Below are positions 1 to 64,000 of a stretch of DNA of 64,000 nucleotides, piece after piece. How positions within the stretch are numbered: the stretch's first letter is position 1; every line of letters begins with the position of its first letter. The DNA is from Neobacillus mesonae (GTDB lineage: Bacteria > Bacillota > Bacilli > Bacillales > Cytobacillaceae), in contig NZ_KV440949.1 in assembly GCF_001636315.1 (NCBI RefSeq), positions 3,714,973 through 3,778,972 of the forward strand, written 5' to 3'. Position numbers and translations under genes: made by a program. Below the pieces are notes generated by a model, which was given only the letters and a program-made list of their open reading frames with translations, made no database searches and was not told the DNA's origin.

Positions 1-616
1 CGGGACTTAAACCAACTATAACTCTGCAAACAAGTAAAAAAACAATGGAAATTAACGCAATTATTCCCTGACTATTGAAAATCGTGCTAATCATCGTTGT
101 AAACGAAACAATAAACAAAACCCACAACAGATAAAACAGTAAAGCGGCTAAGAAATCAATAAAATGAATACTAGTAAATAATAAATAAACATATAGATAG
201 GAAACCAGGTATCCTATCGTTACACTAAAAGTGACGAACAGATAGTTTGAAATGATTTTTCCGTAAATATATGAACTTACCTTAACGGGTCTTGTAAGAA
301 TAAAAGCTAGCATTCCATTTGCTTTGTCAGACTGGATAATCCCCATGATCGAAACGATAATGATCATTATTCCAAGTTGATCAAATTGAGACCCTAATGT
401 ACTAGCGAGTACCTCGCCGCCATTTTGGGCCGCCATACTTGGATCAATCGTAATACCTTGCCCTCCGCCAACTGCTTTTAATATGTCAGGTAAATAATAT
501 GTGACAACCGGTTGAGTAATCCCCAAAAAAATAAATACAAGCGGCAGCCAAATAATTTTATATTCGCGTACCATTTGAGCAACTTCCTTTTTTGCTAATA
601 CAATAAAAGTGCTCAT
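1..616 (-). CDS. ABC-2 type transporter permease, C-terminus cut by window edge (YxlG-like)
   Basis: Membrane permease of an ABC exporter, read on the minus strand from the ATG at 616; about 205 residues lie inside the window and no stop is reached. The start reads MSTFIVLAKKEVAQMVREYK, the usual cytosolic N-terminus of ABC-2 permeases, followed by a first hydrophobic helix, an extracellular loop containing AVGGGQG, and further helices with a LTRPVKVSSYIYGK segment between them. It overlaps the ATPase stop codon by four bases (ATGA), so the two are translationally coupled. The order PLDc_N protein, ATPase, permease matches yxlE-yxlF-yxlG of the B. subtilis sigY operon, but no sigY gene is adjacent here. 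The substrate is unknown. Confidence 0.85.
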   Translation of the reverse strand, partial: MSTFIVLAKKEVAQMVREYKIIWLPLVFIFLGITQPVVTYYLPDILKAVGGGQGITIDPSMAAQNGGEVLASTLGSQFDQLGIMIIIVSIMGIIQSDKANGMLAFILTRPVKVSSYIYGKIISNYLFVTFSVTIGYLVSYLYVYLLFTSIHFIDFLAALLFYLLWVLFIVSFTTMISTIFNSQGIIALISIVFLLVCRVIVGLSP

Positions 617-1518
617 TCCTCCACCACCAATTTTAAGAATATCTCTTCCAGTGTATCGTTATTAATTTCGAACCTTACAATATCAACATTATGGTCTAAA
701 GCACTTGCCAGCAGCATATTTTTGTTCATTTTTAAATTTTCTACTTCTATTTTTATATTTTTTCCAAGTACCTCAATACCTTTTACATAGGTTAAGTTTT
801 TAACAAAGTCAATCCATTTTTGACTTTTTTCGGCCATTTCAATACTAATCCTATTTCCACTATTCTTATTTAGAAGTTCTGCCCTCGTTGTATCTTCAAT
901 CTTTTGTCCATTCTTTATAATGACAAATCTCTCACATATTTCTTCTGCATCCCCTAAAATATGGGTTGATAAAAGAATAGTCGTATCTTTCTTTATTTCT
1001 TTAATGATATTCAATACTTCTCTTCTTCCGATTGGGTCTAATGCTGACACGGGTTCATCCATGACAATTAGAGACGGTTTATGAAGCAATGCTTGGGCAA
1101 TGCCCAGTCTCTGTTTCATGCCGCCCGAAAAAGTTCTAACTTTGGAATTTTCTTCTCCACTTAAACCGACCTTCGCCATAATTTCCGGAATTGCCCTTGT
1201 TAATTCCTCTTTTCGTAACCCTGATAATTGTCCCATAAAAGTTAGCGTTTCTTTAGCAGTCATCCATTGAAAAAAATTCGGGTATTGAGGTAAATAACCT
1301 ATTTCTTTCTTCACTTCGGAAATTTTTTTACCATCTAGTAAAACTACTCCCTGACTCGGATCCATAATATCTGAAATTATCTTTATTAAGGTCGATTTAC
1401 CAGCACCATTAGGTCCAATTAATCCAACACATTGACCCGACTGAATCTCCATTGAAAAATGATCAACAGCCGTTTTCTCCTTAAACTTTTTGGTCACATT
1501 TTTAATTTCTAATTTCAT
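613..1518 (-). CDS. ABC transporter ATP-binding protein (YxlF-like)
   Basis: Cytosolic ATPase of 301 residues that should power the adjacent permease. Walker A is GPNGAGKST near residue 36, the signature is SGGMKQR near 131, Walker B is LIVMDEPVSALD near 150, and the H-loop is STHILGD near 184. After about residue 215 comes a C-terminal domain of about 85 residues, common in ABC-2 exporter ATPases. The ATG overlaps the stop of the PLDc_N gene upstream and its own stop overlaps the permease start, so all three form one coupled operon. Function as an exporter or resistance pump is inferred from the family. Confidence 0.93.
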   Translation of the reverse strand: MKLEIKNVTKKFKEKTAVDHFSMEIQSGQCVGLIGPNGAGKSTLIKIISDIMDPSQGVVLLDGKKISEVKKEIGYLPQYPNFFQWMTAKETLTFMGQLSGLRKEELTRAIPEIMAKVGLSGEENSKVRTFSGGMKQRLGIAQALLHKPSLIVMDEPVSALDPIGRREVLNIIKEIKKDTTILLSTHILGDAEEICERFVIIKNGQKIEDTTRAELLNKNSGNRISIEMAEKSQKWIDFVKNLTYVKGIEVLGKNIKIEVENLKMNKNMLLASALDHNVDIVRFEINNDTLEEIFLKLVVEE

Positions 1519-1754
1519 CTTCCGTCCCTATCCTTTCTGCCGATAACAAAATACAGGATTGGACCAATGGTATTAACAAAAATTATGACGAGGGTCCACA
1601 GAAAAACATTTTTTCTAGCTTTTCGATTTCTATATAAATCTATTAATGCGATTAGAAGTAAAATGAGTTCAATGATTAAAATAGGTAAAATTAGTGGCAA
1701 AAAAGACATAATATCTATATCTGATAAATCGTTCACACCATAATGTAATTTCAT
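1515..1754 (-). CDS. small PLDc_N-type membrane protein (YxlE-like)
   Basis: Membrane protein of 79 residues with two transmembrane helices (about residues 15-38 and 50-70) separated by a basic loop YRNRKARKN and ending in the GPILYFVIGRKD motif typical of the phospholipase D N-terminal (PLDc_N) family. ATG 1754 is preferred: the GGGGAG ribosome site lies 8 bases before it, but only 2 bases before the upstream ATG at 1760. In B. subtilis the homologous YxlE is reported to damp SigY activity; here no sigma gene is linked, so an accessory role for the ABC exporter is the safer inference. Confidence 0.8.
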   Translation of the reverse strand: MKLHYGVNDLSDIDIMSFLPLILPILIIELILLLIALIDLYRNRKARKNVFLWTLVIIFVNTIGPILYFVIGRKDRDGR

Positions 1755-1816
1755 ACCCATCACTCCCCAAATTGTTTAAGCCAAAATTAGCAGCTGCGGT
1801 GTTGTAGGATATTTAA

Positions 1817-2908
1817 TTATCCGAGCAGCATAGGAAGACCGACAGCTAGAAGAATTACCACGATAATGAAAACCCATGACAGGGGATGGGCCCAGTTATT
1901 GGTCCAGCCAATCCCAAAGCGTTTTTCTAAAAAGATTGCCGGGTCTTTCGGGTTAAAATAGAACATTCCAAGCTTCCAATAGCGATCGTCGTCTCGGTCG
2001 ATCACTTTTCCAGCATCGCTGAGAGCCTTTTGGGATACCCGGCTGCCGCCTTGGCCGGTTGTGATAGATAAAATAATGGTTCCCGCACAAACTACAACGA
2101 CATATACGAGTGGAACGTAAAGCTGCAGCTGACGATTAATCGGATAAATCATTGAAAGCTGTGGCAGCATGAGTAAAGCAATTAAACCAGTGCCCATTAA
2201 TATCATGAAAAGCGACCATCTTCTTCTAAAAATAATGTTTTGTCTTAGTGACTCTTCCGGGTTAGCTGCAGACACCTGCTGCTTGGCTTTTGAAATGACG
2301 ATATTGATAAAGAGAAACAGAAGCGTCAGATAGATTTGCATAATCGGCATCAGCAGAACAGACCGGTAAGATTTTGTTGCCCAATTGGTCACTTCTCCGC
2401 TGAAATTGTATTGCATCGGAAACCGTTCGGGAATTTGTTGATAGTTTGCAAGAGTAAAGGCAATGGTTGCAATTGAAATCAAAAATGGAATCACAAACCA
2501 ATAATTGGAGTAAGTTAGTTTTTTACTGCGAAACTGAGTATTAACCGTGATGACCTGCGGCTTTTTTGTCCAATCAGGGTGTTGTTTTTTTATGTTTTTC
2601 ATTTGGTTGTGAAAAATCAGGTACACAATAAAGCTGGCAACAATGTAGACTGCGATTAAGATAGAATACAAGATTGCGATAGAGTCTTCATCACGTCCGC
2701 TTGCTGACATTGCAAGTACGGCGGTGACTATGACCGCAAGCACACCGGTAATCCATGCATAGGATTTGCGCATTTTTTTAAGATCAGGGCGCTGATAGGC
2801 TTCCTCAGGAATGGACACCCCAAAGCTTTCCGTTTTCCGTGTCCAATATGGAATAAAGATGAGAGGAATATACATCGGGATCATTAAAATAATTAAAAAC
2901 ATTAACAT
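1817..2908 (-). CDS. DUF1648-family integral membrane protein
   Basis: Polytopic membrane protein of 363 residues with about eight hydrophobic segments. The central part (about residues 140-190) has the DUF1648 pattern ending in ERFPMQYNFSGEVTNWATKS. The C-terminal part carries DRDDDRYWKLGMFYFNPKDPAIFLEKRFGIGWTNNW (given here only as a span, about residues 300-336), the signature of the DUF5808 segment. ATG 2908 is chosen because an AAAGGAG site lies 11 bases upstream and it falls 9 bases after the regulator stop; a longer reading from 2956 would overlap the regulator. It is co-transcribed with the GntR regulator, the usual pairing for this family. Biochemical role unknown. Confidence 0.85.
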   Translation of the reverse strand: MLMFLIILMIPMYIPLIFIPYWTRKTESFGVSIPEEAYQRPDLKKMRKSYAWITGVLAVIVTAVLAMSASGRDEDSIAILYSILIAVYIVASFIVYLIFHNQMKNIKKQHPDWTKKPQVITVNTQFRSKKLTYSNYWFVIPFLISIATIAFTLANYQQIPERFPMQYNFSGEVTNWATKSYRSVLLMPIMQIYLTLLFLFINIVISKAKQQVSAANPEESLRQNIIFRRRWSLFMILMGTGLIALLMLPQLSMIYPINRQLQLYVPLVYVVVVCAGTIILSITTGQGGSRVSQKALSDAGKVIDRDDDRYWKLGMFYFNPKDPAIFLEKRFGIGWTNNWAHPLSWVFIIVVILLAVGLPMLLG

Positions 2909-2916
2909 CTTTGAAT

Positions 2917-3303
2917 TCACTCCTTTGGTTGAAATTCCGTATAAATTTGACTGCATAGTTTTTGAAAATCTTCTTTAGTGACATCGCGGCAAACCGCCTC
3001 CGCAATCAATGGGCGAAGTTTGACTGTTAAATCCGTCCAGTAAACGTCATCCGCTTTTGCTACCCCGTCCGGATTAATCACAACCCCCTTTTGGCGATGG
3101 ATGAGAATAAATCCCTCTTGCTTTAACTGCTGGTAGGATTTATTGACAGTATGGAGGTTAATTCCGAGATCAGAAGCAAGCGATCGTACTGATGGAAGTG
3201 CTTCACCCGGACTTAATTCTTTTTTAGCAATCCCTGCGATAATTTGATGTTTTAATTGTGTATAAATCGGCTCCTCGGATTCGAGGTCAAGTGTAATGAA
3301 CAC
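2917..3303 (-). CDS. GntR-family regulator, YtrA subfamily
   Basis: Short DNA-binding repressor of 128 residues. The winged helix-turn-helix covers residues 1-75, with the family motif PIYTQLKHQI near 12 and the recognition region ALPSVRSLASDLGINLHTVNK (residues 39-59; key residues S42, R44, N58). After the wing there is only a helical tail of about 45 residues, the hallmark of the YtrA subgroup, which usually controls a linked membrane or ABC transporter operon. It is the first gene of the minus-strand operon and sits directly behind a perfect inverted repeat that overlaps its promoter, so autorepression is likely. Ligand unknown. Confidence 0.9.
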   Translation of the reverse strand: MFITLDLESEEPIYTQLKHQIIAGIAKKELSPGEALPSVRSLASDLGINLHTVNKSYQQLKQEGFILIHRQKGVVINPDGVAKADDVYWTDLTVKLRPLIAEAVCRDVTKEDFQKLCSQIYTEFQPKE

Positions 3304-3325
3304 ATGAACCGCCCTCCTTTGTGTT

Positions 3326-3367
3326 AGCTGTTATATTTATAGTATAACAGCTATAACGAGTGGTCAA
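3326..3367 (-). promoter_or_regulatory. promoter and operator of the gntR-DUF1648 operon
   Basis: On the minus strand TTGACC (3362-3367) is followed after 17 bases by TACTAT (3339-3344). A perfect inverted repeat, AGCTGTTATA (3326-3335) and TATAACAGCT (3343-3352) with a 7-base spacer, covers the -10 region. Repressor occupancy would block polymerase. YtrA-type regulators typically bind such spaced dyads. Confidence 0.8.
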
Positions 3368-3410
3368 TAGGCTTTTGAAAAATTTTGTAAAAAATGGTTG
3401 ACGGCAGCGG

Positions 3411-3930
3411 TCTACGTGCCCGAACGGCCGAAAAAAAGAAGAGGAGGGTAACGTAGAGGGTGTCTAGGTGCCCGAACGGCCGAAAAAAGAAGAGGAGGGT
3501 AACGTAGAGGGTGTCTAGGTGCCCGAACGGCCGAAGAAAAGAAGAGGAGGGTAACGTAGAAGCAGTCTACGTGCCCGAACGGTCGAAAAAAAGAAGAGGA
3601 GGGTAACGTAGAGGGTGTCTACGTGCCCGAACGGCCGAAAAAAAGAAGAGGAGGGTAACGTAGAGGGTGTCTAGGTGCCCGAACGGCCGAAGAAAAGATG
3701 AGCAGGGTAACGTAGAAGCAGTCTACGTGTCCGAACGGTCGAAAAAAAGAAGAGGAGGGTAACGTAGAAGCAGTCTACGTGCCCGAACGGTCGAAGAAAA
3801 GAAGAGGAGGGTAACGTAGAGGGTGTCTAGGTGTCCGAACGGTCGAAGAAAAGATGAGTTAGGTAACGTAGAAGCAGTCTACGTGCCCGAATCGCAAAAA
3901 AAAATTCTTCAGCAGGGTAATGTAAAGCGC
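3411..3930. repeat. 52-bp tandem repeat array, about 10 units
   Basis: Units begin with TCTACGT or TCTAGGT at 3411, 3463, 3514, 3566, 3618, 3670, 3722, 3774, 3826 and 3878, so the period is 52 (once 51). Each unit runs TCTACGTGCCCGAACGG, an A-rich GAAAAAAAGAAGAGGAGGG stretch, then AACGTAGA; its ends TCTACGT and ACGTAGA are inverted copies, giving a potential hairpin or dyad per unit. Two variants alternate: TCTAGG/GGGTG and TCTACG/AGCAG linkers. The last unit decays after 3895. There is no coding capacity, since the period is not a multiple of three, and the sequence between units is not unique, unlike CRISPR. Confidence 0.97.
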
Positions 3931-3993
3931 TGTCTCCTTCTAAATAGAATTTGGAAAACACCATGTAAAAAGGTAAAATAAATGACAATCTTA

Positions 3994-4026
3994 TTTCACA
4001 AGGATTTCACATTTGTGTTTTATACT
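3994..4026 (+). promoter_or_regulatory. promoter with 11-bp-spaced direct repeats before the YtkA-like gene
   Basis: TTTCACA occurs at 3994-4000 and again at 4005-4011, exactly 11 bp apart, followed by a -10-like TATACT at 4021-4026 and no good -35. This is the layout of an OmpR/PhoB-type activator site overlapping -35. The response regulator encoded at 5905 is the natural candidate. Confidence 0.5.
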
Positions 4027-4088
4027 CAATTCATGAACGAGGTTGCTCCACAACGGAGTAAAGATCAAAAAAGATAAGGGTGGAAAAG

Positions 4089-4871
4089 ATGAAACATAAA
4101 TCTTTACTGATGCTTTTTGTAGTATCTATCATGGTGATTGCCGCAGGCTGCGGAACCAGTAAAGAAAAAGACACAAGCAGTCAAAATCAACAGCTGCCGG
4201 CAATGATTGACGTTGCCTTAAAAATCAATCCGGAAAATCCACAGCTAAATAAAGAGGTTACGTTCAGTGCAACGGTGACTCAAGGTAAAGAAAAAGTGGA
4301 TGATGCAGATGAAATGACCTTTGAGATTTGGAAGGATGGCAAAGAAAAACACGAAAAGATTCAAGGGAAGCACAAAGGTGATGGCGTCTACTCCATTACA
4401 AAAAGCTTTCCGGAAGCAGGAAAGTATTTTGTGATTTCGCACGTAACTGCTCGTGACATGCATAATATGCCGCAAAAGGAATTTACCGTCGGGGATGCAA
4501 GTGCTACTAATGATCAAGCCCAGAAAGCCGAACATCATGAAGAAGGCCATGATTCCGATCACCACGATCACCATGATGCAGCTGGTGTTTCCATGCATTT
4601 TATGGTTGCCAAAGATGTAAAAGCGAATGCAAAAACAACCTTAACGGTACACCTGCAAAAGGATAATTCTGCTTTAACTGGCGCTAGAGTGAGATTTGAA
4701 GTTTGGAAGGCCAATGAGGAAAAACATGAATTTATCGAAACGAAGGAAAATAAAGCCGGAGAATATGCAGCAGAGACTAATTTTCCAACCACTGGAGAAT
4801 ACACAGTCAAAGTCCATGTAGAAAAGGGCGAAATTCATACACACGAGGAAAACACTATAACTGTTCACTAA
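4089..4871 (+). CDS. lipoprotein with two YtkA/FixH-like domains and a His-rich linker
   Basis: Exported lipoprotein of 260 residues from ATG 4089 (GGGTGG ribosome site 5-6 bases upstream; the GTG at 4080 lacks one). The signal sequence ends in the lipobox IAAGC. Two similar beta-rich domains of about 90 residues (about 35-135 and 165-255) carry the YtkA-like pattern: ENPQLNKEVTFSATV then KHKGDGVYSITKSFPEAGKY in the first, and KAGEYAAETNFPTTGEY in the second. They are joined by a linker rich in His, Asp and Glu (EHHEEGHDSDHHDHHD), a plausible metal-binding segment. Downstream lie a second lipoprotein and an OmpR-type TCS. Metal (for example copper) handling is an inference from the linker and family, not demonstrated. 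Confidence 0.85.
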   Translation: MKHKSLLMLFVVSIMVIAAGCGTSKEKDTSSQNQQLPAMIDVALKINPENPQLNKEVTFSATVTQGKEKVDDADEMTFEIWKDGKEKHEKIQGKHKGDGVYSITKSFPEAGKYFVISHVTARDMHNMPQKEFTVGDASATNDQAQKAEHHEEGHDSDHHDHHDAAGVSMHFMVAKDVKANAKTTLTVHLQKDNSALTGARVRFEVWKANEEKHEFIETKENKAGEYAAETNFPTTGEYTVKVHVEKGEIHTHEENTITVH

Positions 4872-4940
4872 TTGTTTACGCCTGATTTCAACATCAGGCG
4901 TATTTTCCATTGAGTTTTCAATAATGAGAGGGGGATTAGG

Positions 4941-5912
4941 ATGAAAAAGCTCGGCCCATTTTTACTTATCTTATTTCTTTTAGCAGGCTGTCAAACAGAG
5001 AAAATTTCAGTCCCTCCATCGATGAAAGACACTCTCATCGTTTCTAATTTGAAAAAGCAGGAGATTTCCTTTGTTGATTTACAAACAGGAAAAATAACCG
5101 CGAGCGACTTAAACTTTCGAATTACTTCTATGGAAAAAATCAATCCTAATACGATTATTCTAGCGGGGGAAAACAACGATTCGCTTTATCGACTGCAATT
5201 AAAAGAGGGGACGCTGACAAAATCAGCACAGACCGGTAAAGGTGTTAACGAGATGTTATATCGCCAAAAGGACCACCTACTCTTTTGGTCAAATGGAATA
5301 AAAAACACCGTAGGATTTTATGATGTTCAAAAAGATAAAGTCATAGCAGAAATCAACACCGATAATTTTCCGGTTTCTATGGCACTTAACGAAAGTAAGA
5401 ACTTGTTATATGTTGTGAATGTAAAAGGGGCATCGCTCTCTGTCATCGATATAAAGACAAAGAAAGAAATTACTCATTTTCCTATCGTCGAGCGGCCGAA
5501 GGGGATTTTCTTTGATGGCAAATATGTTTGGGTTGGCGGCCATGGACCATATGGCTCGCTGAACGAAAACATTTATGTATATGATCCGGAAACGGGAAAA
5601 GAGGTGGACAGGGTAAAAGTTGGGGTAATGCCGGTCGATTTTTATGGAGACACCTCAAGTCCATATGTGTATGCGATTTGCCACGGCTCTAGCAGCGTAT
5701 ATAAAATAGATAGTAAGAACAGGTCTGTCAGTAAGCCGCTGAAGGTCGGCGCCAACCCGTATGATATTATCGGCGACAAGCACAGGATTTATGTGACAAG
5801 CTTGGATGGAGACTCGCTTGCCATTATTGACCGTACGGCTTTTACTAAAAGTAAGCAAATCCGGCTGAACAACGGACCGCATATGATGATTTTAGGTGAA
5901 GAAAATGAGTAG
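4941..5912 (+). CDS. YncE-like beta-propeller lipoprotein
   Basis: Lipoprotein of 323 residues: signal MKKLGPFLLILFLLAGC with lipobox LLAGC, then YVTN/YncE-type propeller repeats of about 40 residues. Visible repeat cores are VSMALNESKNLLYVVNVKG, KGIFFDGKYVWVGGHG, VDFYGDTSSPYVYAICHG and YDIIGDKHRIYVTSLDGDS. Such seven-bladed propellers sit outside the membrane and usually bind or present ligands. ATG 4941 follows a GAGAGGGGG ribosome site. Its last codons overlap the response regulator start at 5905 by eight bases, so sensing genes and lipoproteins are one operon. Specific ligand unknown. Confidence 0.85.
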   Translation: MKKLGPFLLILFLLAGCQTEKISVPPSMKDTLIVSNLKKQEISFVDLQTGKITASDLNFRITSMEKINPNTIILAGENNDSLYRLQLKEGTLTKSAQTGKGVNEMLYRQKDHLLFWSNGIKNTVGFYDVQKDKVIAEINTDNFPVSMALNESKNLLYVVNVKGASLSVIDIKTKKEITHFPIVERPKGIFFDGKYVWVGGHGPYGSLNENIYVYDPETGKEVDRVKVGVMPVDFYGDTSSPYVYAICHGSSSVYKIDSKNRSVSKPLKVGANPYDIIGDKHRIYVTSLDGDSLAIIDRTAFTKSKQIRLNNGPHMMILGEENE

Positions 5913-6579
5913 ATATAAAGTTTTGATAGCTGATGATGAAGAGCAGATGCTGATGCTGGTCGGGTCCTATTTAGAAAAAGAAGGATATGAAACCGTTACC
6001 GCTGTGGATGGAGAAGAAGTATTGGCACGGTGGGAACAGGAATCGTTTGATTTGGTGATTTTGGACATCATGATGCCGAAAATGGACGGCTTTACCGTGT
6101 GTCAGAAAATTCGAGAGGTCTCAAAGGTCCCGATAATCATGCTGACGGCAAAGAGTGAGGAGTTGGACCGGATTCACGGTTTAAAAATCGGTGCCGATGA
6201 TTACATTGTAAAGCCGTTCAGCCCTAAAGAATTAGTAGCACGCGTTGAAGCATTGCTGCGGAGGTCAAATGATTTTAAACCAAGGCAGAACCTACTAGAA
6301 CAAGGGGGGGTGGCTATTGACTTGGAAGGGCATACCGCTGAGGTCCAGGGAAAAAGACTAAATTTGACGCGAAAAGAATTTAGTCTGCTGGAGTTCTTTT
6401 TCAATCATAAAGGACAAGTTTTTTCCAGGGAGCAGCTGCTTGACCATGTATGGGGGCTGGAGAGTACCGGAACATTACGAACTGTTGATACTCATATTAA
6501 AACCTTAAGAATTAAGCTGGGCCCGGCAGGTCATTTGATCAAAACGGTGTGGGGAGTGGGGTACAAATTCGAAGATTAA
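5905..6579 (+). CDS. OmpR/PhoB-family response regulator
   Basis: Two-domain regulator of 224 residues. The receiver domain (1-118) has the acidic pair D10-D11, phospho-acceptor D54 in VILDIMMPKMDG, and K in the KPFSPKEL motif. The C-terminal winged helix (about 128-224) ends in TVWGVGYKFED, typical of the OmpR class. ATG 5905 is chosen because AGGTG lies 7 bases upstream; the GTG at 5896 has no ribosome site. It overlaps both the propeller gene and the kinase. A likely target is the promoter at 3994-4026. Confidence 0.95.
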   Translation: MSRYKVLIADDEEQMLMLVGSYLEKEGYETVTAVDGEEVLARWEQESFDLVILDIMMPKMDGFTVCQKIREVSKVPIIMLTAKSEELDRIHGLKIGADDYIVKPFSPKELVARVEALLRRSNDFKPRQNLLEQGGVAIDLEGHTAEVQGKRLNLTRKEFSLLEFFFNHKGQVFSREQLLDHVWGLESTGTLRTVDTHIKTLRIKLGPAGHLIKTVWGVGYKFED

Positions 6580-7973
6580 ACCTTGGGTTAAAGCAGAAAA
6601 TTTGGACGACCATAACCATCGTTGCCGTGATTGCGATTGTGTTTGGAACGGGATTAACCTACTATTTATATGAAAAATTTTATGTAGAAAAACAAAAAGA
6701 AATCTTAATTATGCAAGGGGAAGAGCTTCGGAAATTTTATTTTAAAGCGGCGAACAAGGCGGAGTTTAAGAAACGGGTGCAATGGACCGATGCTAGTTCT
6801 GATGCCAAGGTGATTTTTACCGAAGATCCGATGCTCTTAAGTGCAGGGATTCCTTATGATGAATTGGCCGAAAATAACTTAATTACTTTTGATGAAAGAC
6901 AGCGGCTGCTAGCGGGAAAGACGGTTATTTTCATCCGGGAGCATCCACGATTTCACCAGGATATTTTGGCGGTAACGATTCCGCTTTTAGAAAAAAAACA
7001 ATTAATTGGGGCACTGTTTCTTTATATGCCGCTCGCTGATATTTACGAACCGTTTAAGTCCATTCGCACCGTGCTGGTTGTGAGCTTAGTTCTGCTTTTA
7101 GTGATAGTTGTCTGGATGGGGCTTAAAATGACAAACCGTCTGATTAAACCATTAAATGAGATGGAAACCATTTCGCAAAAAATGTCCCAGGGAGATTTTT
7201 CAAAAAGAATCGAGGTTCGTCAAGCCGATGAAGTGGGGAATCTTGCTGCCTCCTTTAATACTCTCGCTTCGTCTTTGGAAGAGGTTGATCAGAAGCGGAG
7301 GGAGTTTTTGCAAAATGTCTCCCATGAATTGCGGACACCGCTTAGTTATATGAAAGGATACACTGAGGCCATATTAGATCGCGTTGCTGGCGATGAGGCT
7401 GTTGCCCGAAAATATGTTTCGATTATTCATAACGAAACAGAAAGGATGCAGCGGCTCGTCCATGATTTGCTAGATCTAGCTCAGTTGGAGGATGACTCGT
7501 ATCCGATGAAGGATGAACCGCTCCCGTTTGCTCAGCTGATTACGGAGGTGGCCGAGCGGTTTGGATTGTCTGCTCGTCAAAAAGAGATTCAATTGGTGCA
7601 GAAGCTGGATGATGAGATTATCGTCAATGGAGACTCCGATCGGCTTGAGCAGGTAGTCAGCAATCTGCTGGATAATGCGATTCGGTATACGCCTAAGGGT
7701 AAACCAATCAAGATTACTTTAACGGAGGAAGGGTCCTTTGCCGTGATGATGATTCAAGATTCGGGACCTGGTATCTCTAAGGAAGACCTGCCGAAAGTCG
7801 TAGAACGGTTTTATCGCGTCGAGCGGGCCCGTTCACGAAAAGAGGGCGGAACCGGGCTAGGGCTGGCGATTGTTTTTCAGATTGTTAAAAAACATAACGG
7901 GGAACTGAATATTGAATCAGAAGAAGGCAGCGGAGGTACAACGGTTATCGTGAAACTGCCTTTATATGAATAA
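6549..7973 (+). CDS. sensor histidine kinase with extracellular domain, HAMP, HisKA and HATPase
   Basis: Membrane kinase of up to 474 residues, partner of the regulator upstream. TM1 is about residues 18-40, an extracytoplasmic domain of about 125 residues follows, then TM2 about 172-192 and HAMP to about 245. The HisKA motif is NVSHELRTPL with phospho-acceptor H259. The ATP-binding lid contains N in NLLDNAIRYTP, DSGPGIS and GGTGLGLAIV. The start is uncertain: GTG 6549 overlaps the regulator by 31 bases and lacks a clear ribosome site, but no better ATG, GTG or TTG exists in this frame before TM1, so translational coupling is likely. The signal is unknown. Confidence 0.93.
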   Translation: MGSGVQIRRLNLGLKQKIWTTITIVAVIAIVFGTGLTYYLYEKFYVEKQKEILIMQGEELRKFYFKAANKAEFKKRVQWTDASSDAKVIFTEDPMLLSAGIPYDELAENNLITFDERQRLLAGKTVIFIREHPRFHQDILAVTIPLLEKKQLIGALFLYMPLADIYEPFKSIRTVLVVSLVLLLVIVVWMGLKMTNRLIKPLNEMETISQKMSQGDFSKRIEVRQADEVGNLAASFNTLASSLEEVDQKRREFLQNVSHELRTPLSYMKGYTEAILDRVAGDEAVARKYVSIIHNETERMQRLVHDLLDLAQLEDDSYPMKDEPLPFAQLITEVAERFGLSARQKEIQLVQKLDDEIIVNGDSDRLEQVVSNLLDNAIRYTPKGKPIKITLTEEGSFAVMMIQDSGPGISKEDLPKVVERFYRVERARSRKEGGTGLGLAIVFQIVKKHNGELNIESEEGSGGTTVIVKLPLYE

Positions 7974-8034
7974 TTCCGGTGAAAATTGCAGTAGGGTTAA
8001 GACTTTACTGCTATTTTTTTGTTAATCTCGTTAA

Positions 8035-8310
8035 TTGGAAACACTTTTGAGAATTTTGTTAGGGGAATTGTCGGCAATAAGCTCTTTTGGAAACACTTTA
8101 GTTGTTTTAGCTAAGGGAAATGTCGCCAATAGGCTGTATTGGAAACACTTTAGTTGTTTTAGCTAAGGGAAATGTCAGCAATAAGCGGTATTGGAAACAG
8201 TTTAGTAGTTTTTGTTAAGGGAAATATCGCCAATAGGCATTATTGGAAACACATTTGTTACTTTTTCAAAAAGAAATGTCGCCAATAGCTTCATCGGAAA
8301 CAGAATTCTT
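8035..8310. repeat. 52-bp tandem repeat array, about 5 units
   Basis: TTGGAAACA anchors fall at 8035, 8087, 8139, 8191 and 8243, with a degenerate one at 8294: spacings 52, 52, 52, 52, 51. Within a unit TATTGG..ACA is mirrored by TGT..CCAATA, so each unit is a dyad with long separation. The sequence is unrelated to the array at 3411 although the period is the same. It fills the gap between the kinase and the ECF sigma promoter, and is followed at 8311-8323 by one GGTGTCAGGCACC motif. Confidence 0.95.
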
Positions 8311-8348
8311 GGTGTCAGGCACCAAATAGAAAAAATTTCAAATTAAAA

Positions 8349-8378
8349 TAAAACCTCCTAAGCGGGTGCATCGTCTAA
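8349..8378 (+). promoter_or_regulatory. ECF-type autoregulatory promoter
   Basis: AAAACC (around 8350-8355) and CGTCTAA (8372-8378) are separated by 16 bases, matching the AAC...CGTC form of extracytoplasmic-function promoters. It lies 22 bases before the ECF sigma start codon, as expected for autoregulation. Confidence 0.7.
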
Positions 8379-8400
8379 GTGTTAGGAAGGGGGAACAGAC

Positions 8401-8934
8401 TTGGATGAATTGACGATTGAAGCACTGGCGGCAGTCGATAAAGAAGAACTAATAGATGAGATTATGAACCGGTATGGACAAGAAATCCTCAAGCTAACTT
8501 ATTCTTATGTGAATAATAAAGCCGTTGCGGAGGACCTGACTCAGGATATTTTTGTTAAGTGCTATAAAAATCTCCATACATATAACGGCAAGTCCAAGCT
8601 CCGAACATGGCTGTGGCGGATTGCGATTAATCATTGTAAGGACTTTTTAAAAAGCTGGTATAACAAAAACGTGGTGATTACGGAAGAGGCACCAGCGATG
8701 AATGTGACGAAAAAAGAAATGGTCGAAGAGAAGGTAATCCAAAAAGAAGTGGATGATCAATTAATAACAGCGGTAATGAGCCTTCCCATTAAATATCGGG
8801 AAGTGATTTATCTTCATTATTATGAAGACATGCAAATCAAGGAGATTGCACTGTTAACCGAGGTCAGTAATAATACGATAAAAACTAGACTTAGACGTGC
8901 CAAAGAGCTTCTCAAAGAAAGATTGGAGGGTTAA
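8401..8934 (+). CDS. ECF (sigma-70 family) RNA polymerase sigma factor
   Basis: Sigma factor of 177 residues. Region 2 (about 20-90) includes DLTQDIFVKCYKNL and GKSKLRTWLWRIAINHCKDFLK, the -10 recognition surface; region 4 (about 122-175) has LPIKYREVIYLHYYEDMQIKEIA, a helix-turn-helix for the -35. Start is TTG 8401 with AAGGGGG 7 bases upstream; the ATG at 8404 is out of frame. The next gene starts 3 bases after its stop. No membrane anti-sigma gene follows; a PadR-like protein occupies that place. Regulation is probably by its own promoter. Confidence 0.93.
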   Translation: MDELTIEALAAVDKEELIDEIMNRYGQEILKLTYSYVNNKAVAEDLTQDIFVKCYKNLHTYNGKSKLRTWLWRIAINHCKDFLKSWYNKNVVITEEAPAMNVTKKEMVEEKVIQKEVDDQLITAVMSLPIKYREVIYLHYYEDMQIKEIALLTEVSNNTIKTRLRRAKELLKERLEG

Positions 8935-8937
8935 GGT

Positions 8938-9348
8938 GTGATCGAGGACCGTTTAAAAAAACTTAGAAAAACAATGGATCAAACTTCATTTGCTAATCTA
9001 AATTTTTCCGAACAGCACCGCAGGAAAATCCATGAAAAAATTAATAAGCAGGATGAGAGGGAGGAAGATATTCTTCTAGCCATCATGCAGCTGCTAGTGC
9101 AAGAAAAAACAGGTTTTGAATTGATTAGCTTGCTCCGTGGAAGGGGAATTCAAGCATTTGATGACAACGAGGGCTTTTTATATACGTTATTGCATCGATT
9201 AGAGCAGTCCGGCTGTTTACAATCCGGATGGGATCAAACGGAAGTGAAATATTACCAGATTTCCGATAAGGGACGAAAGCTTTTACGGAAAGCGGAAAAG
9301 AGCCAAGTGAAAAGGCAAATTATTTTAAAAGAAGTACTTGGGGGGTGA
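8938..9348 (+). CDS. PadR-like winged-helix protein with N-terminal extension
   Basis: Protein of 136 residues from GTG 8938 (GGAGGG 7 bases upstream, inside the sigma gene). Residues about 43-125 form a PadR winged helix: EDILLAIMQLLVQEKTGFELIS, a FLYTLLHRLEQSGCL recognition part and the wing VKYYQISDKGRKLL. The first 40 residues, with charged helices RLKKLRKTMDQ and EQHRRKIHEKINKQDE, are not typical of PadR and resemble short cytosolic anti-sigma N-termini. It lies between an ECF sigma and a protein with a HAAS-type N-terminus. PadR proteins are commonly paired with HAAS membrane proteins, so it may control sigma output or the operon. Confidence 0.82.
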   Translation: MIEDRLKKLRKTMDQTSFANLNFSEQHRRKIHEKINKQDEREEDILLAIMQLLVQEKTGFELISLLRGRGIQAFDDNEGFLYTLLHRLEQSGCLQSGWDQTEVKYYQISDKGRKLLRKAEKSQVKRQIILKEVLGG

Positions 9349-9355
9349 TACTGAA

Positions 9356-10633
9356 ATGGATAAAAAACAGCTGTTTTTAAATGAAGTCACCAGCCATATC
9401 AAGTCAAAAGAGGCTCAAAAATATGTCGCTGATGAATTAAGTTATCATGTAAAGGAAGCAAAGAAACGTTTGATAGGAAAAGGCTTGACAGAAGCCGAGG
9501 CTGAAGAAAAGGCAGTTGAACAGATGGGGAGCCCAACAAAATTAGGACAACAGCTTAACAAATTGCACCGGCCAAAGGTTGATTGGGTATTAGTGCTTTT
9601 GTTGGCGGCAACTTTGTTTCTTGGATTTCTACCATTATTTTCGCTAGGTTATATGGATGAGAGGTATTTTTCAATCAACAAGACTGTGATTGTCCTTTTG
9701 GGAGGAGCAGCTGCCATAGGAATTATGCTGATAGATTACCGGAAGTGGCAAAAGTGGTGCTGGATGTTTTATGCAATCGGCATTCTAATTCTAGTCATGT
9801 TAAGATTTTTTGTTTCGACCATGGTAAATGGAGTACCCATTTTTAGGATTTCTCCCGTTTCAATTGAAAGTACAATGGCAATTCCATTCTTTTTCCTTGC
9901 CTGGGCCTCCCTTTTTAACAATAGGAAGCTAAGGCTTTGGCAGTTTTTCATTTTGTTTTTGATTCCATTATCCTTATTTCTTGCAATGCCAAGTCTCGTC
10001 AATTCATACATCTACACTATAATGGTATTTGTTATGCTTTGCTGGAGTAAGTTTAGCAGAAAAGCCATTATTACAATTTGGGCTGTAGCAGCCGGAATCC
10101 CTGTTATGATTGGTTTGGTTTTTTGGCGTTCTATAAAGCTCTATCAGTTCGAAAGGCTGCTGGCATTTTTGCACCCTGAAAAATATCAAAATGGTGCGGG
10201 ATATCTTTATCTGCACTTGAAAGCTCTGCTCGCTAAAGCCGGCTGGTTTGGAAACCATGGAGGGAAAGACTTTATTCCAGAGGCCCATACTAATTTCGTT
10301 TTTGCCAGCTTAATCTATCATTATGGCTGGGTATTCGCTATTGGGCTCGTAATAATTCTCACCCTATTAGGTTTAAGAATCATTATGGTCTCTCTAAAAA
10401 TAAAAGATTCATATAGTAAGCTTCTTCTGTCCGGTGCATTCGCACTTTATTCAGTCCAATTGGTAACACATATTTTTATGACACTTGGACTTTTTCCAAT
10501 CATTTCTATATCCCTGCCATTCATCAGCTATGGCTTAATGCCGACTGTGTCAAATGCAATCTTAATTGGAGTAGTATTAAGCGTTTATCGAAGGAAGGAT
10601 TTAACCATTTCTCAACAAATCCTGGAAAAATAA
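9356..10633 (+). CDS. FtsW/RodA/SpoVE-family membrane protein with N-terminal HAAS-like (permease prefix) domain
   Basis: Protein of 425 residues. Residues 1-65 form a soluble helical HAAS-type module (KYVADELSYHVKEAKKRLIGKGL, then EAEEKAVEQMG, spans about 25-60). From residue 75 about ten transmembrane helices follow, with SEDS-family features late in the protein: an HTNFVFASLIYHYGW motif and SLPFISYGLMPTVSNA near the end, close to the RodA/FtsW FISYGGSS motif but without GGSS. SEDS proteins polymerise glycan strands; whether this divergent member is catalytic is unclear. Start ATG 9356 has GGTGA 7 bases upstream. It is the last gene of the ECF operon, followed by a strong terminator. Confidence 0.85.
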   Translation: MDKKQLFLNEVTSHIKSKEAQKYVADELSYHVKEAKKRLIGKGLTEAEAEEKAVEQMGSPTKLGQQLNKLHRPKVDWVLVLLLAATLFLGFLPLFSLGYMDERYFSINKTVIVLLGGAAAIGIMLIDYRKWQKWCWMFYAIGILILVMLRFFVSTMVNGVPIFRISPVSIESTMAIPFFFLAWASLFNNRKLRLWQFFILFLIPLSLFLAMPSLVNSYIYTIMVFVMLCWSKFSRKAIITIWAVAAGIPVMIGLVFWRSIKLYQFERLLAFLHPEKYQNGAGYLYLHLKALLAKAGWFGNHGGKDFIPEAHTNFVFASLIYHYGWVFAIGLVIILTLLGLRIIMVSLKIKDSYSKLLLSGAFALYSVQLVTHIFMTLGLFPIISISLPFISYGLMPTVSNAILIGVVLSVYRRKDLTISQQILEK

Positions 10634-10668
10634 TAAAAACGGGAAGCAGCTTCCCGTTTTTATTATTT
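10629..10668. terminator. bidirectional intrinsic terminator
   Basis: A near-perfect dyad around 10650 (AAAAACGGGAAG and CTTCCCGTTTTT arms, AT-rich outer part) has T-runs on both strands. It separates the convergent RodA-like gene and the small minus-strand gene. Confidence 0.92.
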
Positions 10669-10669
10669 A

Positions 10670-10903
10670 TCATTCAAAAAATCCCAACGCATATTTAACT
10701 GCTTCATGAACATCCTTTGTTTCATACGCCTGTAAATCCTCAAAGCTAATTTTCATCTTTACATTTTCCAAGTCATAGCCGCTGTCTAAATCAATGTCCA
10801 GCAGGACCTCATATCCTTCTTCATTCACACTGGTATTAATAATATTAAAGGTTCGGATGGCGGTGCCTGTTTCATACTCAATCCGGTCTAAGAAATCTGC
10901 CAT
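10670..10903 (-). CDS. small conserved-looking acidic protein, unknown function
   Basis: Protein of 77 residues from ATG 10903, with GGAGG 8 bases upstream; a longer frame from 10924 has no ribosome site. The sequence MADFLDRIEYETGTAIRTFN leads into a mixed alpha/beta protein with DIDLDSGYDLENVKMKI and ending YALGFFE; no membrane segment, cysteine or recognisable motif. It is monocistronic, ends in the shared bidirectional terminator, and is followed on the same strand by nothing. I do not recognise the family. Confidence 0.7.
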   Translation of the reverse strand: MADFLDRIEYETGTAIRTFNIINTSVNEEGYEVLLDIDLDSGYDLENVKMKISFEDLQAYETKDVHEAVKYALGFFE

Positions 10904-10972
10904 TATGTATTCCTCCAGCCTCAAGATTCACTTGTAGCATTTGCTAATCCAATCGTGTCCATTCATCACTTT

Positions 10973-11590
10973 TTAAAATGATTGGGACAGCTGGACGATG
11001 AGGTAGACAGCAACACCCCAGATGATGAGCGCAGAAAATTTATTGATGATTTTTAAGAACTTTCCTTCCGAATCGAAGTTGCCGACAATTTTTCCAGCTA
11101 TGGCTAACCCGAAGAACCAAAGCCAGGAAACAATGATACAAACGGCAGCAAAGGCAGCTTTTTCAGAACCATGGTAATTGAGCGAGCTCGTTCCAATCAC
11201 CCCAATAGTGTCAAGAATCGCATGGGGATTAAGCAAGGAAACCGATAAGGCAAACATGATTTGTTTCTTCGTCGACATCGCCGCTTCCTTTTGGCTTAAA
11301 TTGGCGGGTTCACTTTTCCAAATGGCCCAGCCCATATAAAGCAGGAATACAATTCCAATTGAAAAAATCACAATCTGTAAAACAGGAACCGTTAAGACAA
11401 TGACAGAAACGCCCAAAACGGCTGATAAAATGAGCAAAGTGTCGCAAAGCGCAGCCGTCAGGACCACCGGAATAGCTCTCGTGAACTTTGGCTGAGAGGC
11501 ACCTTGATTAAACACAAATACATTTTGAGCCCCAAGCGGCAAAATCAACCCGAAGGCTAATACAAAACCATGAAGAATGGCTGCTAACAA
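10973..11590 (-). CDS. LysE/ArgO-family amino-acid exporter
   Basis: Inner-membrane exporter of 205 residues with six predicted helices. The LysE family pattern is clear: FVLAFGLILPLGAQNVFVFNQG (residues about 9-30; key GAQN), RAIPVVLTAALCDTLLI, and SLLNPHAILDTIGV around residue 117 (the NPxA/D motif). Members export basic amino acids such as lysine or arginine; the substrate here is inferred only. Start is TTG 11590 with GGGGAG 6 bases upstream. It is monocistronic, next to a short 52-bp-period repeat region. Confidence 0.88.
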   Translation of the reverse strand: MLAAILHGFVLAFGLILPLGAQNVFVFNQGASQPKFTRAIPVVLTAALCDTLLILSAVLGVSVIVLTVPVLQIVIFSIGIVFLLYMGWAIWKSEPANLSQKEAAMSTKKQIMFALSVSLLNPHAILDTIGVIGTSSLNYHGSEKAAFAAVCIIVSWLWFFGLAIAGKIVGNFDSEGKFLKIINKFSALIIWGVAVYLIVQLSQSF

Positions 11591-11747
11591 ATCGTTCTCC
11601 CCCTAAATTTATATCTCTAATAAATGTATGAGCCGTTTCCTAGATGATACTTTCATAATAGATATATGGAGGAGATACGTCCACTAATTGAAATTGAAAG
11701 GTTGAACGAGCGGTTGAGCGGGGAAATTAGTGTTAGAAGGTATTATG

Positions 11748-11840
11748 TCTCATAGAACCCGTCTATGGGACAAAACGAGCGTTGGGATAAAAGAAACTGT
11801 CCCATAGAATCTGTCTTAAGGGAAAAACCGAGCAGTCAAT
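11748..11840. repeat. short 52-bp-period repeat with perfect 10-bp inverted arms
   Basis: CATAGAA blocks recur 52 bp apart (anchors 11748 and 11800), and GAGC blocks recur at 11778 and 11830. One unit has perfect arms CTATGGGACA (11763-11772) and TGTCCCATAG (11798-11807) around a 25-base interior. It belongs by architecture to the larger 52-bp arrays elsewhere in the window. The rest of the 400-base gap between the exporter and the next gene shows nothing further. Confidence 0.8.
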
Positions 11841-11954
11841 GAAAAGTGCAAAATAAAAGGCTTATTGAATACAAAATCAAGAAAATCTTCAATCAGTTGC
11901 CTATTAAATAAAGTATGCCGCCAAACACAAAAAAATCTCGTAACTACAAAAAGA

Positions 11955-11988
11955 GGAAGGACAACACCCTAAAAAGTGTTGTCCTTTT
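11955..11988. terminator. intrinsic terminator for the small minus-strand gene
   Basis: AAGGACAACAC and GTGTTGTCCTT form an 11-bp stem with an 8-base loop just after the 44-codon gene. Flanking A and T runs allow termination from either side. Confidence 0.8.
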
Positions 11989-11992
11989 GCGT

Positions 11993-12127
11993 TTATTGAT
12001 TCTTATTTTGTTCCCTAGCCGCTTTCTTTCGGGCCTTCTTATTTAATCCAGTCTCAGAACCAAATTCCGTATCGTCCTTGTTCCCGCCAGTGTGCGGCTG
12101 GTTGCGGTTGTCATTCCGATTAGTCAT
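11993..12127 (-). CDS. 44-residue hydrophilic protein, possibly spore-associated
   Basis: Short gene of 44 codons: starts MTNRNDNRNQPHTGGNKDDT and ends LNKKARKKAAREQNKNQ (shown as two parts). It has an AAGGTG ribosome site 5 bases before ATG 12127 and its own terminator downstream. The composition (Asn, Gln, Lys, Gly, Arg; no hydrophobic core) resembles the small acid-soluble and minor spore proteins of Bacillus such as SspP-type peptides, but I do not recognise a specific family. Assignment to spores is an inference from composition. Confidence 0.65.
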   Translation of the reverse strand: MTNRNDNRNQPHTGGNKDDTEFGSETGLNKKARKKAAREQNKNQ

Positions 12128-12257
12128 GGTTTCACCTTCTTTATTATGTAGTAAATTGCTACAACAGGCTGCTTTATCAACGCAGCCATCCTTATCCTGT
12201 GATGTTTTTCAGAAATTATTCCATTTAAAAATTTTAAAAAAATAGTGTTTTTTGTTT

Positions 12258-12302
12258 GTAATGTTACAAAAGTTTTGCTAACTTTATATTAAGTAACATT
12301 AC
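12258..12302. promoter_or_regulatory. perfect 10-bp inverted repeat before the recombinase gene
   Basis: GTAATGTTAC (12258-12267) and GTAACATTAC (12293-12302) are exact inverted copies 25 bases apart. The right arm touches the GGAGG ribosome site of the integrase-like gene. It could be an operator or a recombination crossover site with two inverted binding arms. Confidence 0.6.
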
Positions 12303-12315
12303 AGGAGGAATTTTA

Positions 12316-12885
12316 GTGGAGTGCGTTAGCCCCATCAAGGAAATCAACCAGATTAATTCCATAAAGGAAAAATTGCAAAAGCAGTCACTCCGAGATTATT
12401 TGCTGTTTGTTTTTGGCATTAACACGGGAATCCGGGTGCACGACTTGCTTTCTTTAAAAGTGTCAGACGTTTGGGATGGGCAATCGGTAAGAGAATTCCT
12501 AACCATTTCTGCTGAAAATAATGAAGCGCCAAAAGTGCATTATTTAAACCAGCAGGTTAAAACCGCATTAGAAAATTATTTAGCGGGCGCAGGCGGCTTA
12601 CTTCAAGACTGTGATTTTCTTTTTAAATCCAAAAAAAATAACCTGCCAATCACTCGCCAGCAGGCATATCGGATTATTAACGGGGTCGCAAAAGAGGTAG
12701 GAATTACCGAAAAAATCGGTATGCATACGCTGCGGAAAACATTTGGTTATCATGCTTACCGAAAAGGGATTGCGATTTCGATTTTAATGGATATTTATAA
12801 TCACCATACTCATGCCGAAACATTGCGTTATATCGGAATCGAAAAGGATGAGGAACCCTACATTAAGGTTGATGTGAATCTTTAA
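12316..12885 (+). CDS. minimal tyrosine recombinase (catalytic domain only)
   Basis: Integrase-like protein of 189 residues, GTG start with GGAGG 7 bases upstream. It has the catalytic set of the phage-integrase family: first Arg in FGINTGIRVHDLLSL, H-x-x-R in MHTLRKTFGYH, second His in IYNHHTHAETLRYIGI and the Tyr of LRYIGI. The usual N-terminal SAM-like core-binding domain is almost absent (about 20 residues precede the catalytic fold), so it is much shorter than XerC/D (about 300). Similar stand-alone catalytic domains occur in Bacillus genomes. No mobile element borders were seen around it. Role unknown. Confidence 0.85.
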   Translation: MECVSPIKEINQINSIKEKLQKQSLRDYLLFVFGINTGIRVHDLLSLKVSDVWDGQSVREFLTISAENNEAPKVHYLNQQVKTALENYLAGAGGLLQDCDFLFKSKKNNLPITRQQAYRIINGVAKEVGITEKIGMHTLRKTFGYHAYRKGIAISILMDIYNHHTHAETLRYIGIEKDEEPYIKVDVNL

Positions 12886-12890
12886 AACGA

Positions 12891-12922
12891 AAAAACTCCT
12901 CCATCGTAAACGACAGAGGAGT
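12891..12922 (-). terminator. intrinsic terminator of the UspA/KdpD-like gene
   Basis: ACTCCTC and GAGGAGT arms with a 14-base loop; on the minus strand the stem is followed by a T6 run. It also lies directly after the recombinase stop on the other strand. Confidence 0.75.
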
Positions 12923-12930
12923 ATCATCAA

Positions 12931-13611
12931 TCAATCTGTATCCAAAGGTTCCGTCATTCTTACGTGAACCAGCTCTTTCACCACGTCTTCGATAACAGGA
13001 ACCTGTAGCGTTTCTTTGTCCTTCATAAACTTGAAAACACCGTTATTAAAGTCAGTCCCTTGTTCTTTGAAAAAAATGCCTTCGTATACCACATTTTCGT
13101 TATGCTCGAAGCTCAATAGATATTGATTTCCTTCTTTTAAAAGGTAGGCACGGACGCCTTTTTCAAAATGTCCTTCTTGGTCTCGTAAGGAGCGGGACAC
13201 CGATATAATATGCAAATCCACGAAGGGAATCTCGCGTAATAGGGCATTAATAATTGATCCTTTTGTCATCTGTTCCCAGCGGCTTTGGGCTGTCTGACCG
13301 AGGATGATCTGCGTAATATGCTTTTCACGGGCGACTTCAGCAATGACTTCAGCAACAGGTCGCTTTTCATTATCTTTTAAAATATAAGCCTCCGCATGAT
13401 GCTGTTCGGCTAATTGTTTCCACCTGGTGATGTAATCTGATTTTTCCGCATCGAGTTCATCGAAAGGGGCAGGATCAATGGTCAAAATATAGAGCGGGCA
13501 GTCCAGCATATGGGAAAGCTTGCAGCCGCGCTGAATCAGCCGTTCACCATTTGGTCCATAATAAACACAGACGAGAATGCTTTCATCCATACGCCCTTTT
13601 ACTTTTTTCAA
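12931..13611 (-). CDS. universal-stress / KdpD-N-like nucleotide-binding protein
   Basis: Soluble protein of 226 residues. Residues about 9-140 have the UspA-type alpha/beta fold seen in KdpD: ESILVCVYYGPNGERLIQRG, then ILKDNEKRPVAEVIAEVAREKHITQIILGQ (span about 87-116) and a SRWEQMTKGSIINALLREI segment with the characteristic G-x2-I-x2-L pattern. The last 75 residues are an additional domain without a recognised family. Start: TTG 13611 has GAGGTG 6 bases upstream and is preferred to GTG 13620. It is divergent from the mrp operon, from which it is separated by 20-21-bp phased repeats, so a role in K+/Na+ homeostasis is a plausible inference. Confidence 0.75.
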   Translation of the reverse strand: MKKVKGRMDESILVCVYYGPNGERLIQRGCKLSHMLDCPLYILTIDPAPFDELDAEKSDYITRWKQLAEQHHAEAYILKDNEKRPVAEVIAEVAREKHITQIILGQTAQSRWEQMTKGSIINALLREIPFVDLHIISVSRSLRDQEGHFEKGVRAYLLKEGNQYLLSFEHNENVVYEGIFFKEQGTDFNNGVFKFMKDKETLQVPVIEDVVKELVHVRMTEPLDTD

Positions 13612-13710
13612 TTTATTCACCTCGAGGCTTTGATGCTGACAGTTGGTTTAAGCTTCCGTTACCCAAGACTATAGCTGATACGGATGGAACCGTCAACCCA
13701 AATGTGTATA

Positions 13711-13802
13711 TTGCAGATATATTAGAAAAACTGCAGATATCTTACTCAAAATTGCAGATATATTTCAAAGAATTGCAGATATCCTGCGGAACCCGTAGAT
13801 AT
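13711..13802. repeat. five GCAGATAT repeats spaced 20-21 bp, upstream of mrp
   Basis: GCAGATAT at 13713, 13733, 13754 and 13775 and a variant GTAGATAT at 13795 give spacings of 20, 21, 21, 20 bp, two helical turns. They end 55 bp before mrpA. All five cores therefore face one side of the DNA. A cooperative regulator site or an expandable repeat are both possible. Confidence 0.85.
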
Positions 13803-13859
13803 TTTCATTTTAAAATTTATTAAATTTAAGAACTTTCCACCAAGAAAGGAGGCAGATGG

Positions 13860-16697
13860 ATGTCCTTACTCCATATCATGATATTCATTCCGTTTTTATT
13901 TGCTATTCTTGTACCATTTATCCATAAAATGTGCAATCCGCGCATCCATACTGGCTGGTTCGTACTTATCGTACCGCTTGGGATCTTTCTTTACTTATTA
14001 AAGTATATCCCGTTAACCGCCAGCGGCAAAACAGCTCTATTCGAACTGTCGTGGATGCCGTCGCTAGGCATCAATTTCACCGCCTATTTGGATGGTTTAG
14101 CCTTAATCTTTGCCCTGCTGATCACCGGAATCGGGGCACTCGTTATTCTTTATTCCATTTATTACTTATCTAAAGAAAAAGAAGCACTCCACAATTTCTA
14201 TGTGTACCTGCTTCTATTCATGGGTGCTATGCTCGGATTAGTGTTCTCCGACAATATCTTTGTTCTATATGTATTTTGGGAACTAACAAGTATCTCTTCT
14301 TTTCTTTTAATTGCCTATTGGTACCACCGGAAAAATTCCCGCTATGGTGCGCAAAAGGCGATGTTGATTACGATTGCCGGCGGCCTTGCCATGCTGGCGG
14401 GTCTGATTTTGCTCAGCATTATGGCGGATACTTACAGCGTACGTGAAATGATGAGCATAGCTCAGGGAATAGCGTCACATAAGCTATTTCTTCCGGCCAT
14501 GATTCTCTTGCTATTAGGAGCCTTTACAAAATCGGCACAGTTTCCTTTCAGTATCTGGCTTCCAGATGCGATGGAAGCCCCGACACCCATCAGCGCCTAT
14601 TTGCATTCCGCTACCATGGTAAAGGCAGGAATCTATTTAGTTGCCCGATTTACACCGGTGTTTGGCGGCAGTGCCGAATGGTTCTGGCTCGTTACTGGTG
14701 CAGGAATCCTCACGCTCCTATATGGTTCGCTTAACGCGGTTCAGCAAAAGGACTTAAAAGCGCTGCTGGCCTATTCAACCATCAGCCAGCTTGGTTTAAT
14801 TATGAGTCTATTAGGGCTTGGATCGGCTGCCCTTTATTACAGAACAGGAAATGAAGCATCCGTTTATGCATTTGCCGTGGCGGCAGCGATTTTTCATATG
14901 ATCAACCATTCTACCTTTAAAGGCAGCTTGTTTATGGTGATTGGGATAATCGACCATGAAGCCGGAACCCGGGACTTACGCCGCTTGGGCGGACTCGCAG
15001 CTTTAATGCCTGTATCGTTTACATTGGCCATTATTGGCAGCTTCGCAATGGCAGGACTGCCGCCATTCAACGGATTTTTAAGTAAAGAAATGTTTTTTAC
15101 AAGCGTTTTGACGCTGATCGAGCAGCCTGTATTTGGTGCAAAGACCCTTGCTGTGCTGATTCCTATTATCGCATGGGCGGCCAGTGTGTTTACATTTATC
15201 TACTGTATGATTCTTGTGTTTAAAACGTTTACGGGCAAGCACCACCCAGAAAAACTGGATAAACCGGTACACGAAGCACCGCTTGGCATGCTGCTTCCGC
15301 CAATGATATTGGCAGCCCTTGTGATAGGAATTTTCTTTTTCCCAAATGTCATTGCTGACTATTTCCTGAAGCCTGCTTTAGCGGCAGTTGTCCCTGCTCA
15401 GACAGGTCTTGATATAAAAATAAGCGCCTGGCATGGCTGGAATAAAGAGGTATTTATGACGATTGGCGTAATCGCCTGCGGTTCCCTTCTGTATCGTAGC
15501 TTAAAAAAATGGTCGCCAGTTTATCAGCTATACCCTAAAAGATTTACACTTAATCATGCATATAATCTGGTTCTTCAAGGAATGGAAGATCTATCATTAA
15601 AGATCACAAAACGTTATATGACAGGATTTGTCCGTGATTATCTTGTGTATATTTTCTTCACGATTATCCTTGTTCTCGGTGGTGCATTGTGGCTGCTAGG
15701 CGGAACTAGCTTTAATTTTTCAAAAAATGCTCCGGTTAATGCCTTTGAAGTGGGAATGGTTATTGGGATGATTATGGCTGTCTTAACTGTGTTGTTAGCA
15801 AAATTAAGGCTGACCGCAATTATCGCCCTTGGTGCCCTTGGTTTTCTTGTTTCTTTATTGTTTGTTGTGTTCCGGGCTCCAGATTTAGCTTTAACCCAAT
15901 TAGTGGTGGAAACTGTGACAACTGTGCTATTCCTGCTATGTTTCTATCATTTGCCGGAATTACGAAAGGAAAAAAGCCGCATTAGCTTCAAATTAACGAA
16001 TCTGGTTATTTCGTTAGGAGTCGGGTCGGTCTTTACGGTACTGGCTTTGTCGGCAAACAACCACCGTTTTTCTGAAACCATTTCAAGCTTTTTCGAGGAT
16101 TCCTATACCCTTGCCGGTGCTAAAAATATGGTAAATGCGATCCTCGTCGATTTCCGCGGGCTGGATACGATGCTGGAAATCCTTGTATTATGCATCGCCG
16201 GTCTCGGGGTGTTTACCTTGATTCATATGGGGGATAAGGGCCAGGAGACAGGCAGCAGTCTATTAGAAAAAATAAGGTCTAATGATGTGATTTTACGGAC
16301 TGTGACAAAGGCTGCGAGCATCATTATTTTCACCTTTGCGGTTTACCTCTTTTTTGGGGGGCATCACAATCCTGGCGGAGGATTTGTTGGCGGATTAAGC
16401 GGCGCAGCGGGATTGATTCTCCTTTATCTAGCGTTTGACTTCGAAACAATTCGTGAAAATATTCCGGTGGATTTTAAAAAATTAGCGGCAGCCGGGGTTC
16501 TTATTGCCGTTATGACAGGAGCAGGTTCCTTCCTGTTTCAAGCACCTTTTATGAGCCAGACTTTTGGCCATGTTGAGCTCCCTGTTTTTGGTGATACGGA
16601 GCTCGCAACAGCGCTGATTTTCGATTTAGGTGTTGCCTTAGCGGTGGTCGGGACGGCGATGACGATTATTCTAACGATAAGTGAGGACGAATCATAA
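13860..16697 (+). CDS. mrpA: Na+/H+ antiporter subunit A fused to subunit B (MrpA-MrpB)
   Basis: Polytopic membrane protein of 945 residues. Residues 1-800 correspond to MrpA (about 800 residues in B. subtilis): the NuoL/ND5-like proton-channel core with LVFSDNIFVLYVFWELTSISS, SAQFPFSIWLPDAMEAPTPISAYLHSATMVKAGIYL (span about 223-258; key K222-region, E, H) and the DUF4040 part FRAPDLALTQLVVE. Residues about 805-945 are a complete MnhB domain (NDVILRTVTKAASIIIF, FGGHHNPGGGFVGGLSGA, DLGVALAVVGTAMTII), normally a separate 143-residue MrpB. Start ATG 13860 follows AAAGGAGG. It is first in the seven-subunit-equivalent mrp operon that exports Na+ in exchange for H+ in alkali and salt stress. Confidence 0.95.
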   Translation: MSLLHIMIFIPFLFAILVPFIHKMCNPRIHTGWFVLIVPLGIFLYLLKYIPLTASGKTALFELSWMPSLGINFTAYLDGLALIFALLITGIGALVILYSIYYLSKEKEALHNFYVYLLLFMGAMLGLVFSDNIFVLYVFWELTSISSFLLIAYWYHRKNSRYGAQKAMLITIAGGLAMLAGLILLSIMADTYSVREMMSIAQGIASHKLFLPAMILLLLGAFTKSAQFPFSIWLPDAMEAPTPISAYLHSATMVKAGIYLVARFTPVFGGSAEWFWLVTGAGILTLLYGSLNAVQQKDLKALLAYSTISQLGLIMSLLGLGSAALYYRTGNEASVYAFAVAAAIFHMINHSTFKGSLFMVIGIIDHEAGTRDLRRLGGLAALMPVSFTLAIIGSFAMAGLPPFNGFLSKEMFFTSVLTLIEQPVFGAKTLAVLIPIIAWAASVFTFIYCMILVFKTFTGKHHPEKLDKPVHEAPLGMLLPPMILAALVIGIFFFPNVIADYFLKPALAAVVPAQTGLDIKISAWHGWNKEVFMTIGVIACGSLLYRSLKKWSPVYQLYPKRFTLNHAYNLVLQGMEDLSLKITKRYMTGFVRDYLVYIFFTIILVLGGALWLLGGTSFNFSKNAPVNAFEVGMVIGMIMAVLTVLLAKLRLTAIIALGALGFLVSLLFVVFRAPDLALTQLVVETVTTVLFLLCFYHLPELRKEKSRISFKLTNLVISLGVGSVFTVLALSANNHRFSETISSFFEDSYTLAGAKNMVNAILVDFRGLDTMLEILVLCIAGLGVFTLIHMGDKGQETGSSLLEKIRSNDVILRTVTKAASIIIFTFAVYLFFGGHHNPGGGFVGGLSGAAGLILLYLAFDFETIRENIPVDFKKLAAAGVLIAVMTGAGSFLFQAPFMSQTFGHVELPVFGDTELATALIFDLGVALAVVGTAMTIILTISEDES

Positions 16698-17035
16698 TGG
16701 AAACACTTATGTCACTACTCGTAGGTTTGTTTTTTGCCATTGGAACGTATTTAATATTATCGAAAAATTTACTGCGGATTATTTTAGGCACCTCGATTAT
16801 TACCCACGGCGTCCATCTATTAATCTTAACGATGGGCGGCTTGAAGACCGGAGGACCGCCGCTGCTCGGTGAAAGCTTTTCCGCCTTCACTGACTCTCTG
16901 CCGCAGGCGCTGATCCTGACATCCATCGTGATTAATTTTGCTGTTACGGCTCTGTTTCTCGTGTTAAGCTATCGTGCATATAAAACATTGGGAACAGTGG
17001 ATGTGGAAGAACTGCGGGAGGTGGATGATGAATAA
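16697..17035 (+). CDS. mrpC: Na+/H+ antiporter subunit C (MrpC)
   Basis: Membrane protein of 112 residues with three helices, homologous to NuoK. Typical residues are GTYLILSKNLLRIILGTSII, a conserved H in THGVHLLILTMG, and SLPQALILTSIVINFAVTA containing the family Pro-Gln-Ala-Leu-x-Leu-Thr motif. Its ATG shares one base with the mrpAB stop, and its end overlaps mrpD. MrpC holds the large channel subunits together in the Mrp complex. Confidence 0.95.
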   Translation: METLMSLLVGLFFAIGTYLILSKNLLRIILGTSIITHGVHLLILTMGGLKTGGPPLLGESFSAFTDSLPQALILTSIVINFAVTALFLVLSYRAYKTLGTVDVEELREVDDE

Positions 17036-18512
17036 TTTAGTGATTTTGCCGGTTATTATTCCAGTTATTGCGGGGCTTGTAATGGTGATTTTTCGTAAAA
17101 ATATCTTCCTTCACCGCTTTGCCGGTGTTCTGGCCCTGCTTGCACTTTTACTTGTTTCCATCCTGTTACTCATTCAAGTAGATACAGGCGGTATTCAAAC
17201 ATTGCAGGCCGGCGGGTGGAAAGCACCTTATGGAATCAGTTTTGCAGCGGATATGTTCGCTGTACTCCTGCTGTTGAGCACGAGCGTTGTTGCGTTATTT
17301 TGTCTGCTATATGCTTTTCATTCTATTGGTCAGAAGCGGGAGGAGCATTATTTTTATCCGTTGTTTTTATTTTTGATAGCTGGTGTAAACGGTTCGTTTT
17401 TGACAGGGGATTTATTTCATCTTTTTGTCTGTTTTGAGGTTATGCTGATTGCATCATACGTATTGATTTCTCTTGGCGGTACCAAGGTGCAGCTGCGGGA
17501 ATCGTTGAAATATATTCTGGTGAATGTGGTCTCATCTTCGCTATTTTTAGTTGCTGTCGCCTATTTGTATGCCCTCACCGGGACGTTAAATATGGCTCAT
17601 CTTTCAGTTGTCGTGGCTGAGCTTGGGCAAGATGGATTGATGACGACGGTTGCACTTCTCTTTTTGCTCGTTTTTAGTATTAAAGCCGCACTGTTTCTTT
17701 TCTTTTGGCTTCCAGAATCGTATAGTGCACCGCCCGCCGTAATTGCCGCTATTTTTGCGGCACTGTTAACAAAGGTTGGGATTTACACCATCATTCGAAT
17801 GTTTACGCTCATCTTCTATCATGAGCCTCAAATTACTCATCAGTTCCTTGGCGTGCTTGCTGCAGTTACGATGGTTTTTGGCGCGATTGGCGCGGTTGCT
17901 TATTCCGATATTAAAAGAATCCTCACCTATAACGTGATTGTTGGTGCGGGATTTGTGATTGCTGGTTTAGCTTCATTCACTGCTGATGGAATAACGGGAT
18001 CGGTTTTCTATCTTATTCACGATATTATGACTAAGGCACTGATTTTCCTTTTGGGCGGGGCAATTATTCAGTTGATCGGAACTAGTAAATTGAATCAAGT
18101 GAGCGGGCTGATTCGTAATCATCCATCTTTAGGCTGGATGTTCTTTATATGCGCCCTTGCACTGGCTGGAATCCCGCCTTTAAGCGGCTTCTTAGGGAAA
18201 ATTTTTGTCACCAAAGGGACATTTCAAGCAGAATATTATTGGCTTGGGGCTGTCGGTCTGGCTACCAGCTTAATGGTGCTGTATTCGCTTATGAAGGTGT
18301 TTATGAATGTCTTTTGGGGCGAGACGACTTTGAGCAAGGGGATGGAGAAGGGTACAACAAAAGGGCTGATACTTCCGATTGGCGCTTTGACTGCCATTTC
18401 TGTTCTGCTGGGGCTCGGTGCTGAAATGATCTTACCGTATGTACGTCTTGCAGCTGAGACGCTGTTGGTTCCTGCCCGATATATTGAAGCTGTTCTGGGA
18501 TTGGGGGGATAA
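17028..18512 (+). CDS. mrpD: Na+/H+ antiporter subunit D (MrpD)
   Basis: Membrane protein of 494 residues (B. subtilis MrpD about 493), homologous to NuoM/N. Channel signatures: HLFVCFEVMLIASYVLISLGG with the conserved Glu, AALFLFFWLPESYSAPPAVIAAIFAALLTKVGIY (span about 215-248; key Lys), and DIMTKALIFLLGG. Start ATG 17028 fits GGGAGG 6 bases upstream and the MNNLVILP N-terminus of homologues; longer readings overlap mrpC. It is one of the two proton-pathway subunits. Confidence 0.95.
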   Translation: MNNLVILPVIIPVIAGLVMVIFRKNIFLHRFAGVLALLALLLVSILLLIQVDTGGIQTLQAGGWKAPYGISFAADMFAVLLLLSTSVVALFCLLYAFHSIGQKREEHYFYPLFLFLIAGVNGSFLTGDLFHLFVCFEVMLIASYVLISLGGTKVQLRESLKYILVNVVSSSLFLVAVAYLYALTGTLNMAHLSVVVAELGQDGLMTTVALLFLLVFSIKAALFLFFWLPESYSAPPAVIAAIFAALLTKVGIYTIIRMFTLIFYHEPQITHQFLGVLAAVTMVFGAIGAVAYSDIKRILTYNVIVGAGFVIAGLASFTADGITGSVFYLIHDIMTKALIFLLGGAIIQLIGTSKLNQVSGLIRNHPSLGWMFFICALALAGIPPLSGFLGKIFVTKGTFQAEYYWLGAVGLATSLMVLYSLMKVFMNVFWGETTLSKGMEKGTTKGLILPIGALTAISVLLGLGAEMILPYVRLAAETLLVPARYIEAVLGLGG

Positions 18513-18515
18513 GGA

Positions 18516-18992
18516 ATGGCAGTTCAAGTTTTGATTAATTTATTTGTCGCCATTTTATGGATGTTTCTTCAGGATAAATGGAGCAGCCTGTCCTTTTTTA
18601 GCGGCTACTTGGTAGGGATCCTCGTTGTTTTTGGGTTGCGCCGCTTTTTTCCTTCATCATTTTATTTGAAAAAGTTCTTTGCTTCGGTCCATTTGTTTGG
18701 GGTATTTTTCAGGGAATCGGTGATTTCGAGTATTTATGTGCTTGGTCATGTTATTCGGCCGAAACTTCAAATTACTCCCGGCATCTTTAAGCTGGAGACA
18801 GAACTTGAGACCGACTTTGAGGTTACCCTTTTAGCTTTACTTCTTACTTTAACCCCCGGTTCTGTGGTGATGAAAGTGACGCCCGATAAGAAGGTGTTTT
18901 ATGTTCATGCCCTTAACTTGCCGGAATCAGAGGAATCGGTAACGTGTTCAAAAGTCAAATTCGAGCATGCGATAAGGAAGGTGACCCGTTGA
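18516..18992 (+). CDS. mrpE: Na+/H+ antiporter subunit E (MrpE)
   Basis: Membrane protein of 158 residues, the same length as in B. subtilis, starting MAVQVLINLFVAILWMFLQD. Two N-terminal helices are followed by a cytosolic alpha/beta part with LLALLLTLTPGSVVMKVTPD, the MnhE core. It starts 3 bases after mrpD and its TGA overlaps the mrpF ATG. Confidence 0.95.
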   Translation: MAVQVLINLFVAILWMFLQDKWSSLSFFSGYLVGILVVFGLRRFFPSSFYLKKFFASVHLFGVFFRESVISSIYVLGHVIRPKLQITPGIFKLETELETDFEVTLLALLLTLTPGSVVMKVTPDKKVFYVHALNLPESEESVTCSKVKFEHAIRKVTR

Positions 18993-19276
18993 TGTTTCAA
19001 TACTTTTTATCCGGAAGCTTATTTTTTCTATTATTATCGATTTTAGCAGCGCTGTATCGTGTGATAAAGGGTCCTTCGATGCCTGATAGGGTGATGGCAC
19101 TAGATAATATCGGTGTCAATTTGCTTGCGGGAATTGCAATTCTATCGATGTTTTTGAGGACGTACGCCTTTTTCGATATTATTCTTTTAATCGGGATTCT
19201 CTCCTTTGTAGGGACAATAGCATTTGCCAGATTTTTAGAAAGGGGTGTGGTCATTGAGCGGAAACGGGTACATTGA
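18992..19276 (+). CDS. mrpF: Na+/H+ antiporter subunit F (MrpF)
   Basis: Membrane protein of 94 residues, three helices, beginning MFQYFLSG. The conserved MnhF segment RVIKGPSMPDRVMALDNIGVN contains the Pro-Asp-Arg-x-x-Ala-x-Asp signature with the essential acidic residue. The start shares a base with the mrpE stop (TGATG); longer readings into mrpE are not needed. Confidence 0.95.
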   Translation: MFQYFLSGSLFFLLLSILAALYRVIKGPSMPDRVMALDNIGVNLLAGIAILSMFLRTYAFFDIILLIGILSFVGTIAFARFLERGVVIERKRVH

Positions 19277-19616
19277 ATGGATTGTCGGCGGCTTCATTTT
19301 GATCGGAGTCATTTTAAGTTTCTTAAGTGCCGTCGGGTTAATTCGATTTCCCGATGTCTATACACGCGCCCATGCGGTTTCTAAAAGTGCCAACTTAGGA
19401 GTGCTCTGTATTTTGCTAGGCACCTTTCTCTATTTTTTATTGAAAGATGGCTATTTCAGCATCCGCCTTCTGCTAGGAGTCTTCTTCGTATTCCTGACCT
19501 CGCCTGTTGTTGCCCATATGCTGAATCGTGCCGCCTATCGAAGCGGAGTTCCGATGGCGAAAGAAAGCGTGCGAGATGATTTGAAGGGGTATTTTGAAGG
19601 TGAGGAGAAGTTGTGA
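19254..19616 (+). CDS. mrpG: Na+/H+ antiporter subunit G (MrpG)
   Basis: Membrane protein of 120 residues with three helices and the MnhG motif VGLIRFPDVYTRAHAVSKSA. Start is taken as TTG 19254, with AAGGGG 8 bases upstream; GTG 19245 is possible but lies on the ribosome site itself. It overlaps mrpF by 23 bases and ends the operon. Confidence 0.92.
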   Translation: MSGNGYIEWIVGGFILIGVILSFLSAVGLIRFPDVYTRAHAVSKSANLGVLCILLGTFLYFLLKDGYFSIRLLLGVFFVFLTSPVVAHMLNRAAYRSGVPMAKESVRDDLKGYFEGEEKL

Positions 19617-19864
19617 TGGTCTCCTTATGGGAATGTTACTAAAATTTTCTCCCCTAGAAAATATTAAAACCTATTTTTCAAGGCTTGTACTAAATCATTA
19701 GACCGGCCTGTCCAGTTCAGCATATGTTATAGCAGCATAACGGAAAGGAAGACTTGAATGGAGCCAAAAATGTATATGCATTGTGAAAATGCGGGCGGTC
19801 CGTTTGGGTCTGCTAAAAAAGTTATGAAGCGGCTAGGGAAGCAGAGTTATTCTAAAATGATAAG

Positions 19865-19893
19865 AGAGCTTGGTTTTTTAACCAGGCTCTTTC
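19865..19893 (+). terminator. intrinsic terminator downstream of mrp
   Basis: AGAGCTTGGTT (19865-19875) pairs with AACCAGGCTCT (19880-19890) around a T4 loop and is followed by TTTCTG. It is the first clear terminator after mrpG, leaving a 3' region of about 250 bases in which I see no convincing gene. Confidence 0.65.
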
Positions 19894-19974
19894 TGTGTAT
19901 ATTGAATGGTCAAGCGATGCATTCTAATATTGCTGGAATTATAGGTTATTTTTTCAAAAGGAGCCCTTGGTACT

Positions 19975-20397
19975 ATGTTTTCATTTCGAGGGGATGCCCA
20001 CAGGGTCTATCTGAAGCTGCAAAAAGCAGTCTATAAAAAAGAAGCGGTCCTTCAAATGAAGGAGCTTAAGGAAATAGAAGAAATCATCCGCTTTTATCAT
20101 TCTTTAGAGAGCAGTGCGCTGAGGCTTATCTTTTATCGAATGGTCAAAGAGAAAAACGGGTCTGGTTTCATCCTGATTTTCGTCACTTCTTTTCCGTGGC
20201 TGCTGTTAATGTTCTCCAAGCAAATCACTGACATACTGGGCAGCTTGCTGTGGGTCATTTTTGGTCTGGTTTACCTGCTAATCCTAACGATAAGCGTGAT
20301 TCTCCATTTCAGTGAAAAAGCCTGGGCTGCCTTTCATATGGAAATCATCCAAGACGTTTTAACGGAAAGGAAAAATAAGGAATCCTCCATTGAATAA
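19975..20397 (+). CDS. hypothetical two-helix membrane protein
   Basis: Protein of 140 residues: an amphipathic, charged N-terminal region of 75 residues (KKEAVLQMKELKEIEEIIRF), two adjacent transmembrane helices (about 76-96 and 102-122), then a charged tail ending TERKNKESSIE. A GGAG lies 11 bases before ATG 19975, a weak fit. No family recognised. It stands alone between the mrp terminator and the convergent Nudix gene. Confidence 0.55.
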   Translation: MFSFRGDAHRVYLKLQKAVYKKEAVLQMKELKEIEEIIRFYHSLESSALRLIFYRMVKEKNGSGFILIFVTSFPWLLLMFSKQITDILGSLLWVIFGLVYLLILTISVILHFSEKAWAAFHMEIIQDVLTERKNKESSIE

Positions 20398-20431
20398 CCT
20401 CGCCGTCCAGAACATGCTGAACGGTGTAGGG

Positions 20432-21052
20432 TTAATCAAAATAAACTGGTTCGTCGGGATTTTTCAGAAAGCGAAAGGCCATTTCTATCTGTGACTTTGT
20501 ATTTCTTGCTACGGACAATTTCGGTAATTCGTCTTCCGCGAAAAATTTTACAGCGCTGGTTTCCACGCTCACAGCTGCCTGGCCGCCAACAATTTCACAG
20601 AGGATAAACAGCTTGTAGACATGATAAAGCGAAGGGGGATGGGGATGCCGTTTATTATCTGTTACGGCTATTAATTTGACTGGTTTCACGTCAAAGCCTG
20701 CTTCTTCCTTCACTTCTTTTACGGCCACTTCGCCTGGAGTCAAACCTATGTCCGCCCAGCCGCCAGGGAGCGACCAATCACCTTCCGCCCGCTCTTGGAC
20801 CATCAAAATTTTTCCCTCTTTAAAAACTGCCGCCCGAACATCGACTTTTGGCGTGGCATACCCTGTTTCACTTGCAAACAAATTTTTGATTATGGTTTTA
20901 TCCAAATCGGTATGCTTTTCTACAATGTCAATACTGATTTCTCTAATTAATTCAAATCGCTCTAAATCATATACATCCTTGGAATATGTTAATCCTGCTT
21001 GGGCGATGGATTGCAGCTGCTTCGCCCATTGAAGCCATTTTGGTTCCACCAT
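20432..21052 (-). CDS. Nudix hydrolase with N-terminal Nudix_N_2 domain (YjhB-like)
   Basis: Enzyme of 206 residues from ATG 21052 (AGGTGG 5 bases upstream; longer frames have poorer sites). Residues 1-65 are the helical domain WLQWAKQLQSIAQAGLTYSK and DVYDLERFELIREIS that precedes the Nudix fold in the YjhB group. The Nudix box reads GLTPGEVAVKEVKEEAGFD near residue 105, with the catalytic KEVKEEAG in place of REUXEEXG. Such proteins hydrolyse nucleoside diphosphates linked to another moiety, often ADP-ribose; the substrate here is inferred from family only. Confidence 0.88.
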   Translation of the reverse strand: MVEPKWLQWAKQLQSIAQAGLTYSKDVYDLERFELIREISIDIVEKHTDLDKTIIKNLFASETGYATPKVDVRAAVFKEGKILMVQERAEGDWSLPGGWADIGLTPGEVAVKEVKEEAGFDVKPVKLIAVTDNKRHPHPPSLYHVYKLFILCEIVGGQAAVSVETSAVKFFAEDELPKLSVARNTKSQIEMAFRFLKNPDEPVYFD

Positions 21053-21213
21053 TTTCACCACCTGCTTGTCTTCTGTTTCTATTATTTTATACCTTATTTT
21101 AACATTTGACCCGACCTCCGCCCTAATATTCATTAATTCCACAAAATTACAAAAAAGTCCTTGAAAGTAAAAAGCAAATCCAGTAATATAAAATTACGCT
21201 ATTTTTGAAAGGA

Positions 21214-21396
21214 ATGAACAAAGGGACGATGAACAACTAATCCTATTTTTAGAAACAATTCGGATCAAACGAAATTTATTCTGGATGGGATTAGTGCGGC
21301 CTTTTTTATATAATAGTACATCACTAGCAGGTGTACTATGACTTTTTTGCGCCAAAATGCCTCCTATCCAGAAATTATGGATATGGAGGTTTTTTT
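21214..21396 (+). promoter_or_regulatory. structured leader with mutually exclusive hairpins (putative attenuator) before the MFS gene
   Basis: Three hairpins with T-runs lie in tandem. (1) ACTAATCC (21236-21243) pairs GGATTAGT (21288-21295), then T6. (2) ATAGTACATC pairs GGTGTACTAT around 21314-21340, then T6. (3) CCTCCTATCC (21360-21369) pairs GGATATGGAGG (21379-21389), then T7 directly before the ATG; this stem buries the GGAGG ribosome site. TTCTGGAT (21279-21286) can instead pair with ATCCAGAA (21366-21373), which would open hairpin 3. A possible 8-codon leader peptide (MNKGTMNN) runs 21214-21240. This is the layout of translation- or ligand-controlled attenuation of efflux genes. Confidence 0.6.
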
Positions 21397-22638
21397 ATGG
21401 AACAAACGAGTTCAAATGTTACGATGGGGGCATTGTTCAGGAATAAAGTGATCCGGACATTGCTGCTATCAACATTTTTCCTGCAAATCGGAATATGGGT
21501 GAGAAATTACTCCATCTTGCTATTTGTTGTAGAAAAAACAAATGAAGACCCGGTGGCAGTATCTCTTATATCTGTCGCAGAGTTTGCCCCGATTTTTTTA
21601 TTTTCTTTTATCGGAGGTACTTTCGCCGACCGATGGAAACCGAAACGGACGATGATCTGGTGTGACTTTCTAAGTGCGGTTTCTATTTTTGTAGTCCTGC
21701 TGGCCCTTGTTTTTGGAAGCTGGAAAGTGATTTTTTTCGCCACGTTAGTATCTTCTATTTTGTCACAGTTTTCACAGCCTTCAGGGATGAAACTGTTTAA
21801 GCTTCATGTGAAAGAAGAATTAATTCAAATGGGGATGTCGATTTATCAAACGATATTTGCCCTGTTTATGATTCTCGGTCCAGTTCTTGGAACATTTGTG
21901 TATCAGCATTTCGGTATTGATGTCGCCATTGCCATTATGGGTGTTGCATTTTTGCTTTCGGCGGGGATTCTATTTTTACTGCCAGCTGATTATGAGCTTG
22001 AGAAGAAAGCTGAGGATTCAACGATTATCGAAGAGATGAAGGCTGGTTTTCGCTATGTGTGGAATAGTCGTGCGCTTACTTTATTAGGCGGCTGTTTTGC
22101 CGCAGCTGGGTTGGCATTAGGGCTTACGCAGCCGCTTGCTGTATTTCTAGTTACGGAACAGCTTGGGCTGCCGAAGGAACAGCTGCAATGGCTGATGGCG
22201 GCATTTGGGACCGGTATGATATTAGGCGGCGGTTTGACAGTAGGAATCGCCAAAAAGACGCCGCCGCAAGTCTTACTTGCATTAGGTATGACGGTAAGTG
22301 CCATCGGATTTTTTGTGATGGGATTATCTGAATCCTTCTGGCTGACCTTAACAGCCGAGTTTTTTAGTGGTTTGTTCATGCCGTGTATTCATATCGGAAT
22401 CAACACGATGATCTTGAAAAACACGGACGCTGCTTTTATCGGCCGTGTTAATGGGATTTTAAACCCAATCTTCATGGGGACCATGGTCATCACCATGACA
22501 ACAAGCGGCTGGCTGAAAAAAACCTTTTCACTCGTCACCATGTACGAAACAACAGCACTTCTGTTCATCGCTGGGATTCTTTTCCTTGTCCCATTATTCA
22601 AAGGAGAAGCTGTTCTGAAAAAGAGCGAAAGAGCTTAG
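21397..22638 (+). CDS. MFS efflux transporter (macrolide-efflux / YkuC-like)
   Basis: Transporter of 413 residues with twelve predicted helices. It has the MFS motif A analogue GGTFADRWKPKRTM after helix 2, and the DHA3-type features FFLQIGIWVRNYSILLFVVE and SSILSQFSQPSGMKLFKLHV (an N/Q-x-P-x-x substrate region), both common in macrolide-efflux and enterobactin-exporter-like proteins. ATG 21397 is certain from GGAGG 7 bases upstream. Antibiotic export is inferred from the family and from the attenuator-like leader. It ends in a 19-bp perfect terminator. Confidence 0.88.
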   Translation: MEQTSSNVTMGALFRNKVIRTLLLSTFFLQIGIWVRNYSILLFVVEKTNEDPVAVSLISVAEFAPIFLFSFIGGTFADRWKPKRTMIWCDFLSAVSIFVVLLALVFGSWKVIFFATLVSSILSQFSQPSGMKLFKLHVKEELIQMGMSIYQTIFALFMILGPVLGTFVYQHFGIDVAIAIMGVAFLLSAGILFLLPADYELEKKAEDSTIIEEMKAGFRYVWNSRALTLLGGCFAAAGLALGLTQPLAVFLVTEQLGLPKEQLQWLMAAFGTGMILGGGLTVGIAKKTPPQVLLALGMTVSAIGFFVMGLSESFWLTLTAEFFSGLFMPCIHIGINTMILKNTDAAFIGRVNGILNPIFMGTMVITMTTSGWLKKTFSLVTMYETTALLFIAGILFLVPLFKGEAVLKKSERA

Positions 22639-22641
22639 AGG

Positions 22642-22688
22642 GTGTCAGGCACCATGTGAAAAATTCACATGGTGCCTGACACTTTTTT
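22642..22688 (+). terminator. perfect 19-bp terminator built from the GGTGTCAGGCACC repeat
   Basis: GTGTCAGGCACCATGTGAA (22642-22660) is followed by an AAA loop and its exact inverse (22664-22682), then T6. The same stem is found at 23812. Confidence 0.95.
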
Positions 22689-22737
22689 GAAATTAATGGT
22701 AAAATGAAGAGGACTGAATTTGAAGGGTGGTCGGATG

Positions 22738-23274
22738 ATGGATGTGATAGATAAAGCGCTCCAGGCCGCGAGTAAGGCGCATGAGCAACAATATCGGAAA
22801 GGGACGGATATTCCTTATATTGTTCATCCGGTCGCGGTGGGGATGATTTTACTGAAGGCTGGGTACAGGGAACAAGTTGTTGCAGCCGGAATCCTGCATG
22901 ATACGGTTGAGGATACAGACGTAACCTTGAAGGATCTGGAACGGGATTTTGGCAAGGAGATTGCTGAATTGGTCGCCGGATGCACCGAACCGGATAAATC
23001 TCTGTCATGGGAGCAGCGAAAGGAACATACCATTGAGTATTTGAAAACTGCTTCGACTGAAATCCGGGCTATAGCATGTGCTGATAAGCTGCATAATCTT
23101 CGTTCCATTATAAATGATTACGAACAATCTGGCGAAGAAGTCTGGAGCAGGTTTAAACGCGGTAAAGTACAGCAGAAATGGTATTATACAAATATTATTG
23201 AAAGCCTGCGATATGTGGGAAGCTTTCAATTAGTAGACGAATTAGAACAAGAAGTTGTTCGATTATTTAACTAG
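22738..23274 (+). CDS. HD-domain (p)ppGpp-hydrolase-like protein (RelA/SpoT hydrolase, MESH1-like)
   Basis: Soluble protein of 178 residues consisting only of the SpoT-type hydrolase domain. Metal ligands and catalytic residues are visible: H30 in IVHPVAVG, H54-D55 in ILHDTVEDTD, and the later D in CADKLHNLRSI. There is no synthetase, TGS or ACT domain, so it is a small alarmone hydrolase candidate that could remove ppGpp or related nucleotides. ATG 22738 is preferred, with AAGGGTGG 7 bases upstream. The GNAT gene follows 20 bases later and may be co-transcribed. Confidence 0.85.
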   Translation: MDVIDKALQAASKAHEQQYRKGTDIPYIVHPVAVGMILLKAGYREQVVAAGILHDTVEDTDVTLKDLERDFGKEIAELVAGCTEPDKSLSWEQRKEHTIEYLKTASTEIRAIACADKLHNLRSIINDYEQSGEEVWSRFKRGKVQQKWYYTNIIESLRYVGSFQLVDELEQEVVRLFN

Positions 23275-23294
23275 GAATCTAGGTGGGGATGATT

Positions 23295-23801
23295 TTGGAA
23301 ATTAGACTATTAACTCCAGCAGATGCAGAAGACTATTGGGAATTAAGACTTGAGGCATTAAAGCAAAATCCTGAAAGCTTCTTAACCAGTTATGAGGAAG
23401 CCGTGACAAGAGAGAACCCGGTGGAACAGGTGGCGAGAAATCTATCCGCAGCTGGAAACTACACATTTGGTGCGTTTGAGGGGCATAGGTTAATTGGCAT
23501 GGCCACATTACTTCACGAAAGCTCCACAAAAATAAAACATAAAGCCAATATCTTCGCCGTGTACGTTACGCCTGAGAAACAAGGTTTAGGTGCGGGTAAA
23601 GGATTAGTTACCGCGGCCATCGAAAAAGCCAAAACAATTGAAGCCATTGAAAAAATCAACTTAACAGTAAACGCCAGCAACGAAAAAGCCAAAAAACTCT
23701 ACACCAAACTAGGCTTCAAAACCTTCGGACACGAAGAAAAAGCCCTAAAAATCGACAACACCTACTTTGACGAAGAATATATGGTCCTGAATAATAAATA
23801 G
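23295..23801 (+). CDS. GNAT-family N-acetyltransferase
   Basis: Acetyltransferase of 168 residues. Residues about 80-115 hold the acetyl-CoA motif: FAVYVTPEKQGLGAGKGLV (Q-x-x-G-x-G), and near the end NASNEKAKKLYTKLGFKTFG, typical of the RimI/YhfO-like group. TTG 23295 has AGGTGGGG 6 bases upstream; ATG 23289 is an alternative but lies too close to that site. Substrate not predictable. Ends just before a long perfect hairpin terminator. Confidence 0.83.
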   Translation: MEIRLLTPADAEDYWELRLEALKQNPESFLTSYEEAVTRENPVEQVARNLSAAGNYTFGAFEGHRLIGMATLLHESSTKIKHKANIFAVYVTPEKQGLGAGKGLVTAAIEKAKTIEAIEKINLTVNASNEKAKKLYTKLGFKTFGHEEKALKIDNTYFDEEYMVLNNK

Positions 23802-23811
23802 TTTTCGATGT

Positions 23812-23864
23812 GGTGTCAGGCACCATGTGAATTTTTCACATGGTGCCTGACACCAATTTATTTT
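23812..23864 (+). terminator. perfect 20-bp hairpin terminator, same stem as at 22642
   Basis: GGTGTCAGGCACCATGTGAA (23812-23831), loop TTT, exact inverse 23835-23854, then an AT-rich tail with T5. The arm repeats the dispersed GGTGTCAGGCACC family. Confidence 0.9.
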
Positions 23865-23947
23865 TGCACTGTGATTTAGATTGTTATCTTGCTTAAATGG
23901 TTTGTGGTAGAATGGATTGTTGTAGAGATTGGAAGGTGGCTAGCAAG

Positions 23948-24400
23948 ATGACTTTCTATCAGGTTTTAGTTTTTATTCATATATTTTCAGCGATTTTAGG
24001 GATGGGTCCTGGTTTTATTTTAACGACAGTGGTCAAATCGGGGAAAACAATGACTGAGCTAAGACATTCCTATGCGATTAGACATAAGCTCCATATTTAT
24101 GTCATGATTGGCGGCATCATGCTGCTGATTACTGGTCTGCTCATGGGAGTCATGAATACATATCTATTTCATATGGGGTGGTATCTTACTAGTCTGGCAC
24201 TCTTCTTAGTAGCCCTTGCGATGGGGCCGCTTGCCTTATCACCAAGGTCAAGACCGATTAAGGCTCTATTGGAATCCCACAAAGGTGAAGAGATCCCTGA
24301 AGAATACAAACGGCTGGCAAAGCAACTTTTCCTTATAGAAAATATTGAAAATGTCATTTTCTTAATAATTATTACTCTTATGATCACAAAGCCGTTTTAA
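23948..24400 (+). CDS. DUF2269-like integral membrane protein
   Basis: Protein of 150 residues with four transmembrane helices: FYQVLVFIHIFSAILGMGPG, IYVMIGGIMLLITGLLMG, WYLTSLALFLVALAMGPLAL and a last helix NVIFLIIITLMITKPF. The conserved His in VFIHIFSA and in RHKLHIY are typical of the DUF2269 family. Start ATG 23948 has GGAAGGTGG 8 bases upstream. Function unknown. Confidence 0.8.
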   Translation: MTFYQVLVFIHIFSAILGMGPGFILTTVVKSGKTMTELRHSYAIRHKLHIYVMIGGIMLLITGLLMGVMNTYLFHMGWYLTSLALFLVALAMGPLALSPRSRPIKALLESHKGEEIPEEYKRLAKQLFLIENIENVIFLIIITLMITKPF

Positions 24401-24409
24401 TGCGATAAT

Positions 24410-24441
24410 AAAAAACTTGGGCCCCCCGCCCAAGTTTTTTT
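24410..24441. terminator. bidirectional intrinsic terminator
   Basis: AAAAAACTTGGGC and GCCCAAGTTTTTTT flank a C5 loop; T-runs on both strands serve the convergent DUF2269 and DUF454 genes. Confidence 0.93.
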
Positions 24442-24453
24442 ACGAACAAGCCC

Positions 24454-24884
24454 TTAATGATTGTATTTACCCGCCTCTGAATAACTGCCAGGTACTGTCT
24501 TTATTTTATAAATAAAATAATAATATTTATACAAAACGATAAGCAGCAACGCGATTCTTGCGAGCCAATTATTTACTAGGATAAAGGCGAAGGCAATCAT
24601 CACATCGGCAAATAGCAAAATCGTAAGTTTTTGTCTTAATGTCATTGCCCGCTCAATTATGAAGGATTCTAAATGCTTCTGATAGATCTTCGTCCCTTTA
24701 AACCAGCGTTCAAACCGTTCTGAACCTTTAACAAAACAGAAGGAGGCCAGCAGTAACAGCGGGGTAGTCGGGATTAATGGCAGAATGATCCCCAAAACAC
24801 CGACCCCAAGGGCGATAAACCCGCAGATAATAAAAGCGACTTTTGCAATTTTTGAAATTTCAAACGCCCCCCACAGCTTACCAT
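24454..24884 (-). CDS. DUF454 (YbaN-like) inner-membrane protein, start offset by one base
   Basis: Membrane protein with the DUF454 core: FIALGVGVLGIILPLIPTTP then LLLLASFCFVKGSERFERW, and two later helices. The first helix is encoded upstream of the nearest in-frame TTG (24795), but reading back in that frame no ATG, GTG or TTG appears before a stop. A strong start (GGAGG, 7 bases, ATG 24884) lies one frame off; adding one base at the G6 tract (24867-24872 on the minus strand) would fuse the frames into a 143-residue protein starting MVSCGGAFEISKIAKVAF. So this is either a one-base sequencing or real indel, slippage at G6, or a non-standard start. Confidence 0.7.
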
Positions 24885-25007
24885 TAAATTTCCTCCATTA
24901 TATCATTATTCATTTCATTTATGGAAAAATTTGATGATCCCCCTCCAGTTTTGATAAGCTACAAAAAGGTGATATTGAATTTGTGTCCAATCTAATTCAT
25001 CTCTTTT

Positions 25008-25029
25008 CCGATTAAAGTGGAAATATAAG
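25008..25029 (+). promoter_or_regulatory. promoter element shared with the PepSY gene at 27995
   Basis: CCGATTAAAGT followed by GGAAATATAA before the regulator gene matches 27953-27973 (CCGGTTAAAGT, AGGAGTATAG) at about 16 of 21 positions. Two promoters in one TCS locus with the same core suggests a shared regulator. Confidence 0.5.
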
Positions 25030-25043
25030 GGGGAGAAATCGTT

Positions 25044-25736
25044 ATGACAAAGGAATCAATACTCGTTGTGGAAGATGAAGAGAAAATTGCCCGGCTTTTG
25101 GAGCTTGAACTTGAATATGAAGGGTATACCGTTACAAAAGCGCTGGACGGAATAGAAGGGCTAGAAGCTTATCGCACCAAAGACTGGGATTTGATTTTAT
25201 TGGATGTTATGCTTCCCGGTTTGAGCGGAATTGAAATTTTAAGGAGAATCCGGGCGAATGACAGTCATACACCGGTACTGTTATTAACGGCGAAAGATTC
25301 AGTAGAGGACAAAGTCTCAGGACTTGATTTGGGGGCGAATGATTATATCACGAAGCCGTTTCAAATTGAAGAGCTGCTGGCAAGAATCCGGTCCGCACTC
25401 AGGTTTAAACCAGTAGAACAGCAAGAAGAAGCTGACTGGCTGGCTATTGCCGATTTAAAGCTAAATGAAAAAACAAGAGAGGTCGTAAAGGGCGGTGCTC
25501 AGATAGAATTAACCCCGAGAGAATTTGACCTCCTTGCATTCCTATTGAAAAATAAACGCCAGGTTCTGCAGCGCGAACAGATTTTGGAAGCAGTTTGGGG
25601 CTATGACTTTTTAGGCGATACCAATGTTGTCGATGTCTATATTCGATATCTCAGGAAAAAAGTTGATATACCTAGTGAACCGTCACTCATTCACACGGTT
25701 CGCGGCGTAGGATATGTCATAAAGGAATCAAAATGA
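25044..25736 (+). CDS. OmpR-family response regulator (YkoG-like)
   Basis: Regulator of 230 residues. Receiver residues D11-E12, D54 in ILLDVMLPGLSG and the KPFQIEEL motif are present; the C-terminal winged helix has ELTPREFDLLAFLLKNKRQV and ends HTVRGVGYVIKESK. ATG 25044 follows an AAGGGGGAG site. It overlaps the kinase by four bases. Gene order regulator-kinase-PepSY protein resembles ykoG-ykoH-ykoI of B. subtilis. Confidence 0.95.
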   Translation: MTKESILVVEDEEKIARLLELELEYEGYTVTKALDGIEGLEAYRTKDWDLILLDVMLPGLSGIEILRRIRANDSHTPVLLLTAKDSVEDKVSGLDLGANDYITKPFQIEELLARIRSALRFKPVEQQEEADWLAIADLKLNEKTREVVKGGAQIELTPREFDLLAFLLKNKRQVLQREQILEAVWGYDFLGDTNVVDVYIRYLRKKVDIPSEPSLIHTVRGVGYVIKESK

Positions 25737-27082
25737 AGCTTAAGAACAAAATCAATTTATATACCGCAGTGCTGTTTTCAATTCTTTTGCTGTTAATGAA
25801 TCTATCCGTTTATTTTTTATTTAGCAGTCTAATGGTGAATTCTCAGCTTGATATTGCGAAAAGTGAAGCCGTTAAAACGTCAGAAGCCTTTAATCAATCG
25901 CTTGGTACCATTCCTGATCGGGATTTATTGCGGGCATATGTACCGATTAATGGAATGATTCGTATTGTTAAAGAAGATTTAAGGGGTCCCCTCGTTACTT
26001 CGCAAACTGAACAAAGTTTAAGTAAGCAAAAAGCGGTTTACTATACTGGAGAAGTAACCAAAAAGCTTAAAATCGGGCAGAATAGCTATATTTTTAACTC
26101 AATGCCAATTATTTTGCAGGATGGAAATGTTGCCAATTTGCAAATTTTTAAAAACATCGATATTACAATGGATATCATTAAGACATTACGCATTGTCTTG
26201 ACGGCAGTGACGATTTTGGCATTGATTCCTGCTTTTATCTCCAGCAGTGTACTTAGTAAGCTCATTACAAATCCAGTAGCCACGATGATTAACACGATGA
26301 GGGACATCAAGGAAAGCGGTCATTTCAAACGGCTGCCATTAAAAGTTGAATCAAAGGACGAGCTGTATCAGATGGGAGAAACCTTCAACCATATGATTGA
26401 TTTATTGGAAAGCAATTTTGAAAAACAAAAATTGTTTGTTTCCAACGCTTCACATGAATTAAAAACACCACTGACGATTATCGAAAGCTATGCCAGCTTG
26501 TTAAAAAGACGAGGAGCGAACGATCCTAAGCTTTTTGAAGAATCCATAGAAGCCATTCATTCTGAAGCAATAAGGATGAAGGAAATGACTGAGCAGCTGT
26601 TAATGCTTGCTAAACATCATGAGGGATGGAATATTAATCGGTCGCACTTCAATCTGGTTGAATTAGTCCAGCAGACTGTAAAAAACTTTCAAAGTGCCTA
26701 TCATCGAAAAATTGTTTTAGATGGGGATGTCTTAAGTAATATTACCATTCAAACAGATGAACAAAAGCTGAAGCAGCTCTTATTTATATTTTTGGATAAT
26801 GCAAGGAAATATAGTGACGACATGATCATGGTTTCACTTGGAAAGGAAAGGGAAGAGGTCTGTATTCGGATTATGGACCATGGAATTGGCATATCCGAGG
26901 ATGAGCTGTCTAAAGTGTTCGATCGTTTTTACCGCGTTGATAAAGCAAGAAGTCGTAAAAGCGGTGGTACTGGCCTGGGGCTTCCTTTGGCAAAGGAGAT
27001 TGCAGAAGCCATTGGCGTAAGAGTCACATTAGAAAGCAAGGAAGGCATTGGAACAACAGTTTCCCTTTATATTCCGCTGTAA
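25733..27082 (+). CDS. sensor histidine kinase (YkoH-like)
   Basis: Membrane kinase of 449 residues, ATGA-coupled to the regulator. TM1 is about 10-32, an external domain of about 115 residues follows, TM2 is about 152-174, HAMP then runs to about 225. The HisKA motif is NASHELKTPLT with H241; ATP-binding motifs are FLDNARKYS, DHGIGIS and GGTGLGLPLA. The external domain lacks a recognised fold. Downstream PepSY proteins are exported or anchored outside, so the system probably reads the cell envelope. Confidence 0.94.
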   Translation: MKLKNKINLYTAVLFSILLLLMNLSVYFLFSSLMVNSQLDIAKSEAVKTSEAFNQSLGTIPDRDLLRAYVPINGMIRIVKEDLRGPLVTSQTEQSLSKQKAVYYTGEVTKKLKIGQNSYIFNSMPIILQDGNVANLQIFKNIDITMDIIKTLRIVLTAVTILALIPAFISSSVLSKLITNPVATMINTMRDIKESGHFKRLPLKVESKDELYQMGETFNHMIDLLESNFEKQKLFVSNASHELKTPLTIIESYASLLKRRGANDPKLFEESIEAIHSEAIRMKEMTEQLLMLAKHHEGWNINRSHFNLVELVQQTVKNFQSAYHRKIVLDGDVLSNITIQTDEQKLKQLLFIFLDNARKYSDDMIMVSLGKEREEVCIRIMDHGIGISEDELSKVFDRFYRVDKARSRKSGGTGLGLPLAKEIAEAIGVRVTLESKEGIGTTVSLYIPL

Positions 27083-27129
27083 CGGGCAATTTTTTATTTT
27101 AGCCTGTTTAAAAATGAAAAAACACCCTT

Positions 27130-27164
27130 TTTCTCAGCATTTTCTCATTTTAATGGATGATAAT
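27130..27164 (+). promoter_or_regulatory. 11-bp-spaced direct repeats and -10 before the first PepSY gene
   Basis: TTTCTCA at 27130-27136 and 27141-27147 are exactly 11 bp apart and are followed by GATAAT (27159-27164). No -35 is visible, fitting activation by an OmpR-type regulator such as the one encoded at 25044. Confidence 0.6.
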
Positions 27165-27196
27165 GAAGGTAATGAAAATGGAATGAGGTATATAAA

Positions 27197-27892
27197 ATGA
27201 GAAAAAAACGATGGATTTGGATTCTCATCAGTATTTTTACAGTTGTCATTTTGTTTATCGGGTTTCTGCAATGGAATGGGTTAAATTCCAAAGCTGCAGC
27301 TTTGTCAAAGGAGAAAGCAACAGACCTTGTTGAACAAAGATACAAAGGAAAAGTCACGAAAATTAATAAAGTTGATGGACAATATACCATTGAGATGAAC
27401 CGAAATAAAATGCGCTATGAAATTAAGCTTCAATCGAATGGCCAGGTTTTGTCCTTTTCAAAAATAGACAGTAATGAAAAGCAGGATCAGCCGCAAACAA
27501 AAACGGACGCAGAGATTAAAAAACTCTTGTTCACTGAATTCAAAGGAGAAATCGTTTCCTTTAAAAAACATTCGGAAAAGCAAAGAGATATATATGATGT
27601 TGTTCTACAAAGCAAAGACCGAAAGTCGATTGTCAAAGTGGATGCACAGACAGGGGAAATTATTTTTCGAAAAATAATTGAATTTAACAAGCCAACCGTG
27701 AAAGTATCTGAAGCCGAGGCATCCAAAATTGCTCTTGAACAAGTAAAAGGAAAAGTGGATGATATTGAATTGGAGGAATCAGGCGGTACCTCCTATTATC
27801 TTGTTGATATAGATACTGAGGATGATCGGGAAGCGACTATTCAAATACATGCCATTACCGGTGAGGTCCTGTCTGTTACCTGGGATGATTAA
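27197..27892 (+). CDS. membrane-anchored protein with three PepSY repeats
   Basis: Protein of 231 residues with an N-terminal anchor (WIWILISIFTVVILFIGFLQ) and an extracytoplasmic part made of three PepSY-type repeats, about 37-95, 105-160 and 170-231. Repeat cores are KATDLVEQRYKGKVTKINK, IVKVDAQTGEIIFRK and ASKIALEQVKGKVDDIELEE with the final ATIQIHAITGEVLSVTWDD. PepSY domains are thought to modulate peptidases or bind metals at the envelope; the role here is not known. It lies 115 bp after the kinase behind its own regulated promoter. Confidence 0.85.
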   Translation: MRKKRWIWILISIFTVVILFIGFLQWNGLNSKAAALSKEKATDLVEQRYKGKVTKINKVDGQYTIEMNRNKMRYEIKLQSNGQVLSFSKIDSNEKQDQPQTKTDAEIKKLLFTEFKGEIVSFKKHSEKQRDIYDVVLQSKDRKSIVKVDAQTGEIIFRKIIEFNKPTVKVSEAEASKIALEQVKGKVDDIELEESGGTSYYLVDIDTEDDREATIQIHAITGEVLSVTWDD

Positions 27893-27907
27893 TGAACTTC
27901 TAACGTT

Positions 27908-27973
27908 TTCTCATTGAATTCTAATCTTTCTTTCCTTTTTCTCTAATCTTCGCCGGTTAAAGTAGGAGTATAG
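27908..27973 (+). promoter_or_regulatory. putative regulator sites and promoter before the second PepSY gene
   Basis: TTCTCATT (27908) and TTCTAATC (27919) are 11 bp apart; TCTAATC recurs at 27920 and 27942, 22 bp apart. The downstream block 27953-27973 repeats the element at 25008. The pattern resembles the 27130 site, suggesting the same regulator. Confidence 0.55.
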
Positions 27974-27994
27974 AAAAGGAAATGGAGATGGTTC

Positions 27995-28552
27995 ATGATG
28001 AAACATAAACTTATAATCGGGTCTATTGCAGCAACGGTTTTACTAGGTGGGGCAATGGCAGCAAATGCTGCAAAAAACAATCAGCCGGAAAAAATCGTTC
28101 AAAAAGCGGAAACTGGCAATGGAATGATTTCACTTGAAGAAGCCAAAGCGGTTGCTTTAAAACAACATGATGGGATTGTTGAAGCGATTGAATTAGAGGA
28201 TCGTTCGGGAAAGGCTTATTATGAAGTAGAAATTGAAAAAGGCGATAAGGATTTTGATATTAGAATTGACGCTAAATCAGGAGAGGTTTTAGCTTCGAAA
28301 GACCGGGATGATGATCATGATCAAGCTGATGATCAGGAACTCCCTTCAACTCAGAATAAAAATCTATTGTCAGCCCAAGAGGCAAAAAAGATTGCAGAAG
28401 ATAAAATAAAAGGGAAGGTCATGGAAATCGATTTGGAAGATGAAGACGGCCAACCAGCCTTCGAAGTAGAACTAAAAACCAACACCGGAGAAGTTGAACT
28501 GAAAATCGACGCAATAACCGGAAAAATCCTAAAAGAAGAACATGACAACTAA
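27995..28552 (+). CDS. secreted protein with two PepSY domains (YkoI-like)
   Basis: Protein of 185 residues with a signal peptide (MMKHKLIIGSIAATVLLGGAM, cleavage near ANAA). Two PepSY repeats follow: SLEEAKAVALKQHDGIVEAI to FDIRIDAKSGEVL, and SAQEAKKIAEDKIKGKVMEI to VELKIDAITGKIL, joined by an acidic linker DRDDDHDQADDQE. GGAG lies 7 bases before ATG 27995. It is probably co-regulated with the anchored PepSY protein upstream. Confidence 0.88.
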   Translation: MMKHKLIIGSIAATVLLGGAMAANAAKNNQPEKIVQKAETGNGMISLEEAKAVALKQHDGIVEAIELEDRSGKAYYEVEIEKGDKDFDIRIDAKSGEVLASKDRDDDHDQADDQELPSTQNKNLLSAQEAKKIAEDKIKGKVMEIDLEDEDGQPAFEVELKTNTGEVELKIDAITGKILKEEHDN

Positions 28553-28558
28553 GTATAA

Positions 28559-28597
28559 TGCAAAAAAAGCGGGAGAGATGCCTCTCCTGCTTTTTTG
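28559..28597 (+). terminator. intrinsic terminator after the PepSY gene
   Basis: An A7 GCGGGAGAG arm pairs with CTCTCCTGC T6 around an ATGC loop (one G-T pair), directly after the stop codon. Confidence 0.93.
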
Positions 28598-28607
28598 CAT
28601 TTTTAAT

Positions 28608-28684
28608 GGTGTCAGGCACCATGTGGAAATTTCGCAAACTGTCCACTCCACGCGGACAAATGTCCGTGAGTGGTGTCAGGCACC
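28608..28684. repeat. 77-bp composite repeat bounded by GGTGTCAGGCACC
   Basis: Two direct copies of GGTGTCAGGCACC (28608-28620 and 28672-28684) enclose a GGACAAATGTCC hairpin and a CACCATGTGGAAATTT segment. On the minus strand it aligns with 48231-48320: CACCACTC, then GGACA..TGTCC, then ACAGTT. It looks like a small non-coding dispersed element of the REP/BIME kind. The following 300 bases to 28986 are AT-rich, with a TATAAT at 28933-28938 inside a GGTTTAA/TTAAACC dyad (28910-28948) that may control gltP. Confidence 0.75.
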
Positions 28685-28986
28685 GATTATTGCACTAAAA
28701 TTGTTCCAAATAAGTACCAAAAAGGCACTGAAAAAGCACTGTGATATTATATTAAAATTATATAAATTAATTTCCAAAATTATTGTAAAATCAAAGATTT
28801 TATAAAGGGGAAAATAAAAATAATTTGTACCAAGGTAAAATTTACTGTTGATTAAATAAAAAAAAGGAAATAAAATTAATTTAGCGCGAAAGTGAATAGC
28901 GATGAAAGCGGTTTAATCTTATATCAAAATAATATAATGGGTTAAACCTTCCATCTTTTAGGACAACATAGATTGGAGAGGTGCAA

Positions 28987-30240
28987 ATGAAAAAAGTGAA
29001 AATTAGTTTAGCGTGGCAGATTTTTATCGGCCTAGTTCTCGGAATTATTGTCGGTGGCGTTTTTTATGGAAATACACAAGTGGCCGATTTTCTTCAGCCG
29101 TTCGGAACCATTTTTATCCGTTTAATTAAAATGATTGTGGTGCCAATTGTTGTTTCCAGTATTATTGTTGGGGTTGCCGGCGTTGGTGACATGAAGTCAT
29201 TAGGGAAACTCGGCGGGAAAACACTCCTTTACTTTGAAATTATTACCACTATTGCCATCATAGTTGGCTTATTTGCCGGGAACGTTTTTCATCCTGGAAC
29301 TGGTATAGACCGAACTCAATTAACTAAAACAGATATTAATACTTATGTTGAGACAGCAAAAACAACAGAGAGCCATTCAATGGCCGATACATTCATAAAT
29401 ATTGTTCCGACAAATATCATCCAATCCTTAGCAAATGGTGATATGTTAGCTATTATTTTCTTCTCTGTAATGTTTGGTTTAGGTATTGCTGCAATTGGGG
29501 AAAAAGGCGAACCACTGTTAAAGTTTTTCAGAGGAACAGCAGATGCGATGTTCTATGTCACTAACCAAATTATGAAGGTTGCCCCGATTGGTGTATTTGC
29601 CTTAATCGGAGTTACTGTTTCTAAGTTTGGTTTATCATCACTTATCCCGCTGGGAAAACTTGTAATCGTAGTTTACGGAGCGATGGCATTTTTCATTTTA
29701 GTCGTTCTTGGGTTGACTGCGAAAATTGTTGGTATCAATATCTTTAAGTTTTTAAAGTATTTAAAAGACGAACTGTTATTAGGATATTCAACATCCAGCT
29801 CAGAAACAGTACTTCCAAAGATCATGGAAAAAATGGAAAAGCTCGGCTGTCCGAAATCCATTACATCATTTGTTATTCCGACTGGTTATTCGTTTAACCT
29901 TGACGGGTCGACTCTTTACCAAGCCATTGCTGCATTATTCATTGCGCAAATGTACGGCATTCATATGAGTATCACCCATCAAATTACATTAGTACTTGTA
30001 TTGATGATTACCTCAAAAGGAATTGCCGGGGTACCAGGAGTTTCATTCGTCGTATTACTCGCGACGTTGGGAACCGTAGGCATTCCAGCAGAAGGTCTAG
30101 CCTTCATCGCAGGTATCGACCGAATCCTCGACATGGCCCGTACATGTGTCAACATCGTCGGCAACTCATTAGCTGCGGTTGTCATTTCTAAATGGGAAGG
30201 TCATAAGGTTAACGATGAAGTTGAGCAATCAGCAGCATAA
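28987..30240 (+). CDS. gltP: dicarboxylate/amino acid:cation symporter (GltP-like proton-glutamate symporter)
   Basis: Secondary transporter of 417 residues, DAACS family. Signature regions are the serine-rich re-entrant loop YSTSSSETVLPKIMEKME, then SFVIPTGYSFNLDGSTLYQA and the second re-entrant loop GIAGVPGVSFVVLLATLG, with GIDRILDMARTCVNIVGN binding the substrate amino and carboxyl groups. The sequence is close to E. coli GltP over this part. ATG 28987 has GGAGAGG just upstream. Likely role is uptake of glutamate or aspartate with protons. The neighbouring Cache kinase is convergent and not obviously linked. Confidence 0.9.
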   Translation: MKKVKISLAWQIFIGLVLGIIVGGVFYGNTQVADFLQPFGTIFIRLIKMIVVPIVVSSIIVGVAGVGDMKSLGKLGGKTLLYFEIITTIAIIVGLFAGNVFHPGTGIDRTQLTKTDINTYVETAKTTESHSMADTFINIVPTNIIQSLANGDMLAIIFFSVMFGLGIAAIGEKGEPLLKFFRGTADAMFYVTNQIMKVAPIGVFALIGVTVSKFGLSSLIPLGKLVIVVYGAMAFFILVVLGLTAKIVGINIFKFLKYLKDELLLGYSTSSSETVLPKIMEKMEKLGCPKSITSFVIPTGYSFNLDGSTLYQAIAALFIAQMYGIHMSITHQITLVLVLMITSKGIAGVPGVSFVVLLATLGTVGIPAEGLAFIAGIDRILDMARTCVNIVGNSLAAVVISKWEGHKVNDEVEQSAA

Positions 30241-30251
30241 TGCAAGAATGG

Positions 30252-30286
30252 AAAAAACGGTGCTTGGTGTCAGGCACCGTTTTTTT
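30252..30286 (+). terminator. intrinsic terminator of gltP
   Basis: AAAAAACGGTGC pairs with GCACCGTTTTTT around a ten-base loop; the loop and right arm contain one GGTGTCAGGCACC copy (30266-30278). Confidence 0.92.
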
Positions 30287-30292
30287 ATATAA

Positions 30293-30322
30293 AAAAATCG
30301 TAGAGAAATTCTCCACGATTTT
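30293..30322 (-). terminator. intrinsic terminator of the Cache kinase gene
   Basis: On the minus strand ATCGTGGAGA and TCTCTACGAT form a stem around ATT, followed by T7. It overlaps the last codons of the kinase. Confidence 0.85.
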
Positions 30323-31841
30323 ATTGATTATTTATTTCAAGTGCTAATGGTATTGTAATTTCAACTTCTGTTCCTTTATTTAAAGTGCTCGTTAAATTAA
30401 TGTCCCCGCCGTAAGACTCAATAATTCGTTTACATACCGTTAAACCTAAGCCGGAGCCGTCCTTTTTCAAAGTATAAAACGGATTAAATGCCTGAGCGAT
30501 TTGTTCGGCAGACATCCCTGATCCATTATCTTTGACCCTTATGGAGCATAAATTATTTTTTCTTTCTAAAAAGATATACAAACTTCCACCGTTCGGCATA
30601 GCTTGCAGGGAATTCTTAGTTAAGTTAAGGATGACCTGTTTTAATTGGTCTTTAACACACGAAACAAAGAGCGATTCCGATGAATACGAAGTAATTAATT
30701 CAATGTTGGTAAAATTGGCCTCGGATTGAATGATTGGATTGATTTCCGCTGTGATATGGTTGGCGTCATAGGTTTTTAAATGATAGGCAGTCGGTTTACC
30801 TAATACTAATAACTCGCTCACTATCGAATTAATCCGGTCTATCTCTGTCTGAATCACTTCAAAGTATGAATGTGCCTTTTCGTCGCGGTATTCTTCACTT
30901 AGTAACTTCACCAGCCCTTTTATTCCTGTTAGTGGATTTCTAATTTCATGGGCGGTGCTGGCAGCCAGCTTTCCAATTAACTCCAGTTTATGAATCTCCG
31001 TTTGCTCCTGTTCCTTTTTCAGATTCCTTCTTAAAAGAATGTATTTAATAAGTAAATATAAAATGTTAAAAACTGTTAAAAGAATAAAAAGGTATTTTAA
31101 AAACGTTCTTCTGTAGTCATCGGCAGTGTTGAAATTCTTAAATGCCGTAATGGTCCAAGGTAGCTGGGCGACACTGGTTCTTGAGATGACAGTGTTATCT
31201 TTTGGAATTTGACCAGTTTTAAAAAGGGTTTGTCCAGTGTTATCAACAACAAGTACGGTTTCCCCTTTTATTTGGTTTTTAATTTTTGCTTCCATTTCAT
31301 CTAGTCTTAAAGACGCAATCAGTACCCCTTTAACACGCCCCTGTTCGACAATCGGAGTGGAAATGGAGATGATGTAACGACCCATTATACTGCCAATATG
31401 CGGTTTTGAAAAACTTGTCTTCTTAGTTTTGACGGTATGTTGAAAATAGGGACGCTTGCCCACATTTACAGGGTTATTTATAGGATTTGTACCAATCAGT
31501 ACATCACCGTCCGTATTGGCCCAATAAAAACCAGAAAAACGCGTATCTTTCCCCGCAGTTTCTGTAAGTATTTTTTTCAATTCACTAAGGTCGTTTTTTT
31601 GTACTTTTATGGAAGTTGCCAGCATTTCTAATCTGCCAACCGTTTCCCCAAGGAAATTCTCGATATTCATGGCATAAGTATTGGCAATTTTTTGTGCCTC
31701 AATCTTTTCCTCAGTGTTCATCATTTTTACATGATGCTGCGAGAGTATGTAACTTATGCCGGCTGCTGGGAGTATGGTTAGCAGTATGTATATGAGTATA
31801 TGTTTTTTTACAAATGTTTTCGCATCGTGCTGAAAGGCCAA
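30321..31841 (-). CDS. orphan Cache-domain sensor histidine kinase (KinD-like sporulation-kinase type)
   Basis: Membrane kinase of 506 residues. TM1 about 12-34; an extracellular double-Cache sensor about 38-245 (SGFYWANTDGDVLIGTNP, VGKRPYFQHTVKTKKTSFSK typical of dCache_1); TM2 about 248-270; HisKA motif ASTAHEIRNPLTGIKGLV with H298; ATPase motifs NLTKNSLQAMPNGG, DNGSGMS and GSGLGLTVCKRI. The HEIRNPLT kinase core is that of Bacillus phosphorelay kinases (KinA-KinE), and no response regulator gene is adjacent, as for those. Start is TTG 31841 with GAGGAG 9 bases upstream. An AGTTATAAT/ATTATAACT dyad (31860-31904) sits in its promoter region. Ligands of Cache domains are usually small carboxylates or amino acids. 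Confidence 0.88.
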   Translation of the reverse strand: MAFQHDAKTFVKKHILIYILLTILPAAGISYILSQHHVKMMNTEEKIEAQKIANTYAMNIENFLGETVGRLEMLATSIKVQKNDLSELKKILTETAGKDTRFSGFYWANTDGDVLIGTNPINNPVNVGKRPYFQHTVKTKKTSFSKPHIGSIMGRYIISISTPIVEQGRVKGVLIASLRLDEMEAKIKNQIKGETVLVVDNTGQTLFKTGQIPKDNTVISRTSVAQLPWTITAFKNFNTADDYRRTFLKYLFILLTVFNILYLLIKYILLRRNLKKEQEQTEIHKLELIGKLAASTAHEIRNPLTGIKGLVKLLSEEYRDEKAHSYFEVIQTEIDRINSIVSELLVLGKPTAYHLKTYDANHITAEINPIIQSEANFTNIELITSYSSESLFVSCVKDQLKQVILNLTKNSLQAMPNGGSLYIFLERKNNLCSIRVKDNGSGMSAEQIAQAFNPFYTLKKDGSGLGLTVCKRIIESYGGDINLTSTLNKGTEVEITIPLALEINNQ

Positions 31842-32038
31842 GGGGATCTACTCCTCAATAGTTATAATTATATTTTACTATTATTTTATATTTAGATTAT
31901 AACTTTTCCTCTATTAGTCAAGAATTATTTTGAAAATTTGGACAACATTGGGGTTTTGCCAATACGAGATAGTTTTATTTTCATATTTTAATAATATAAG
32001 GCTTAGATATTTATTACGTAAACAGTAAGGTGGTGAAA

Positions 32039-32341
32039 ATGGTGCATTATGATGGGCGCAGACGTCCATTTACCTTCTGTATATTTCCTGGATATCGTTG
32101 GTGAGGACCGGGCTGCAGCGGGCCGGGTGCCCCCATAAATGAGGTGGATGGTTGTTGTTATAAACATGACCGCTGTCTTAGCAGCGGTAGAATTCCCTGT
32201 GAATGCGATTTTGAATTCATGAGATGCCTGGAACATAAACGGAATCCAGACACAGACGAAGGCAGGAAAGCCCAACTCATGTATGATTTTATGAAACTCA
32301 AAACTTTATTTACCTGCGGCGACTGGCCGAGGCAATATTAG
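32039..32341 (+). pseudogene. parvovirus-VP1-like phospholipase A2-type small protein with an in-frame UGA
   Basis: From ATG 32039 (AAGGTGG 5 bases upstream) the frame reads MVHYDGRRRPFTFCIFPGYR, W, then TGA at 32102-32104 and continues open for 78 codons to TAG 32341 with GPGCSGPGAPINEVDGCC and YKHDRC. The segment D-x-CC-x-x-HD-x-C is the catalytic signature of phospholipase A2, and the FPGYRxCGPGCSGPGAP context is that of the small VP1-like proteins of Bacillus. In that context the residue at the TGA is normally cysteine (TGC or TGT). A single-base nonsense change or sequencing error is the simplest reading; a shorter product from GTG 32144 would lack the glycine-rich calcium loop. Confidence 0.75.
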
Positions 32342-32412
32342 ACAGCGGCATCTGGGATGGATGCTGCTTTTTGTTGTACTTTGGGATCCCAATGGAGGGG
32401 AAAATAAGATGT

Positions 32413-33403
32413 TTTTGCCCAAGGAGCTGCGAGGAAGGGTGTTGGCGGTAAAAATGAAGGGTTGATTTTGCCCAAGGAGCTGCGAGGAAGGGGGCTAGCG
32501 GTAAAAATAAAGGGTTGATTCTGCCTGAGAGGCTGAGAGGAAGGGGGGTGGCGGTAAAAATGAAGGGTTGATTTTGCCCGAGAAGCTGAGAGGAAGGGGG
32601 CTATCGGTAAAAATAAAGGGTTGATTCTGCCCGTGAAGCTGAGAGGAAGGAGGCTGGCGGTAAAAATAAAGGGTTGATTCTGCCCGAGGAGCTGCGAGGA
32701 AGGGGGGGAGCGTAAAAATAAAGGGTTGATTCTGCCCGAGGAGCTGCTTGAAGGAGGCTGGCGGTAAAATGAAGGGCTGATTTTGCCCGAGGAGCTGCGA
32801 GGAAGGGTGTTGGCGGTAAAAATGAAGGGCTAATTTTGCCCGAGGAGCTGCTTGGTAGGGTGCTGGCGGTAAAAAATGAAAAGGTGATTTTGCCCGTGAA
32901 GCTGCTTGGCCGGGTGCTGGCGGTAAAAATGAAGGGTTGATTCTGCCCGTGAAGCTGAGAGGAAGGGGGCTATCGGTAAAAATAAAGGGTTGATTTTGCC
33001 CGAGAAGGTGTCGGTAAGGGGGCTCGCGGTAAAAAGAACAGAGCTCTATTGCCCGAAAAGGTACCCAAGCAGTCCTCAACGGTAAAAAGAACCGGTATCT
33101 ATTGCCCGAAGAGGCACCCAAGCAGTCCCCTGCGGTAAAAAAGAACCGGTATCTATTGCCCGAAGAGGCACCCAAGCAGTCCCCCGCGGTAAAAAGAACA
33201 GAGCTCTATTGCCCGAAGAGGCACCCAAGCAGTCCCCCGCGGTAAAAAGAACTGAGTTCTATTGCCCGATGAGGTACCCAAGCAGTCTCCAGCGGTAAAA
33301 AGAACCGGTATCTATTGCCCGAAGAGGCACCCAAGCAGTCCCCCATGGTAAAAAGAACCGAGTACTATTGCCGGAAGAGAGCCCGAAGCCTGTCCCCATG
33401 GTT
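32413..33403. repeat. 53-bp tandem repeat array, 19 units in two subfamilies
   Basis: GGTAAAAA anchors occur at 32447, 32500, 32553, 32606, 32659, 32711, 32763, 32815, 32868, 32922, 32975, 33028, 33081, 33134, 33188, 33241, 33294, 33347 and (GGTTAAA) 33400: steps of 52-54, mostly 53. Units up to about 33010 read GCCCGAGGAGCTG, GAGGAAGG, GGCGGTAAAAAT, GAAGGGTTGATTTT; later ones read GCCCGAAGAGGCACCCAAGCAG, CGGTAAAAAGAACCGG, TATCTATT. One switch point separates the two. Open minus-strand frames through it are an effect of stop-free units. Confidence 0.97.
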
Positions 33404-33503
33404 AAATGACCTAAATTCCAATACTAGCAAATGTCACTAGCAAAGGTTCTTGGCAATTCCCGAAATACTCCCGACTTCTGTAGTACAATATTTTTAAAAA
33501 AGT

Positions 33504-33534
33504 TGAAACTTTTCAATGCTGACTTTTCTCTAAT
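33504..33534 (+). promoter_or_regulatory. ECF-type promoter of the sigma/DUF4179 operon
   Basis: TGAAACTTTT (33504-33513) and TCTAAT (33529-33534), 15 bases apart. The same arrangement precedes the other two ECF sigma genes (8349, 61291), fitting autoregulation. Confidence 0.7.
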
Positions 33535-33555
33535 GTGTGAAAGGAGGTCAGGCGA

Positions 33556-34095
33556 TTGGATGAAATAAAATTGATCAGAAAAGCAATAAAGGGAAACGAA
33601 AAAGCCTTTGAAAAACTGCTGGAAATACATAGCGATCGATTATACCGGACGGCTTATCTATATGTTGGCAACCGCGAAGATGCCTTGGATGTTTTACAAG
33701 AAACAGCTTATAAAGCCTTTATCGCGGTAGGGCAATTACGTGACGAACGGTACTTTCTAACATGGGTGACAAAAATTCTTATTCATTGTGCTTACGATGT
33801 AATTAACAAGAGAAAAAAAGAAACCCCTGCAGCCGACAATATTATTGAACTCATACCCGGTAAAAGGGAGAAACTTGATGAAGCGCTTGACTTGGTCGAG
33901 GCAATAGACCAATTAAATGAACAACAAAGAAATGCTATTATTCTTTTTTACTATCAGGATTTGTCTCTCGCGGATGTCGCTAAACTCATGAATATTCCGG
34001 TAAATACCGTAAAAACCTATCTATCGCGGGGTAAGAGCCAATTGAAAAAACTGTTAGGAGGCGATGAATACAGTGGAAAAGAAACCATTTCATGA
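33556..34095 (+). CDS. ECF RNA polymerase sigma factor
   Basis: Sigma factor of 179 residues. Region 2 includes FEKLLEIHSDRLYRTAYLYV and ALDVLQETAYKAFIAVGQL, region 4 LNEQQRNAIILFYYQDLSLADVAKLMNIPVNTVKTYLSRGK (spans about 120-160, key N and T of the helix-turn-helix). TTG 33556 has AAAGGAGG 8 bases upstream; the ATG at 33560 is out of frame. Its end overlaps the DUF4179 gene, its presumed anti-sigma factor. It belongs to the SigV/SigX-like Bacillus group by overall pattern. Confidence 0.93.
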   Translation: MDEIKLIRKAIKGNEKAFEKLLEIHSDRLYRTAYLYVGNREDALDVLQETAYKAFIAVGQLRDERYFLTWVTKILIHCAYDVINKRKKETPAADNIIELIPGKREKLDEALDLVEAIDQLNEQQRNAIILFYYQDLSLADVAKLMNIPVNTVKTYLSRGKSQLKKLLGGDEYSGKETIS

Positions 34096-35407
34096 GCAAT
34101 ATGAAAAAATAGATGTGCCGCAAGATGAAGTGCTAAAAGCAATTAAGACAGGTGTCAACAGGGCAAAGACAGGCCGTAAATCTCGAAAAAATAAAGCCAT
34201 TGCGCTTTCCGCCGCTGCTGCAGCAGGTATTTTTATTTCCTCCAGCTTCATGTTTCCTTCTTTTTCAAAGGTTATGGCCGACATGCCAGTGGTTGGTTAC
34301 TTTTACAGGGATCTGGTCGGCGAAAATTTAGCGGCACAAAAGTTAATTACAAAATTAAATGAGACCGCAAGCTACAAAGGGATTGATGTTGACATTACCA
34401 GTGCCTATTATGATGGGGCGGTGATTGGGGTTACCTTTGATGTCAAAGGGAAGCTCAAGACGGAAGAGGATGGCCGTGTCATGGGATTTTATGAAATATT
34501 TAAAGGCGACGAAAATCTTGGTGAAACAAAAGAAATTGTCTATATGGAACCCACGGAAAACGGCTTTACAGGCAAAATTCAGTTAAGCTATCCTAAGACG
34601 GAACTCCCTGCAGACACTACTTTCCCGCTTAAATTCAAGAGCATCGGTGACAAAAAAGGGGCCTGGCGCTTTGATGTTCCTATTAAGCAATTACCATTTG
34701 AAATCAAAACCGTTGATAAGGAAAGCGTTAAAGATGGCTACAAGGTGCATGTTGATAAGATTATTACGGGAAAAGCCTCAACTGCGGTTAACTATACGTT
34801 AACAATGCCAGATAAAGAAAAAAATGATCACGTTTATTTAGAGTATTTCGATAACAATGGTAATAGCATACATTGGTTATCGGATGCGAGACTTGAAAAG
34901 AAAAAGGATGGCGACCAGATTATTATAAAGGGAAGAACGACTTTCCCGGAAAAACTGATAGATAAAACAAATTATGTTGAAGTTCGACCTGCAATAGCCC
35001 TAACAGAGGATTATCAGTTTGTCACCTTAAATGAAAAGACTCCAATTGATATTAGGTCACCGCGGCAGGATCTATCGGTTTTGATTGAGAATATTTCGGT
35101 AACAAAGAAGAAATTCACTGTAGATTTTCAAGTCAATCAAGGTGATAAAAAAAGACTGTATTTTACAGACTATGGAAACTTCGCTCGAAATGATATAACT
35201 CTTGTAAAAGAATCTAGGAAGAACATTTATGAAGAACCAATAAAACATACGGTTGAAACGTTAGATAGAAAAAAATTACGATTCCGTAGCACTTTTCAGC
35301 TTAACGATAATTTTACCCCAGAAAAATTTGTACTGCGAATAGATCTTGATAATCTTGCGGTTAATATGCCGCATGAAATGGAATCAGTAAAGATAAATCT
35401 TAAATAA
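34073..35407 (+). CDS. DUF4179 membrane-anchored anti-sigma-like protein
   Basis: Protein of 444 residues: a cytosolic N-terminus of about 42 residues (EKKPFHEQYEKIDVPQDEVL) that would hold the sigma factor, one TM helix (about 44-64), then DUF4179 (about 70-165, with MADMPVVGYFYRD) and a DUF5643-like beta domain to the end. GTG 34073 is chosen because AGGAGG is 11 bases upstream and the result aligns with the homologue at 61872; ATG 34064 is only 2 bases from that site. It overlaps the sigma gene, the usual sign of a sigma/anti-sigma pair, and ends in a terminator. The sensed signal is probably in the envelope. Confidence 0.85.
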   Translation: MEKKPFHEQYEKIDVPQDEVLKAIKTGVNRAKTGRKSRKNKAIALSAAAAAGIFISSSFMFPSFSKVMADMPVVGYFYRDLVGENLAAQKLITKLNETASYKGIDVDITSAYYDGAVIGVTFDVKGKLKTEEDGRVMGFYEIFKGDENLGETKEIVYMEPTENGFTGKIQLSYPKTELPADTTFPLKFKSIGDKKGAWRFDVPIKQLPFEIKTVDKESVKDGYKVHVDKIITGKASTAVNYTLTMPDKEKNDHVYLEYFDNNGNSIHWLSDARLEKKKDGDQIIIKGRTTFPEKLIDKTNYVEVRPAIALTEDYQFVTLNEKTPIDIRSPRQDLSVLIENISVTKKKFTVDFQVNQGDKKRLYFTDYGNFARNDITLVKESRKNIYEEPIKHTVETLDRKKLRFRSTFQLNDNFTPEKFVLRIDLDNLAVNMPHEMESVKINLK

Positions 35408-35413
35408 AATTTG

Positions 35414-35440
35414 CCACAGTCCTCAAGGCTGTGGTTTTTT
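35414..35440 (+). terminator. intrinsic terminator
   Basis: CCACAG and CTGTGG arms, nine-base loop, T6; ends the sigma/DUF4179 operon. Confidence 0.9.
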
Positions 35441-35587
35441 CATCCCCATCCTAAAGATAAGTATTTCCGCTCCGAAGAAATTATATTATAATAATTCCTT
35501 GTGTGCATTCCCGCTTTTATCCAATCATAAAGGGATGCTATTTAACCGAAAATAATATCGGTTCAATATAAAAAGGGGGAAATAATA

Positions 35588-35998
35588 TTGAAATGGCAAA
35601 AACGAATTCTTTCGATGATCCAGGAACGTCAAGACAAAAAAGTGGCATTAGCAGTTGATACCTCAAGTAATGAAGCCCCAGCTATCCTAATCAATAACAT
35701 TGTTAAATTGTTTGAAACGGTAAAACCGGATACGATCTTAGTTCAGGCTGATTTTAAAATCAGAAGCATTGCCCCGGTCAAAAGCGATTCAATTAAATAT
35801 CATACGCATGGAAAATCCTCATATACATTGGTACTTGAATGGGCTAAAGAGGAACAAATTGACACGTTATTTTATATCACCGACGTTACCGGCTTTCTGC
35901 CTGAAGATATAGAACAGGTTGATTTTGAAATGTTTTGGCTGGTGTCAGGCACCTTCATGCCGCGAATTCCGTTTGGCAAAGCGATTAAAGTCGCTTAA
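35588..35998 (+). CDS. VWA-like domain protein (DUF2201 C-terminal type), contains a GGTGTCAGGCACC copy
   Basis: Protein of 136 residues from TTG 35588 (GGGGG 8 bases upstream). It has the fold pattern of the VWA-like C-terminal domain of putative metallopeptidases: KVALAVDTSSNEAP with the D-x-S metal site near residue 24, DTILVQADFKI, a LFYITDVTGFLP strand, and FWLVSGTFMPRIPFGKAIKV at the end. The N-terminal peptidase part is missing, so it is a stand-alone domain. The codons for LVSGT (35941-35953) are an exact copy of the dispersed 13-bp intergenic motif. Confidence 0.75.
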   Translation: MKWQKRILSMIQERQDKKVALAVDTSSNEAPAILINNIVKLFETVKPDTILVQADFKIRSIAPVKSDSIKYHTHGKSSYTLVLEWAKEEQIDTLFYITDVTGFLPEDIEQVDFEMFWLVSGTFMPRIPFGKAIKVA

Positions 35999-36011
35999 AA
36001 TTACTAAAAAG

Positions 36012-36039
36012 GCTGTTCTAAAAATAGGGCAGCTTTTTT
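36012..36039 (+). terminator. intrinsic terminator
   Basis: GCTGTTCTA pairs with TAGGGCAGC (two G-T pairs), A4 loop, T6 tail, after the VWA-like gene. Confidence 0.85.
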
Positions 36040-36118
36040 CAATGGATAAAAATTGTAACTGGCGCCTATTTTGGAGAAAATAGATATAACAGAGTTATTG
36101 GGGGAAAGGGCGTTTGGA

Positions 36119-36523
36119 ATGAAACTCGTTTATTGGGTGTTGAAAATTGGACTGCTCCCTGTTCTTATGTTCTTGGGGACTTATTTCATGAAGCTTGCAG
36201 GCTGGTGGGCGATTATCATTTCGGTCATTGCATTTATAGTGGCTAACGGGCTAATTGATCGAAAAATAAACCAGTTTAATCACCAGTACTTCATCAATAA
36301 ATTTCCCGTGCTAGAGGGGCTGAAGTATGGACAGATTATCACTGTTGAATTGAATAATGGGAAGGTACTCGCCAGCCGTATTTTCGCCTCAGGTCTTAGT
36401 TCAGAAATCTTAATTGGTGCTGAACCGGTTAAAGATAATGAACTAGAGGAATTTTTGAAGGGCATTAAGAAAACTCGCTGGGTAAAGCTAAAGAAGGTCA
36501 AGATGATTAAAATTATTAAATGA
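36119..36523 (+). CDS. hypothetical membrane protein
   Basis: Protein of 134 residues, start ATG 36119 with AAAGGG 8 bases upstream (a longer frame from TTG 36071 lacks a site). Two N-terminal helices (LVYWVLKIGLLPVLMFLGTYF and WWAIIISVIAFIVANGLI; spans 3-22 and 28-46) are followed by a cytosolic beta-rich part with YGQIITVELNNGKVLASRIF and a basic tail RWVKLKKVKMIKIIK. No family recognised; the domain arrangement suggests a small membrane-tethered protein. Confidence 0.65.
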   Translation: MKLVYWVLKIGLLPVLMFLGTYFMKLAGWWAIIISVIAFIVANGLIDRKINQFNHQYFINKFPVLEGLKYGQIITVELNNGKVLASRIFASGLSSEILIGAEPVKDNELEEFLKGIKKTRWVKLKKVKMIKIIK

Positions 36524-36528
36524 CTGAA

Positions 36529-36561
36529 AGGCCGATTGCCGGCAATTATTTTTCAATCGGC
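36529..36561. terminator. hairpin between convergent genes
   Basis: GGCCGATTG and CAATCGGCC arms with a 15-base interior; weak T-tails on both sides. Probably a shared terminator. Confidence 0.55.
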
Positions 36562-36570
36562 CGGTGAAAT

Positions 36571-36903
36571 TTATAATAGAAAAAAGGTAAATAAGAATAA
36601 CAGCAAGGAACCTGCAGTAATGGGATGCTTAACATGGGAAAGCAGGTATTGAACGGTTGTTTGAACTTCCTCGTTGTCTCTTTCTCTAAAAACACCCCAA
36701 AATACCATCGTAAATACTGCGGTACAGAATAACAAGGTCAAATTATAGGACAAATATTCTGTGTTGACGGCGACGCGAAACGTATAAACATACCCTTTTT
36801 GTATTAAAAACCGATAAAGTACGTATGCAATCAGTGCCTCGGCACCCATTGTAATAAAGGCACCAAACCAAAAACCAGCAACCCGGCTTTTGAACAAATT
36901 CAT
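36571..36903 (-). CDS. hypothetical three-helix membrane protein
   Basis: Protein of 110 residues, MNLFKSRVAGFWFGAFITMG start, helices about 8-32, 48-70 and 92-109, with a charged loop RERDNEEVQTTVQYLLSHVK. An AAGGG site is 10 bases upstream of ATG 36903. It follows the next small membrane gene by 14 bases on the same strand, so the two probably form an operon. No family recognised. Confidence 0.6.
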   Translation of the reverse strand: MNLFKSRVAGFWFGAFITMGAEALIAYVLYRFLIQKGYVYTFRVAVNTEYLSYNLTLLFCTAVFTMVFWGVFRERDNEEVQTTVQYLLSHVKHPITAGSLLLFLFTFFLL

Positions 36904-36917
36904 AGCGGTCCCGCCCT

Positions 36918-37097
36918 TCAGCTAACAATTGAAAACATCATAAAAGCAAAGATTAAAATGAATGTGAGCACAGCACCAAGTATGACCTGATTGTGAATAC
37001 TCTTATCCATTTTTAGTTTTTGCAATAATGCTGCTAGATTTAAAAACCACAAGACTCCTAATAAGGAAACGACAAAAAATCCAAAAAATACTTCCAT
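36918..37097 (-). CDS. small two-helix membrane protein
   Basis: Protein of 59 residues starting MEVFFGFFVVSLLGVLWFLN, with a second helix VILGAVLTFILIFAFMMFSI. GGAGG is 6 bases before ATG 37097 and directly abuts the upstream ATG 37103, which is therefore rejected. First gene of a two-gene minus-strand unit. No family recognised. Confidence 0.6.
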   Translation of the reverse strand: MEVFFGFFVVSLLGVLWFLNLAALLQKLKMDKSIHNQVILGAVLTFILIFAFMMFSIVS

Positions 37098-37262
37098 TAA
37101 CATCCTCCGTTGTAAAAGAATAACAAACTAATTAATTCGCTGTTCTTTGTCAAATATCCTTTTTTCATGAATCAAATCTGCAAAATACAAAATAAGGAAG
37201 GATTTGGATGCTGTTTTGTGGAATATACATAAAATATAAAACCGTACAAGGAGTGGGTGTAA

Positions 37263-37784
37263 ATGTCAAAAAAGGAATTAGTAAGCTGGGGTAAATCACT
37301 ATTGATTGCACTTGGAATCGCTCTTGTGGTCAGGACATTCTTTTTTTCACCTTATATCGTGGAGGGCTCCTCGATGGAACCGACGCTTCATGATCAGGAA
37401 AAGATGTTTGTTAATAAGTCAGTTGATTTTGTTAGAGGGGACATTGTCATTATTAAAGGCCCAGCGGAAAACTATGTGAAAAGGGTAATCGGGTTTCCGG
37501 GGGATAAAATTGAAATGAAAAATGATCAATTATTTATTAATGGGGAGATTTCTAAAGAACCCTATCTATCACATAATTTAAAAGCAGCGCAGGAAATAGG
37601 GAGCAGGTTAACAGAAGATTTCGGGCCGTTCATCGTTCCTAAGGGCCGCTATTTTGTCATGGGCGACAATCGTTTACACAGCACAGACAGCCGCAACGGC
37701 CTTGGACTTATTAAGGAAGAAAGTATCGTAGGTAAAACTGAATTTATTTTCTTTCCATTTACGGAAGTCAGGGTTGTGAAGTAG
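37263..37784 (+). CDS. lepB: signal peptidase I (SipS/LepB family)
   Basis: Membrane-anchored protease of 173 residues that removes signal peptides from secreted proteins. One N-terminal helix (9-28), catalytic Ser37 in VEGSSMEPTL, catalytic Lys73 in YVKRVIGFPGD, and the later MGDNRLHSTDSRNGLG box. The length and single anchor are typical of Bacillus type I signal peptidases, which occur in several copies. AGGAG lies 9 bases before ATG 37263. The VWA gene follows within 20 bases and may be co-transcribed. Confidence 0.95.
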   Translation: MSKKELVSWGKSLLIALGIALVVRTFFFSPYIVEGSSMEPTLHDQEKMFVNKSVDFVRGDIVIIKGPAENYVKRVIGFPGDKIEMKNDQLFINGEISKEPYLSHNLKAAQEIGSRLTEDFGPFIVPKGRYFVMGDNRLHSTDSRNGLGLIKEESIVGKTEFIFFPFTEVRVVK

Positions 37785-37802
37785 TAAGAGGAGGATTCTC
37801 AA

Positions 37803-38549
37803 ATGGCAACAATTGATTTACAGAAAAAAAGCGTCAAGATTGTGTTGGAAAAGAAGAGTTTGAACAAGGTTAGAGCAAGGGTAGGACTTGTTCTCGATAT
37901 TACCGGTTCCATGAGGTCCTTGTATAAGAATGGTACCGTTCAAAAGGTTGTGGAGCGGATTTTGGCGATAGCCTCCCAATTTGATGATGATGGACAGCTG
38001 GATGTATGGGTGTATGACAATGAGTTTTCACGGCTAAAGCCCGTAACGGAAAGGGATTTTGAAGGATATGTGAATCGGATTATTCTTGAAGATGACTTAG
38101 TCCATAAATTCGGCAGAAATGATGAGCCGCCTGTTATGAAGGATGTTTTAAAAAAATATTTGGAAGAAGAACAGAGTGACGACCCTGCCTATATTGTTTT
38201 TATCAATGATGGGGGCTGCAAGAAAACGATTAAGCCAATTATTGAAAGTTCAGCTAAATACCCAGTCTTTTGGCAGTTTGTCGGAATCGGCGATGGGAAT
38301 TTCGATTTTTTAAAGACTCTGGACACAATGGAAGGAAGAATCGTAGACAACGCCAACTTTTTACATATTGCAGAAATAGATAAGATTTCAGACAGTCAGC
38401 TTTATGACTCTTTATTAAACGAGTTTCCAAGCTGGATAAGGGAAGCACGGGAAAAAGGGATACTTAAAGTGGAGAAAACGGTACAGCCGGCAGCCCAAGA
38501 GCTGGTAAAGAAGAAGCAAGGCTTTTTTGCAAAGTTGTTTGGCCGTTAG
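37803..38549 (+). CDS. TerF-like VWA-domain protein
   Basis: Cytosolic protein of 248 residues. A TerF-type von Willebrand A domain spans about 25-215, with the metal site LVLDITGSM (D32, T34, S36), the later VWVYDNEF, and VFINDGGC. The remainder is a short C-terminal tail KKKQGFFAKLFGR. TerF-like proteins occur in tellurite-resistance/stress clusters together with TerD proteins, none of which is adjacent here. GGAGG lies 8 bases before ATG 37803. Role in envelope or metal stress is an inference from the family. Confidence 0.85.
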   Translation: MATIDLQKKSVKIVLEKKSLNKVRARVGLVLDITGSMRSLYKNGTVQKVVERILAIASQFDDDGQLDVWVYDNEFSRLKPVTERDFEGYVNRIILEDDLVHKFGRNDEPPVMKDVLKKYLEEEQSDDPAYIVFINDGGCKKTIKPIIESSAKYPVFWQFVGIGDGNFDFLKTLDTMEGRIVDNANFLHIAEIDKISDSQLYDSLLNEFPSWIREAREKGILKVEKTVQPAAQELVKKKQGFFAKLFGR

Positions 38550-38611
38550 GTGGAATATAAATTGAAAAAGCTTATGCTTTGTTAATTATTTTTAGTAAGG
38601 AATGAACAAAT

Positions 38612-39310
38612 ATGAGACAAATTATTGCCCTTGGCGGCGGGGGCTTCTCGATGGAGCCAGAAAACCCGCTTTTAGACACCTATATTTTGCAGCAATCCAA
38701 CAAGCTCAAACCAAAAGTTTGTTTTTTGCCTACCGCAAGCGGTGACGCGGATGGCTATATTTCAAATTTTTATCGTTTTTTTGAGCTTCAGAACTGCGAG
38801 CCTTCCCATTTATCATTATTTAGGCCATGTACAAGGGACCTTGAAGGATTTTTGCTCGAAAAGGATATTATCTATGTCGGTGGCGGTAATACGAAAAATC
38901 TCTTAGTTTTGTGGGAAGAGTGGGGGATTGATGTCATTTTAAGAAAAGCGTGGGATGCTGGAATCATTCTTGCAGGAATCAGCGCGGGTTCCATTTGCTG
39001 GTTTGAAGAAGGTTTAACAGACTCCTATGGCGACGAACTCGAACTAATCAAGGCGCTGGGGTTCTTAAAAGGAAGTAACTCCCCTCATTATGATGGAGAA
39101 GCTGATCGAAGACCTGCCTTTCATCGATTAATAGAAACTGGGAAAATGCAGCCTGGTATTGCAGCGGATGACGGGGCCGCTGTTCATTTCATCGAGCAAG
39201 ATATACATAAGGTTATTAGCTCTAGACCTAATGCAAAGGCGTACAAGGTATCTTTTGATGGAAAAATAATCGAGTCTGAGCTTGAGACTAAATACTTGGG
39301 TACAAATTAA
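38612..39310 (+). CDS. peptidase E-like serine peptidase (family S51)
   Basis: Soluble peptidase of 232 residues with the S51 pattern: IIALGGGGFSME at the start, IIYVGGGNTKNLL near 87, nucleophile elbow GISAGSICWF with Ser124, and the substrate/His region NSPHYDGEADRRPAFH. Members cleave N-terminal Asp-X dipeptides or related peptides. AAGGA lies 10 bases before ATG 38612. Monocistronic by spacing; the following 160 bases hold nothing recognisable. Confidence 0.9.
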   Translation: MRQIIALGGGGFSMEPENPLLDTYILQQSNKLKPKVCFLPTASGDADGYISNFYRFFELQNCEPSHLSLFRPCTRDLEGFLLEKDIIYVGGGNTKNLLVLWEEWGIDVILRKAWDAGIILAGISAGSICWFEEGLTDSYGDELELIKALGFLKGSNSPHYDGEADRRPAFHRLIETGKMQPGIAADDGAAVHFIEQDIHKVISSRPNAKAYKVSFDGKIIESELETKYLGTN

Positions 39311-39469
39311 AAAAATGAAGGACATTTTGTAGCTAGTCCAAATGGATTTTGTCATTCATAAAGGTCAACTGTGGCTGAAATGGCTGAAACTATCTTTATA
39401 AGTATAAAATTACGAGTAGATTGTGTTACCTACTGATTTTTCAAACAGTAAATCATAAGGGGAAATTTC

Positions 39470-39926
39470 ATGGATAAATCGCAAATAATTAAAGAGAAGC
39501 TAAATTTAATCGACTGGTGCGAATCGCTAAAAGGGTTATCGAATGATATCTGGTTTGCTCGGTTTAAGGAAGGCAGCTGGGGGATCGCCGATGTGATTTC
39601 CCATTTCATTTCCTGGGACCGGTTTTTACTGGAAAATCGTATTCCATTTATTATTCATTCTGAAAAGTTCCCAAATAGATGTTAACGCGATCAATGCGGA
39701 GGCATCCCGCTATGCAAGGTCAGGTATCTCTAAAGCTGACCTTATTAATGATTTTGTCCTAATCAGAAAAAATCTTGTTTCGCAAACTGCTAGTATTCCT
39801 GATGATAGATTTCAAGAACCATTGAACATTGGCAGCAGTGTGACATTAGCTGGCTATTTTTCAGGACTTATTGAACATGATAAAAAGCATATGGACCAAA
39901 TCAATGCTTTTATAAAATCGTATTAA
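39470..39926 (+). pseudogene. DinB/YfiT-like four-helix protein, frameshifted
   Basis: The first frame (39470-39685) encodes MDKSQIIKEKLNLIDWCESL to HSEKFPNRC and stops. From about 39672 the next frame continues the protein without a break in sense: QIDVNAINAEASRYARSGIS, then VTLAGYFSGLIEHDKKHMDQ and a stop at 39926. The total of 457 bases is one more than a multiple of three, so one extra base near 39660-39672 explains the break; repaired length would be about 151 residues. H in SHFISWD and the final HDKKHMDQI are the metal-ligand positions of DinB-like proteins. Confidence 0.8.
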
Positions 39927-40027
39927 AAGAGTTGGTCTATTAATCTACGTACCCACAGCAATAAAAAACAGCAAAGTAATTCGCATATGAACCCACTTTG
40001 CTGTTATTATAAAGAACGTCCTGGTAA

Positions 40028-40650
40028 TCAGTTTGTGTTTTTTCGTTTGTTTTTCATTAGTTCAGCCATTTCTTTCGAGTTAGGACTTGTTTCATTTTGT
40101 AAATTATTAACGATATTAGTATAATCAGTTTCATTTCTGTTCTGACTTAATTTATAGGCTGCCTGGATTTCTCCCACCTTAATCTTAAATCCAACTATCC
40201 CCTTCAGTTGACTTTCTAAAAGCTGAGGTGAAAGTTTATCCCATAAAACTGGATTTTCACGATTTCCCTCGTATTTTTCCAGCATTTTTGTTAAATCTTC
40301 TATTAATTGATCCTTCTCTAAAATGCTTGCTTTTCCATACATATGGACCGCCTGATAATTCCAAGTCGGAACATTTTCGTGCGAATACCAGGAAGAAGAA
40401 ATATAGCATGTGCTCCCTGAAACATAACTAGCACATCCTCACAGCTCTCAAAGGTTCTCCACTGAGGGTTCCCATAAGCCATATGTCCAGTAAGATAGTA
40501 ATCATCACCTTTTTTATGTAACCCCAAAGGCAAATGAGTAGCGATTGGTTTTCCTTGTTCTGTTGTGACGATCGTGCCAAAAGAGTTTTTTTGAACAAAG
40601 TCCCAAATTTCATCAACATTTGTGACCTTAAAATATTTTGGAATATACAT
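40028..40650 (-). pseudogene. paiB: PaiB-like FMN-binding regulator, frameshifted
   Basis: The frame starting at ATG 40650 (AAAGGTGG 6 bases upstream) reads MYIPKYFKVTNVDEIWDFVQ to VLVMFQGAHA, then loses the family; the neighbouring frame supplies YISSSWYSHENVPTWNYQAV and continues HMYGKASILEKDQL to 40028. Joined, the product is a PaiB protein of about 207 residues, the B. subtilis length. The span of 623 bases is one short of a multiple of three, so a single missing base near 40405-40415 is enough. PaiB with PaiA is known in B. subtilis for effects on degradative enzymes and sporulation. Order MarR-paiA-paiB on the minus strand suggests one operon. Confidence 0.88.
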
Positions 40651-40670
40651 AATCATCCACCTTTAAAAAG

Positions 40671-41189
<519 letters not shown>

Positions 41190-41205
41190 TTAATATTTCG
41201 CCCCT

Positions 41206-41658
41206 TTAATAATTTCGCTTGTTCCCTTTTTTTACAAATTCCCAGTCTTTTTCGACATTTTTTCTAACTCTTTGGAGGAGGTTAAAAATGGCCTCTCCTT
41301 CTTCTTTCGAAAATCCCTCTAATGCAACAGTATTGGAGTAATCATTTTCTCTTTTAATAAAAGGATATACATTTTTCCCTTTCTCTGTCGGAAAGAGCTT
41401 CTTTATTTTTTTGTTATGGTGATCGTCTTTCTTTTCAATAAAACCATTCATTTCAAGTTTTTTTATTGCACGAGCTGCTGTTGTTCGGTCTACCTTTATC
41501 ATCTCAGACAACTTTTCCTGAATGATCCCTGGATTTTCACATATTCGCACAAGGTACAAATACTGCCCTTTTGTAAGGTCATATGCTTTAAATTCGATAT
41601 TACTTATAGAATCTAAAGCCCTGGCTATCATTCCAATTTCACGAAGAATTTCCTTCAT
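41206..41658 (-). CDS. MarR-family transcriptional regulator
   Basis: Dimeric winged-helix regulator of 150 residues. DNA-binding core: LTKGQYLYLVRICENPGIIQ, LSEMIKVDRTTAARAIKKLE as recognition helix and the wing FIEKKDDHHNKKIKKLFPT. ATG 41658 is 8 bases after GGTGGAG; ATG 41661 is an alternative at 5. It heads the paiA-paiB unit and has a perfect dyad 54 bp upstream, so it probably represses its own operon. Confidence 0.92.
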   Translation of the reverse strand: MKEILREIGMIARALDSISNIEFKAYDLTKGQYLYLVRICENPGIIQEKLSEMIKVDRTTAARAIKKLEMNGFIEKKDDHHNKKIKKLFPTEKGKNVYPFIKRENDYSNTVALEGFSKEEGEAIFNLLQRVRKNVEKDWEFVKKGNKRNY

Positions 41659-41711
41659 CATTGCATCTCCACCCAATGTTCTGTAATTAACCTTAAGCAA
41701 ATATTAAAATA

Positions 41712-41735
41712 TTTTTGTTGCATTTGCAACAAAAA
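41712..41735. promoter_or_regulatory. perfect 11-bp dyad, putative MarR operator
   Basis: TTTTTGTTGCA (41712-41722) and TGCAACAAAAA (41725-41735) are inverted around TT. Its position in front of the marR-paiAB unit fits autoregulation. Confidence 0.7.
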
Positions 41736-41843
41736 ATAATTTCCTTTGCAAGTACTGCAATAAGAGAACTGCTTAATCTACCAGCAATTCATTTTTCCAT
41801 TTAATTAGTCATATGACTCAATTTCCATTTATTGATTGCCATA

Positions 41844-41858
41844 TACAGTGTGACTGTA
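41844..41858. other. TACAGT-GTG-ACTGTA dyad in a gene-free stretch
   Basis: The interval 41736-42010 contains no gene that I can support. It holds one perfect short dyad TACAGT/ACTGTA (41844-41858) abutting an AT-rich TATAAAATAA, possibly a regulated promoter with no recognisable product, and then the terminator at 42017. Confidence 0.4.
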
Positions 41859-42016
41859 TAAAATAATTTTTTCCCGCTTACAATTATTTTATTTTTGGTC
41901 TTTAGTTTCAAAGCGGAACAGCAAGATAAGAAAACAACTAGATAACCAAAAATGATAGGCCAAAAGTAGATTTTCCAAGAAATGGCCGCGTACTAACTAA
42001 AATATGGATAAAAATT

Positions 42017-42050
42017 TCCCAACGTCACTAGCAATCTGGCGTTGGTTTTT
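42017..42050 (+). terminator. orphan intrinsic terminator
   Basis: CCCAACG and CGTTGG arms followed by T6 with no gene directly upstream; it may end a short transcript from the 41844 region or insulate the protease promoter. Confidence 0.6.
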
Positions 42051-42189
42051 TATGTATCGACAGGAAAAATTGCTGGTGACTGACCTTCATCGACACTCTA
42101 TGATTCTCTTTTTTTCCCAATCACACTCGTATTTTTGCCGTGATATAATCATTTTGCAATTCAAAAAAAGATAGTAGGAGGATGGGAAA

Positions 42190-43836
42190 ATGAAGAAGAG
42201 AACGTCACTAGTTTTAGTGTTGGGATTAACGGTTGGGGCAGTTTTACCAATGTCAGCTACGGTGGCTGCGGAAAAGACCCCTTACAATGTAACCGCTTCC
42301 AATCCTACAAAGCAGTTTGGTAAGGATGCAAAGGTCAATTGGAAAAAGGGACAAGCTGTACCGTCGTTTGTACATGGTATGCTGTCGGCAAAAGCCCATA
42401 AAGACCAGCATGCGATCAAGCAATTTTTGAAAGATAATAAGGAACTCTATCAACTTGATGCTGACAAGGATCTTACACTTCTTGAAGTTCAAAAGGACGA
42501 GCTTGGTAGTACGCATTACGATTTTGTCCAATCTGTTCAAGGGATTCCAGTTGATGGTGCCAAGTTTAAGGTGCATACGGATAAGGATGGGATTGTAACG
42601 GCTGTAAACGGTGACGTGTTCCCGGAAGCATCCTCCTATTTTAAAGGCAAGCTGAAGGCCAATGTTTCTAAGAATGATGCCTTGGAAACAGCGTGGAAAT
42701 CGATTGATTTAACGAAAGAAGAAACTGAGACGAATGCCGTCGACCCAACCGGCAAAGAGGTAGAAGATACCGCTGAAAAAGCTGAACTGGTTATTTTTAA
42801 AAACAGAAATAACTTTCATTTAGCTTATAAAACCAATCTTCAATTCATTCAGCCATACCCGGCGAACTGGGTTGTCTATGTTGATGCTGTTAACGGCAAT
42901 ATCCTAGATTCCTATAATGCCGTTGCGGATGGGGCAACAACCGGGTCTGGATATGGTGTTCTAGGAGATTATAAAACATTGAACACCTACTATCAAAACA
43001 GTACTTACTATTTATATGATGTAACGAAACCGATGAACGGTGTGATTGAAACGAGAACGGCGGCTAATCAATCACGACTGCCAGGTAATTATTCAGTTGA
43101 TAGTGATAATAAATTCAATGCTGTTTCGCAGGGGGCTGATGTGGATGCCCATTATTATGCCGGTGTTGTCTATGATTATTATAAAAATACGTTTAATCGT
43201 AATAGTTTTGATGGTAATGGGGCAACTCTCCGTTCAACTGTCCATTATGGCAGAAACTATAACAATGCGTTCTGGAACGGGTCGCAAATGGTGTATGGGG
43301 ATGGCGACGGAGTTACCTTCAGACCGCTGTCCGGTTCTTTGGATGTTATTGCCCATGAACTAACTCATGCTGTAACAGAGTACACAGCAGGGCTGGAGTA
43401 TCAAAATCAGTCGGGTGCTTTAAATGAATCCATCTCTGACACGTTTGGCGTCTTCCTTGATAAAGGTGATTATTTAATTGGTGAGGATGTGTACACTCCG
43501 AATAAGTCAGGAGATGCACTGCGCAGTTTATCAAATCCGAGCCTGTATGGCCAGCCGGAGCACATGAATAATTATGTAAACACTACTTCCGATAACGGCG
43601 GTGTTCATACAAATAGCGGAATCCCTAACAAAGCAGCCTATTTAACAATCTCCAAGCTAGGAACGGCTGTAGCAGAGAAAATCTATTACCGTGCCTTAAC
43701 GGTATATCTTGCTCCTCGAAGCAGCTTTAGCGATGCTCGTGCCGCCCTCCTTGCAGCCGCTGCCGACCTATATGGCACTGGCAGCACACAATACAACACC
43801 GTAGCCTCCGCATGGTCTTCAGTGGGAGTTTACTAA
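42190..43836 (+). CDS. npr: secreted neutral metalloprotease (bacillolysin, thermolysin family M4)
   Basis: Extracellular zinc protease precursor of 548 residues. Signal peptide about 1-27 (ending ATVAA); propeptide with FTP and PepSY domains to about 245; mature enzyme from about GATTGSGYGVLGD. The zinc and catalytic site is H389-E-L-T-H393 with the third ligand E413 in NESISDTFG, and the downstream catalytic His in DNGGVHTNSGIPNKA. The C-terminal domain ends AWSSVGVY, typical of bacillolysins. GGAGG lies 8 bases before ATG 42190. Monocistronic, with a strong terminator. Confidence 0.96.
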   Translation: MKKRTSLVLVLGLTVGAVLPMSATVAAEKTPYNVTASNPTKQFGKDAKVNWKKGQAVPSFVHGMLSAKAHKDQHAIKQFLKDNKELYQLDADKDLTLLEVQKDELGSTHYDFVQSVQGIPVDGAKFKVHTDKDGIVTAVNGDVFPEASSYFKGKLKANVSKNDALETAWKSIDLTKEETETNAVDPTGKEVEDTAEKAELVIFKNRNNFHLAYKTNLQFIQPYPANWVVYVDAVNGNILDSYNAVADGATTGSGYGVLGDYKTLNTYYQNSTYYLYDVTKPMNGVIETRTAANQSRLPGNYSVDSDNKFNAVSQGADVDAHYYAGVVYDYYKNTFNRNSFDGNGATLRSTVHYGRNYNNAFWNGSQMVYGDGDGVTFRPLSGSLDVIAHELTHAVTEYTAGLEYQNQSGALNESISDTFGVFLDKGDYLIGEDVYTPNKSGDALRSLSNPSLYGQPEHMNNYVNTTSDNGGVHTNSGIPNKAAYLTISKLGTAVAEKIYYRALTVYLAPRSSFSDARAALLAAAADLYGTGSTQYNTVASAWSSVGVY

Positions 43837-43862
43837 GAAATATGAACCTAGCAAACCTATAG

Positions 43863-43898
43863 AAACAGCCGCTGCCAGCAATGTGCAGCGGCTGTTTT
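43863..43898 (+). terminator. intrinsic terminator of npr
   Basis: AAACAGCCGCTGC and GCAGCGGCTGTTTT arms with a nine-base loop. Confidence 0.95.
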
Positions 43899-44022
43899 GC
43901 TGTTAGGAAAACTCTTTACCACCATGTAAAAAAGAAATATGTAATTTCCTATAATACTGTTATACTAAAATCGGCTGTTCCATCATCTTCCATATAGATG
44001 TTGGATTTAGGAGGAAATCAAT

Positions 44023-44706
44023 TTGAGACATATTTTAGTAGTCGATGATGATAAAGAAATTGTTCAGTTAATTTCGATATATTTACAAAATGAAGGGTAT
44101 AGAATTTCCAAAGCATTTAATGGCGAAGAGGCATTAGCTGCAATTGAAAAGGAAAAGATAGATTTGGTTGTTTTGGATGTTATGATGCCAAAAGTGGATG
44201 GTATGGAAGTATGCAGGATATTGCGTGAAAAGAATCATGTCCCCATATTAATGGTTAGTGCAAAATCGGAGGATATGGATAAAATAACAGGATTAATGAC
44301 CGGGGCCGATGACTATCTTACAAAACCGTTTAATCCACTGGAACTGACGGCTAGGGTTAAAACGTTGATTCGGCGTACCTACCTTTATCATGAGGAGAGA
44401 AGTGTGGAGGAGATTATTAAGATTGGCAGTCTTGAAGTCAATAAAACCTCTCATACGGTGACGGTAGACGGGCGAATGATCCCATTAACAGCTAAAGAAT
44501 TCGATATTTTGTACATCATGGTTTCCAATGTTGGAAGGGTTTTTAGCAGTGAGGAAATCTTTGAGCTGATCTGGAAGGAGAAATTTTATTCGTCCAATAA
44601 TACCGTAATGGTTCATATTAGTAATCTCCGAGAAAAGCTTGAAAAGGAAATGGGGTATAAGTTTATTAAGACGATTTGGGGAGTGGGATATAAAATCGAT
44701 GGCTAA
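44023..44706 (+). CDS. OmpR-family response regulator (VanR-like)
   Basis: Regulator of 227 residues: acidic pocket DDDKE near residue 8, D52 in VVLDVMMPKVDG, KPFNPLELTARV, and a C-terminal winged helix with LTAKEFDILYIMVSNVGRVF ending TIWGVGYKIDG. Start TTG 44023 has AGGAGG 8 bases upstream. It overlaps the kinase by eight bases and a D,D-carboxypeptidase gene follows, an arrangement known from VanRS-like systems acting on cell-wall precursors; no vanA/B ligase genes are present. Confidence 0.95.
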   Translation: MRHILVVDDDKEIVQLISIYLQNEGYRISKAFNGEEALAAIEKEKIDLVVLDVMMPKVDGMEVCRILREKNHVPILMVSAKSEDMDKITGLMTGADDYLTKPFNPLELTARVKTLIRRTYLYHEERSVEEIIKIGSLEVNKTSHTVTVDGRMIPLTAKEFDILYIMVSNVGRVFSSEEIFELIWKEKFYSSNNTVMVHISNLREKLEKEMGYKFIKTIWGVGYKIDG

Positions 44707-45793
44707 AATATCAGCTTCCATCTATGGCAGATTACTATTAGTTTTGCTTATTTGCAGCCTTATTGCAGCACCTGCTGCGGCTATATTGCTTTACGCTGTA
44801 AAAGTAATTTACATCAATGTCCCTTTGCCGCCTAATGTAAATTTCTTCATAAAGCAAACCTATGGTAACTATGGTAAATTGAATTTGTTTTTTATTGGAA
44901 TCACCATTTTAACAATAATATTTTATTCCTTATGGATGATCAAGAGAATTTCCTATTTTAGGCTTATTCGCAATTCTACTCAGCAGCTTTCTAAGGGCGA
45001 TTTTAATCTTGAAATTCCGGTCAAAGACAAAGGCCCTTTAAGCTCGATTGCACAAAATTTAAATCAAGTAAAAGGCCAGCTAGAAACTTTAATAGAAGAA
45101 GAAAAAAGGGCCATTCGGACGAAGAATGAATTGGTTACCAATGTTTCACATGACTTACGAACACCGCTTACTTCAATCATCGGGTATTTACGATTGATTG
45201 AAGAAGATCAGTACAGGGATGAAGTCGAGCTTCGCTACTATATTCATATTGCTTATGAAAAGGCATTAAGGCTAAATGGCATGGTTAATGACCTGTTTGA
45301 ATTTACGAAAATAAACAATCGTGAAGTTTCACTAAGGAAAATCGGCTTTAATCTGAATGAATTGCTTAGACAGCTTTCGGCACAGTTTCATCCTGAACTA
45401 ATAGCTGCCGGTATGGAAATCGAAATAGAAAGTACGAATGATGAGATAATGATAGAGGCAGACCCCGATAAACTTATGAGAGTTTTTGAAAACCTGATTG
45501 CCAATGCCATTAAATATGGAAAAACAGGAAAAAAGGTAGACCTCATTGTAGAGAAGCAAGGACATCATATTATGGTAAAGGTGATCAATTACGGACAGCC
45601 AATTCCTGCAAAAGCCATTCCGTTTATTTTTGAACGAATGTATCGTGTAGAGCAATCCAGATCAGATGAAACCGGGGGAACCGGGTTAGGACTTGCCATT
45701 GCTAAAGGAATTGTAGAATTACATAAGGGGTCTATTACGGTAAAAAGTAATGAAGCAGAAACTTTTTTTCAAGTACAATTACCATTAAATTAA
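44699..45793 (+). CDS. sensor histidine kinase (VanS-like)
   Basis: Kinase of 364 residues from ATG 44699. Two TM helices (about 12-36 and 62-82) bracket a short extracellular loop of only about 25 residues (VPLPPNVNFFIKQTYGNYGK), so direct sensing of a large ligand is unlikely. HAMP is about 83-135, HisKA NVSHDLRTPLTSIIGYLR with H151, ATPase motifs FENLIANAIKYG and GGTGLGLAIAKG. Probably monitors peptidoglycan stress with the regulator upstream. Confidence 0.94.
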   Translation: MAKISASIYGRLLLVLLICSLIAAPAAAILLYAVKVIYINVPLPPNVNFFIKQTYGNYGKLNLFFIGITILTIIFYSLWMIKRISYFRLIRNSTQQLSKGDFNLEIPVKDKGPLSSIAQNLNQVKGQLETLIEEEKRAIRTKNELVTNVSHDLRTPLTSIIGYLRLIEEDQYRDEVELRYYIHIAYEKALRLNGMVNDLFEFTKINNREVSLRKIGFNLNELLRQLSAQFHPELIAAGMEIEIESTNDEIMIEADPDKLMRVFENLIANAIKYGKTGKKVDLIVEKQGHHIMVKVINYGQPIPAKAIPFIFERMYRVEQSRSDETGGTGLGLAIAKGIVELHKGSITVKSNEAETFFQVQLPLN

Positions 45794-45830
45794 TAGGGCG
45801 TTGTTATACCGTCTATATTTTTGAAAAAAT

Positions 45831-45885
45831 CTTTAGGTTTTCTTTAGGTTTATTTTCATTTCTCTTTAGAAATAATGGCTATATT
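45831..45885 (+). promoter_or_regulatory. tandem 11-bp regulator sites and -10 before the carboxypeptidase gene
   Basis: CTTTAGGTTTT (45831-45841) and CTTTAGGTTTA (45842-45852) are exact tandem 11-mers; a third CTTTAGA starts at 45864, 22 bp after the second. TATATT (45880-45885) follows. This is the site geometry of OmpR-class activators, so the VanR-like regulator probably controls the gene. Confidence 0.7.
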
Positions 45886-45917
45886 TGGTTTAGACCATTT
45901 TTCTAGGAGTGCTTTGG

Positions 45918-46808
45918 ATGAAAATAAAAACAATTGTGATTGGTTTACTAGTTTGTATTTTGATAAGTTATGGCTATTTTGTAAAGGATGTAGAGAATGC
46001 CTCGAATAAGAATAAGGAACCGATCACGACCATAAAAGGTGAAGCTGGGGTATTAATGGATGTTGAAACAGGTAAGGTAATCTATGCTAAGAATGAAAAC
46101 AAAAAACTTTTTCCTGCTAGTACTACAAAAATGTTAACGGGGTTATTAGCCATAAAATATGGTAATTTGGACGACGAAATTACCGTGGGAAAAGAGGTTA
46201 AGTTAAAGACAACAGGAGAAAGCACAGCCTGGCTGAAAGAAGGACAGGTTCTTACTTTAAGAGAATTATTGGCGGGTTTGATGCTTCCTTCCGGCAATGA
46301 TGCAGCTAGAACAATCGCCATCTATACGGCAAAAAGACAAATGGGTAATTCACATGGTTCAGATGAAAAGGCATTGGATTATTTTGTTAACATGATGAAT
46401 AAAGAAGCAAAAAAATTAGGAGCCTTTGACTCACACTTTATGAATCCCCATGGATTGCATCATACTAACCATTATTCAACAGCCCATGACTTAGGATTAA
46501 TTGCAAAAGCAGCTATGAAAAACGCCAATTTTAGGGAAATAGTTAGCAGTAAAATCTATTCAGATGAAGCAATTACATATGAAAATCGAAATCAGCTTCT
46601 CAATTCAGAGAGCCCATTTTATTTTGAAGGTGCGAATGGAATCAAAACCGGTTTTACAGACGAAGCGGGCTATTGCCTTGTCTCTTCTGCTGAAAGAAAT
46701 GGAAAAAAAGTGATTGCTGTCGTATTAAATTCAGACCAAAATAATGTTTGGAATGACTCTATCGCTTTACTTAAGAAGGGATTTACCTCGGAATATGTAA
46801 AAAAATAA
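45918..46808 (+). CDS. D-alanyl-D-alanine carboxypeptidase (peptidase S11)
   Basis: Envelope penicillin-binding protein of 296 residues with an uncleaved anchor or signal (KTIVIGLLVCILISYGYFV). Catalytic motifs: S68-T-T-K71 in FPASTTKMLTG, S-G-N in LMLPSGNDAAR near residue 126, and K-T-G in GIKTGFTDEAGY near 231. It lacks the C-terminal PBP5-type domain (about 370 residues in DacA), as in shorter DacF/VanY-like S11 enzymes. AGGAG is 8 bases before ATG 45918. It trims terminal D-Ala from pentapeptides; control by the TCS upstream is inferred from the promoter repeats. Confidence 0.92.
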   Translation: MKIKTIVIGLLVCILISYGYFVKDVENASNKNKEPITTIKGEAGVLMDVETGKVIYAKNENKKLFPASTTKMLTGLLAIKYGNLDDEITVGKEVKLKTTGESTAWLKEGQVLTLRELLAGLMLPSGNDAARTIAIYTAKRQMGNSHGSDEKALDYFVNMMNKEAKKLGAFDSHFMNPHGLHHTNHYSTAHDLGLIAKAAMKNANFREIVSSKIYSDEAITYENRNQLLNSESPFYFEGANGIKTGFTDEAGYCLVSSAERNGKKVIAVVLNSDQNNVWNDSIALLKKGFTSEYVKK

Positions 46809-46818
46809 TTTATGTCTA

Positions 46819-46852
46819 AGGCAGCCTCTCAATATTAGGGGCTGCCTGTTTA
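46819..46852 (+). terminator. intrinsic terminator of the carboxypeptidase gene
   Basis: AGGCAGCC (46819-46826) pairs with GGCTGCCT (46840-46847), followed by GTTTATTT. Confidence 0.85.
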
Positions 46853-46910
46853 TTTAGTACTTCTACATTCCGAGCTAGCCTGTTTAGGGGATTGCGATTG
46901 CTACTGGTGC

Positions 46911-47060
46911 GCAAAAAAAATAGATTGGTGATGTCACCAATCAAATTATGGGAAGTTTTAAGAAATGAGTTCGAGGAACTTATTTCTTAATTAAGTTACT
47001 TATATAGTAAGGAAAAGTTGTGGAGAATTTAGGGGGAAGTTATGTGGAAATTGTGAAGAG
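46911..47060. ncRNA. structured element A, paralogue of 48295-48440 (possible minus-strand small RNA)
   Basis: About 150 bases, mostly alignable with 48295-48440 on the other side of bioB. On the minus strand it ends in a textbook terminator: arms GATTGGTGA and TCACCAATC (46923-46942) followed by TATTTTTTTT. Before it lies a 15-bp hairpin, TTAAGAAATGAGTTC and GAACTTATTTCTTAA (46958-46990, one G-T pair), a palindromic CTTAATTAAG, and conserved CCACAACTTTTCC next to a -10-like TACTAT. A minus-strand small RNA is the simplest reading; promoter strength is not convincing. Confidence 0.5.
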
Positions 47061-47120
47061 TTCAGGAGGACTTAAAAGCAGTCTATAGGATTGATTATGG
47101 TTAATTTTTCAAATAAATAG

Positions 47121-47183
47121 TTTGATTTTTAAGTTACTTGTTTTATAATTTTATATGTTAACTTAACTTTAAGTTTGGTTGAC
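47121..47183 (+). promoter_or_regulatory. bioB promoter with BirA-like operator
   Basis: TTTGAT (47121-47126) and TATAAT (47144-47149) are 17 bases apart. Just downstream TGTTAAC (47156-47162) and GGTTGAC (47177-47183) form an interrupted dyad with 14-base spacing, resembling Firmicute BirA operators (GTTAAC...GTTNAC). Biotin repression of bioB is therefore likely. Confidence 0.65.
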
Positions 47184-47205
47184 TAATATAAAATGAGGTG
47201 ATGGC

Positions 47206-48219
47206 GTGGATTGGAACAAGCTGGCGAAAAACGTGATTGAAGGCTATGAGCTGTCAAAAGAAGAAGCGAAGGAAATCTTATTTTCAAAGGATGAAGAAAT
47301 TCTTTCTCTAGTAAATGCTGCCTATGAAATTCGCAGACATTATTACGGTAAAAAGGTTAAGTTAAATTTGATAATAAATGCTAAGAGCGGGCTGTGCCCG
47401 GAAGATTGCGGCTACTGCGCCCAATCTATTAAAGCAAAAACGGAGATCGATCGCTATACCCTGATTAGCAAACAAACCATTGTCGAGGGTGCCAAGGAAG
47501 CGAAGAAGAATAAGATTGGTACATATTGTATCGTCATGAGCGGACGCAGGCCAACGAATAATGAAGTAGATACGGTCATCTCCGCGGTTGAAGAAATTAA
47601 AAACGAGGTCGACCAAATCAAAATTTGCGCTTGTATGGGGCTTGTGACAGAGGAGCAGGCGGTAAGATTGAAGACTGCAGGTGTTGACCGTTTTAATCAC
47701 AATATCAATACGAGTGCTAACCATCATACCAATATTACAACGACTCATGATTATGATGATCGCGTGAATACGATTGAGAATGTTAAAAAAGCAGGTATTT
47801 CACCATGTTCCGGTGTGATTTGCGGCATGGGTGAAACCGAAGATGATATCGTGGAAATGGCTTTTGCATTAAAAGATCTTGATGCGGATTCGATCCCGGT
47901 TAATTTCCTTCATCCAATTAAAGGGACAAAGTTGGAGGATTTGGACGATTTAACACCACTTAAATGTTTGAAAATCCTTGCCTTGTTCCGTTTTGTAAAT
48001 CCAACAAAAGAGATCCGCATTTCCGGCGGCCGAGAATTTAACTTACGCTCGCTGCAAAACCTAGGTTTGTTTATCGCCAACTCCATATTCGTCGGCGACT
48101 ACCTAACAACAGACGGCCAAGCAGCAAAAGAAGACTACCAACTCATACAAGACCTAGGCTTCGAAATCGAAGACAACCCATTCGAAGTAGAATCTCAAAG
48201 CTTCGCAACAACCCATTAA
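47206..48219 (+). CDS. bioB: biotin synthase
   Basis: Radical-SAM enzyme of 337 residues that inserts sulfur into dethiobiotin. The [4Fe-4S] motif is C64-P-E-D-C68-G-Y-C71; other family marks are [11 protein letters not shown], the cysteines of [22 protein letters not shown], and [13 protein letters not shown]. The second-cluster Arg is in [16 protein letters not shown] 47206 has GAGGTG 5 bases upstream. It stands alone with a BirA-like operator and no other bio gene nearby, flanked by two copies of the ~150-bp element. Confidence 0.96.
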
Positions 48220-48230
48220 AAACAAATCTT

Positions 48231-48320
48231 GGTGTCAGGCACCACTCGTGGACAATTGTCCACTGTGGGCGTACAGTTCCGTTGAAAGAAGGGCAAAAAA
48301 AAAGATTGGTGTCTGACACC
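48231..48320. repeat. composite GGTGTCAGGCACC repeat after bioB
   Basis: Begins GGTGTCAGGCACC (48231-48243), continues ACTC, a GTGGACAATTGTCCAC hairpin and ACAGTT, and reaches GGTGTCTGACACC (48308-48320). Same order of parts as the minus strand of 28608-28684. Its right end is shared with the terminator hairpin of element B. Confidence 0.75.
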
Positions 48321-48440
48321 AATCAAAATTATGGGAAGTCTTAAGAAATGAGCCCGTGAACTTATTTCTTAATTAAGATGCTTTTATAATAGGGAAAAGT
48401 TGTGGAGAAATTACGAAATAGTTGTGTGGAAGTTGTGTAG
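48295..48440. ncRNA. structured element B, paralogue of 46911-47060 (possible minus-strand small RNA)
   Basis: On the minus strand it terminates with arms GATTGGTGTC and GACACCAATC (48304-48324) followed by T9. The preceding hairpin TTAAGAAATGAG/CTTATTTCTTAA, the palindrome CTTAATTAAG, CCACAACTTTTCC and a -10-like TATTAT are shared with element A, as is AATTATGGGAAGT. Sequence between conserved blocks has drifted, while both hairpins are retained. Confidence 0.5.
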
Positions 48441-48467
48441 GTTTGTTAGAAGAATTATAGGAATTAC

Positions 48468-48932
48468 CTATTGAGGACAAAACCGGCTGAGAAACCTAGG
48501 AAACTGTCTTTAATAAGCCCTATTGAGGACAAACCCGGCCTAGAAACCTATGAAAATGTCTTTAATAAGGCTTCTAGAAGACAAACCCGGCCTAGAAACC
48601 TATGAAAATGTCTTTAATAAGGCTTCTAGAAGACAAAACCCGCCTAGGAACTTATGAAAATGTCTTTAATAAGGCTTCTAGAAGACAAAACCCGCCTAGG
48701 AACTTATGAAACTGTCTTTAATAAGGCTTCTAGAAGACAAAACCGGCCGAGAAACTTATGAACTGTCTTTAATAAGACCTATTGAGGACAAACCCGGCCT
48801 AGGAACTTATGAAAATGTCTTTAATAAGCTCTCTTAAGACCAAAACCAGACCAGAAACCACATAAATTTGTCTTTAACAAAACAAATGAAGGACCAAATC
48901 TAACCTCCCCCCTAAAAAATGTCTTTAATAAG
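48468..48932. repeat. 52-bp tandem repeat array, about 9 units
   Basis: GTCTTTAATAAG anchors at 48506, 48558, 48610, 48662, 48714, 48765, 48817, 48870 and 48921 give steps of 52, 52, 52, 52, 51, 52, 53, 51. A typical unit is CTTCTAGAAGACAAAACCCG, CCTAGGAACTTATGAAAA, TGTCTTTAATAAGG; AAGACA and TGTCTT are inverted within each unit. Middle units are nearly identical and outer ones diverged, as in arrays that grow from the centre. No coding capacity. Confidence 0.97.
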
Positions 48933-49001
48933 CAAAGGTCCGTCCCGACCACAAACCAATACGTCGGAGCAGACCTTTTTCCATATCGAAAACAAATCAA
49001 C

Positions 49002-50159
49002 TTATTTCTTTTGCGCTTCCAAGAACACCTTTTGTGCCGCCAATACACCGGCACCCGGTTCGAATTGGTAGTTGAAATCCTGCAATCCTGCTTCCAGTAA
49101 AGAAACAGCTTGAAGAATATCGCTAGGGAAGCAATAGCCCATATGTCCAAAGCGGAACATTTTACCTTGCAGATGGCCAAGACCGCCGGCGAAATCAAGA
49201 TGGTATTTCGTTTTCAAATGGCCTAAAAATGCCCCTAAGTCCAATCCTTCCGGAGCGAGAATAGCCGTAATCGTAGGTGAAGCAAATTCATCAGAAGTTA
49301 ACAGTCCAATCGAAAGGGCTCTCATCGCTTCCCGAACCATATTTTTCATTAACTCATGACGGGCAACGGTCTGCGAAAATCCGCCTTCCTCCTCGATCAA
49401 ATCACATACTGCGGAAAGTCCATAAATCAAAGAAACCGCAGGGGTATTCGGAGTCATGCCTTTCTCTGCCCACTCCCGATAGCTCATTAAATTCAAATAA
49501 TAAGCAGGTGTTTTATTCTCTTCAATTACCTTCCATGCGCGGTCGCTAACACTCAACAGGGCAAGTCCTGGAGGGAGCATCATTGCTTTTTGCGAACCCG
49601 TTACTAAAATATCTACGCCCCATTGATCCATTTCTGCAGGAGCACCGCCGATACAGCTGACGCCATCCACAATAAACAAGGCATCTGTCTGTGTCCGTAC
49701 AACCTTTGCCAATTGGTCGATTGAGTTAAGAATCCCTGTGGAGGTTTCGTTATATGTCGCAAACACTGCTTTAATATTGGACAATGGTTTTAGAAATTCA
49801 GCCAGTTCTTCAGCAGTGCAAGCTTCACCCCAAGGTTTTTCAAGCTTATGTACATGGAAGCCATATTTTTCACAAATGGAAACGAAATAGTTGCCGAATG
49901 CGCCGACAGTAATGACAACGACTTCTTCCCCTGCTGCAACGGTGTTAACTGCAGCGGCTTCTAATGCCGCAGTACCGCCGGATGGGAGCAGCAAAATATC
50001 CTGCTTTGTTCCGAAAACAGTTTTCACACGATTGGTTGTTTCACGGTATAACTGTACAAACTCTTCGCTGCGGTGGCTCATCATATCCCGGTTCATCGCC
50101 AGCTGAACTTTTTTCGGTATCGGTGTAGGTCCTGGATGTCGTAAAATGTTTGAATACAT
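49002..50159 (-). CDS. class V PLP-dependent aminotransferase (alanine-glyoxylate / PucG-like)
   Basis: Enzyme of 385 residues from ATG 50159 (GGAGGG 7 bases upstream; the TTG at 50174 overlaps that site). Typical features: HPGPTPIPKKVQLAMNRDM at the start, LLLPSGGTAALEAA binding the phosphate, VDGVSCIGGAPAEMDQWGVD, and the PLP lysine in LVTGSQKAMMLPPGLAL. Family members use serine, alanine, ureidoglycine or aspartate with glyoxylate or pyruvate. B. subtilis PucG is the nearest type I can recall, but no purine genes are adjacent, so the substrate is open. Confidence 0.88.
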   Translation of the reverse strand: MYSNILRHPGPTPIPKKVQLAMNRDMMSHRSEEFVQLYRETTNRVKTVFGTKQDILLLPSGGTAALEAAAVNTVAAGEEVVVITVGAFGNYFVSICEKYGFHVHKLEKPWGEACTAEELAEFLKPLSNIKAVFATYNETSTGILNSIDQLAKVVRTQTDALFIVDGVSCIGGAPAEMDQWGVDILVTGSQKAMMLPPGLALLSVSDRAWKVIEENKTPAYYLNLMSYREWAEKGMTPNTPAVSLIYGLSAVCDLIEEEGGFSQTVARHELMKNMVREAMRALSIGLLTSDEFASPTITAILAPEGLDLGAFLGHLKTKYHLDFAGGLGHLQGKMFRFGHMGYCFPSDILQAVSLLEAGLQDFNYQFEPGAGVLAAQKVFLEAQKK

Positions 50160-50252
50160 AACGTTTCCCTCCAATAAACTCTATAAAAAATATTACCAAT
50201 TTTCTAATTAAATTATAGCAAATCCTTTTTTAAAAATCTTCCAAAAGAAGAA

Positions 50253-50282
50253 AGGCCAATTCCAAAAAGGAAACAGCCTTTC
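50253..50282 (-). terminator. intrinsic terminator of lutP
   Basis: GAAAGGC and GCCTTTC arms; on the minus strand a T-rich tail follows. It separates lutP from the aminotransferase gene on the same strand. Confidence 0.6.
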
Positions 50283-50296
50283 GAAAAAAGAAATTT

Positions 50297-52000
50297 TTAA
50301 GGAATCATAAAGCTTAACACTGAGTTTTGCAGCCACACGATGATGCCGATAATAACAACTAGGAAAATACTGTGTTTAATTGTAAAGCGGAACAGCTCTG
50401 ATTCCTTACCGACAAGGCCAACTGCTGCACAGGCAACGGCAATTGACTGCGGTGAAATCATTTTCCCGGTAACTCCGCCGGATGAGTTAGCGGCAAGAGC
50501 CAGAATTGGATTCATGCCAATGGATTCCGCAGTAACTTTCTGCAGGTTGGCAAATAAAACGTTTGCCGACGTATCTGAGCCAGTTACGAATACTCCCAGC
50601 CAGCCAAGGAAAGGCGAGAAGAATGGGAATAGAACCGCCCCTGTTTTAGCAAGGGCTAATCCAAGTGTTGTACTCATTCCTGCAACATTTATAACATAGG
50701 CAAATCCAACGACCGAAGCAATGGTGATCAGCGGGTACTTGACTTCATTCAATGTCTCCCCGAATGTTTCGACCCAAGCTTTCCATGACATTTTTACAAT
50801 AAACTTTGTGATAATCGCGGCTATTACAATTGCTGTACCGGCTGCCGCTAATATCTCCAATTTGTAGAATGCAGGTGCCGCAGCAGCTCCAGCTTTACTA
50901 ATCACTTTGTTATGAACCAAAGGCACTTCCGGCATAAATGTGAAGGCATGTCCAATTGAATTAATGGCTTTTAAAATGGCATTCGAGCCTTCATAGTGTC
51001 CGCTTAGGGCACTCTTGATTGTCGGTATTCCCCAAAGAGTAATCGTAGCGGTTAACAGAATGAATGGTGACCAGGCTTTAAAAATTTGCCCGCTGGTATA
51101 GTGAACCGCTTTCGATTTTCCTCCGGGAAGAGTAACCGCGGCAGTCGCGGCAAATTCTTGCTCCGCTGAAAAACGAAAAATGGTCTTAGGTTTCCAGAAA
51201 TTAAGAAAAATCGCTAATGATACTAAGGAAATAAGTGCTGATAAAATATCTGGCAGCTCAGGTCCTAAAAAGTTAGATGATAAATATTGCGCAATAGCAA
51301 ATGAAAGACCGGATACTAGAATTGCCGGTAACACTTCCATCGTTTTCTTAAAGCCAGCCATAATCAGTACTAGGTAAAACGGGATAAACGCTGATAAAAA
51401 GGGCAGCTGCCGGCCAATCATTTTAGAAATTTCTTTAGCCGGAATCCCGGTAGGTCCTTCCATTGCGATAACCGGTGTACCGATAGCGCCAAAGGCAACA
51501 GGTGCCGTGTTAGCGATTAAACAAATTCCGGCTGCGTAGAGCGGATTGAATCCCAGCCCGACCAATAAGGCGGCGGAAATCGCAACTGGTGCGCCAAAGC
51601 CTGCCGCTCCTTCAAGGAATGCGCCAAATGAAAAGGCTACCAATAATGCTTGCAAACGACGATCCTCTGTAATTGATAAGACCGAATGGCGAATGATATC
51701 GAATTGACCTGATTTTACGGTTAACTTGTATAAAAAGACTGAGGCAACGATGATCCAGCCGATTGGAAGTACGCCATAAACAGCTCCTTGTGTAGCCGAC
51801 ATGACCGCCATGCCAGCTGGAACTTTATAGGCAATAACGGCAATAATAATAGCGAGAATAAGTGTCGTCAAACCAGCTATATGGCCTTTCATCCTTTTAA
51901 TAGCTAAAGCCCAAAAGAAATAAAGAATGGGGATTAGGGCAACAATTGCGGTGAGGGCAAGACTGTTCCCAGCTGCCGTGAAATTTTGAGTAAATGTCAT
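50297..52000 (-). CDS. lutP: L-lactate permease (LctP family, LutP)
   Basis: Transporter of 567 residues with about 13-14 helices, full length for the family. Signatures: SFGAFLEGAAGFGAPVAISA near residue 128, TAPVAFGAIGTPVIAMEG near 168 and GWLGVFVTGSDTSANVLFA near 475, then SSGGVTGKMISPQSIAVACA. It imports lactate for the LutABC oxidase. Divergent from lutR, with LutR-type operator half-sites between them. Confidence 0.95.
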   Translation of the reverse strand: MTFTQNFTAAGNSLALTAIVALIPILYFFWALAIKRMKGHIAGLTTLILAIIIAVIAYKVPAGMAVMSATQGAVYGVLPIGWIIVASVFLYKLTVKSGQFDIIRHSVLSITEDRRLQALLVAFSFGAFLEGAAGFGAPVAISAALLVGLGFNPLYAAGICLIANTAPVAFGAIGTPVIAMEGPTGIPAKEISKMIGRQLPFLSAFIPFYLVLIMAGFKKTMEVLPAILVSGLSFAIAQYLSSNFLGPELPDILSALISLVSLAIFLNFWKPKTIFRFSAEQEFAATAAVTLPGGKSKAVHYTSGQIFKAWSPFILLTATITLWGIPTIKSALSGHYEGSNAILKAINSIGHAFTFMPEVPLVHNKVISKAGAAAAPAFYKLEILAAAGTAIVIAAIITKFIVKMSWKAWVETFGETLNEVKYPLITIASVVGFAYVINVAGMSTTLGLALAKTGAVLFPFFSPFLGWLGVFVTGSDTSANVLFANLQKVTAESIGMNPILALAANSSGGVTGKMISPQSIAVACAAVGLVGKESELFRFTIKHSIFLVVIIGIIVWLQNSVLSFMIP

Positions 52001-52095
52001 TCACATACTCCTCCTTGATTGATTTGTCATTTCATCGTATGTACCTGTAAAAAAACAGCCATCCTCCTGATCAAAACCGGTAATCGCTTTCAAAT

Positions 52096-52117
52096 GATGA
52101 CAAGGTCATCTGATGAC
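52096..52117. promoter_or_regulatory. LutR-type operator between lutP and lutR
   Basis: Three half-sites in a row: GATGAC (52096-52101), GTCATC (52105-52110) and GATGAC (52112-52117). The last two make the GTCATC-T-GATGAC palindrome. I recall TCATC-N-GATGA as the LutR site of B. subtilis. A second perfect copy precedes lutA. Confidence 0.85.
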
Positions 52118-52287
52118 TAGATGTTCAACATGGTGATATGAAAAATTATATTAATATTTAAATAAAATTACAATAAAAAATTTTATAGATTTTTTAATAG
52201 AATTTTTGAAGTAGATGCAAATCATTTGAAAAAAGGTATAATGAAAGGGCGTGTCAATGTTGATGAATTATTTAAAGGGGCACTGGT

Positions 52288-53022
52288 ATGAACTATAAAA
52301 AAATAAAACCAAAAAAAATATATGAAGAAGTAGCCGAGGCTATTTATGAAATGATTCGGTCCGGACAGCTCAAACCAGGAGATAAGCTTGACTCTGTCCA
52401 GCAGCTGGCGGAAAATTTCCAGGTGGGCCGTTCTGCAATCCGTGAGGCATTGACCTCATTACGGGCAATGGGACTTGTTGAAATGAAGCAGGGAGAAGGA
52501 ACATATGTAAAAGAATTTGAAAAAGATCAAATTACGTTTCCTTTATCCACTGCGATTTTAATGAACAAGGATGACATTGCGGAATTAGTAGAGGTACGGA
52601 AAATTGTCGAAAGCGGTACTGCGGCGGCTGCTGCGAAGAAAAGAACGGAACAGCATCTTTCTTTGATGGAGGCTGCCTTAGAGGCGATGCTTGAAGCAAA
52701 GGGCGATGAGGAATTGGGTGAAACAGCGGATTTAAAGTTTCACATGGCTCTGGCTGAAGCTGCCCATAACCAATTATTGCTCAACCTTATGAATCATGTG
52801 TCTGAGCTGATGGTCGAAACGATGCGGGAAACGAGAAAGGTTTGGCTTTTTTCGAAAGAAACCACGATTGAGCAGCTTTATAAAGAGCATTTGGCGATTT
52901 ATGAAGCAATCAAATCACAGGACGAAGAAGCAGCTCGGAATAGCATGCTGACTCACCTTGAAAATGTAGATGCTATTCTAGGAAAGTACTTCCAGCACAC
53001 AACAAAGTTTAACGGGGAGTAA
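52288..53022 (+). CDS. lutR: FadR-family GntR regulator of lactate utilisation
   Basis: Regulator of 244 residues. N-terminal winged helix: IYEEVAEAIYEMIRSGQLKP then LAENFQVGRSAIREALTSLR and GEGTYVKEF; C-terminal all-helical FCD ligand domain about 85-230 with EVRKIVESGTAAAAA, the metal ligand Asp/His set LKFHMALAEAAHN and the later HLAIYEAIKSQD. AAGGGG lies 7 bases before ATG 52288. It sits between its two presumed targets, lutP and lutABC, each with a GTCATC-N-GATGAC operator. Lactate probably relieves repression. Confidence 0.92.
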   Translation: MNYKKIKPKKIYEEVAEAIYEMIRSGQLKPGDKLDSVQQLAENFQVGRSAIREALTSLRAMGLVEMKQGEGTYVKEFEKDQITFPLSTAILMNKDDIAELVEVRKIVESGTAAAAAKKRTEQHLSLMEAALEAMLEAKGDEELGETADLKFHMALAEAAHNQLLLNLMNHVSELMVETMRETRKVWLFSKETTIEQLYKEHLAIYEAIKSQDEEAARNSMLTHLENVDAILGKYFQHTTKFNGE

Positions 53023-53042
53023 CAACTTATTTCTAAAGGGTT

Positions 53043-53068
53043 CTCATAATATTGAGAGCCTTTTTTGT
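53043..53068 (+). terminator. intrinsic terminator of lutR
   Basis: GGTTCTCA-type arm pairs with TTGAGAGCC, followed by T6, shortly after the stop codon. Confidence 0.85.
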
Positions 53069-53155
53069 GTTTCTTTAAATCAAGAAAAAATGCTTTTTTT
53101 GATGAAAGCCCTTCCTTAGGTTGATAATTTTGGTGTAAGATATAAAATATATTAA

Positions 53156-53168
53156 GTCATCAGATGAC
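53156..53168. promoter_or_regulatory. LutR-type operator before lutABC
   Basis: Perfect palindrome GTCATC-A-GATGAC, 57 bp before the lutA start, identical in half-sites to the one at 52105-52117. Confidence 0.85.
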
Positions 53169-53224
53169 CGGTTAACTAGCAAATAAACATGGAGATAGAA
53201 ATTATTTTTGAGAGGAAGAGAAAA

Positions 53225-53941
53225 ATGAAGGTTACTCTTTTTGCGACTTGTATCGTTGATATGTTCCAAGGTAATGTTGGCAAAGCGACTGTTGAATTGC
53301 TTGAAAGGCTTGGATGTGAAGTGGAATTCCCGGAATCGCAAGTTTGCTGCGGACAGCCCTCGTATAACAGCGGTTATGTGAAGGAATCGAAAGAAGCGAT
53401 GAAGCGTATGATTGAGACGTTCAGCGACGCCGAATATGTTGTTTCACCTTCCGGTTCGTGTGCGTTTATGTTCCATGAGTATCCTCATATTTTTGCCGGT
53501 GACCCTGTATGGGAGCCGAAAGCAAAGGCATTAGCCGCTAAAACGTATGAGCTGACGCAGTTTATCGTTGAAGTGTTAAAAATAGAAGATGTCGGTGCCA
53601 GATTTGAGGGAAATGTCACCTATCACACCTCCTGCCATATGACGAGATTACTAGGGGTTAAAGAACCGCCTATGATTCTTTTAAAAAATGTCAAAGGCCT
53701 GAAGTTCACTGAATTACCTGGTAAGGAACAATGCTGCGGCTTTGGCGGCACCTTCTCTGTAAAAATGGCACAGATTTCCGAGCAGATGGTGGATGAAAAA
53801 GTTCGCCATGTCGAAGAAACCGGAGCACAGTACCTGGTGGGTGCGGACGCGGCCTGCTTAATGAATATCGGCGGCCGAATGGAAAGACTGGGGAAACCGG
53901 TGAAAGTGCTGCATATTGCGGAAGTATTAAACAGCCGATAA
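53225..53941 (+). CDS. lutA: L-lactate utilisation protein LutA (CCG-domain iron-sulfur subunit)
   Basis: Cytosolic subunit of 238 residues, the same length as B. subtilis LutA. Two CCG cysteine motifs: C41-C42-G in [11 protein letters not shown] and C170-C171-G in [13 protein letters not shown], plus single conserved cysteines in ATCIVD and [11 protein letters not shown]. These bind an iron-sulfur cluster of the GlpC/HdrB type. ATG 53225 (AGAGGAAG upstream) gives the family N-terminus [14 protein letters not shown]. With LutB and LutC it oxidises L-lactate to pyruvate. Confidence 0.96.
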
Positions 53942-53968
53942 TTTTTTATAAAGTGGGGGGAATTTCCT

Positions 53969-55402
53969 ATGGCAATGAAGATTGGCACGGAGAAGTTTAA
54001 GGAACGTGTGGAAAATGGCATACATGATGATTTCATGCGCGGTGCGGTAGCCTCGGCGCAGGACGGAATGAGCCAGAAGCGAAGGGCGGCAACAACCGAA
54101 GAGCTTGGTAACTGGGAAGACTGGCGCAATCATGGCGAGGAAATCCGCCAGCATGTTCTAGAGTACTTGGATTTTTACTTGGAGCAGCTAAGTGAAAATG
54201 TGGCCAAACGCGGCGGGCATGTCTTTTTCGCGCAGACGAAGGAAGAGGCAAATGAATATATCAGAAGCGTTGTCCAAAAGAAAAACGCTAAAAAAATAGT
54301 GAAATCCAAATCAATGGTTACCGAAGAAATCAGCTTGAACGCAATGCTTGAGGAGGAAGGCTGTGATGTCGTCGAAACGGACCTTGGGGAATACATACTC
54401 CAGCTGGATGAACATGATCCTCCTTCACATATTGTGGCACCGGCTTTGCATAAAAATAGAGAGCAAATACGCGAGGTATTTGAAAAAAAACTTGGCTATA
54501 CTAAATCATCCAATCCGGAAGAACTTTGCTACCAAGCACGTGTTACCCTTCGCGAGAAGTTTTTAGAAGCGGATGTTGGCATCACTGGCTGTAACTTTGC
54601 GGTGGCGGAAACAGGCTCTTTCTGTTTAGTTACAAATGAAGGAAATGCCGATTTAGTAACGGCACTGCCAAAAACGCAAATTACCGTCATGGGGATGGAG
54701 CGGCTTGTACCGACCTTTGAGGAAATGGAAGTACTTGTGAGCATGCTGACCAGAAATGCCGTTGGGCAGAAGCTGACCAGCTATATTACTGTATTGACCG
54801 GACCGCGGGAGGAATTAGATGTCGACGGACCTGAAGAATTCCACCTGGTAATCGTGGATAATGGAAGATCAAAAATTCTCGGCGGTGAATTCCAGTCAGT
54901 ATTGCAATGTATCCGCTGCGCTGCTTGTATTAACGTATGTCCGGTGTATCGTCACATTGGCGGCCACTCTTACGGTTCGATTTATCCAGGACCAATTGGC
55001 GCTGTTCTTACTCCGTTATTGGGCGGCTATGATGAATACAAGGAGCTTCCGTACGCTTCTACACTTTGCGGTGCCTGTACGGAGGTCTGCCCAGTGAAAA
55101 TTCCGCTGCACAACCTGCTGCATAAACACCGTGAGGTTATTGTGGAGAAAGAAGGAAAAGCACCGGTTTCAGAAAAACTATTAATGAAAGCCTTTGGGCT
55201 AGGAGCCTCTTCTCCAACTCTTTATAAAATTGGTTCTAAAATTGCACCGGCAGCACTAAATCCATTTACATCAGGGGATAAGATCTCCAAAGGACCGGGA
55301 CCATTAAAGGCATGGACGGAAATTCGAGAATTCCCTGCGCCGAATAAAGAGAGATTCAGAGATTGGTTTAAAAATCGCGACAAAGGAGACAAAAACTCAT
55401 GA
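53969..55402 (+). CDS. lutB: L-lactate utilisation protein LutB (iron-sulfur subunit)
   Basis: Protein of 477 residues. The N-terminal LUD domain (about 70-300) has [20 protein letters not shown] and the [17 protein letters not shown] motif; two [4Fe-4S] motifs follow, C314[11 protein letters not shown] and C367-GACTEVCP, then a C-terminal DUF3390 region ending [18 protein letters not shown]. It passes electrons from lactate. It starts 27 bases after lutA and overlaps lutC by four bases. Confidence 0.96.
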
Positions 55403-56118
55403 TTGGCACTATCCATAATCGAGATAAATTTTTAAATCAAATTGCCAGCCAGCTGAACCGGCCTCGAAAGTCCGCCCCGATTGAACGGCCAGCTTGGAAA
55501 TACCAGCCGCAATATGAAATCTATAAGGATGCGTCGCAGGATGAGCTGCTAGAGATTTTGAAGGAACATTGTAAAAAAATTCATACGAAGATTTTTACTA
55601 CAGATTTGGCAGAGCTGCCGGTAGTCGTGAATAATGTGGTTGCTGAGTATGGCGGCGGTTCAGTGGTGACATGGAAGGACGAGCGCTTCTCCAAGTGGGG
55701 GCTTGACCCTTTAATGAAAGAAAAGTGGCCTTCTGAAAATATTGATGTATTTGAATGGGATTATACATTGGGAGAAGAGAATGTCCGTCAGGCAGAGAAA
55801 GCGAATGTCGGCATCACGATTAGTGAAATTACCCTTGCGGAATCCGGTACGGTTGTCCTGTTTAGCGATAAGGATAAGGGAAGAACGGTCAGCTTTTTAC
55901 CAGCCACATCGATTATGCTGATTCCAAAAAGCACCCTTGTTCCAAGGATGACGCAGGCAGCAGTGAAAATGCGGGAGATCCATGAAGAGACCGGACATGT
56001 GGCCTCATGCATTAACTTTATCACCGGCCCGAGTAACTCAGCCGATATTGAACTCAATCTGGTAGTCGGCGTCCATGGCCCAATTAAAGCTACTTATATT
56101 GTAATTAATGATTTGTAA
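55399..56118 (+). CDS. lutC: L-lactate utilisation protein LutC (LUD domain)
   Basis: Protein of 239 residues of the LUD family, the third subunit. Conserved parts are [40 protein letters not shown] and [22 protein letters not shown] with the conserved Gly-Pro-Ser-x-Ser-x-Asp-Ile. The ATGA overlap couples it to lutB. No terminator with a good T-tail follows at once; 21-bp-spaced repeats do. Confidence 0.95.
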
Positions 56119-56162
56119 TTTTTTAAAGGCTCTTTTCTAAAAATACAGTTCTTTTTCTGATT

Positions 56163-56254
56163 CGCTAATAGAACATCAATTTTCGCTAATAAAATAGCAA
56201 AAATCGCTAATAGAACTTAAAGATTCGCTAATAGAAACCCAAAACCCGCTAATA
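56163..56254. repeat. five CGCTAATA repeats spaced exactly 21 bp
   Basis: CGCTAATA starts at 56163, 56184, 56205, 56226 and 56247: four steps of exactly 21 bp. Intervening 13-mers differ (GAACATCAATTTT, AAATAGCAAAAAT and so on). Two turns of DNA per step place all cores on one face. The layout is that of 13711-13802 with another core. It lies between lutC and the convergent amidohydrolase gene, so it is not in an obvious promoter. Confidence 0.93.
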
Positions 56255-56368
56255 GGGTATAATTTTGTACTGTAATCATGATATCTGAAAGTTAAAACTT
56301 ACGTAATAACAACAATATTTACAAGAATTGAGGAGCCGCGTCCAAACTACTGGATGCGCCTCCTCTTT

Positions 56369-57226
56369 CTATTCTATCAATGGCTTTATTTTCGGAAACA
56401 GCTTTACCGCATTATTGAAAAATACGTCCTCGTGCGCTTCCTTGGGAATAAGCTCCTTGATTAAATCAATATATGGCTGTACCTGGACCAACGGCCAGTC
56501 GGTGCCAAACAAAAACTTCGAGTAATCATCCGTAAACGCTAATGCATGTTTTAAATGATTAAAAAAGTAAGGGGAATCCAGCTTTTTCTGCAAATCCTCC
56601 CGCGTACCAACAAGAAGCCCCGACAAATCCGCATACATATTGCGATTTTTATACAAAACCTCGGCGCCATCAAGCACCCACGGGTCACCAAAATGGGCCA
56701 TCATGAAGTTAATCTCCCTGTTTTTTACCGCCACTTCATCCAAGGTAAGCGGATGGGCATACTTCAGCAAGCCGCGCTCTGAGTAGGTATCACCTGTATG
56801 AAACACGACCGGCAGTCCATATTTGACCGCCAGCTCGTATACGGGGCTGTACACCTCATCATAGGCAAAGAACGGATAGTAGCCAAGATAAATTTTAATT
56901 CCGACAACCTCAGGATTCGAAAGGCATGCTTCAAGTGCCGCTAATTCTTGACGGGCTAAACGATATGGATTAATCCCTGGGCAATAACAAACGTTTGCTG
57001 GAATCTGCTCCTCTAAATCAAGTCCCATCGGTGTCGCAGTCTCGTAATCCGGGAAACCGTCCGCCTTCGTTTCTGTCAGCCCCATGGCAATGCCGAGGAC
57101 AACGTTCGCATCCCGGTACTCTTGCGCTAAGCCAGCTGAAGTATAATCCAGCTTGGATAGATTGGCGGCGGTATCTTTAAAACTGGTAATGTTGGAAAAA
57201 TGTAAATGGGCATCAATAATTCGCAT
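56369..57226 (-). CDS. amidohydrolase-family metal-dependent hydrolase
   Basis: TIM-barrel hydrolase of 285 residues (amidohydrolase_2/ACMSD-like). Metal-ligand motifs: DAHLHFSN (H-x-H) at the start, LPVVFHTGDTY with His about 145, FMMAHFGDPWVLDG with His about 177, and FGTDWPLV with the catalytic Asp near 247. ATG 57226 is chosen with AGGAGG 6 bases upstream. It starts 13 bases after the 1027-residue GNAT fusion on the same strand, so the two are co-expressed. Substrate unknown; decarboxylases and lactonases share the fold. Confidence 0.88.
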   Translation of the reverse strand: MRIIDAHLHFSNITSFKDTAANLSKLDYTSAGLAQEYRDANVVLGIAMGLTETKADGFPDYETATPMGLDLEEQIPANVCYCPGINPYRLARQELAALEACLSNPEVVGIKIYLGYYPFFAYDEVYSPVYELAVKYGLPVVFHTGDTYSERGLLKYAHPLTLDEVAVKNREINFMMAHFGDPWVLDGAEVLYKNRNMYADLSGLLVGTREDLQKKLDSPYFFNHLKHALAFTDDYSKFLFGTDWPLVQVQPYIDLIKELIPKEAHEDVFFNNAVKLFPKIKPLIE

Positions 57227-57239
57227 CATCTGCCTCCTT

Positions 57240-60200
57240 TCAGCTGCCGGAACGATTAAAGCGAATTGTTTTTAAAGCGTGCAGCGCATCTTCCGGAATG
57301 GCTTCATTGTTAAATAAATAGAAAATTGGTTTGGTCCAATATGTTTCACCGTGACCCAATTGAAGCAGCGAATAAACACTATGGTGGGTTACTTCTTTAT
57401 TCAAATAAAGCTCTGATTTTCCTCCATGATAATCAGAAATGACTTGCAGTGTCTCGGCTACAGCATCATGACCGATGATGAAGCTCTTGTTCACATCAAT
57501 CTCCATTTCGCCTTTTCCAAATTTATGATTTAATCCATCATTCGAAATCCAGCTATTATTTTTATTTTTAAACGCAGCTTGGCAATACCAGCCTTCATTT
57601 TTAAAATATTGGTTCGTACCCTGCAGAATTTCAGTTGTATGACACATTACCGGCGCACCCGGGAGCAGCAAAAAATATTGGTTAAAGGTAAGTCCCTTAA
57701 AGGTTTCGTGCTGTGTAATTTGAACCTGAACCTTTATTCCCGTCCAGCCATTTCCTTTGTTATCGGTGAGGCTGGCAAACTCCGCAGACCGCTCTTCTTT
57801 TAACAACGAGTTTCCGGAAATGTTCAGCAATGCATTCCGAATACCGCCTGGCCATGGATTCCACCAAGATTTTGGCTTTAGCGCAGGGAAGGATGTATCC
57901 AGCCATTCTTGCCCGTTATTACTTAAAGAGTACAGACCAGGGAAAAAGTCAGGTGCTGCTTTGATGGTGTTGAGCCCATTATCCACGTGGTAAACTGGGA
58001 TTCCTTCTTCAACATATTGGTCTGTTTGAATTACTGAATGATCGGTTTGGATCATAAGCGCTTGATGGACAGAGCTTGCTAACTTTAGGTCAGCATTAAG
58101 TTTTAGCAGCTTAACCTTGGATTGCCCTTTGAAATGAAGTGGAAATACTGCTTCATTTTTTCCGTCTTCTTCGGAAAAATGCTTTGTTATTGCTGGTTGG
58201 TCGTCATCCAGAAGACGAAGTTCCCCATCCAAATTCGACAGTTTACTATCTTTATAATGAACTGTCGCTTGTTCTTGGACGAACGGGTTATGGTTCTTAG
58301 GATAAAATTGCACGGGCTGAGCAGCTGGTTTCTCATCTGCATGTACTTTTTTACGAGCAAAGGCCTGAAAAGCATCCCAGGTTGGAAAAGCCCCGACTGA
58401 AAAGTAAGTTGGTTCTGTCTTGGCTGTCCCGTTGGCATGGATGACGCCAAGATTGTGTTCAAAGAATAAGAACCAATGAAGGAACTGAACCTTTGTGTCA
58501 CTGCTCCAGCAAAATCCGCTCGGCAATGCCGGATGGCGCTTAAATATCCAATTTTCATGAAACTTTTCACCCTGCCAATATTCCAGCATGCCATCCTTCA
58601 TTTCATTAATTTCGATAAGCCCGCCATCATAAGGGAGGACAGATTGGTACAAAGATTGAGCAAAATTATGACTGTCATTCAGCCAGATTTCCTGTTTCGT
58701 TGCTTCAGCTGCCAGATTATGAATTTCATAGTGATGTTCCATTAATCCTTCTGCATACACATTGGCGACAGAATAAAGCTTAAGGTCCGGGTAAGTCTCC
58801 GATTGATAAATTGCTTTTAAACAAACAGTGCCCTGTTCCTCAAAAAATTCCACTTGCTCCGGACGTTTTTTTGAAAATTCACTGGAAAACGGCTTGCCAA
58901 GCTTTGGGTAGAAAAAGAAAGACTCTTCATCGAACGCGAATCCAGTGCGCCCGAAATATAGGCGATTATCGAACTTACTCAAATAGGCATGGGCACAGCC
59001 GTTATAAACATGCCAATAGTCCGCACATTCGCCGGTTAATTTGAAGCCCATCCCGTAAAACGCTAAGCCGATTTCTTTTGAAAAAAGAACCTTTTCTCCG
59101 GAATTCTTGATCGCTTGAATTTGTAACTTCTTTTGATAAAAGCCGTAGCTAGTTAAACGATACGCCACTGGAAGGAGTTTCCGTTCCTTTGCTTCCATGG
59201 TAATTCGAATCTGCTCTTCCTCGAACTCAATAAATGGTGCCTTCGGTAATGTAAAGGCAAATTGTACTTCTTCATTAAAATGGTTCTCCAGCTCTAAATA
59301 GAACTGTGAAGCGGTTTCAAGGAACGGCGGATCATTCGGTATTTTTGCCGTCATCCGGGCAGGGTATTTGCTGTTGATTCCAAGCTTGAAGTCTGCTTCT
59401 TTTCCATTGATTTTTAATGTAGCCGATACGGTTGGATGGGTGCGCCAAATATTTTGCTCTTCGGAGATTTCCCCGACAAAGAATCGGCCTTCAACAACGG
59501 TCGAATCCGTTACTGTCAGCTGTTTTGAAAAATCAAAGCGGATATTTTGGTCATCATAGCCATTGATGTTGATTTGCAATGGCTCGTTTGTCTTGTTTTC
59601 AATATGAAAATGAATCGGATATTCAGTGCCAAAAATTAAGTCCTGCTGTTCAGTGGAAGCATAGATCAAGTACTGGTCTGTTTCAATCAATCTGAGCCCC
59701 CGGCCTTTGCGCTCATACTCCAATCTTAGCTTACTGCCGTCCTTTTCCCACTTGTATTCATAAAAATCAAAGCCATTTTCTTTTCTGCCATCCGGCTTTA
59801 TTTCGATGTCCATTTTGCGGTCAGTGTACCAGTCCGCTTTTTTAAAAAAATCTTGGACAGCTTCTGTTGTGAGTACAGAAGGGATAAAGTTCATCAGATG
59901 AACGGTGTCGTCTCTGTTTTCCCAGAAAAAGCCGCATTTTTTGTACAATGGGACTGCTTTTGTATTGCCGCCCCATGTATAAAGGTCAAGTCGCGGCCAT
60001 CCTAGTTCGATGGTCCTTTCGACGGCCTTTAGCACGAGCTGTTTGCCGATTTTCTTTCCTTGATATTCTTCACGCACGTTAAGCAGGGGAATGTAGAGTG
60101 CACCGCTGTCCTCGCGATATTCGCTGACCCCGCAATAGCCGGCAACACTGTTTCCATCTATGGCTAAATAAGTATTTAGGTTAATTGAATTCTCTTCCTG

Positions 60201-60323
60201 CTGCCTGACACTTGCGGCAGTCGAAATGTCACTTCCGCCGCCCCAGCCGTCACGGCTATGATTCCACATATCAGCAACTTGTTCGGCCAATTCATGAGTA
60301 TATTCCACTATTTTAGTTTTCAT
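57240..60323 (-). CDS. 1027-residue protein: GNAT acetyltransferase fused to a large beta-rich, carbohydrate-enzyme-like region
   Basis: Residues 1-150 are a GNAT domain: VREEYQGKKIGKQLVLKAVE is the acetyl-CoA motif and NTKAVPLYKKCGFFWENRDD the last strand. About 880 residues follow with repeated beta-sandwich character (for example YPIHFHIENKTNEPLQINI, FYLELENHFNEEVQFAFTLP) and then a galactose-mutarotase/glycosidase-like section with SFFFYPKLGKPFSSEFSKKR, HHYEIHN, and SWWNPWPGGIRNALLN. No signal peptide or TM segment. GAGGGAG is 7 bases before ATG 60323. Behind it is a structured leader and in front the amidohydrolase. I know no characterised protein with this architecture; acetylation plus processing of a sugar compound is only a guess. 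Confidence 0.8.
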   Translation of the reverse strand: MKTKIVEYTHELAEQVADMWNHSRDGWGGGSDISTAASVRQQEENSINLNTYLAIDGNSVAGYCGVSEYREDSGALYIPLLNVREEYQGKKIGKQLVLKAVERTIELGWPRLDLYTWGGNTKAVPLYKKCGFFWENRDDTVHLMNFIPSVLTTEAVQDFFKKADWYTDRKMDIEIKPDGRKENGFDFYEYKWEKDGSKLRLEYERKGRGLRLIETDQYLIYASTEQQDLIFGTEYPIHFHIENKTNEPLQININGYDDQNIRFDFSKQLTVTDSTVVEGRFFVGEISEEQNIWRTHPTVSATLKINGKEADFKLGINSKYPARMTAKIPNDPPFLETASQFYLELENHFNEEVQFAFTLPKAPFIEFEEEQIRITMEAKERKLLPVAYRLTSYGFYQKKLQIQAIKNSGEKVLFSKEIGLAFYGMGFKLTGECADYWHVYNGCAHAYLSKFDNRLYFGRTGFAFDEESFFFYPKLGKPFSSEFSKKRPEQVEFFEEQGTVCLKAIYQSETYPDLKLYSVANVYAEGLMEHHYEIHNLAAEATKQEIWLNDSHNFAQSLYQSVLPYDGGLIEINEMKDGMLEYWQGEKFHENWIFKRHPALPSGFCWSSDTKVQFLHWFLFFEHNLGVIHANGTAKTEPTYFSVGAFPTWDAFQAFARKKVHADEKPAAQPVQFYPKNHNPFVQEQATVHYKDSKLSNLDGELRLLDDDQPAITKHFSEEDGKNEAVFPLHFKGQSKVKLLKLNADLKLASSVHQALMIQTDHSVIQTDQYVEEGIPVYHVDNGLNTIKAAPDFFPGLYSLSNNGQEWLDTSFPALKPKSWWNPWPGGIRNALLNISGNSLLKEERSAEFASLTDNKGNGWTGIKVQVQITQHETFKGLTFNQYFLLLPGAPVMCHTTEILQGTNQYFKNEGWYCQAAFKNKNNSWISNDGLNHKFGKGEMEIDVNKSFIIGHDAVAETLQVISDYHGGKSELYLNKEVTHHSVYSLLQLGHGETYWTKPIFYLFNNEAIPEDALHALKTIRFNRSGS

Positions 60324-60354
60324 ATGGTTACTCCCTCATTTGAAGTTTTTTTCG

Positions 60355-60411
60355 CTAACCATCCTCGATTACCTCAACGCTTGAAAAATTAGTTAACTGA
60401 ATCTTGATCAT
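60355..60411 (-). CDS. 18-codon leader ORF before the GNAT fusion
   Basis: ATG 60411 has an AAAGGGGG ribosome site exactly 8 bases upstream, better than that of the main gene. The peptide is MIKIQLTNFSSVEVIEDG and ends 31 bases before the ATG of the large gene. It lies after the leader terminator. It may be a small regulatory or coupling peptide; the start resembles a TGS-domain N-terminus, which could mean a decayed remnant. Confidence 0.5.
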   Translation of the reverse strand: MIKIQLTNFSSVEVIEDG

Positions 60412-60437
60412 GTTAAAAACCCCCTTTCATAAATTTG

Positions 60438-60650
60438 AAAAAAATAAAAGGCCCTGCTACTGCAAGGCCTTTCATCAACAAAATTATATTTCTCAACATA
60501 GCGGTAGAGTGCCGCTTGTTAGAAATCAGATGGTAGACTGGCAGGATTGTACAGGCAAATGTTAAATTGATTGGATTTTGAGCTTGTTACCAACATCCTG
60601 TACACCTCCTCTTTTAGGTAATAATTACCACAATTAGAATTATATAATAA
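60438..60650 (-). promoter_or_regulatory. structured 5' leader with terminator upstream of the GNAT fusion operon
   Basis: In transcript order on the minus strand: promoter-like TATAAT near 60640; TGTACAGG (60597-60604) pairing with CCTGTACA (60548-60555), 8 bp; a long hairpin ATTTCTAACA..GCGG with CCGC..TGTTGAGAAAT (60488-60526); then an intrinsic terminator, AAAGGCCTTGC and GCAGGGCCTTT (60447-60472) with a T-rich tail. Hairpins ahead of a terminator, before an unusual operon, is riboswitch or attenuator architecture. No known riboswitch class or T-box sequence was recognised. Confidence 0.6.
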
Positions 60651-60720
60651 ATGATTCTGAAAAGTAAATTACTTTTTTGGAGAAATTTAGTAGTTTGGAA
60701 GGGGAATTGTTGGAGATTAA

Positions 60721-61192
60721 GGGTATAGGCGACCGTCCGTCTGGAAAAATGGTTTTGTCGGTCGCGTAGAGGGGGTATAGGCGACCGGGCGGCGGGAAAA
60801 GTGGAGGTGCCGGTCGCATAGAAGGGGTATACGAGCCCGGGCGGCGGAAAAAATGGAGGTGCCGGTCGCATAGAAGGGGTATACGCGCCCGGGCGGCGGA
60901 AGAAATGGAGGTGCCGGTCGCATAGAAGGGGTATAGGCGACCGGGCGGCGGGAAAAGTGGAGGAGCCGGTCGCATAGAAGGGTTATAGACGACCGAACGG
61001 CAGAAAAAATGGAGGTGCCAGTCGCATAGAAGGGGTATACGCGCCCGAGCGGCGGAAAGAGAAGAGTTGTCGGTCGCATAGAAAGGGTATACGCGCCCGA
61101 GCGGCGGAAAAAGAAGAAGCGTCGGTCGCATAGAAGGGCTATACGCGCCCGAAAGACAGAAAAAGAAGAGTTGTCGGCCGCATAGAAAAGGT
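60721..61192. repeat. 52-bp tandem repeat array, 9 units, homologous to the array at 3411
   Basis: GGTCGCATAGAA anchors at 60760, 60812, 60864, 60916, 60968, 61020, 61072, 61124 and 61176: every step is 52. A unit reads GGTATAGGCGACCGG, GCGGCGGGAAAAG, TGGAGGTG, CCGGTCGCATAGAAGG; GCGACCGG and CCGGTCGC are inverted arms. Later units read TATACGCGCCCGAGCGGCGG, AAAAAGAAGAAG, close to the ACGTGCCCGAACGG, AAAAAGAAGAGG core at 3411. Long open frames on the minus strand are not genes. Confidence 0.97.
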
Positions 61193-61290
61193 AAACGAAA
61201 CTGAACGACAAGAAAAAGATCTATCTAGCAGCTATGAAAGCAATAAATTTACATCACACCCAGACCCCAAAAAAATATTTCCACCTTTTA

Positions 61291-61318
61291 AAACTTTTTC
61301 CCTGTTCGGTAGTCTAAT
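61291..61318 (+). promoter_or_regulatory. ECF-type promoter of the second sigma/DUF4179 operon
   Basis: AAACTTTT (61291-61298) and TCTAAT (61313-61318), 14 bases apart, 37 bases before the sigma start. Same form as at 33504. Confidence 0.7.
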
Positions 61319-61354
61319 ATGTAAGACAACAAGGTTAGTGAAGGGGGCGTGCAC

Positions 61355-61879
61355 ATGGCCACGGATGAACGATTAGTCAAAAAGGCAATCAAGGGGGACG
61401 ATTCAGCATTTTTACAGCTGATCGAACTCTACAAGATAGATTTATATAAGACCGCGCTTTCTTTTTTACGAAATGAAGAAGAAGCGCTCGAGGCCGTCCA
61501 GGAGGTAACGTACCGGGCTTATAAAAATAGAAAATCGGTGAAAGAGCCTTCTTATTTTAAAACATGGCTGCTCCGCATCATGATCAACTACTGCAATGAC
61601 CAATTGAAAAAGCAAAAGCGAGTCATATTGAATGATGAAATCCTGAACATGCAGGGGGCAGCGGAATCCCATACCAAAATAGAATTGAAGGACGCCATGC
61701 AAGGATTAGATGACAGGTCTCGTGAAATCCTCACTTTAAAATATTTTCATGAATTGAAAATCAAGGAAATTGCTGAAACGCTGCAATGTCCGGAGGGTAC
61801 GGTCAAGACGTGGTTGAACAAAGCGTTAAAGGCTCTTAGGAAAAAATTAGAGGGAAATGGCGGTGATTTACATGTATGA
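61355..61879 (+). CDS. ECF RNA polymerase sigma factor
   Basis: Sigma factor of 174 residues from ATG 61355 (GGGGG 7 bases upstream; GTG 61349 is nearer the site). Region 2: FLQLIELYKIDLYKTALSFL, EALEAVQEVTYRAYKNRKSV and YFKTWLLRIMINYCNDQLKK; region 4: LDDRSREILTLKYFHELKIKEIAETLQCPEGTVKTWLNKA (span about 120-159). It resembles the sigma factor at 33556 in both sequence style and genetic context, and overlaps the DUF4179 gene by eight bases. Confidence 0.93.
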   Translation: MATDERLVKKAIKGDDSAFLQLIELYKIDLYKTALSFLRNEEEALEAVQEVTYRAYKNRKSVKEPSYFKTWLLRIMINYCNDQLKKQKRVILNDEILNMQGAAESHTKIELKDAMQGLDDRSREILTLKYFHELKIKEIAETLQCPEGTVKTWLNKALKALRKKLEGNGGDLHV

Positions 61880-63185
61880 AAAGGAAGAAAAGCAATTAAA
61901 AAATTTATACGATAATATTCAGGTTCCGATAGATTCATTGGACGAAGCGATTTTTGCCGGATTTCAAAAGGCCAAATTGGAGGAGAAACGGCAATTGCGC
62001 CGAAAAAAATGGTTTTTTTCTGTTGCTGCCACAGCTATTTTTTTATTTGGATTTTTAACCTCGATCCGTCTCTCACCAGCGTTTGCTGACTATATTTCCG
62101 TCATTCCCGGCATGGAAAAAATAGTTGATCTTATTCGAACCGATAAAGGAAGAATGCTGGCCGTTGAAAATGATTATTATGAAAAAATCGGTGTGTCCCA
62201 AGAGAAAAATGGCTTGAAGTTTACGATTGATGGCGTAATTGCCGATCAAAGCCAGGTGGTCCTGTTTTATACGATAACATCCAAGGATAAGCAAAAAATA
62301 CTCGAAACGGAGAAGGTTCAATTGGAAAGTTTTGAAGGGAAAAAGCTGGAGCTTGGAGGCATATCAATGGGAAGCCCGCTTTATTCAGAAAAAGGAGCAA
62401 CCACACATAGTGATATGTTTGAATTTTATTTTCAGTCACCTCTTCAAGAAAAAAAACTACAGCTGAAGGTTTGGGTAAAAGGGAAGAAAGTAAAGGAAGA
62501 ATTCACAATAAACTTTGAACTAAAAAAAGACATACAGTTGAAAAAGTCATTTGTTATTAACAAAACAATTTCAATGGAAGGACAAAAAATAACATTTTTA
62601 AATGCCGACATATATCCATTACGTGTGGCGGTCCATGTCAAAATGGACCCAAACAATAGCAAAAGGATCCTAAGCTTTGATGACCTAAGGCTTGTAGATG
62701 AAAATGGAGAAACATGGAATAAAATTAATAACGGGATTACTGCAAATTTGATATCACCTGATGAAGCTGTTATTTACCTGCAAAGTAACTACTTCCGGGA
62801 ACCAAAGGAATTGTATTTGGTCTTTAATAAAATCCAAGCAGTCGACAAGGATAAAGCCTTTGTTGTAGTGGATACAGTAAAGCGGCAAATCCTAAAACAG
62901 CCAAAAGGAAATTTACTACGAAATTTACGAGTAGAAGGAAACGAGCTAATCTTCGACCTTCATACTAAAAAAGAATTCAACGCATTTCTCTTTACAAGAA
63001 TAACGGATGGGAATGGAAAGGAACTACCATCTAATTATGGCTTCACCGAGGGAATGAATGAAAAAGGAATCACCGAATTCGGAGTCAGCATTCCTAATCC
63101 AAAACATCAAACCAACCCAATCTCTTTAGAACTAAGCGCCTATCCATCCTGGATCAAAGGCAATGAAAAAATAAAGGTAAAATAA
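61872..63185 (+). CDS. DUF4179 membrane-anchored anti-sigma-like protein
   Basis: Protein of 437 residues with a cytosolic N-terminus (YEKEEKQLKNLYDNIQVPID), one TM helix (about 46-64, WFFSVAATAIFLFGFLTSI), DUF4179 (about 70-160, with SVIPGMEKIVDLIRTDKG) and a beta-rich C-terminal domain. ATG 61872 has GGTGA 5 bases upstream and is preferred to ATG 61857. It is a paralogue of the protein at 34073 and the presumed anti-sigma factor of the preceding gene. A terminator follows. Confidence 0.85.
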   Translation: MYEKEEKQLKNLYDNIQVPIDSLDEAIFAGFQKAKLEEKRQLRRKKWFFSVAATAIFLFGFLTSIRLSPAFADYISVIPGMEKIVDLIRTDKGRMLAVENDYYEKIGVSQEKNGLKFTIDGVIADQSQVVLFYTITSKDKQKILETEKVQLESFEGKKLELGGISMGSPLYSEKGATTHSDMFEFYFQSPLQEKKLQLKVWVKGKKVKEEFTINFELKKDIQLKKSFVINKTISMEGQKITFLNADIYPLRVAVHVKMDPNNSKRILSFDDLRLVDENGETWNKINNGITANLISPDEAVIYLQSNYFREPKELYLVFNKIQAVDKDKAFVVVDTVKRQILKQPKGNLLRNLRVEGNELIFDLHTKKEFNAFLFTRITDGNGKELPSNYGFTEGMNEKGITEFGVSIPNPKHQTNPISLELSAYPSWIKGNEKIKVK

Positions 63186-63187
63186 GT

Positions 63188-63226
63188 AAAAAGGTGCCTG
63201 ACACCAAAATTGTCAGGTGCCTTTTT
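63188..63226 (+). terminator. intrinsic terminator containing an inverted GGTGTCAGGCACC copy
   Basis: AAAAAGGTGCCTGACA pairs with TGTCAGGTGCCTTTTT (two G-T pairs) around CCAAAAT. GGTGCCTGACACC lies at 63193-63205. Confidence 0.92.
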
Positions 63227-63407
63227 ATGTTTCTAACAAGATAGAATCTTTCACAGAGAATAGAACAAATTCACTGTTCATAAATATTAATAAGGATTAT
63301 GTATTGAGAAAAAAGTAGTAATAATAGATTACAATAGAATTGTCATATGTAAAGACAATAACTATACTAGTAATGAGTAAAGAAGAGAAAAGAGGGGGTT
63401 TTTATTA

Positions 63408-64000
63408 ATGAATAAACAAAGCATGTGGTCCTTGCGTTTTTCAACCGCGTCACTTGTTCTGATACCAGTTGCTGTAGGGATTAACTATATTGGCAAATTT
63501 GTTGCCGGGATTTTAAAGCTGCCTTTGTGGCTGGATTCCATTGGTACGGTGTTAGCCGCTATGCTTGGAGGTCCAATTGTCGGAGCGCTGGCGGGTGCAA
63601 TTAATAACATTATTTATGGTTTTACTGATCCGATTTCTTTCGTATATGCCATTACTAGTGTGGCAATCGGTGTAGCTGCTGGGGTTCTATTTTATAAAGG
63701 GTATATTTCCAGCTGGGGTAAAGCTGTGGTGGCCGGAATTATCATTGGCCTTGTGGAAAAAGTGATTTCAACGCCGTTAAATATCGGCTTTTGGGGCGGC
63801 CAGACAGGGAATGTTTGGGGCGATGCGTTGTTCGCATTTGTGCTAGCAAACACTGAATCTACTTGGCTTGCTTCTCTGCTTGATGAAATCGTTGTCGATG
63901 TGCCGGACAAATTATTGGTTGTACTAGTCAGCTATGGGATTTTCCAAGGTTTACCGCGGAATGTGGTTCAGCTGTACAACAATAATGACAAAGTGGAAAC
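63408..64000 (+). CDS. ECF-transporter S-component-like membrane protein, 3' end outside the window
   Basis: Open frame of 197 codons from ATG 63408 (AGGGGG 9 bases upstream) to the window edge. Helices and loops fit energy-coupling-factor substrate-binding (S) subunits: KFVAGILKLPLWLDSIGTVL, AAMLGGPIVGALAGAINNII (small-residue rich helix), YGFTDPISFVYAITSVAIGV and VVAGIIIGLVEKVISTPLNI. S components capture vitamins or metals for a shared ATPase module. Substrate cannot be told; the full length is not visible, and a sensor N-terminus (5TM type) remains an alternative. Confidence 0.7.
   Translation, partial: MNKQSMWSLRFSTASLVLIPVAVGINYIGKFVAGILKLPLWLDSIGTVLAAMLGGPIVGALAGAINNIIYGFTDPISFVYAITSVAIGVAAGVLFYKGYISSWGKAVVAGIIIGLVEKVISTPLNIGFWGGQTGNVWGDALFAFVLANTESTWLASLLDEIVVDVPDKLLVVLVSYGIFQGLPRNVVQLYNNNDKVE

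Follow-up and report, generated by a model that had tools for sequence, protein, structure and literature searches.

Two paralogous predicted small RNA genes flanking bioB in Neobacillus mesonae, and a candidate OmpR-type regulator

Two similar elements, A and B, flank bioB in a 64,000-nucleotide stretch of Neobacillus mesonae DNA, hereafter the window (G000:C1:3714973-3778972 in the 5.8-Mb genome). They are most likely two copies of one trans-acting small RNA gene, named here "sRNA-1", each with its own promoter. As a whole, the reading of A and B as a regulator-driven pair of small RNAs that would act on ribosome-binding sites is given a probability of about 0.7. It is supported by the conservation and structure of the elements, a promoter array and spacing shared with a candidate regulator gene, the co-occurrence of both genes, and a conserved complementarity. 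The features of the window that concern A and B are the following.

47016..47059, minus strand: A, 44-bp promoter array (TCTTCACAATTTCCACATAACTTCCCCCTAAATTCTCCACAACT) of ~11-bp direct repeats, proposed response-regulator site (score 63.3 with a PWM trained on sRNA-1 promoters; alignment)
47004..47009, minus strand: A, -10-like hexamer TACTAT, 6 nt past the array (conserved spacing)
46913..46997, minus strand: A, predicted small RNA of ~85 nt (start placed 7 nt after the -10; both ends predicted)
46958..46990, minus strand: A, 5' hairpin (fold, pair counts)
46948..46956, minus strand: A, ACUUCCCAU, nearly invariant and unpaired in the predicted fold, proposed seed for pairing with mRNA (ACTTCCCAT conservation)
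46913..46942, minus strand: A, intrinsic terminator, 8-bp stem and U-run (terminator scan; both-side changes in terminator pairs)
48398..48441, minus strand: B, 44-bp promoter array with a degenerate middle repeat (PWM score 39.4)
48386..48391, minus strand: B, -10-like hexamer TATTAT (array spacing)
48295..48379, minus strand: B, predicted small RNA of ~85 nt (start predicted)
48341..48372, minus strand: B, 5' hairpin (fold)
48331..48339, minus strand: B, near-invariant ACUUCCCAU (fold, alignment)
48295..48324, minus strand: B, intrinsic terminator, 9-bp stem and U9 (terminator scan)
47206..48219, plus strand: bioB, between both RNA genes on the opposite strand, outside the system (TIGR00433, 415.4 bits, cut-off 225)

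A and B are minus-strand paralogues (BLAST 84% over 148 nt, E 1.2e-36; a direct-repeat comparison gives 83% for a segment of 83 nt and 96% for one of 27 nt), and a DNA search of the whole 5.8-Mb genome returns them as the sole matches. An earlier note, made from the letters of the window, had described a series of blocks common to both elements, and these are indeed found in place and in order on the minus strand. The RNA length of ~150 nt that it proposed has to be shortened, since the first ~60 nt of A and of B, counted from the 5' end, are a conserved promoter block with a -10 located 6 nt past the array, which leaves a predicted RNA of ~85-92 nt. This RNA would consist, in order, of AACTTAAT, a 5' hairpin, the near-invariant ACUUCCCAU linker, and the terminator.

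Structurally, the hairpin and terminator part folds far better than shuffled sequence, with z-scores of -5.96 for A and -4.34 for B, neither of which is equalled by any of 200 shuffles; for the whole 146-150-nt elements, the values are -6.56 (A, 0/200 shuffles) and -2.85 (B, 1/200). Both elements possess the G-C stem followed by a U-run of an intrinsic terminator, and a scan of a 1.7-kb region found four terminator-like sites against 1.4 expected, A (8 pairs) and B (9 pairs) included. Furthermore, all 94 distinct transcripts collected from related genomes form at least six of the expected pairs both before and after the linker, and 91 have a fold z below -2 (median -3.94). The linker is unpaired with a median probability of 0.88, exceeding 0.9 in just 46 of the 94 folds, and ACTTCCCAT is conserved in 112 of 118 distinct sequences (114/119 with a slightly different filter).

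Within the main subgroup, 95.6% of the alignment cells can pair, the 5' hairpin reaching 93.4% and the terminator 99.5%, versus 32-54% in slid controls. Both-side changes are observed at three of the eight terminator pairs and at one of the 14 hairpin pairs, and covariation support therefore comes mainly from the terminator, the 5' hairpin being mostly conserved in sequence within the subgroup. Model R1 contains seven terminator pairs alone, because RNAalifold missed the 5' hairpin, at which the subgroups are not aligned. Alignment A1 holds 42 rows, namely the transcripts less than 93% alike, plus B, minus the copy L057:4961-5059, whose terminator is replaced and which was left out of alignments A1 and A2 and kept in the folding of the 94 transcripts. 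Seven copy occurrences (three distinct copies, including B) failed the start-motif rule and are thus absent from these 94; B was put into A1 and A2 manually, and the other two, from G035, were not.

The promoter half is the other conserved part. With an nhmmer profile, 103 distinct long copies were obtained from the collected loci and aligned; 95 of them have no gap in the promoter half (consensus about TCTTCACAACTTCCACAYAACTTCYCTATAASTTCTACA). The array is composed of AACTTC-like repeats of 11 bp each (about AACTTCYACAY, by inspection), followed by a short spacer and TANNAT. The -10 lies exactly 6 nt past the 44-bp array in 112 of 118 distinct array-plus-linker sequences (109/119 with a slightly different filter). 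Neither A nor B shows a sigma-70-like -35/-10 pair in the scan of the 1.7-kb region, as would be expected of promoters whose -35 is weak. A PWM of the array was built from the 95 gapless rows, its training set being sRNA-1 promoters alone. A 19-base pattern of the shared motif has 114 matches genome-wide with up to three mismatches against 67 for the control, and is therefore unspecific on its own; with up to two mismatches, nine sites remain, A and B with one mismatch each and the regulator site described below among the seven with two. A repeat-pattern search of the same genome (62 matches against 61 in the control) is uninformative beyond A and B. Three of its matches, at G000:C1:2793677, 3897986, and 4085784, are identical over 25 bases (CTCTACAAAAGTTCTCAGTAAATTC) and are perhaps copies of a mobile element.

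A search with model R1 recovers sRNA-1 in 63 of 193 genomes of the family, comprising 55 of the 61 Neobacillus genomes and eight genomes from four other genera. Seventeen of these 63 carry one copy, 41 two, three carry three, and two carry four, the second copies of G021, G029, and G048 being weak or partial. In an order-wide sample of 299 genomes, two match, both Neobacillus; the filters of the model searches were strict, and distant copies may be missed. Searched in a genome collection, the exact element pattern retrieves 41 stretches, mostly from Neobacillus or "Bacillus sp.", with one each from Pseudoneobacillus, Bacillus renqingensis, "Paenibacillus sp. BSR1-1", and a Bacillota MAG; this number is a lower bound, as 76 of the 103 aligned copies conform to the pattern. 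The viral collection has no match to the exact pattern.

The window has no Rfam 15 match at gathering scores, and three matches up to E 5 all lie below the gathering score. LhrC, which presumably has a model in Rfam, is none of these three. The earlier note had taken A and B for minus-strand small RNAs with terminators, outside any annotated class it recognised, and had named homologues at other positions as a check. The first point is backed by the 63 of 193 genomes together with the conserved structure and promoter, the second holds in that no Rfam family matches, and the homologues are those recovered with R1. The literature searched, with most subscription papers outside its scope, describes no Neobacillus sRNA; the sole paper found that contains both terms (PMC13418901) deals with FBSA degradation.

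A search for complements of the linker led to the candidate regulator: its matches included the ribosome-binding site ATTATGGGGAGTGGTGAACATG of an uncharacterised OmpR-type response-regulator gene (G000:C1:1430857-1431564), ~2.3 Mb away and far outside the window, and the same array was then found upstream of this gene. The encoded protein harbors receiver and Trans_reg_C domains, and the kinase encoded downstream harbors HAMP, HisKA, and HATPase domains; among the 25 of 100 NCBIfam matches listed, none reached its cut-off. The promoter repeats themselves suggest a response regulator of the OmpR type. In the 200 bp upstream, the PWM scores positive at all 22 orthologous regulator genes (7.0 to 38.8), and at -31.5 or less at all eight paralogous ones. 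In a wider set of 52 distinct regulator loci, 51 score positive, all but G080. In a scan covering a small part of the N. mesonae genome, A, B, and this regulator alone score above -2.1; its own array, at 13.2, is among the weaker ones.

Regulator and RNA also occur together. Among the Neobacillus genomes, 53 have both, two have sRNA-1 alone (G006 and G047), none has the regulator alone, and six have neither. At the family level, the regulator is found in 61 of the 63 sRNA-1 genomes (E up to 1e-85) and in 30 of the 130 others. The Fisher p-values, 5e-7 for the genus and 1e-24 for the family, are not corrected for shared ancestry. In G006 (99% complete) and G047, sRNA-1 has an intact array, yet no orthologous regulator was detected. 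Conversely, among five regulator-bearing genomes examined in which sRNA-1 was not detected, the array is present in four and absent in G080. The regulatory link is thus supported by the array, the -10 spacing, and the co-occurrence, and the regulator protein probably controls sRNA-1. This probable regulator is what is new beyond the earlier note.

The array of the regulator gene faces away from it, toward a divergent small-RNA-like element termed sRNA-2. Counts for this element are based on 48 regulator loci, eight of 56 rows having been omitted (the duplicates L273-L275 and L277, as well as L280 and L283-L285). A divergent -10-like hexamer lies 6 nt past the array, as in sRNA-1, at 44 of the 48 loci, with the sequence TAAGAT at 32. 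A divergent terminator is found at 44, both together at 43, and a UCCC inside the transcript plus a terminator at 37. The predicted lengths range from 69 to 187 nt, with a median of 144.5, and the N. mesonae copy is predicted near G000:C1:1431680-1431768. G012, G022, and G028 have weak regulator arrays (7.0-8.5) and no visible sRNA-2.

In G078, G227, and G156, in which sRNA-1 was not detected, the array and -10 beside the regulator lead into a different and longer RNA-like stretch. G156 possesses two further sites of this type, three copies in all. The longer type, seen in sister genera (L327, L344, L321, L323, and L324), shares GGAAAA and a GAAAATCG...CGATTTTC part. In G161, the array is present and no RNA-like stretch was recognised; two extra array-like sites of this genome, L322 (G161:C1:3878649) and L334 (3033802), score 37.6 and 20.3 and have no obvious RNA of either type. 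Against Rfam 15, five sRNA-2 and sister-genus loci matched nothing but an unrelated c-di-GMP-I riboswitch (L344:275-359, 63.7 bits), ~1.2 kb from one of the G156 array sites.

By sequence, the linker can pair with AUGGGAAGU and, if G-U pairs are allowed, also with GGG(A/G)(A/G)GU. By duplex energy, the regulator initiation sites (median -15.25 over 48 distinct sites) are the best of 14 orthologue groups, followed by those of its kinase gene (-10.6). Within N. mesonae, the regulator site ranks second of 187 initiation sites by pairing, a set which includes loci picked by a similar complementarity search; the regulator itself had first been chosen as a target by complementarity in this genome. 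The regulator site pairs less well in the niacini-type group, in g7, in part of g9, and in G076. Genome-wide, sites complementary to the linker are not enriched (57 versus 70 control matches). Among the other genes of N. mesonae, L182 (a weak FG-GAP-like match) pairs best, at -21.4, better than the regulator site; in 21 other Neobacillus genomes that possess this gene, one site reaches -17.0 and the rest fall between -7.6 and -14.6, so that L182 is not a conserved target.

The surroundings of sRNA-1 vary. Among 40 loci inspected, bioB lies between the copies at seven and a VanS-like kinase gene lies nearby at two. Tandem copies ~160 nt apart are frequent, and copies at a distance of ~160-200 nt are found without bioB. 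A DUF3231 gene in L061 (L061:5112-6110) and a histidine-phosphatase gene in L032 (L032:5165-5944) occupy the same position as bioB in other genomes, and it seems that genes are acquired in the gap between the copies. This is most simply read as an older tandem arrangement into which genes were later inserted. In a rapidly built tree of regulator genes with 51 rows, the bioB arrangement requires five changes, two of which are forced by well-supported branches; all fall within a single clade of 32 rows with a support of 85. Fourteen genomes were assigned this arrangement, eight upon inspection and six by copy spacing alone. The idea that a cassette was duplicated around bioB, or has to do with biotin, is not supported, given the tandem copies without bioB in many genomes, and a link to biotin or bioB was rejected on account of strand, position, and distribution.

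Repeats of other kinds occur in the window. At 48476-48858, a 52-bp unit that contains internal palindromes (TTCTAGAA) is repeated 7.4 times in tandem, directly upstream of the promoter of B on its strand. The palindrome GGTGTCAGGCACC has 12 sites with at most one mismatch, versus 0.02 expected (e.g., 8311, 23812, 28608, 48231, 48308, and 63193), and a one-mismatch variant is part of the B terminator. In L057, a longer palindrome containing this motif stands in for the terminator of one copy. Elsewhere in the window, the VanR/VanS-like pair at 44023-45793 is followed, up to 46808, by a VanY-D/DacA-like D-Ala-D-Ala carboxypeptidase gene with CTTTAGGT repeats upstream; none of these genes reached the NCBIfam cut-offs listed.

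Could A and B be copies of a mobile or interspersed repeat of the bcr or REP kind that merely bears a hairpin and a T-run? The existence of two similar copies and the palindrome variant within the B terminator would suit such an origin, but the genome of 5.8 Mb has just two DNA matches, copies in multi-copy genomes mostly lie within ~1.4 kb of each other, the parts conserved are the promoter array, the -10, and the linker, and the viral contigs lack the exact pattern; this origin is very improbable. An action on bioB in cis, as biotin-responsive leader, antisense RNA, or attenuator, is suggested by the direct flanking of this gene and is scarcely credible given that both elements are on the opposite strand, A reading away from bioB and B ending short of it, and given the loci and tandem copies without bioB described above. 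A small protein encoded by the transcript is equally hard to credit: 35 of the 94 distinct transcripts contain an ATG, but just 15 have a closed frame of at least ten codons from an ATG, GTG, or TTG start, and conservation concerns the linker and the paired arms.

It is also conceivable, though unlikely, that A and B are real small RNAs answering to another regulator, for instance the VanRS-like pair beside A or a protein that also controls the distant response-regulator gene. A shared array implies a shared regulator and leaves its identity unspecified, the VanR/VanS-like pair does lie in the window, and the two genomes with sRNA-1 in which the regulator was not found would be explained. However, the presence and absence of sRNA-1 track the distant regulator, whose promoter carries the array even in genomes without detected sRNA-1. 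The neighboring VanRS-like system was itself rejected as the regulator, a VanS-like gene being found at 2/40 inspected loci.

Under the preferred reading, that of a small RNA pair driven by the OmpR-type regulator, this regulator most likely binds the ~44-bp array upstream of the -10 and switches on A and B. The same array in front of its own gene would also serve the divergent sRNA-2, and, the array being common to all, a single signal would increase all three of them, regulator, sRNA-2, and sRNA-1, at once. ACUUCCCAU would then pair with ribosome-binding sites of the GGG(A/G)(A/G)GU type and block translation. The ribosome-binding site of the regulator itself is a likely target, and negative feedback on the regulator is a plausible second step. 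From these patterns we infer transcription, regulator binding, and pairing in the cell. A broader proposal is tentative, with the odds somewhat against it: the main output of this two-component system would be small RNA, one type of ~44-bp operator driving the regulator, the divergent RNA, and one to four more RNAs, often in tandem, which feed back on the regulator ribosome-binding site. The operator and the -10 geometry would be kept over evolution, with one RNA body replaced by another: Neobacillus and its near relatives would have the ~90-nt sRNA-1, and sister genera the longer type, present three times in G156.

If true, these RNAs would represent a Bacillaceae counterpart of the streptococcal csRNAs, of LhrC, and of OmrA/OmrB, for which regulator, operator, seed, and first target all have candidates that can be tested in soil bacteria. 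A fixed operator with a changing RNA body would be a tractable case of small-RNA regulon evolution, and the shared operator offers a means of finding further RNAs without sequence similarity, as for sRNA-2.

The csRNAs depend on CiaRH and are present as several related RNAs per genome, some in tandem, according to PMC3091779, PMC8186281, and PMC4211561; many possess an unpaired stretch between two stem-loops, complementary to the SD and AUG (PMC3091779). sRNA-1 resembles them in its multiple and sometimes tandem copies, in the (here putative) direct-repeat response-regulator site at the promoter, in the (here predicted) different RNA types under one regulator, and in the unpaired stretch between two stem-loops, complementary to the SD/AUG region, which is found in the predicted fold. 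In contrast, the CiaR site, TTTAAG-N5-TTTAAG, is absent from the sRNA-1 promoters upon inspection of the alignment, and both sequence and taxon differ. The multicopy LhrC1-5 RNAs of Listeria monocytogenes need LisRK, carry UCCC between stem-loops, and block translation, as reported in PMC4132741. They share with sRNA-1 (one to four copies in 63 genomes) the several copies, some in tandem, and a single-stranded UCCC between two stem-loops; they differ, in the same source, by three UCCC sites versus one conserved in sRNA-1, and by taxon. This source also describes RsaE, SprD, and FsrA as UCCC-motif RNAs of low-GC bacteria, the C-rich motif of which is thought to pair with ribosome-binding sites. 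sRNA-1 shares such a motif with them, in contrast with its lack of a match to any Rfam family. OmrA and OmrB of Escherichia coli are tandem RNAs of 82-88 nt under OmpR that repress ompR (PMC4211561); sRNA-1 would similarly comprise tandem RNAs of similar size under a response regulator, the feedback on the regulator gene being only predicted. Unlike sRNA-1, they are enterobacterial, with no known sequence relation. Their pairing region also lies elsewhere in the RNA. sRNA-1 is assigned to none of the csRNA, LhrC, or OmrA/OmrB families, because the CiaR site is absent and no Rfam family matches. By its architecture, it would work like these three, as a new family of a known kind.
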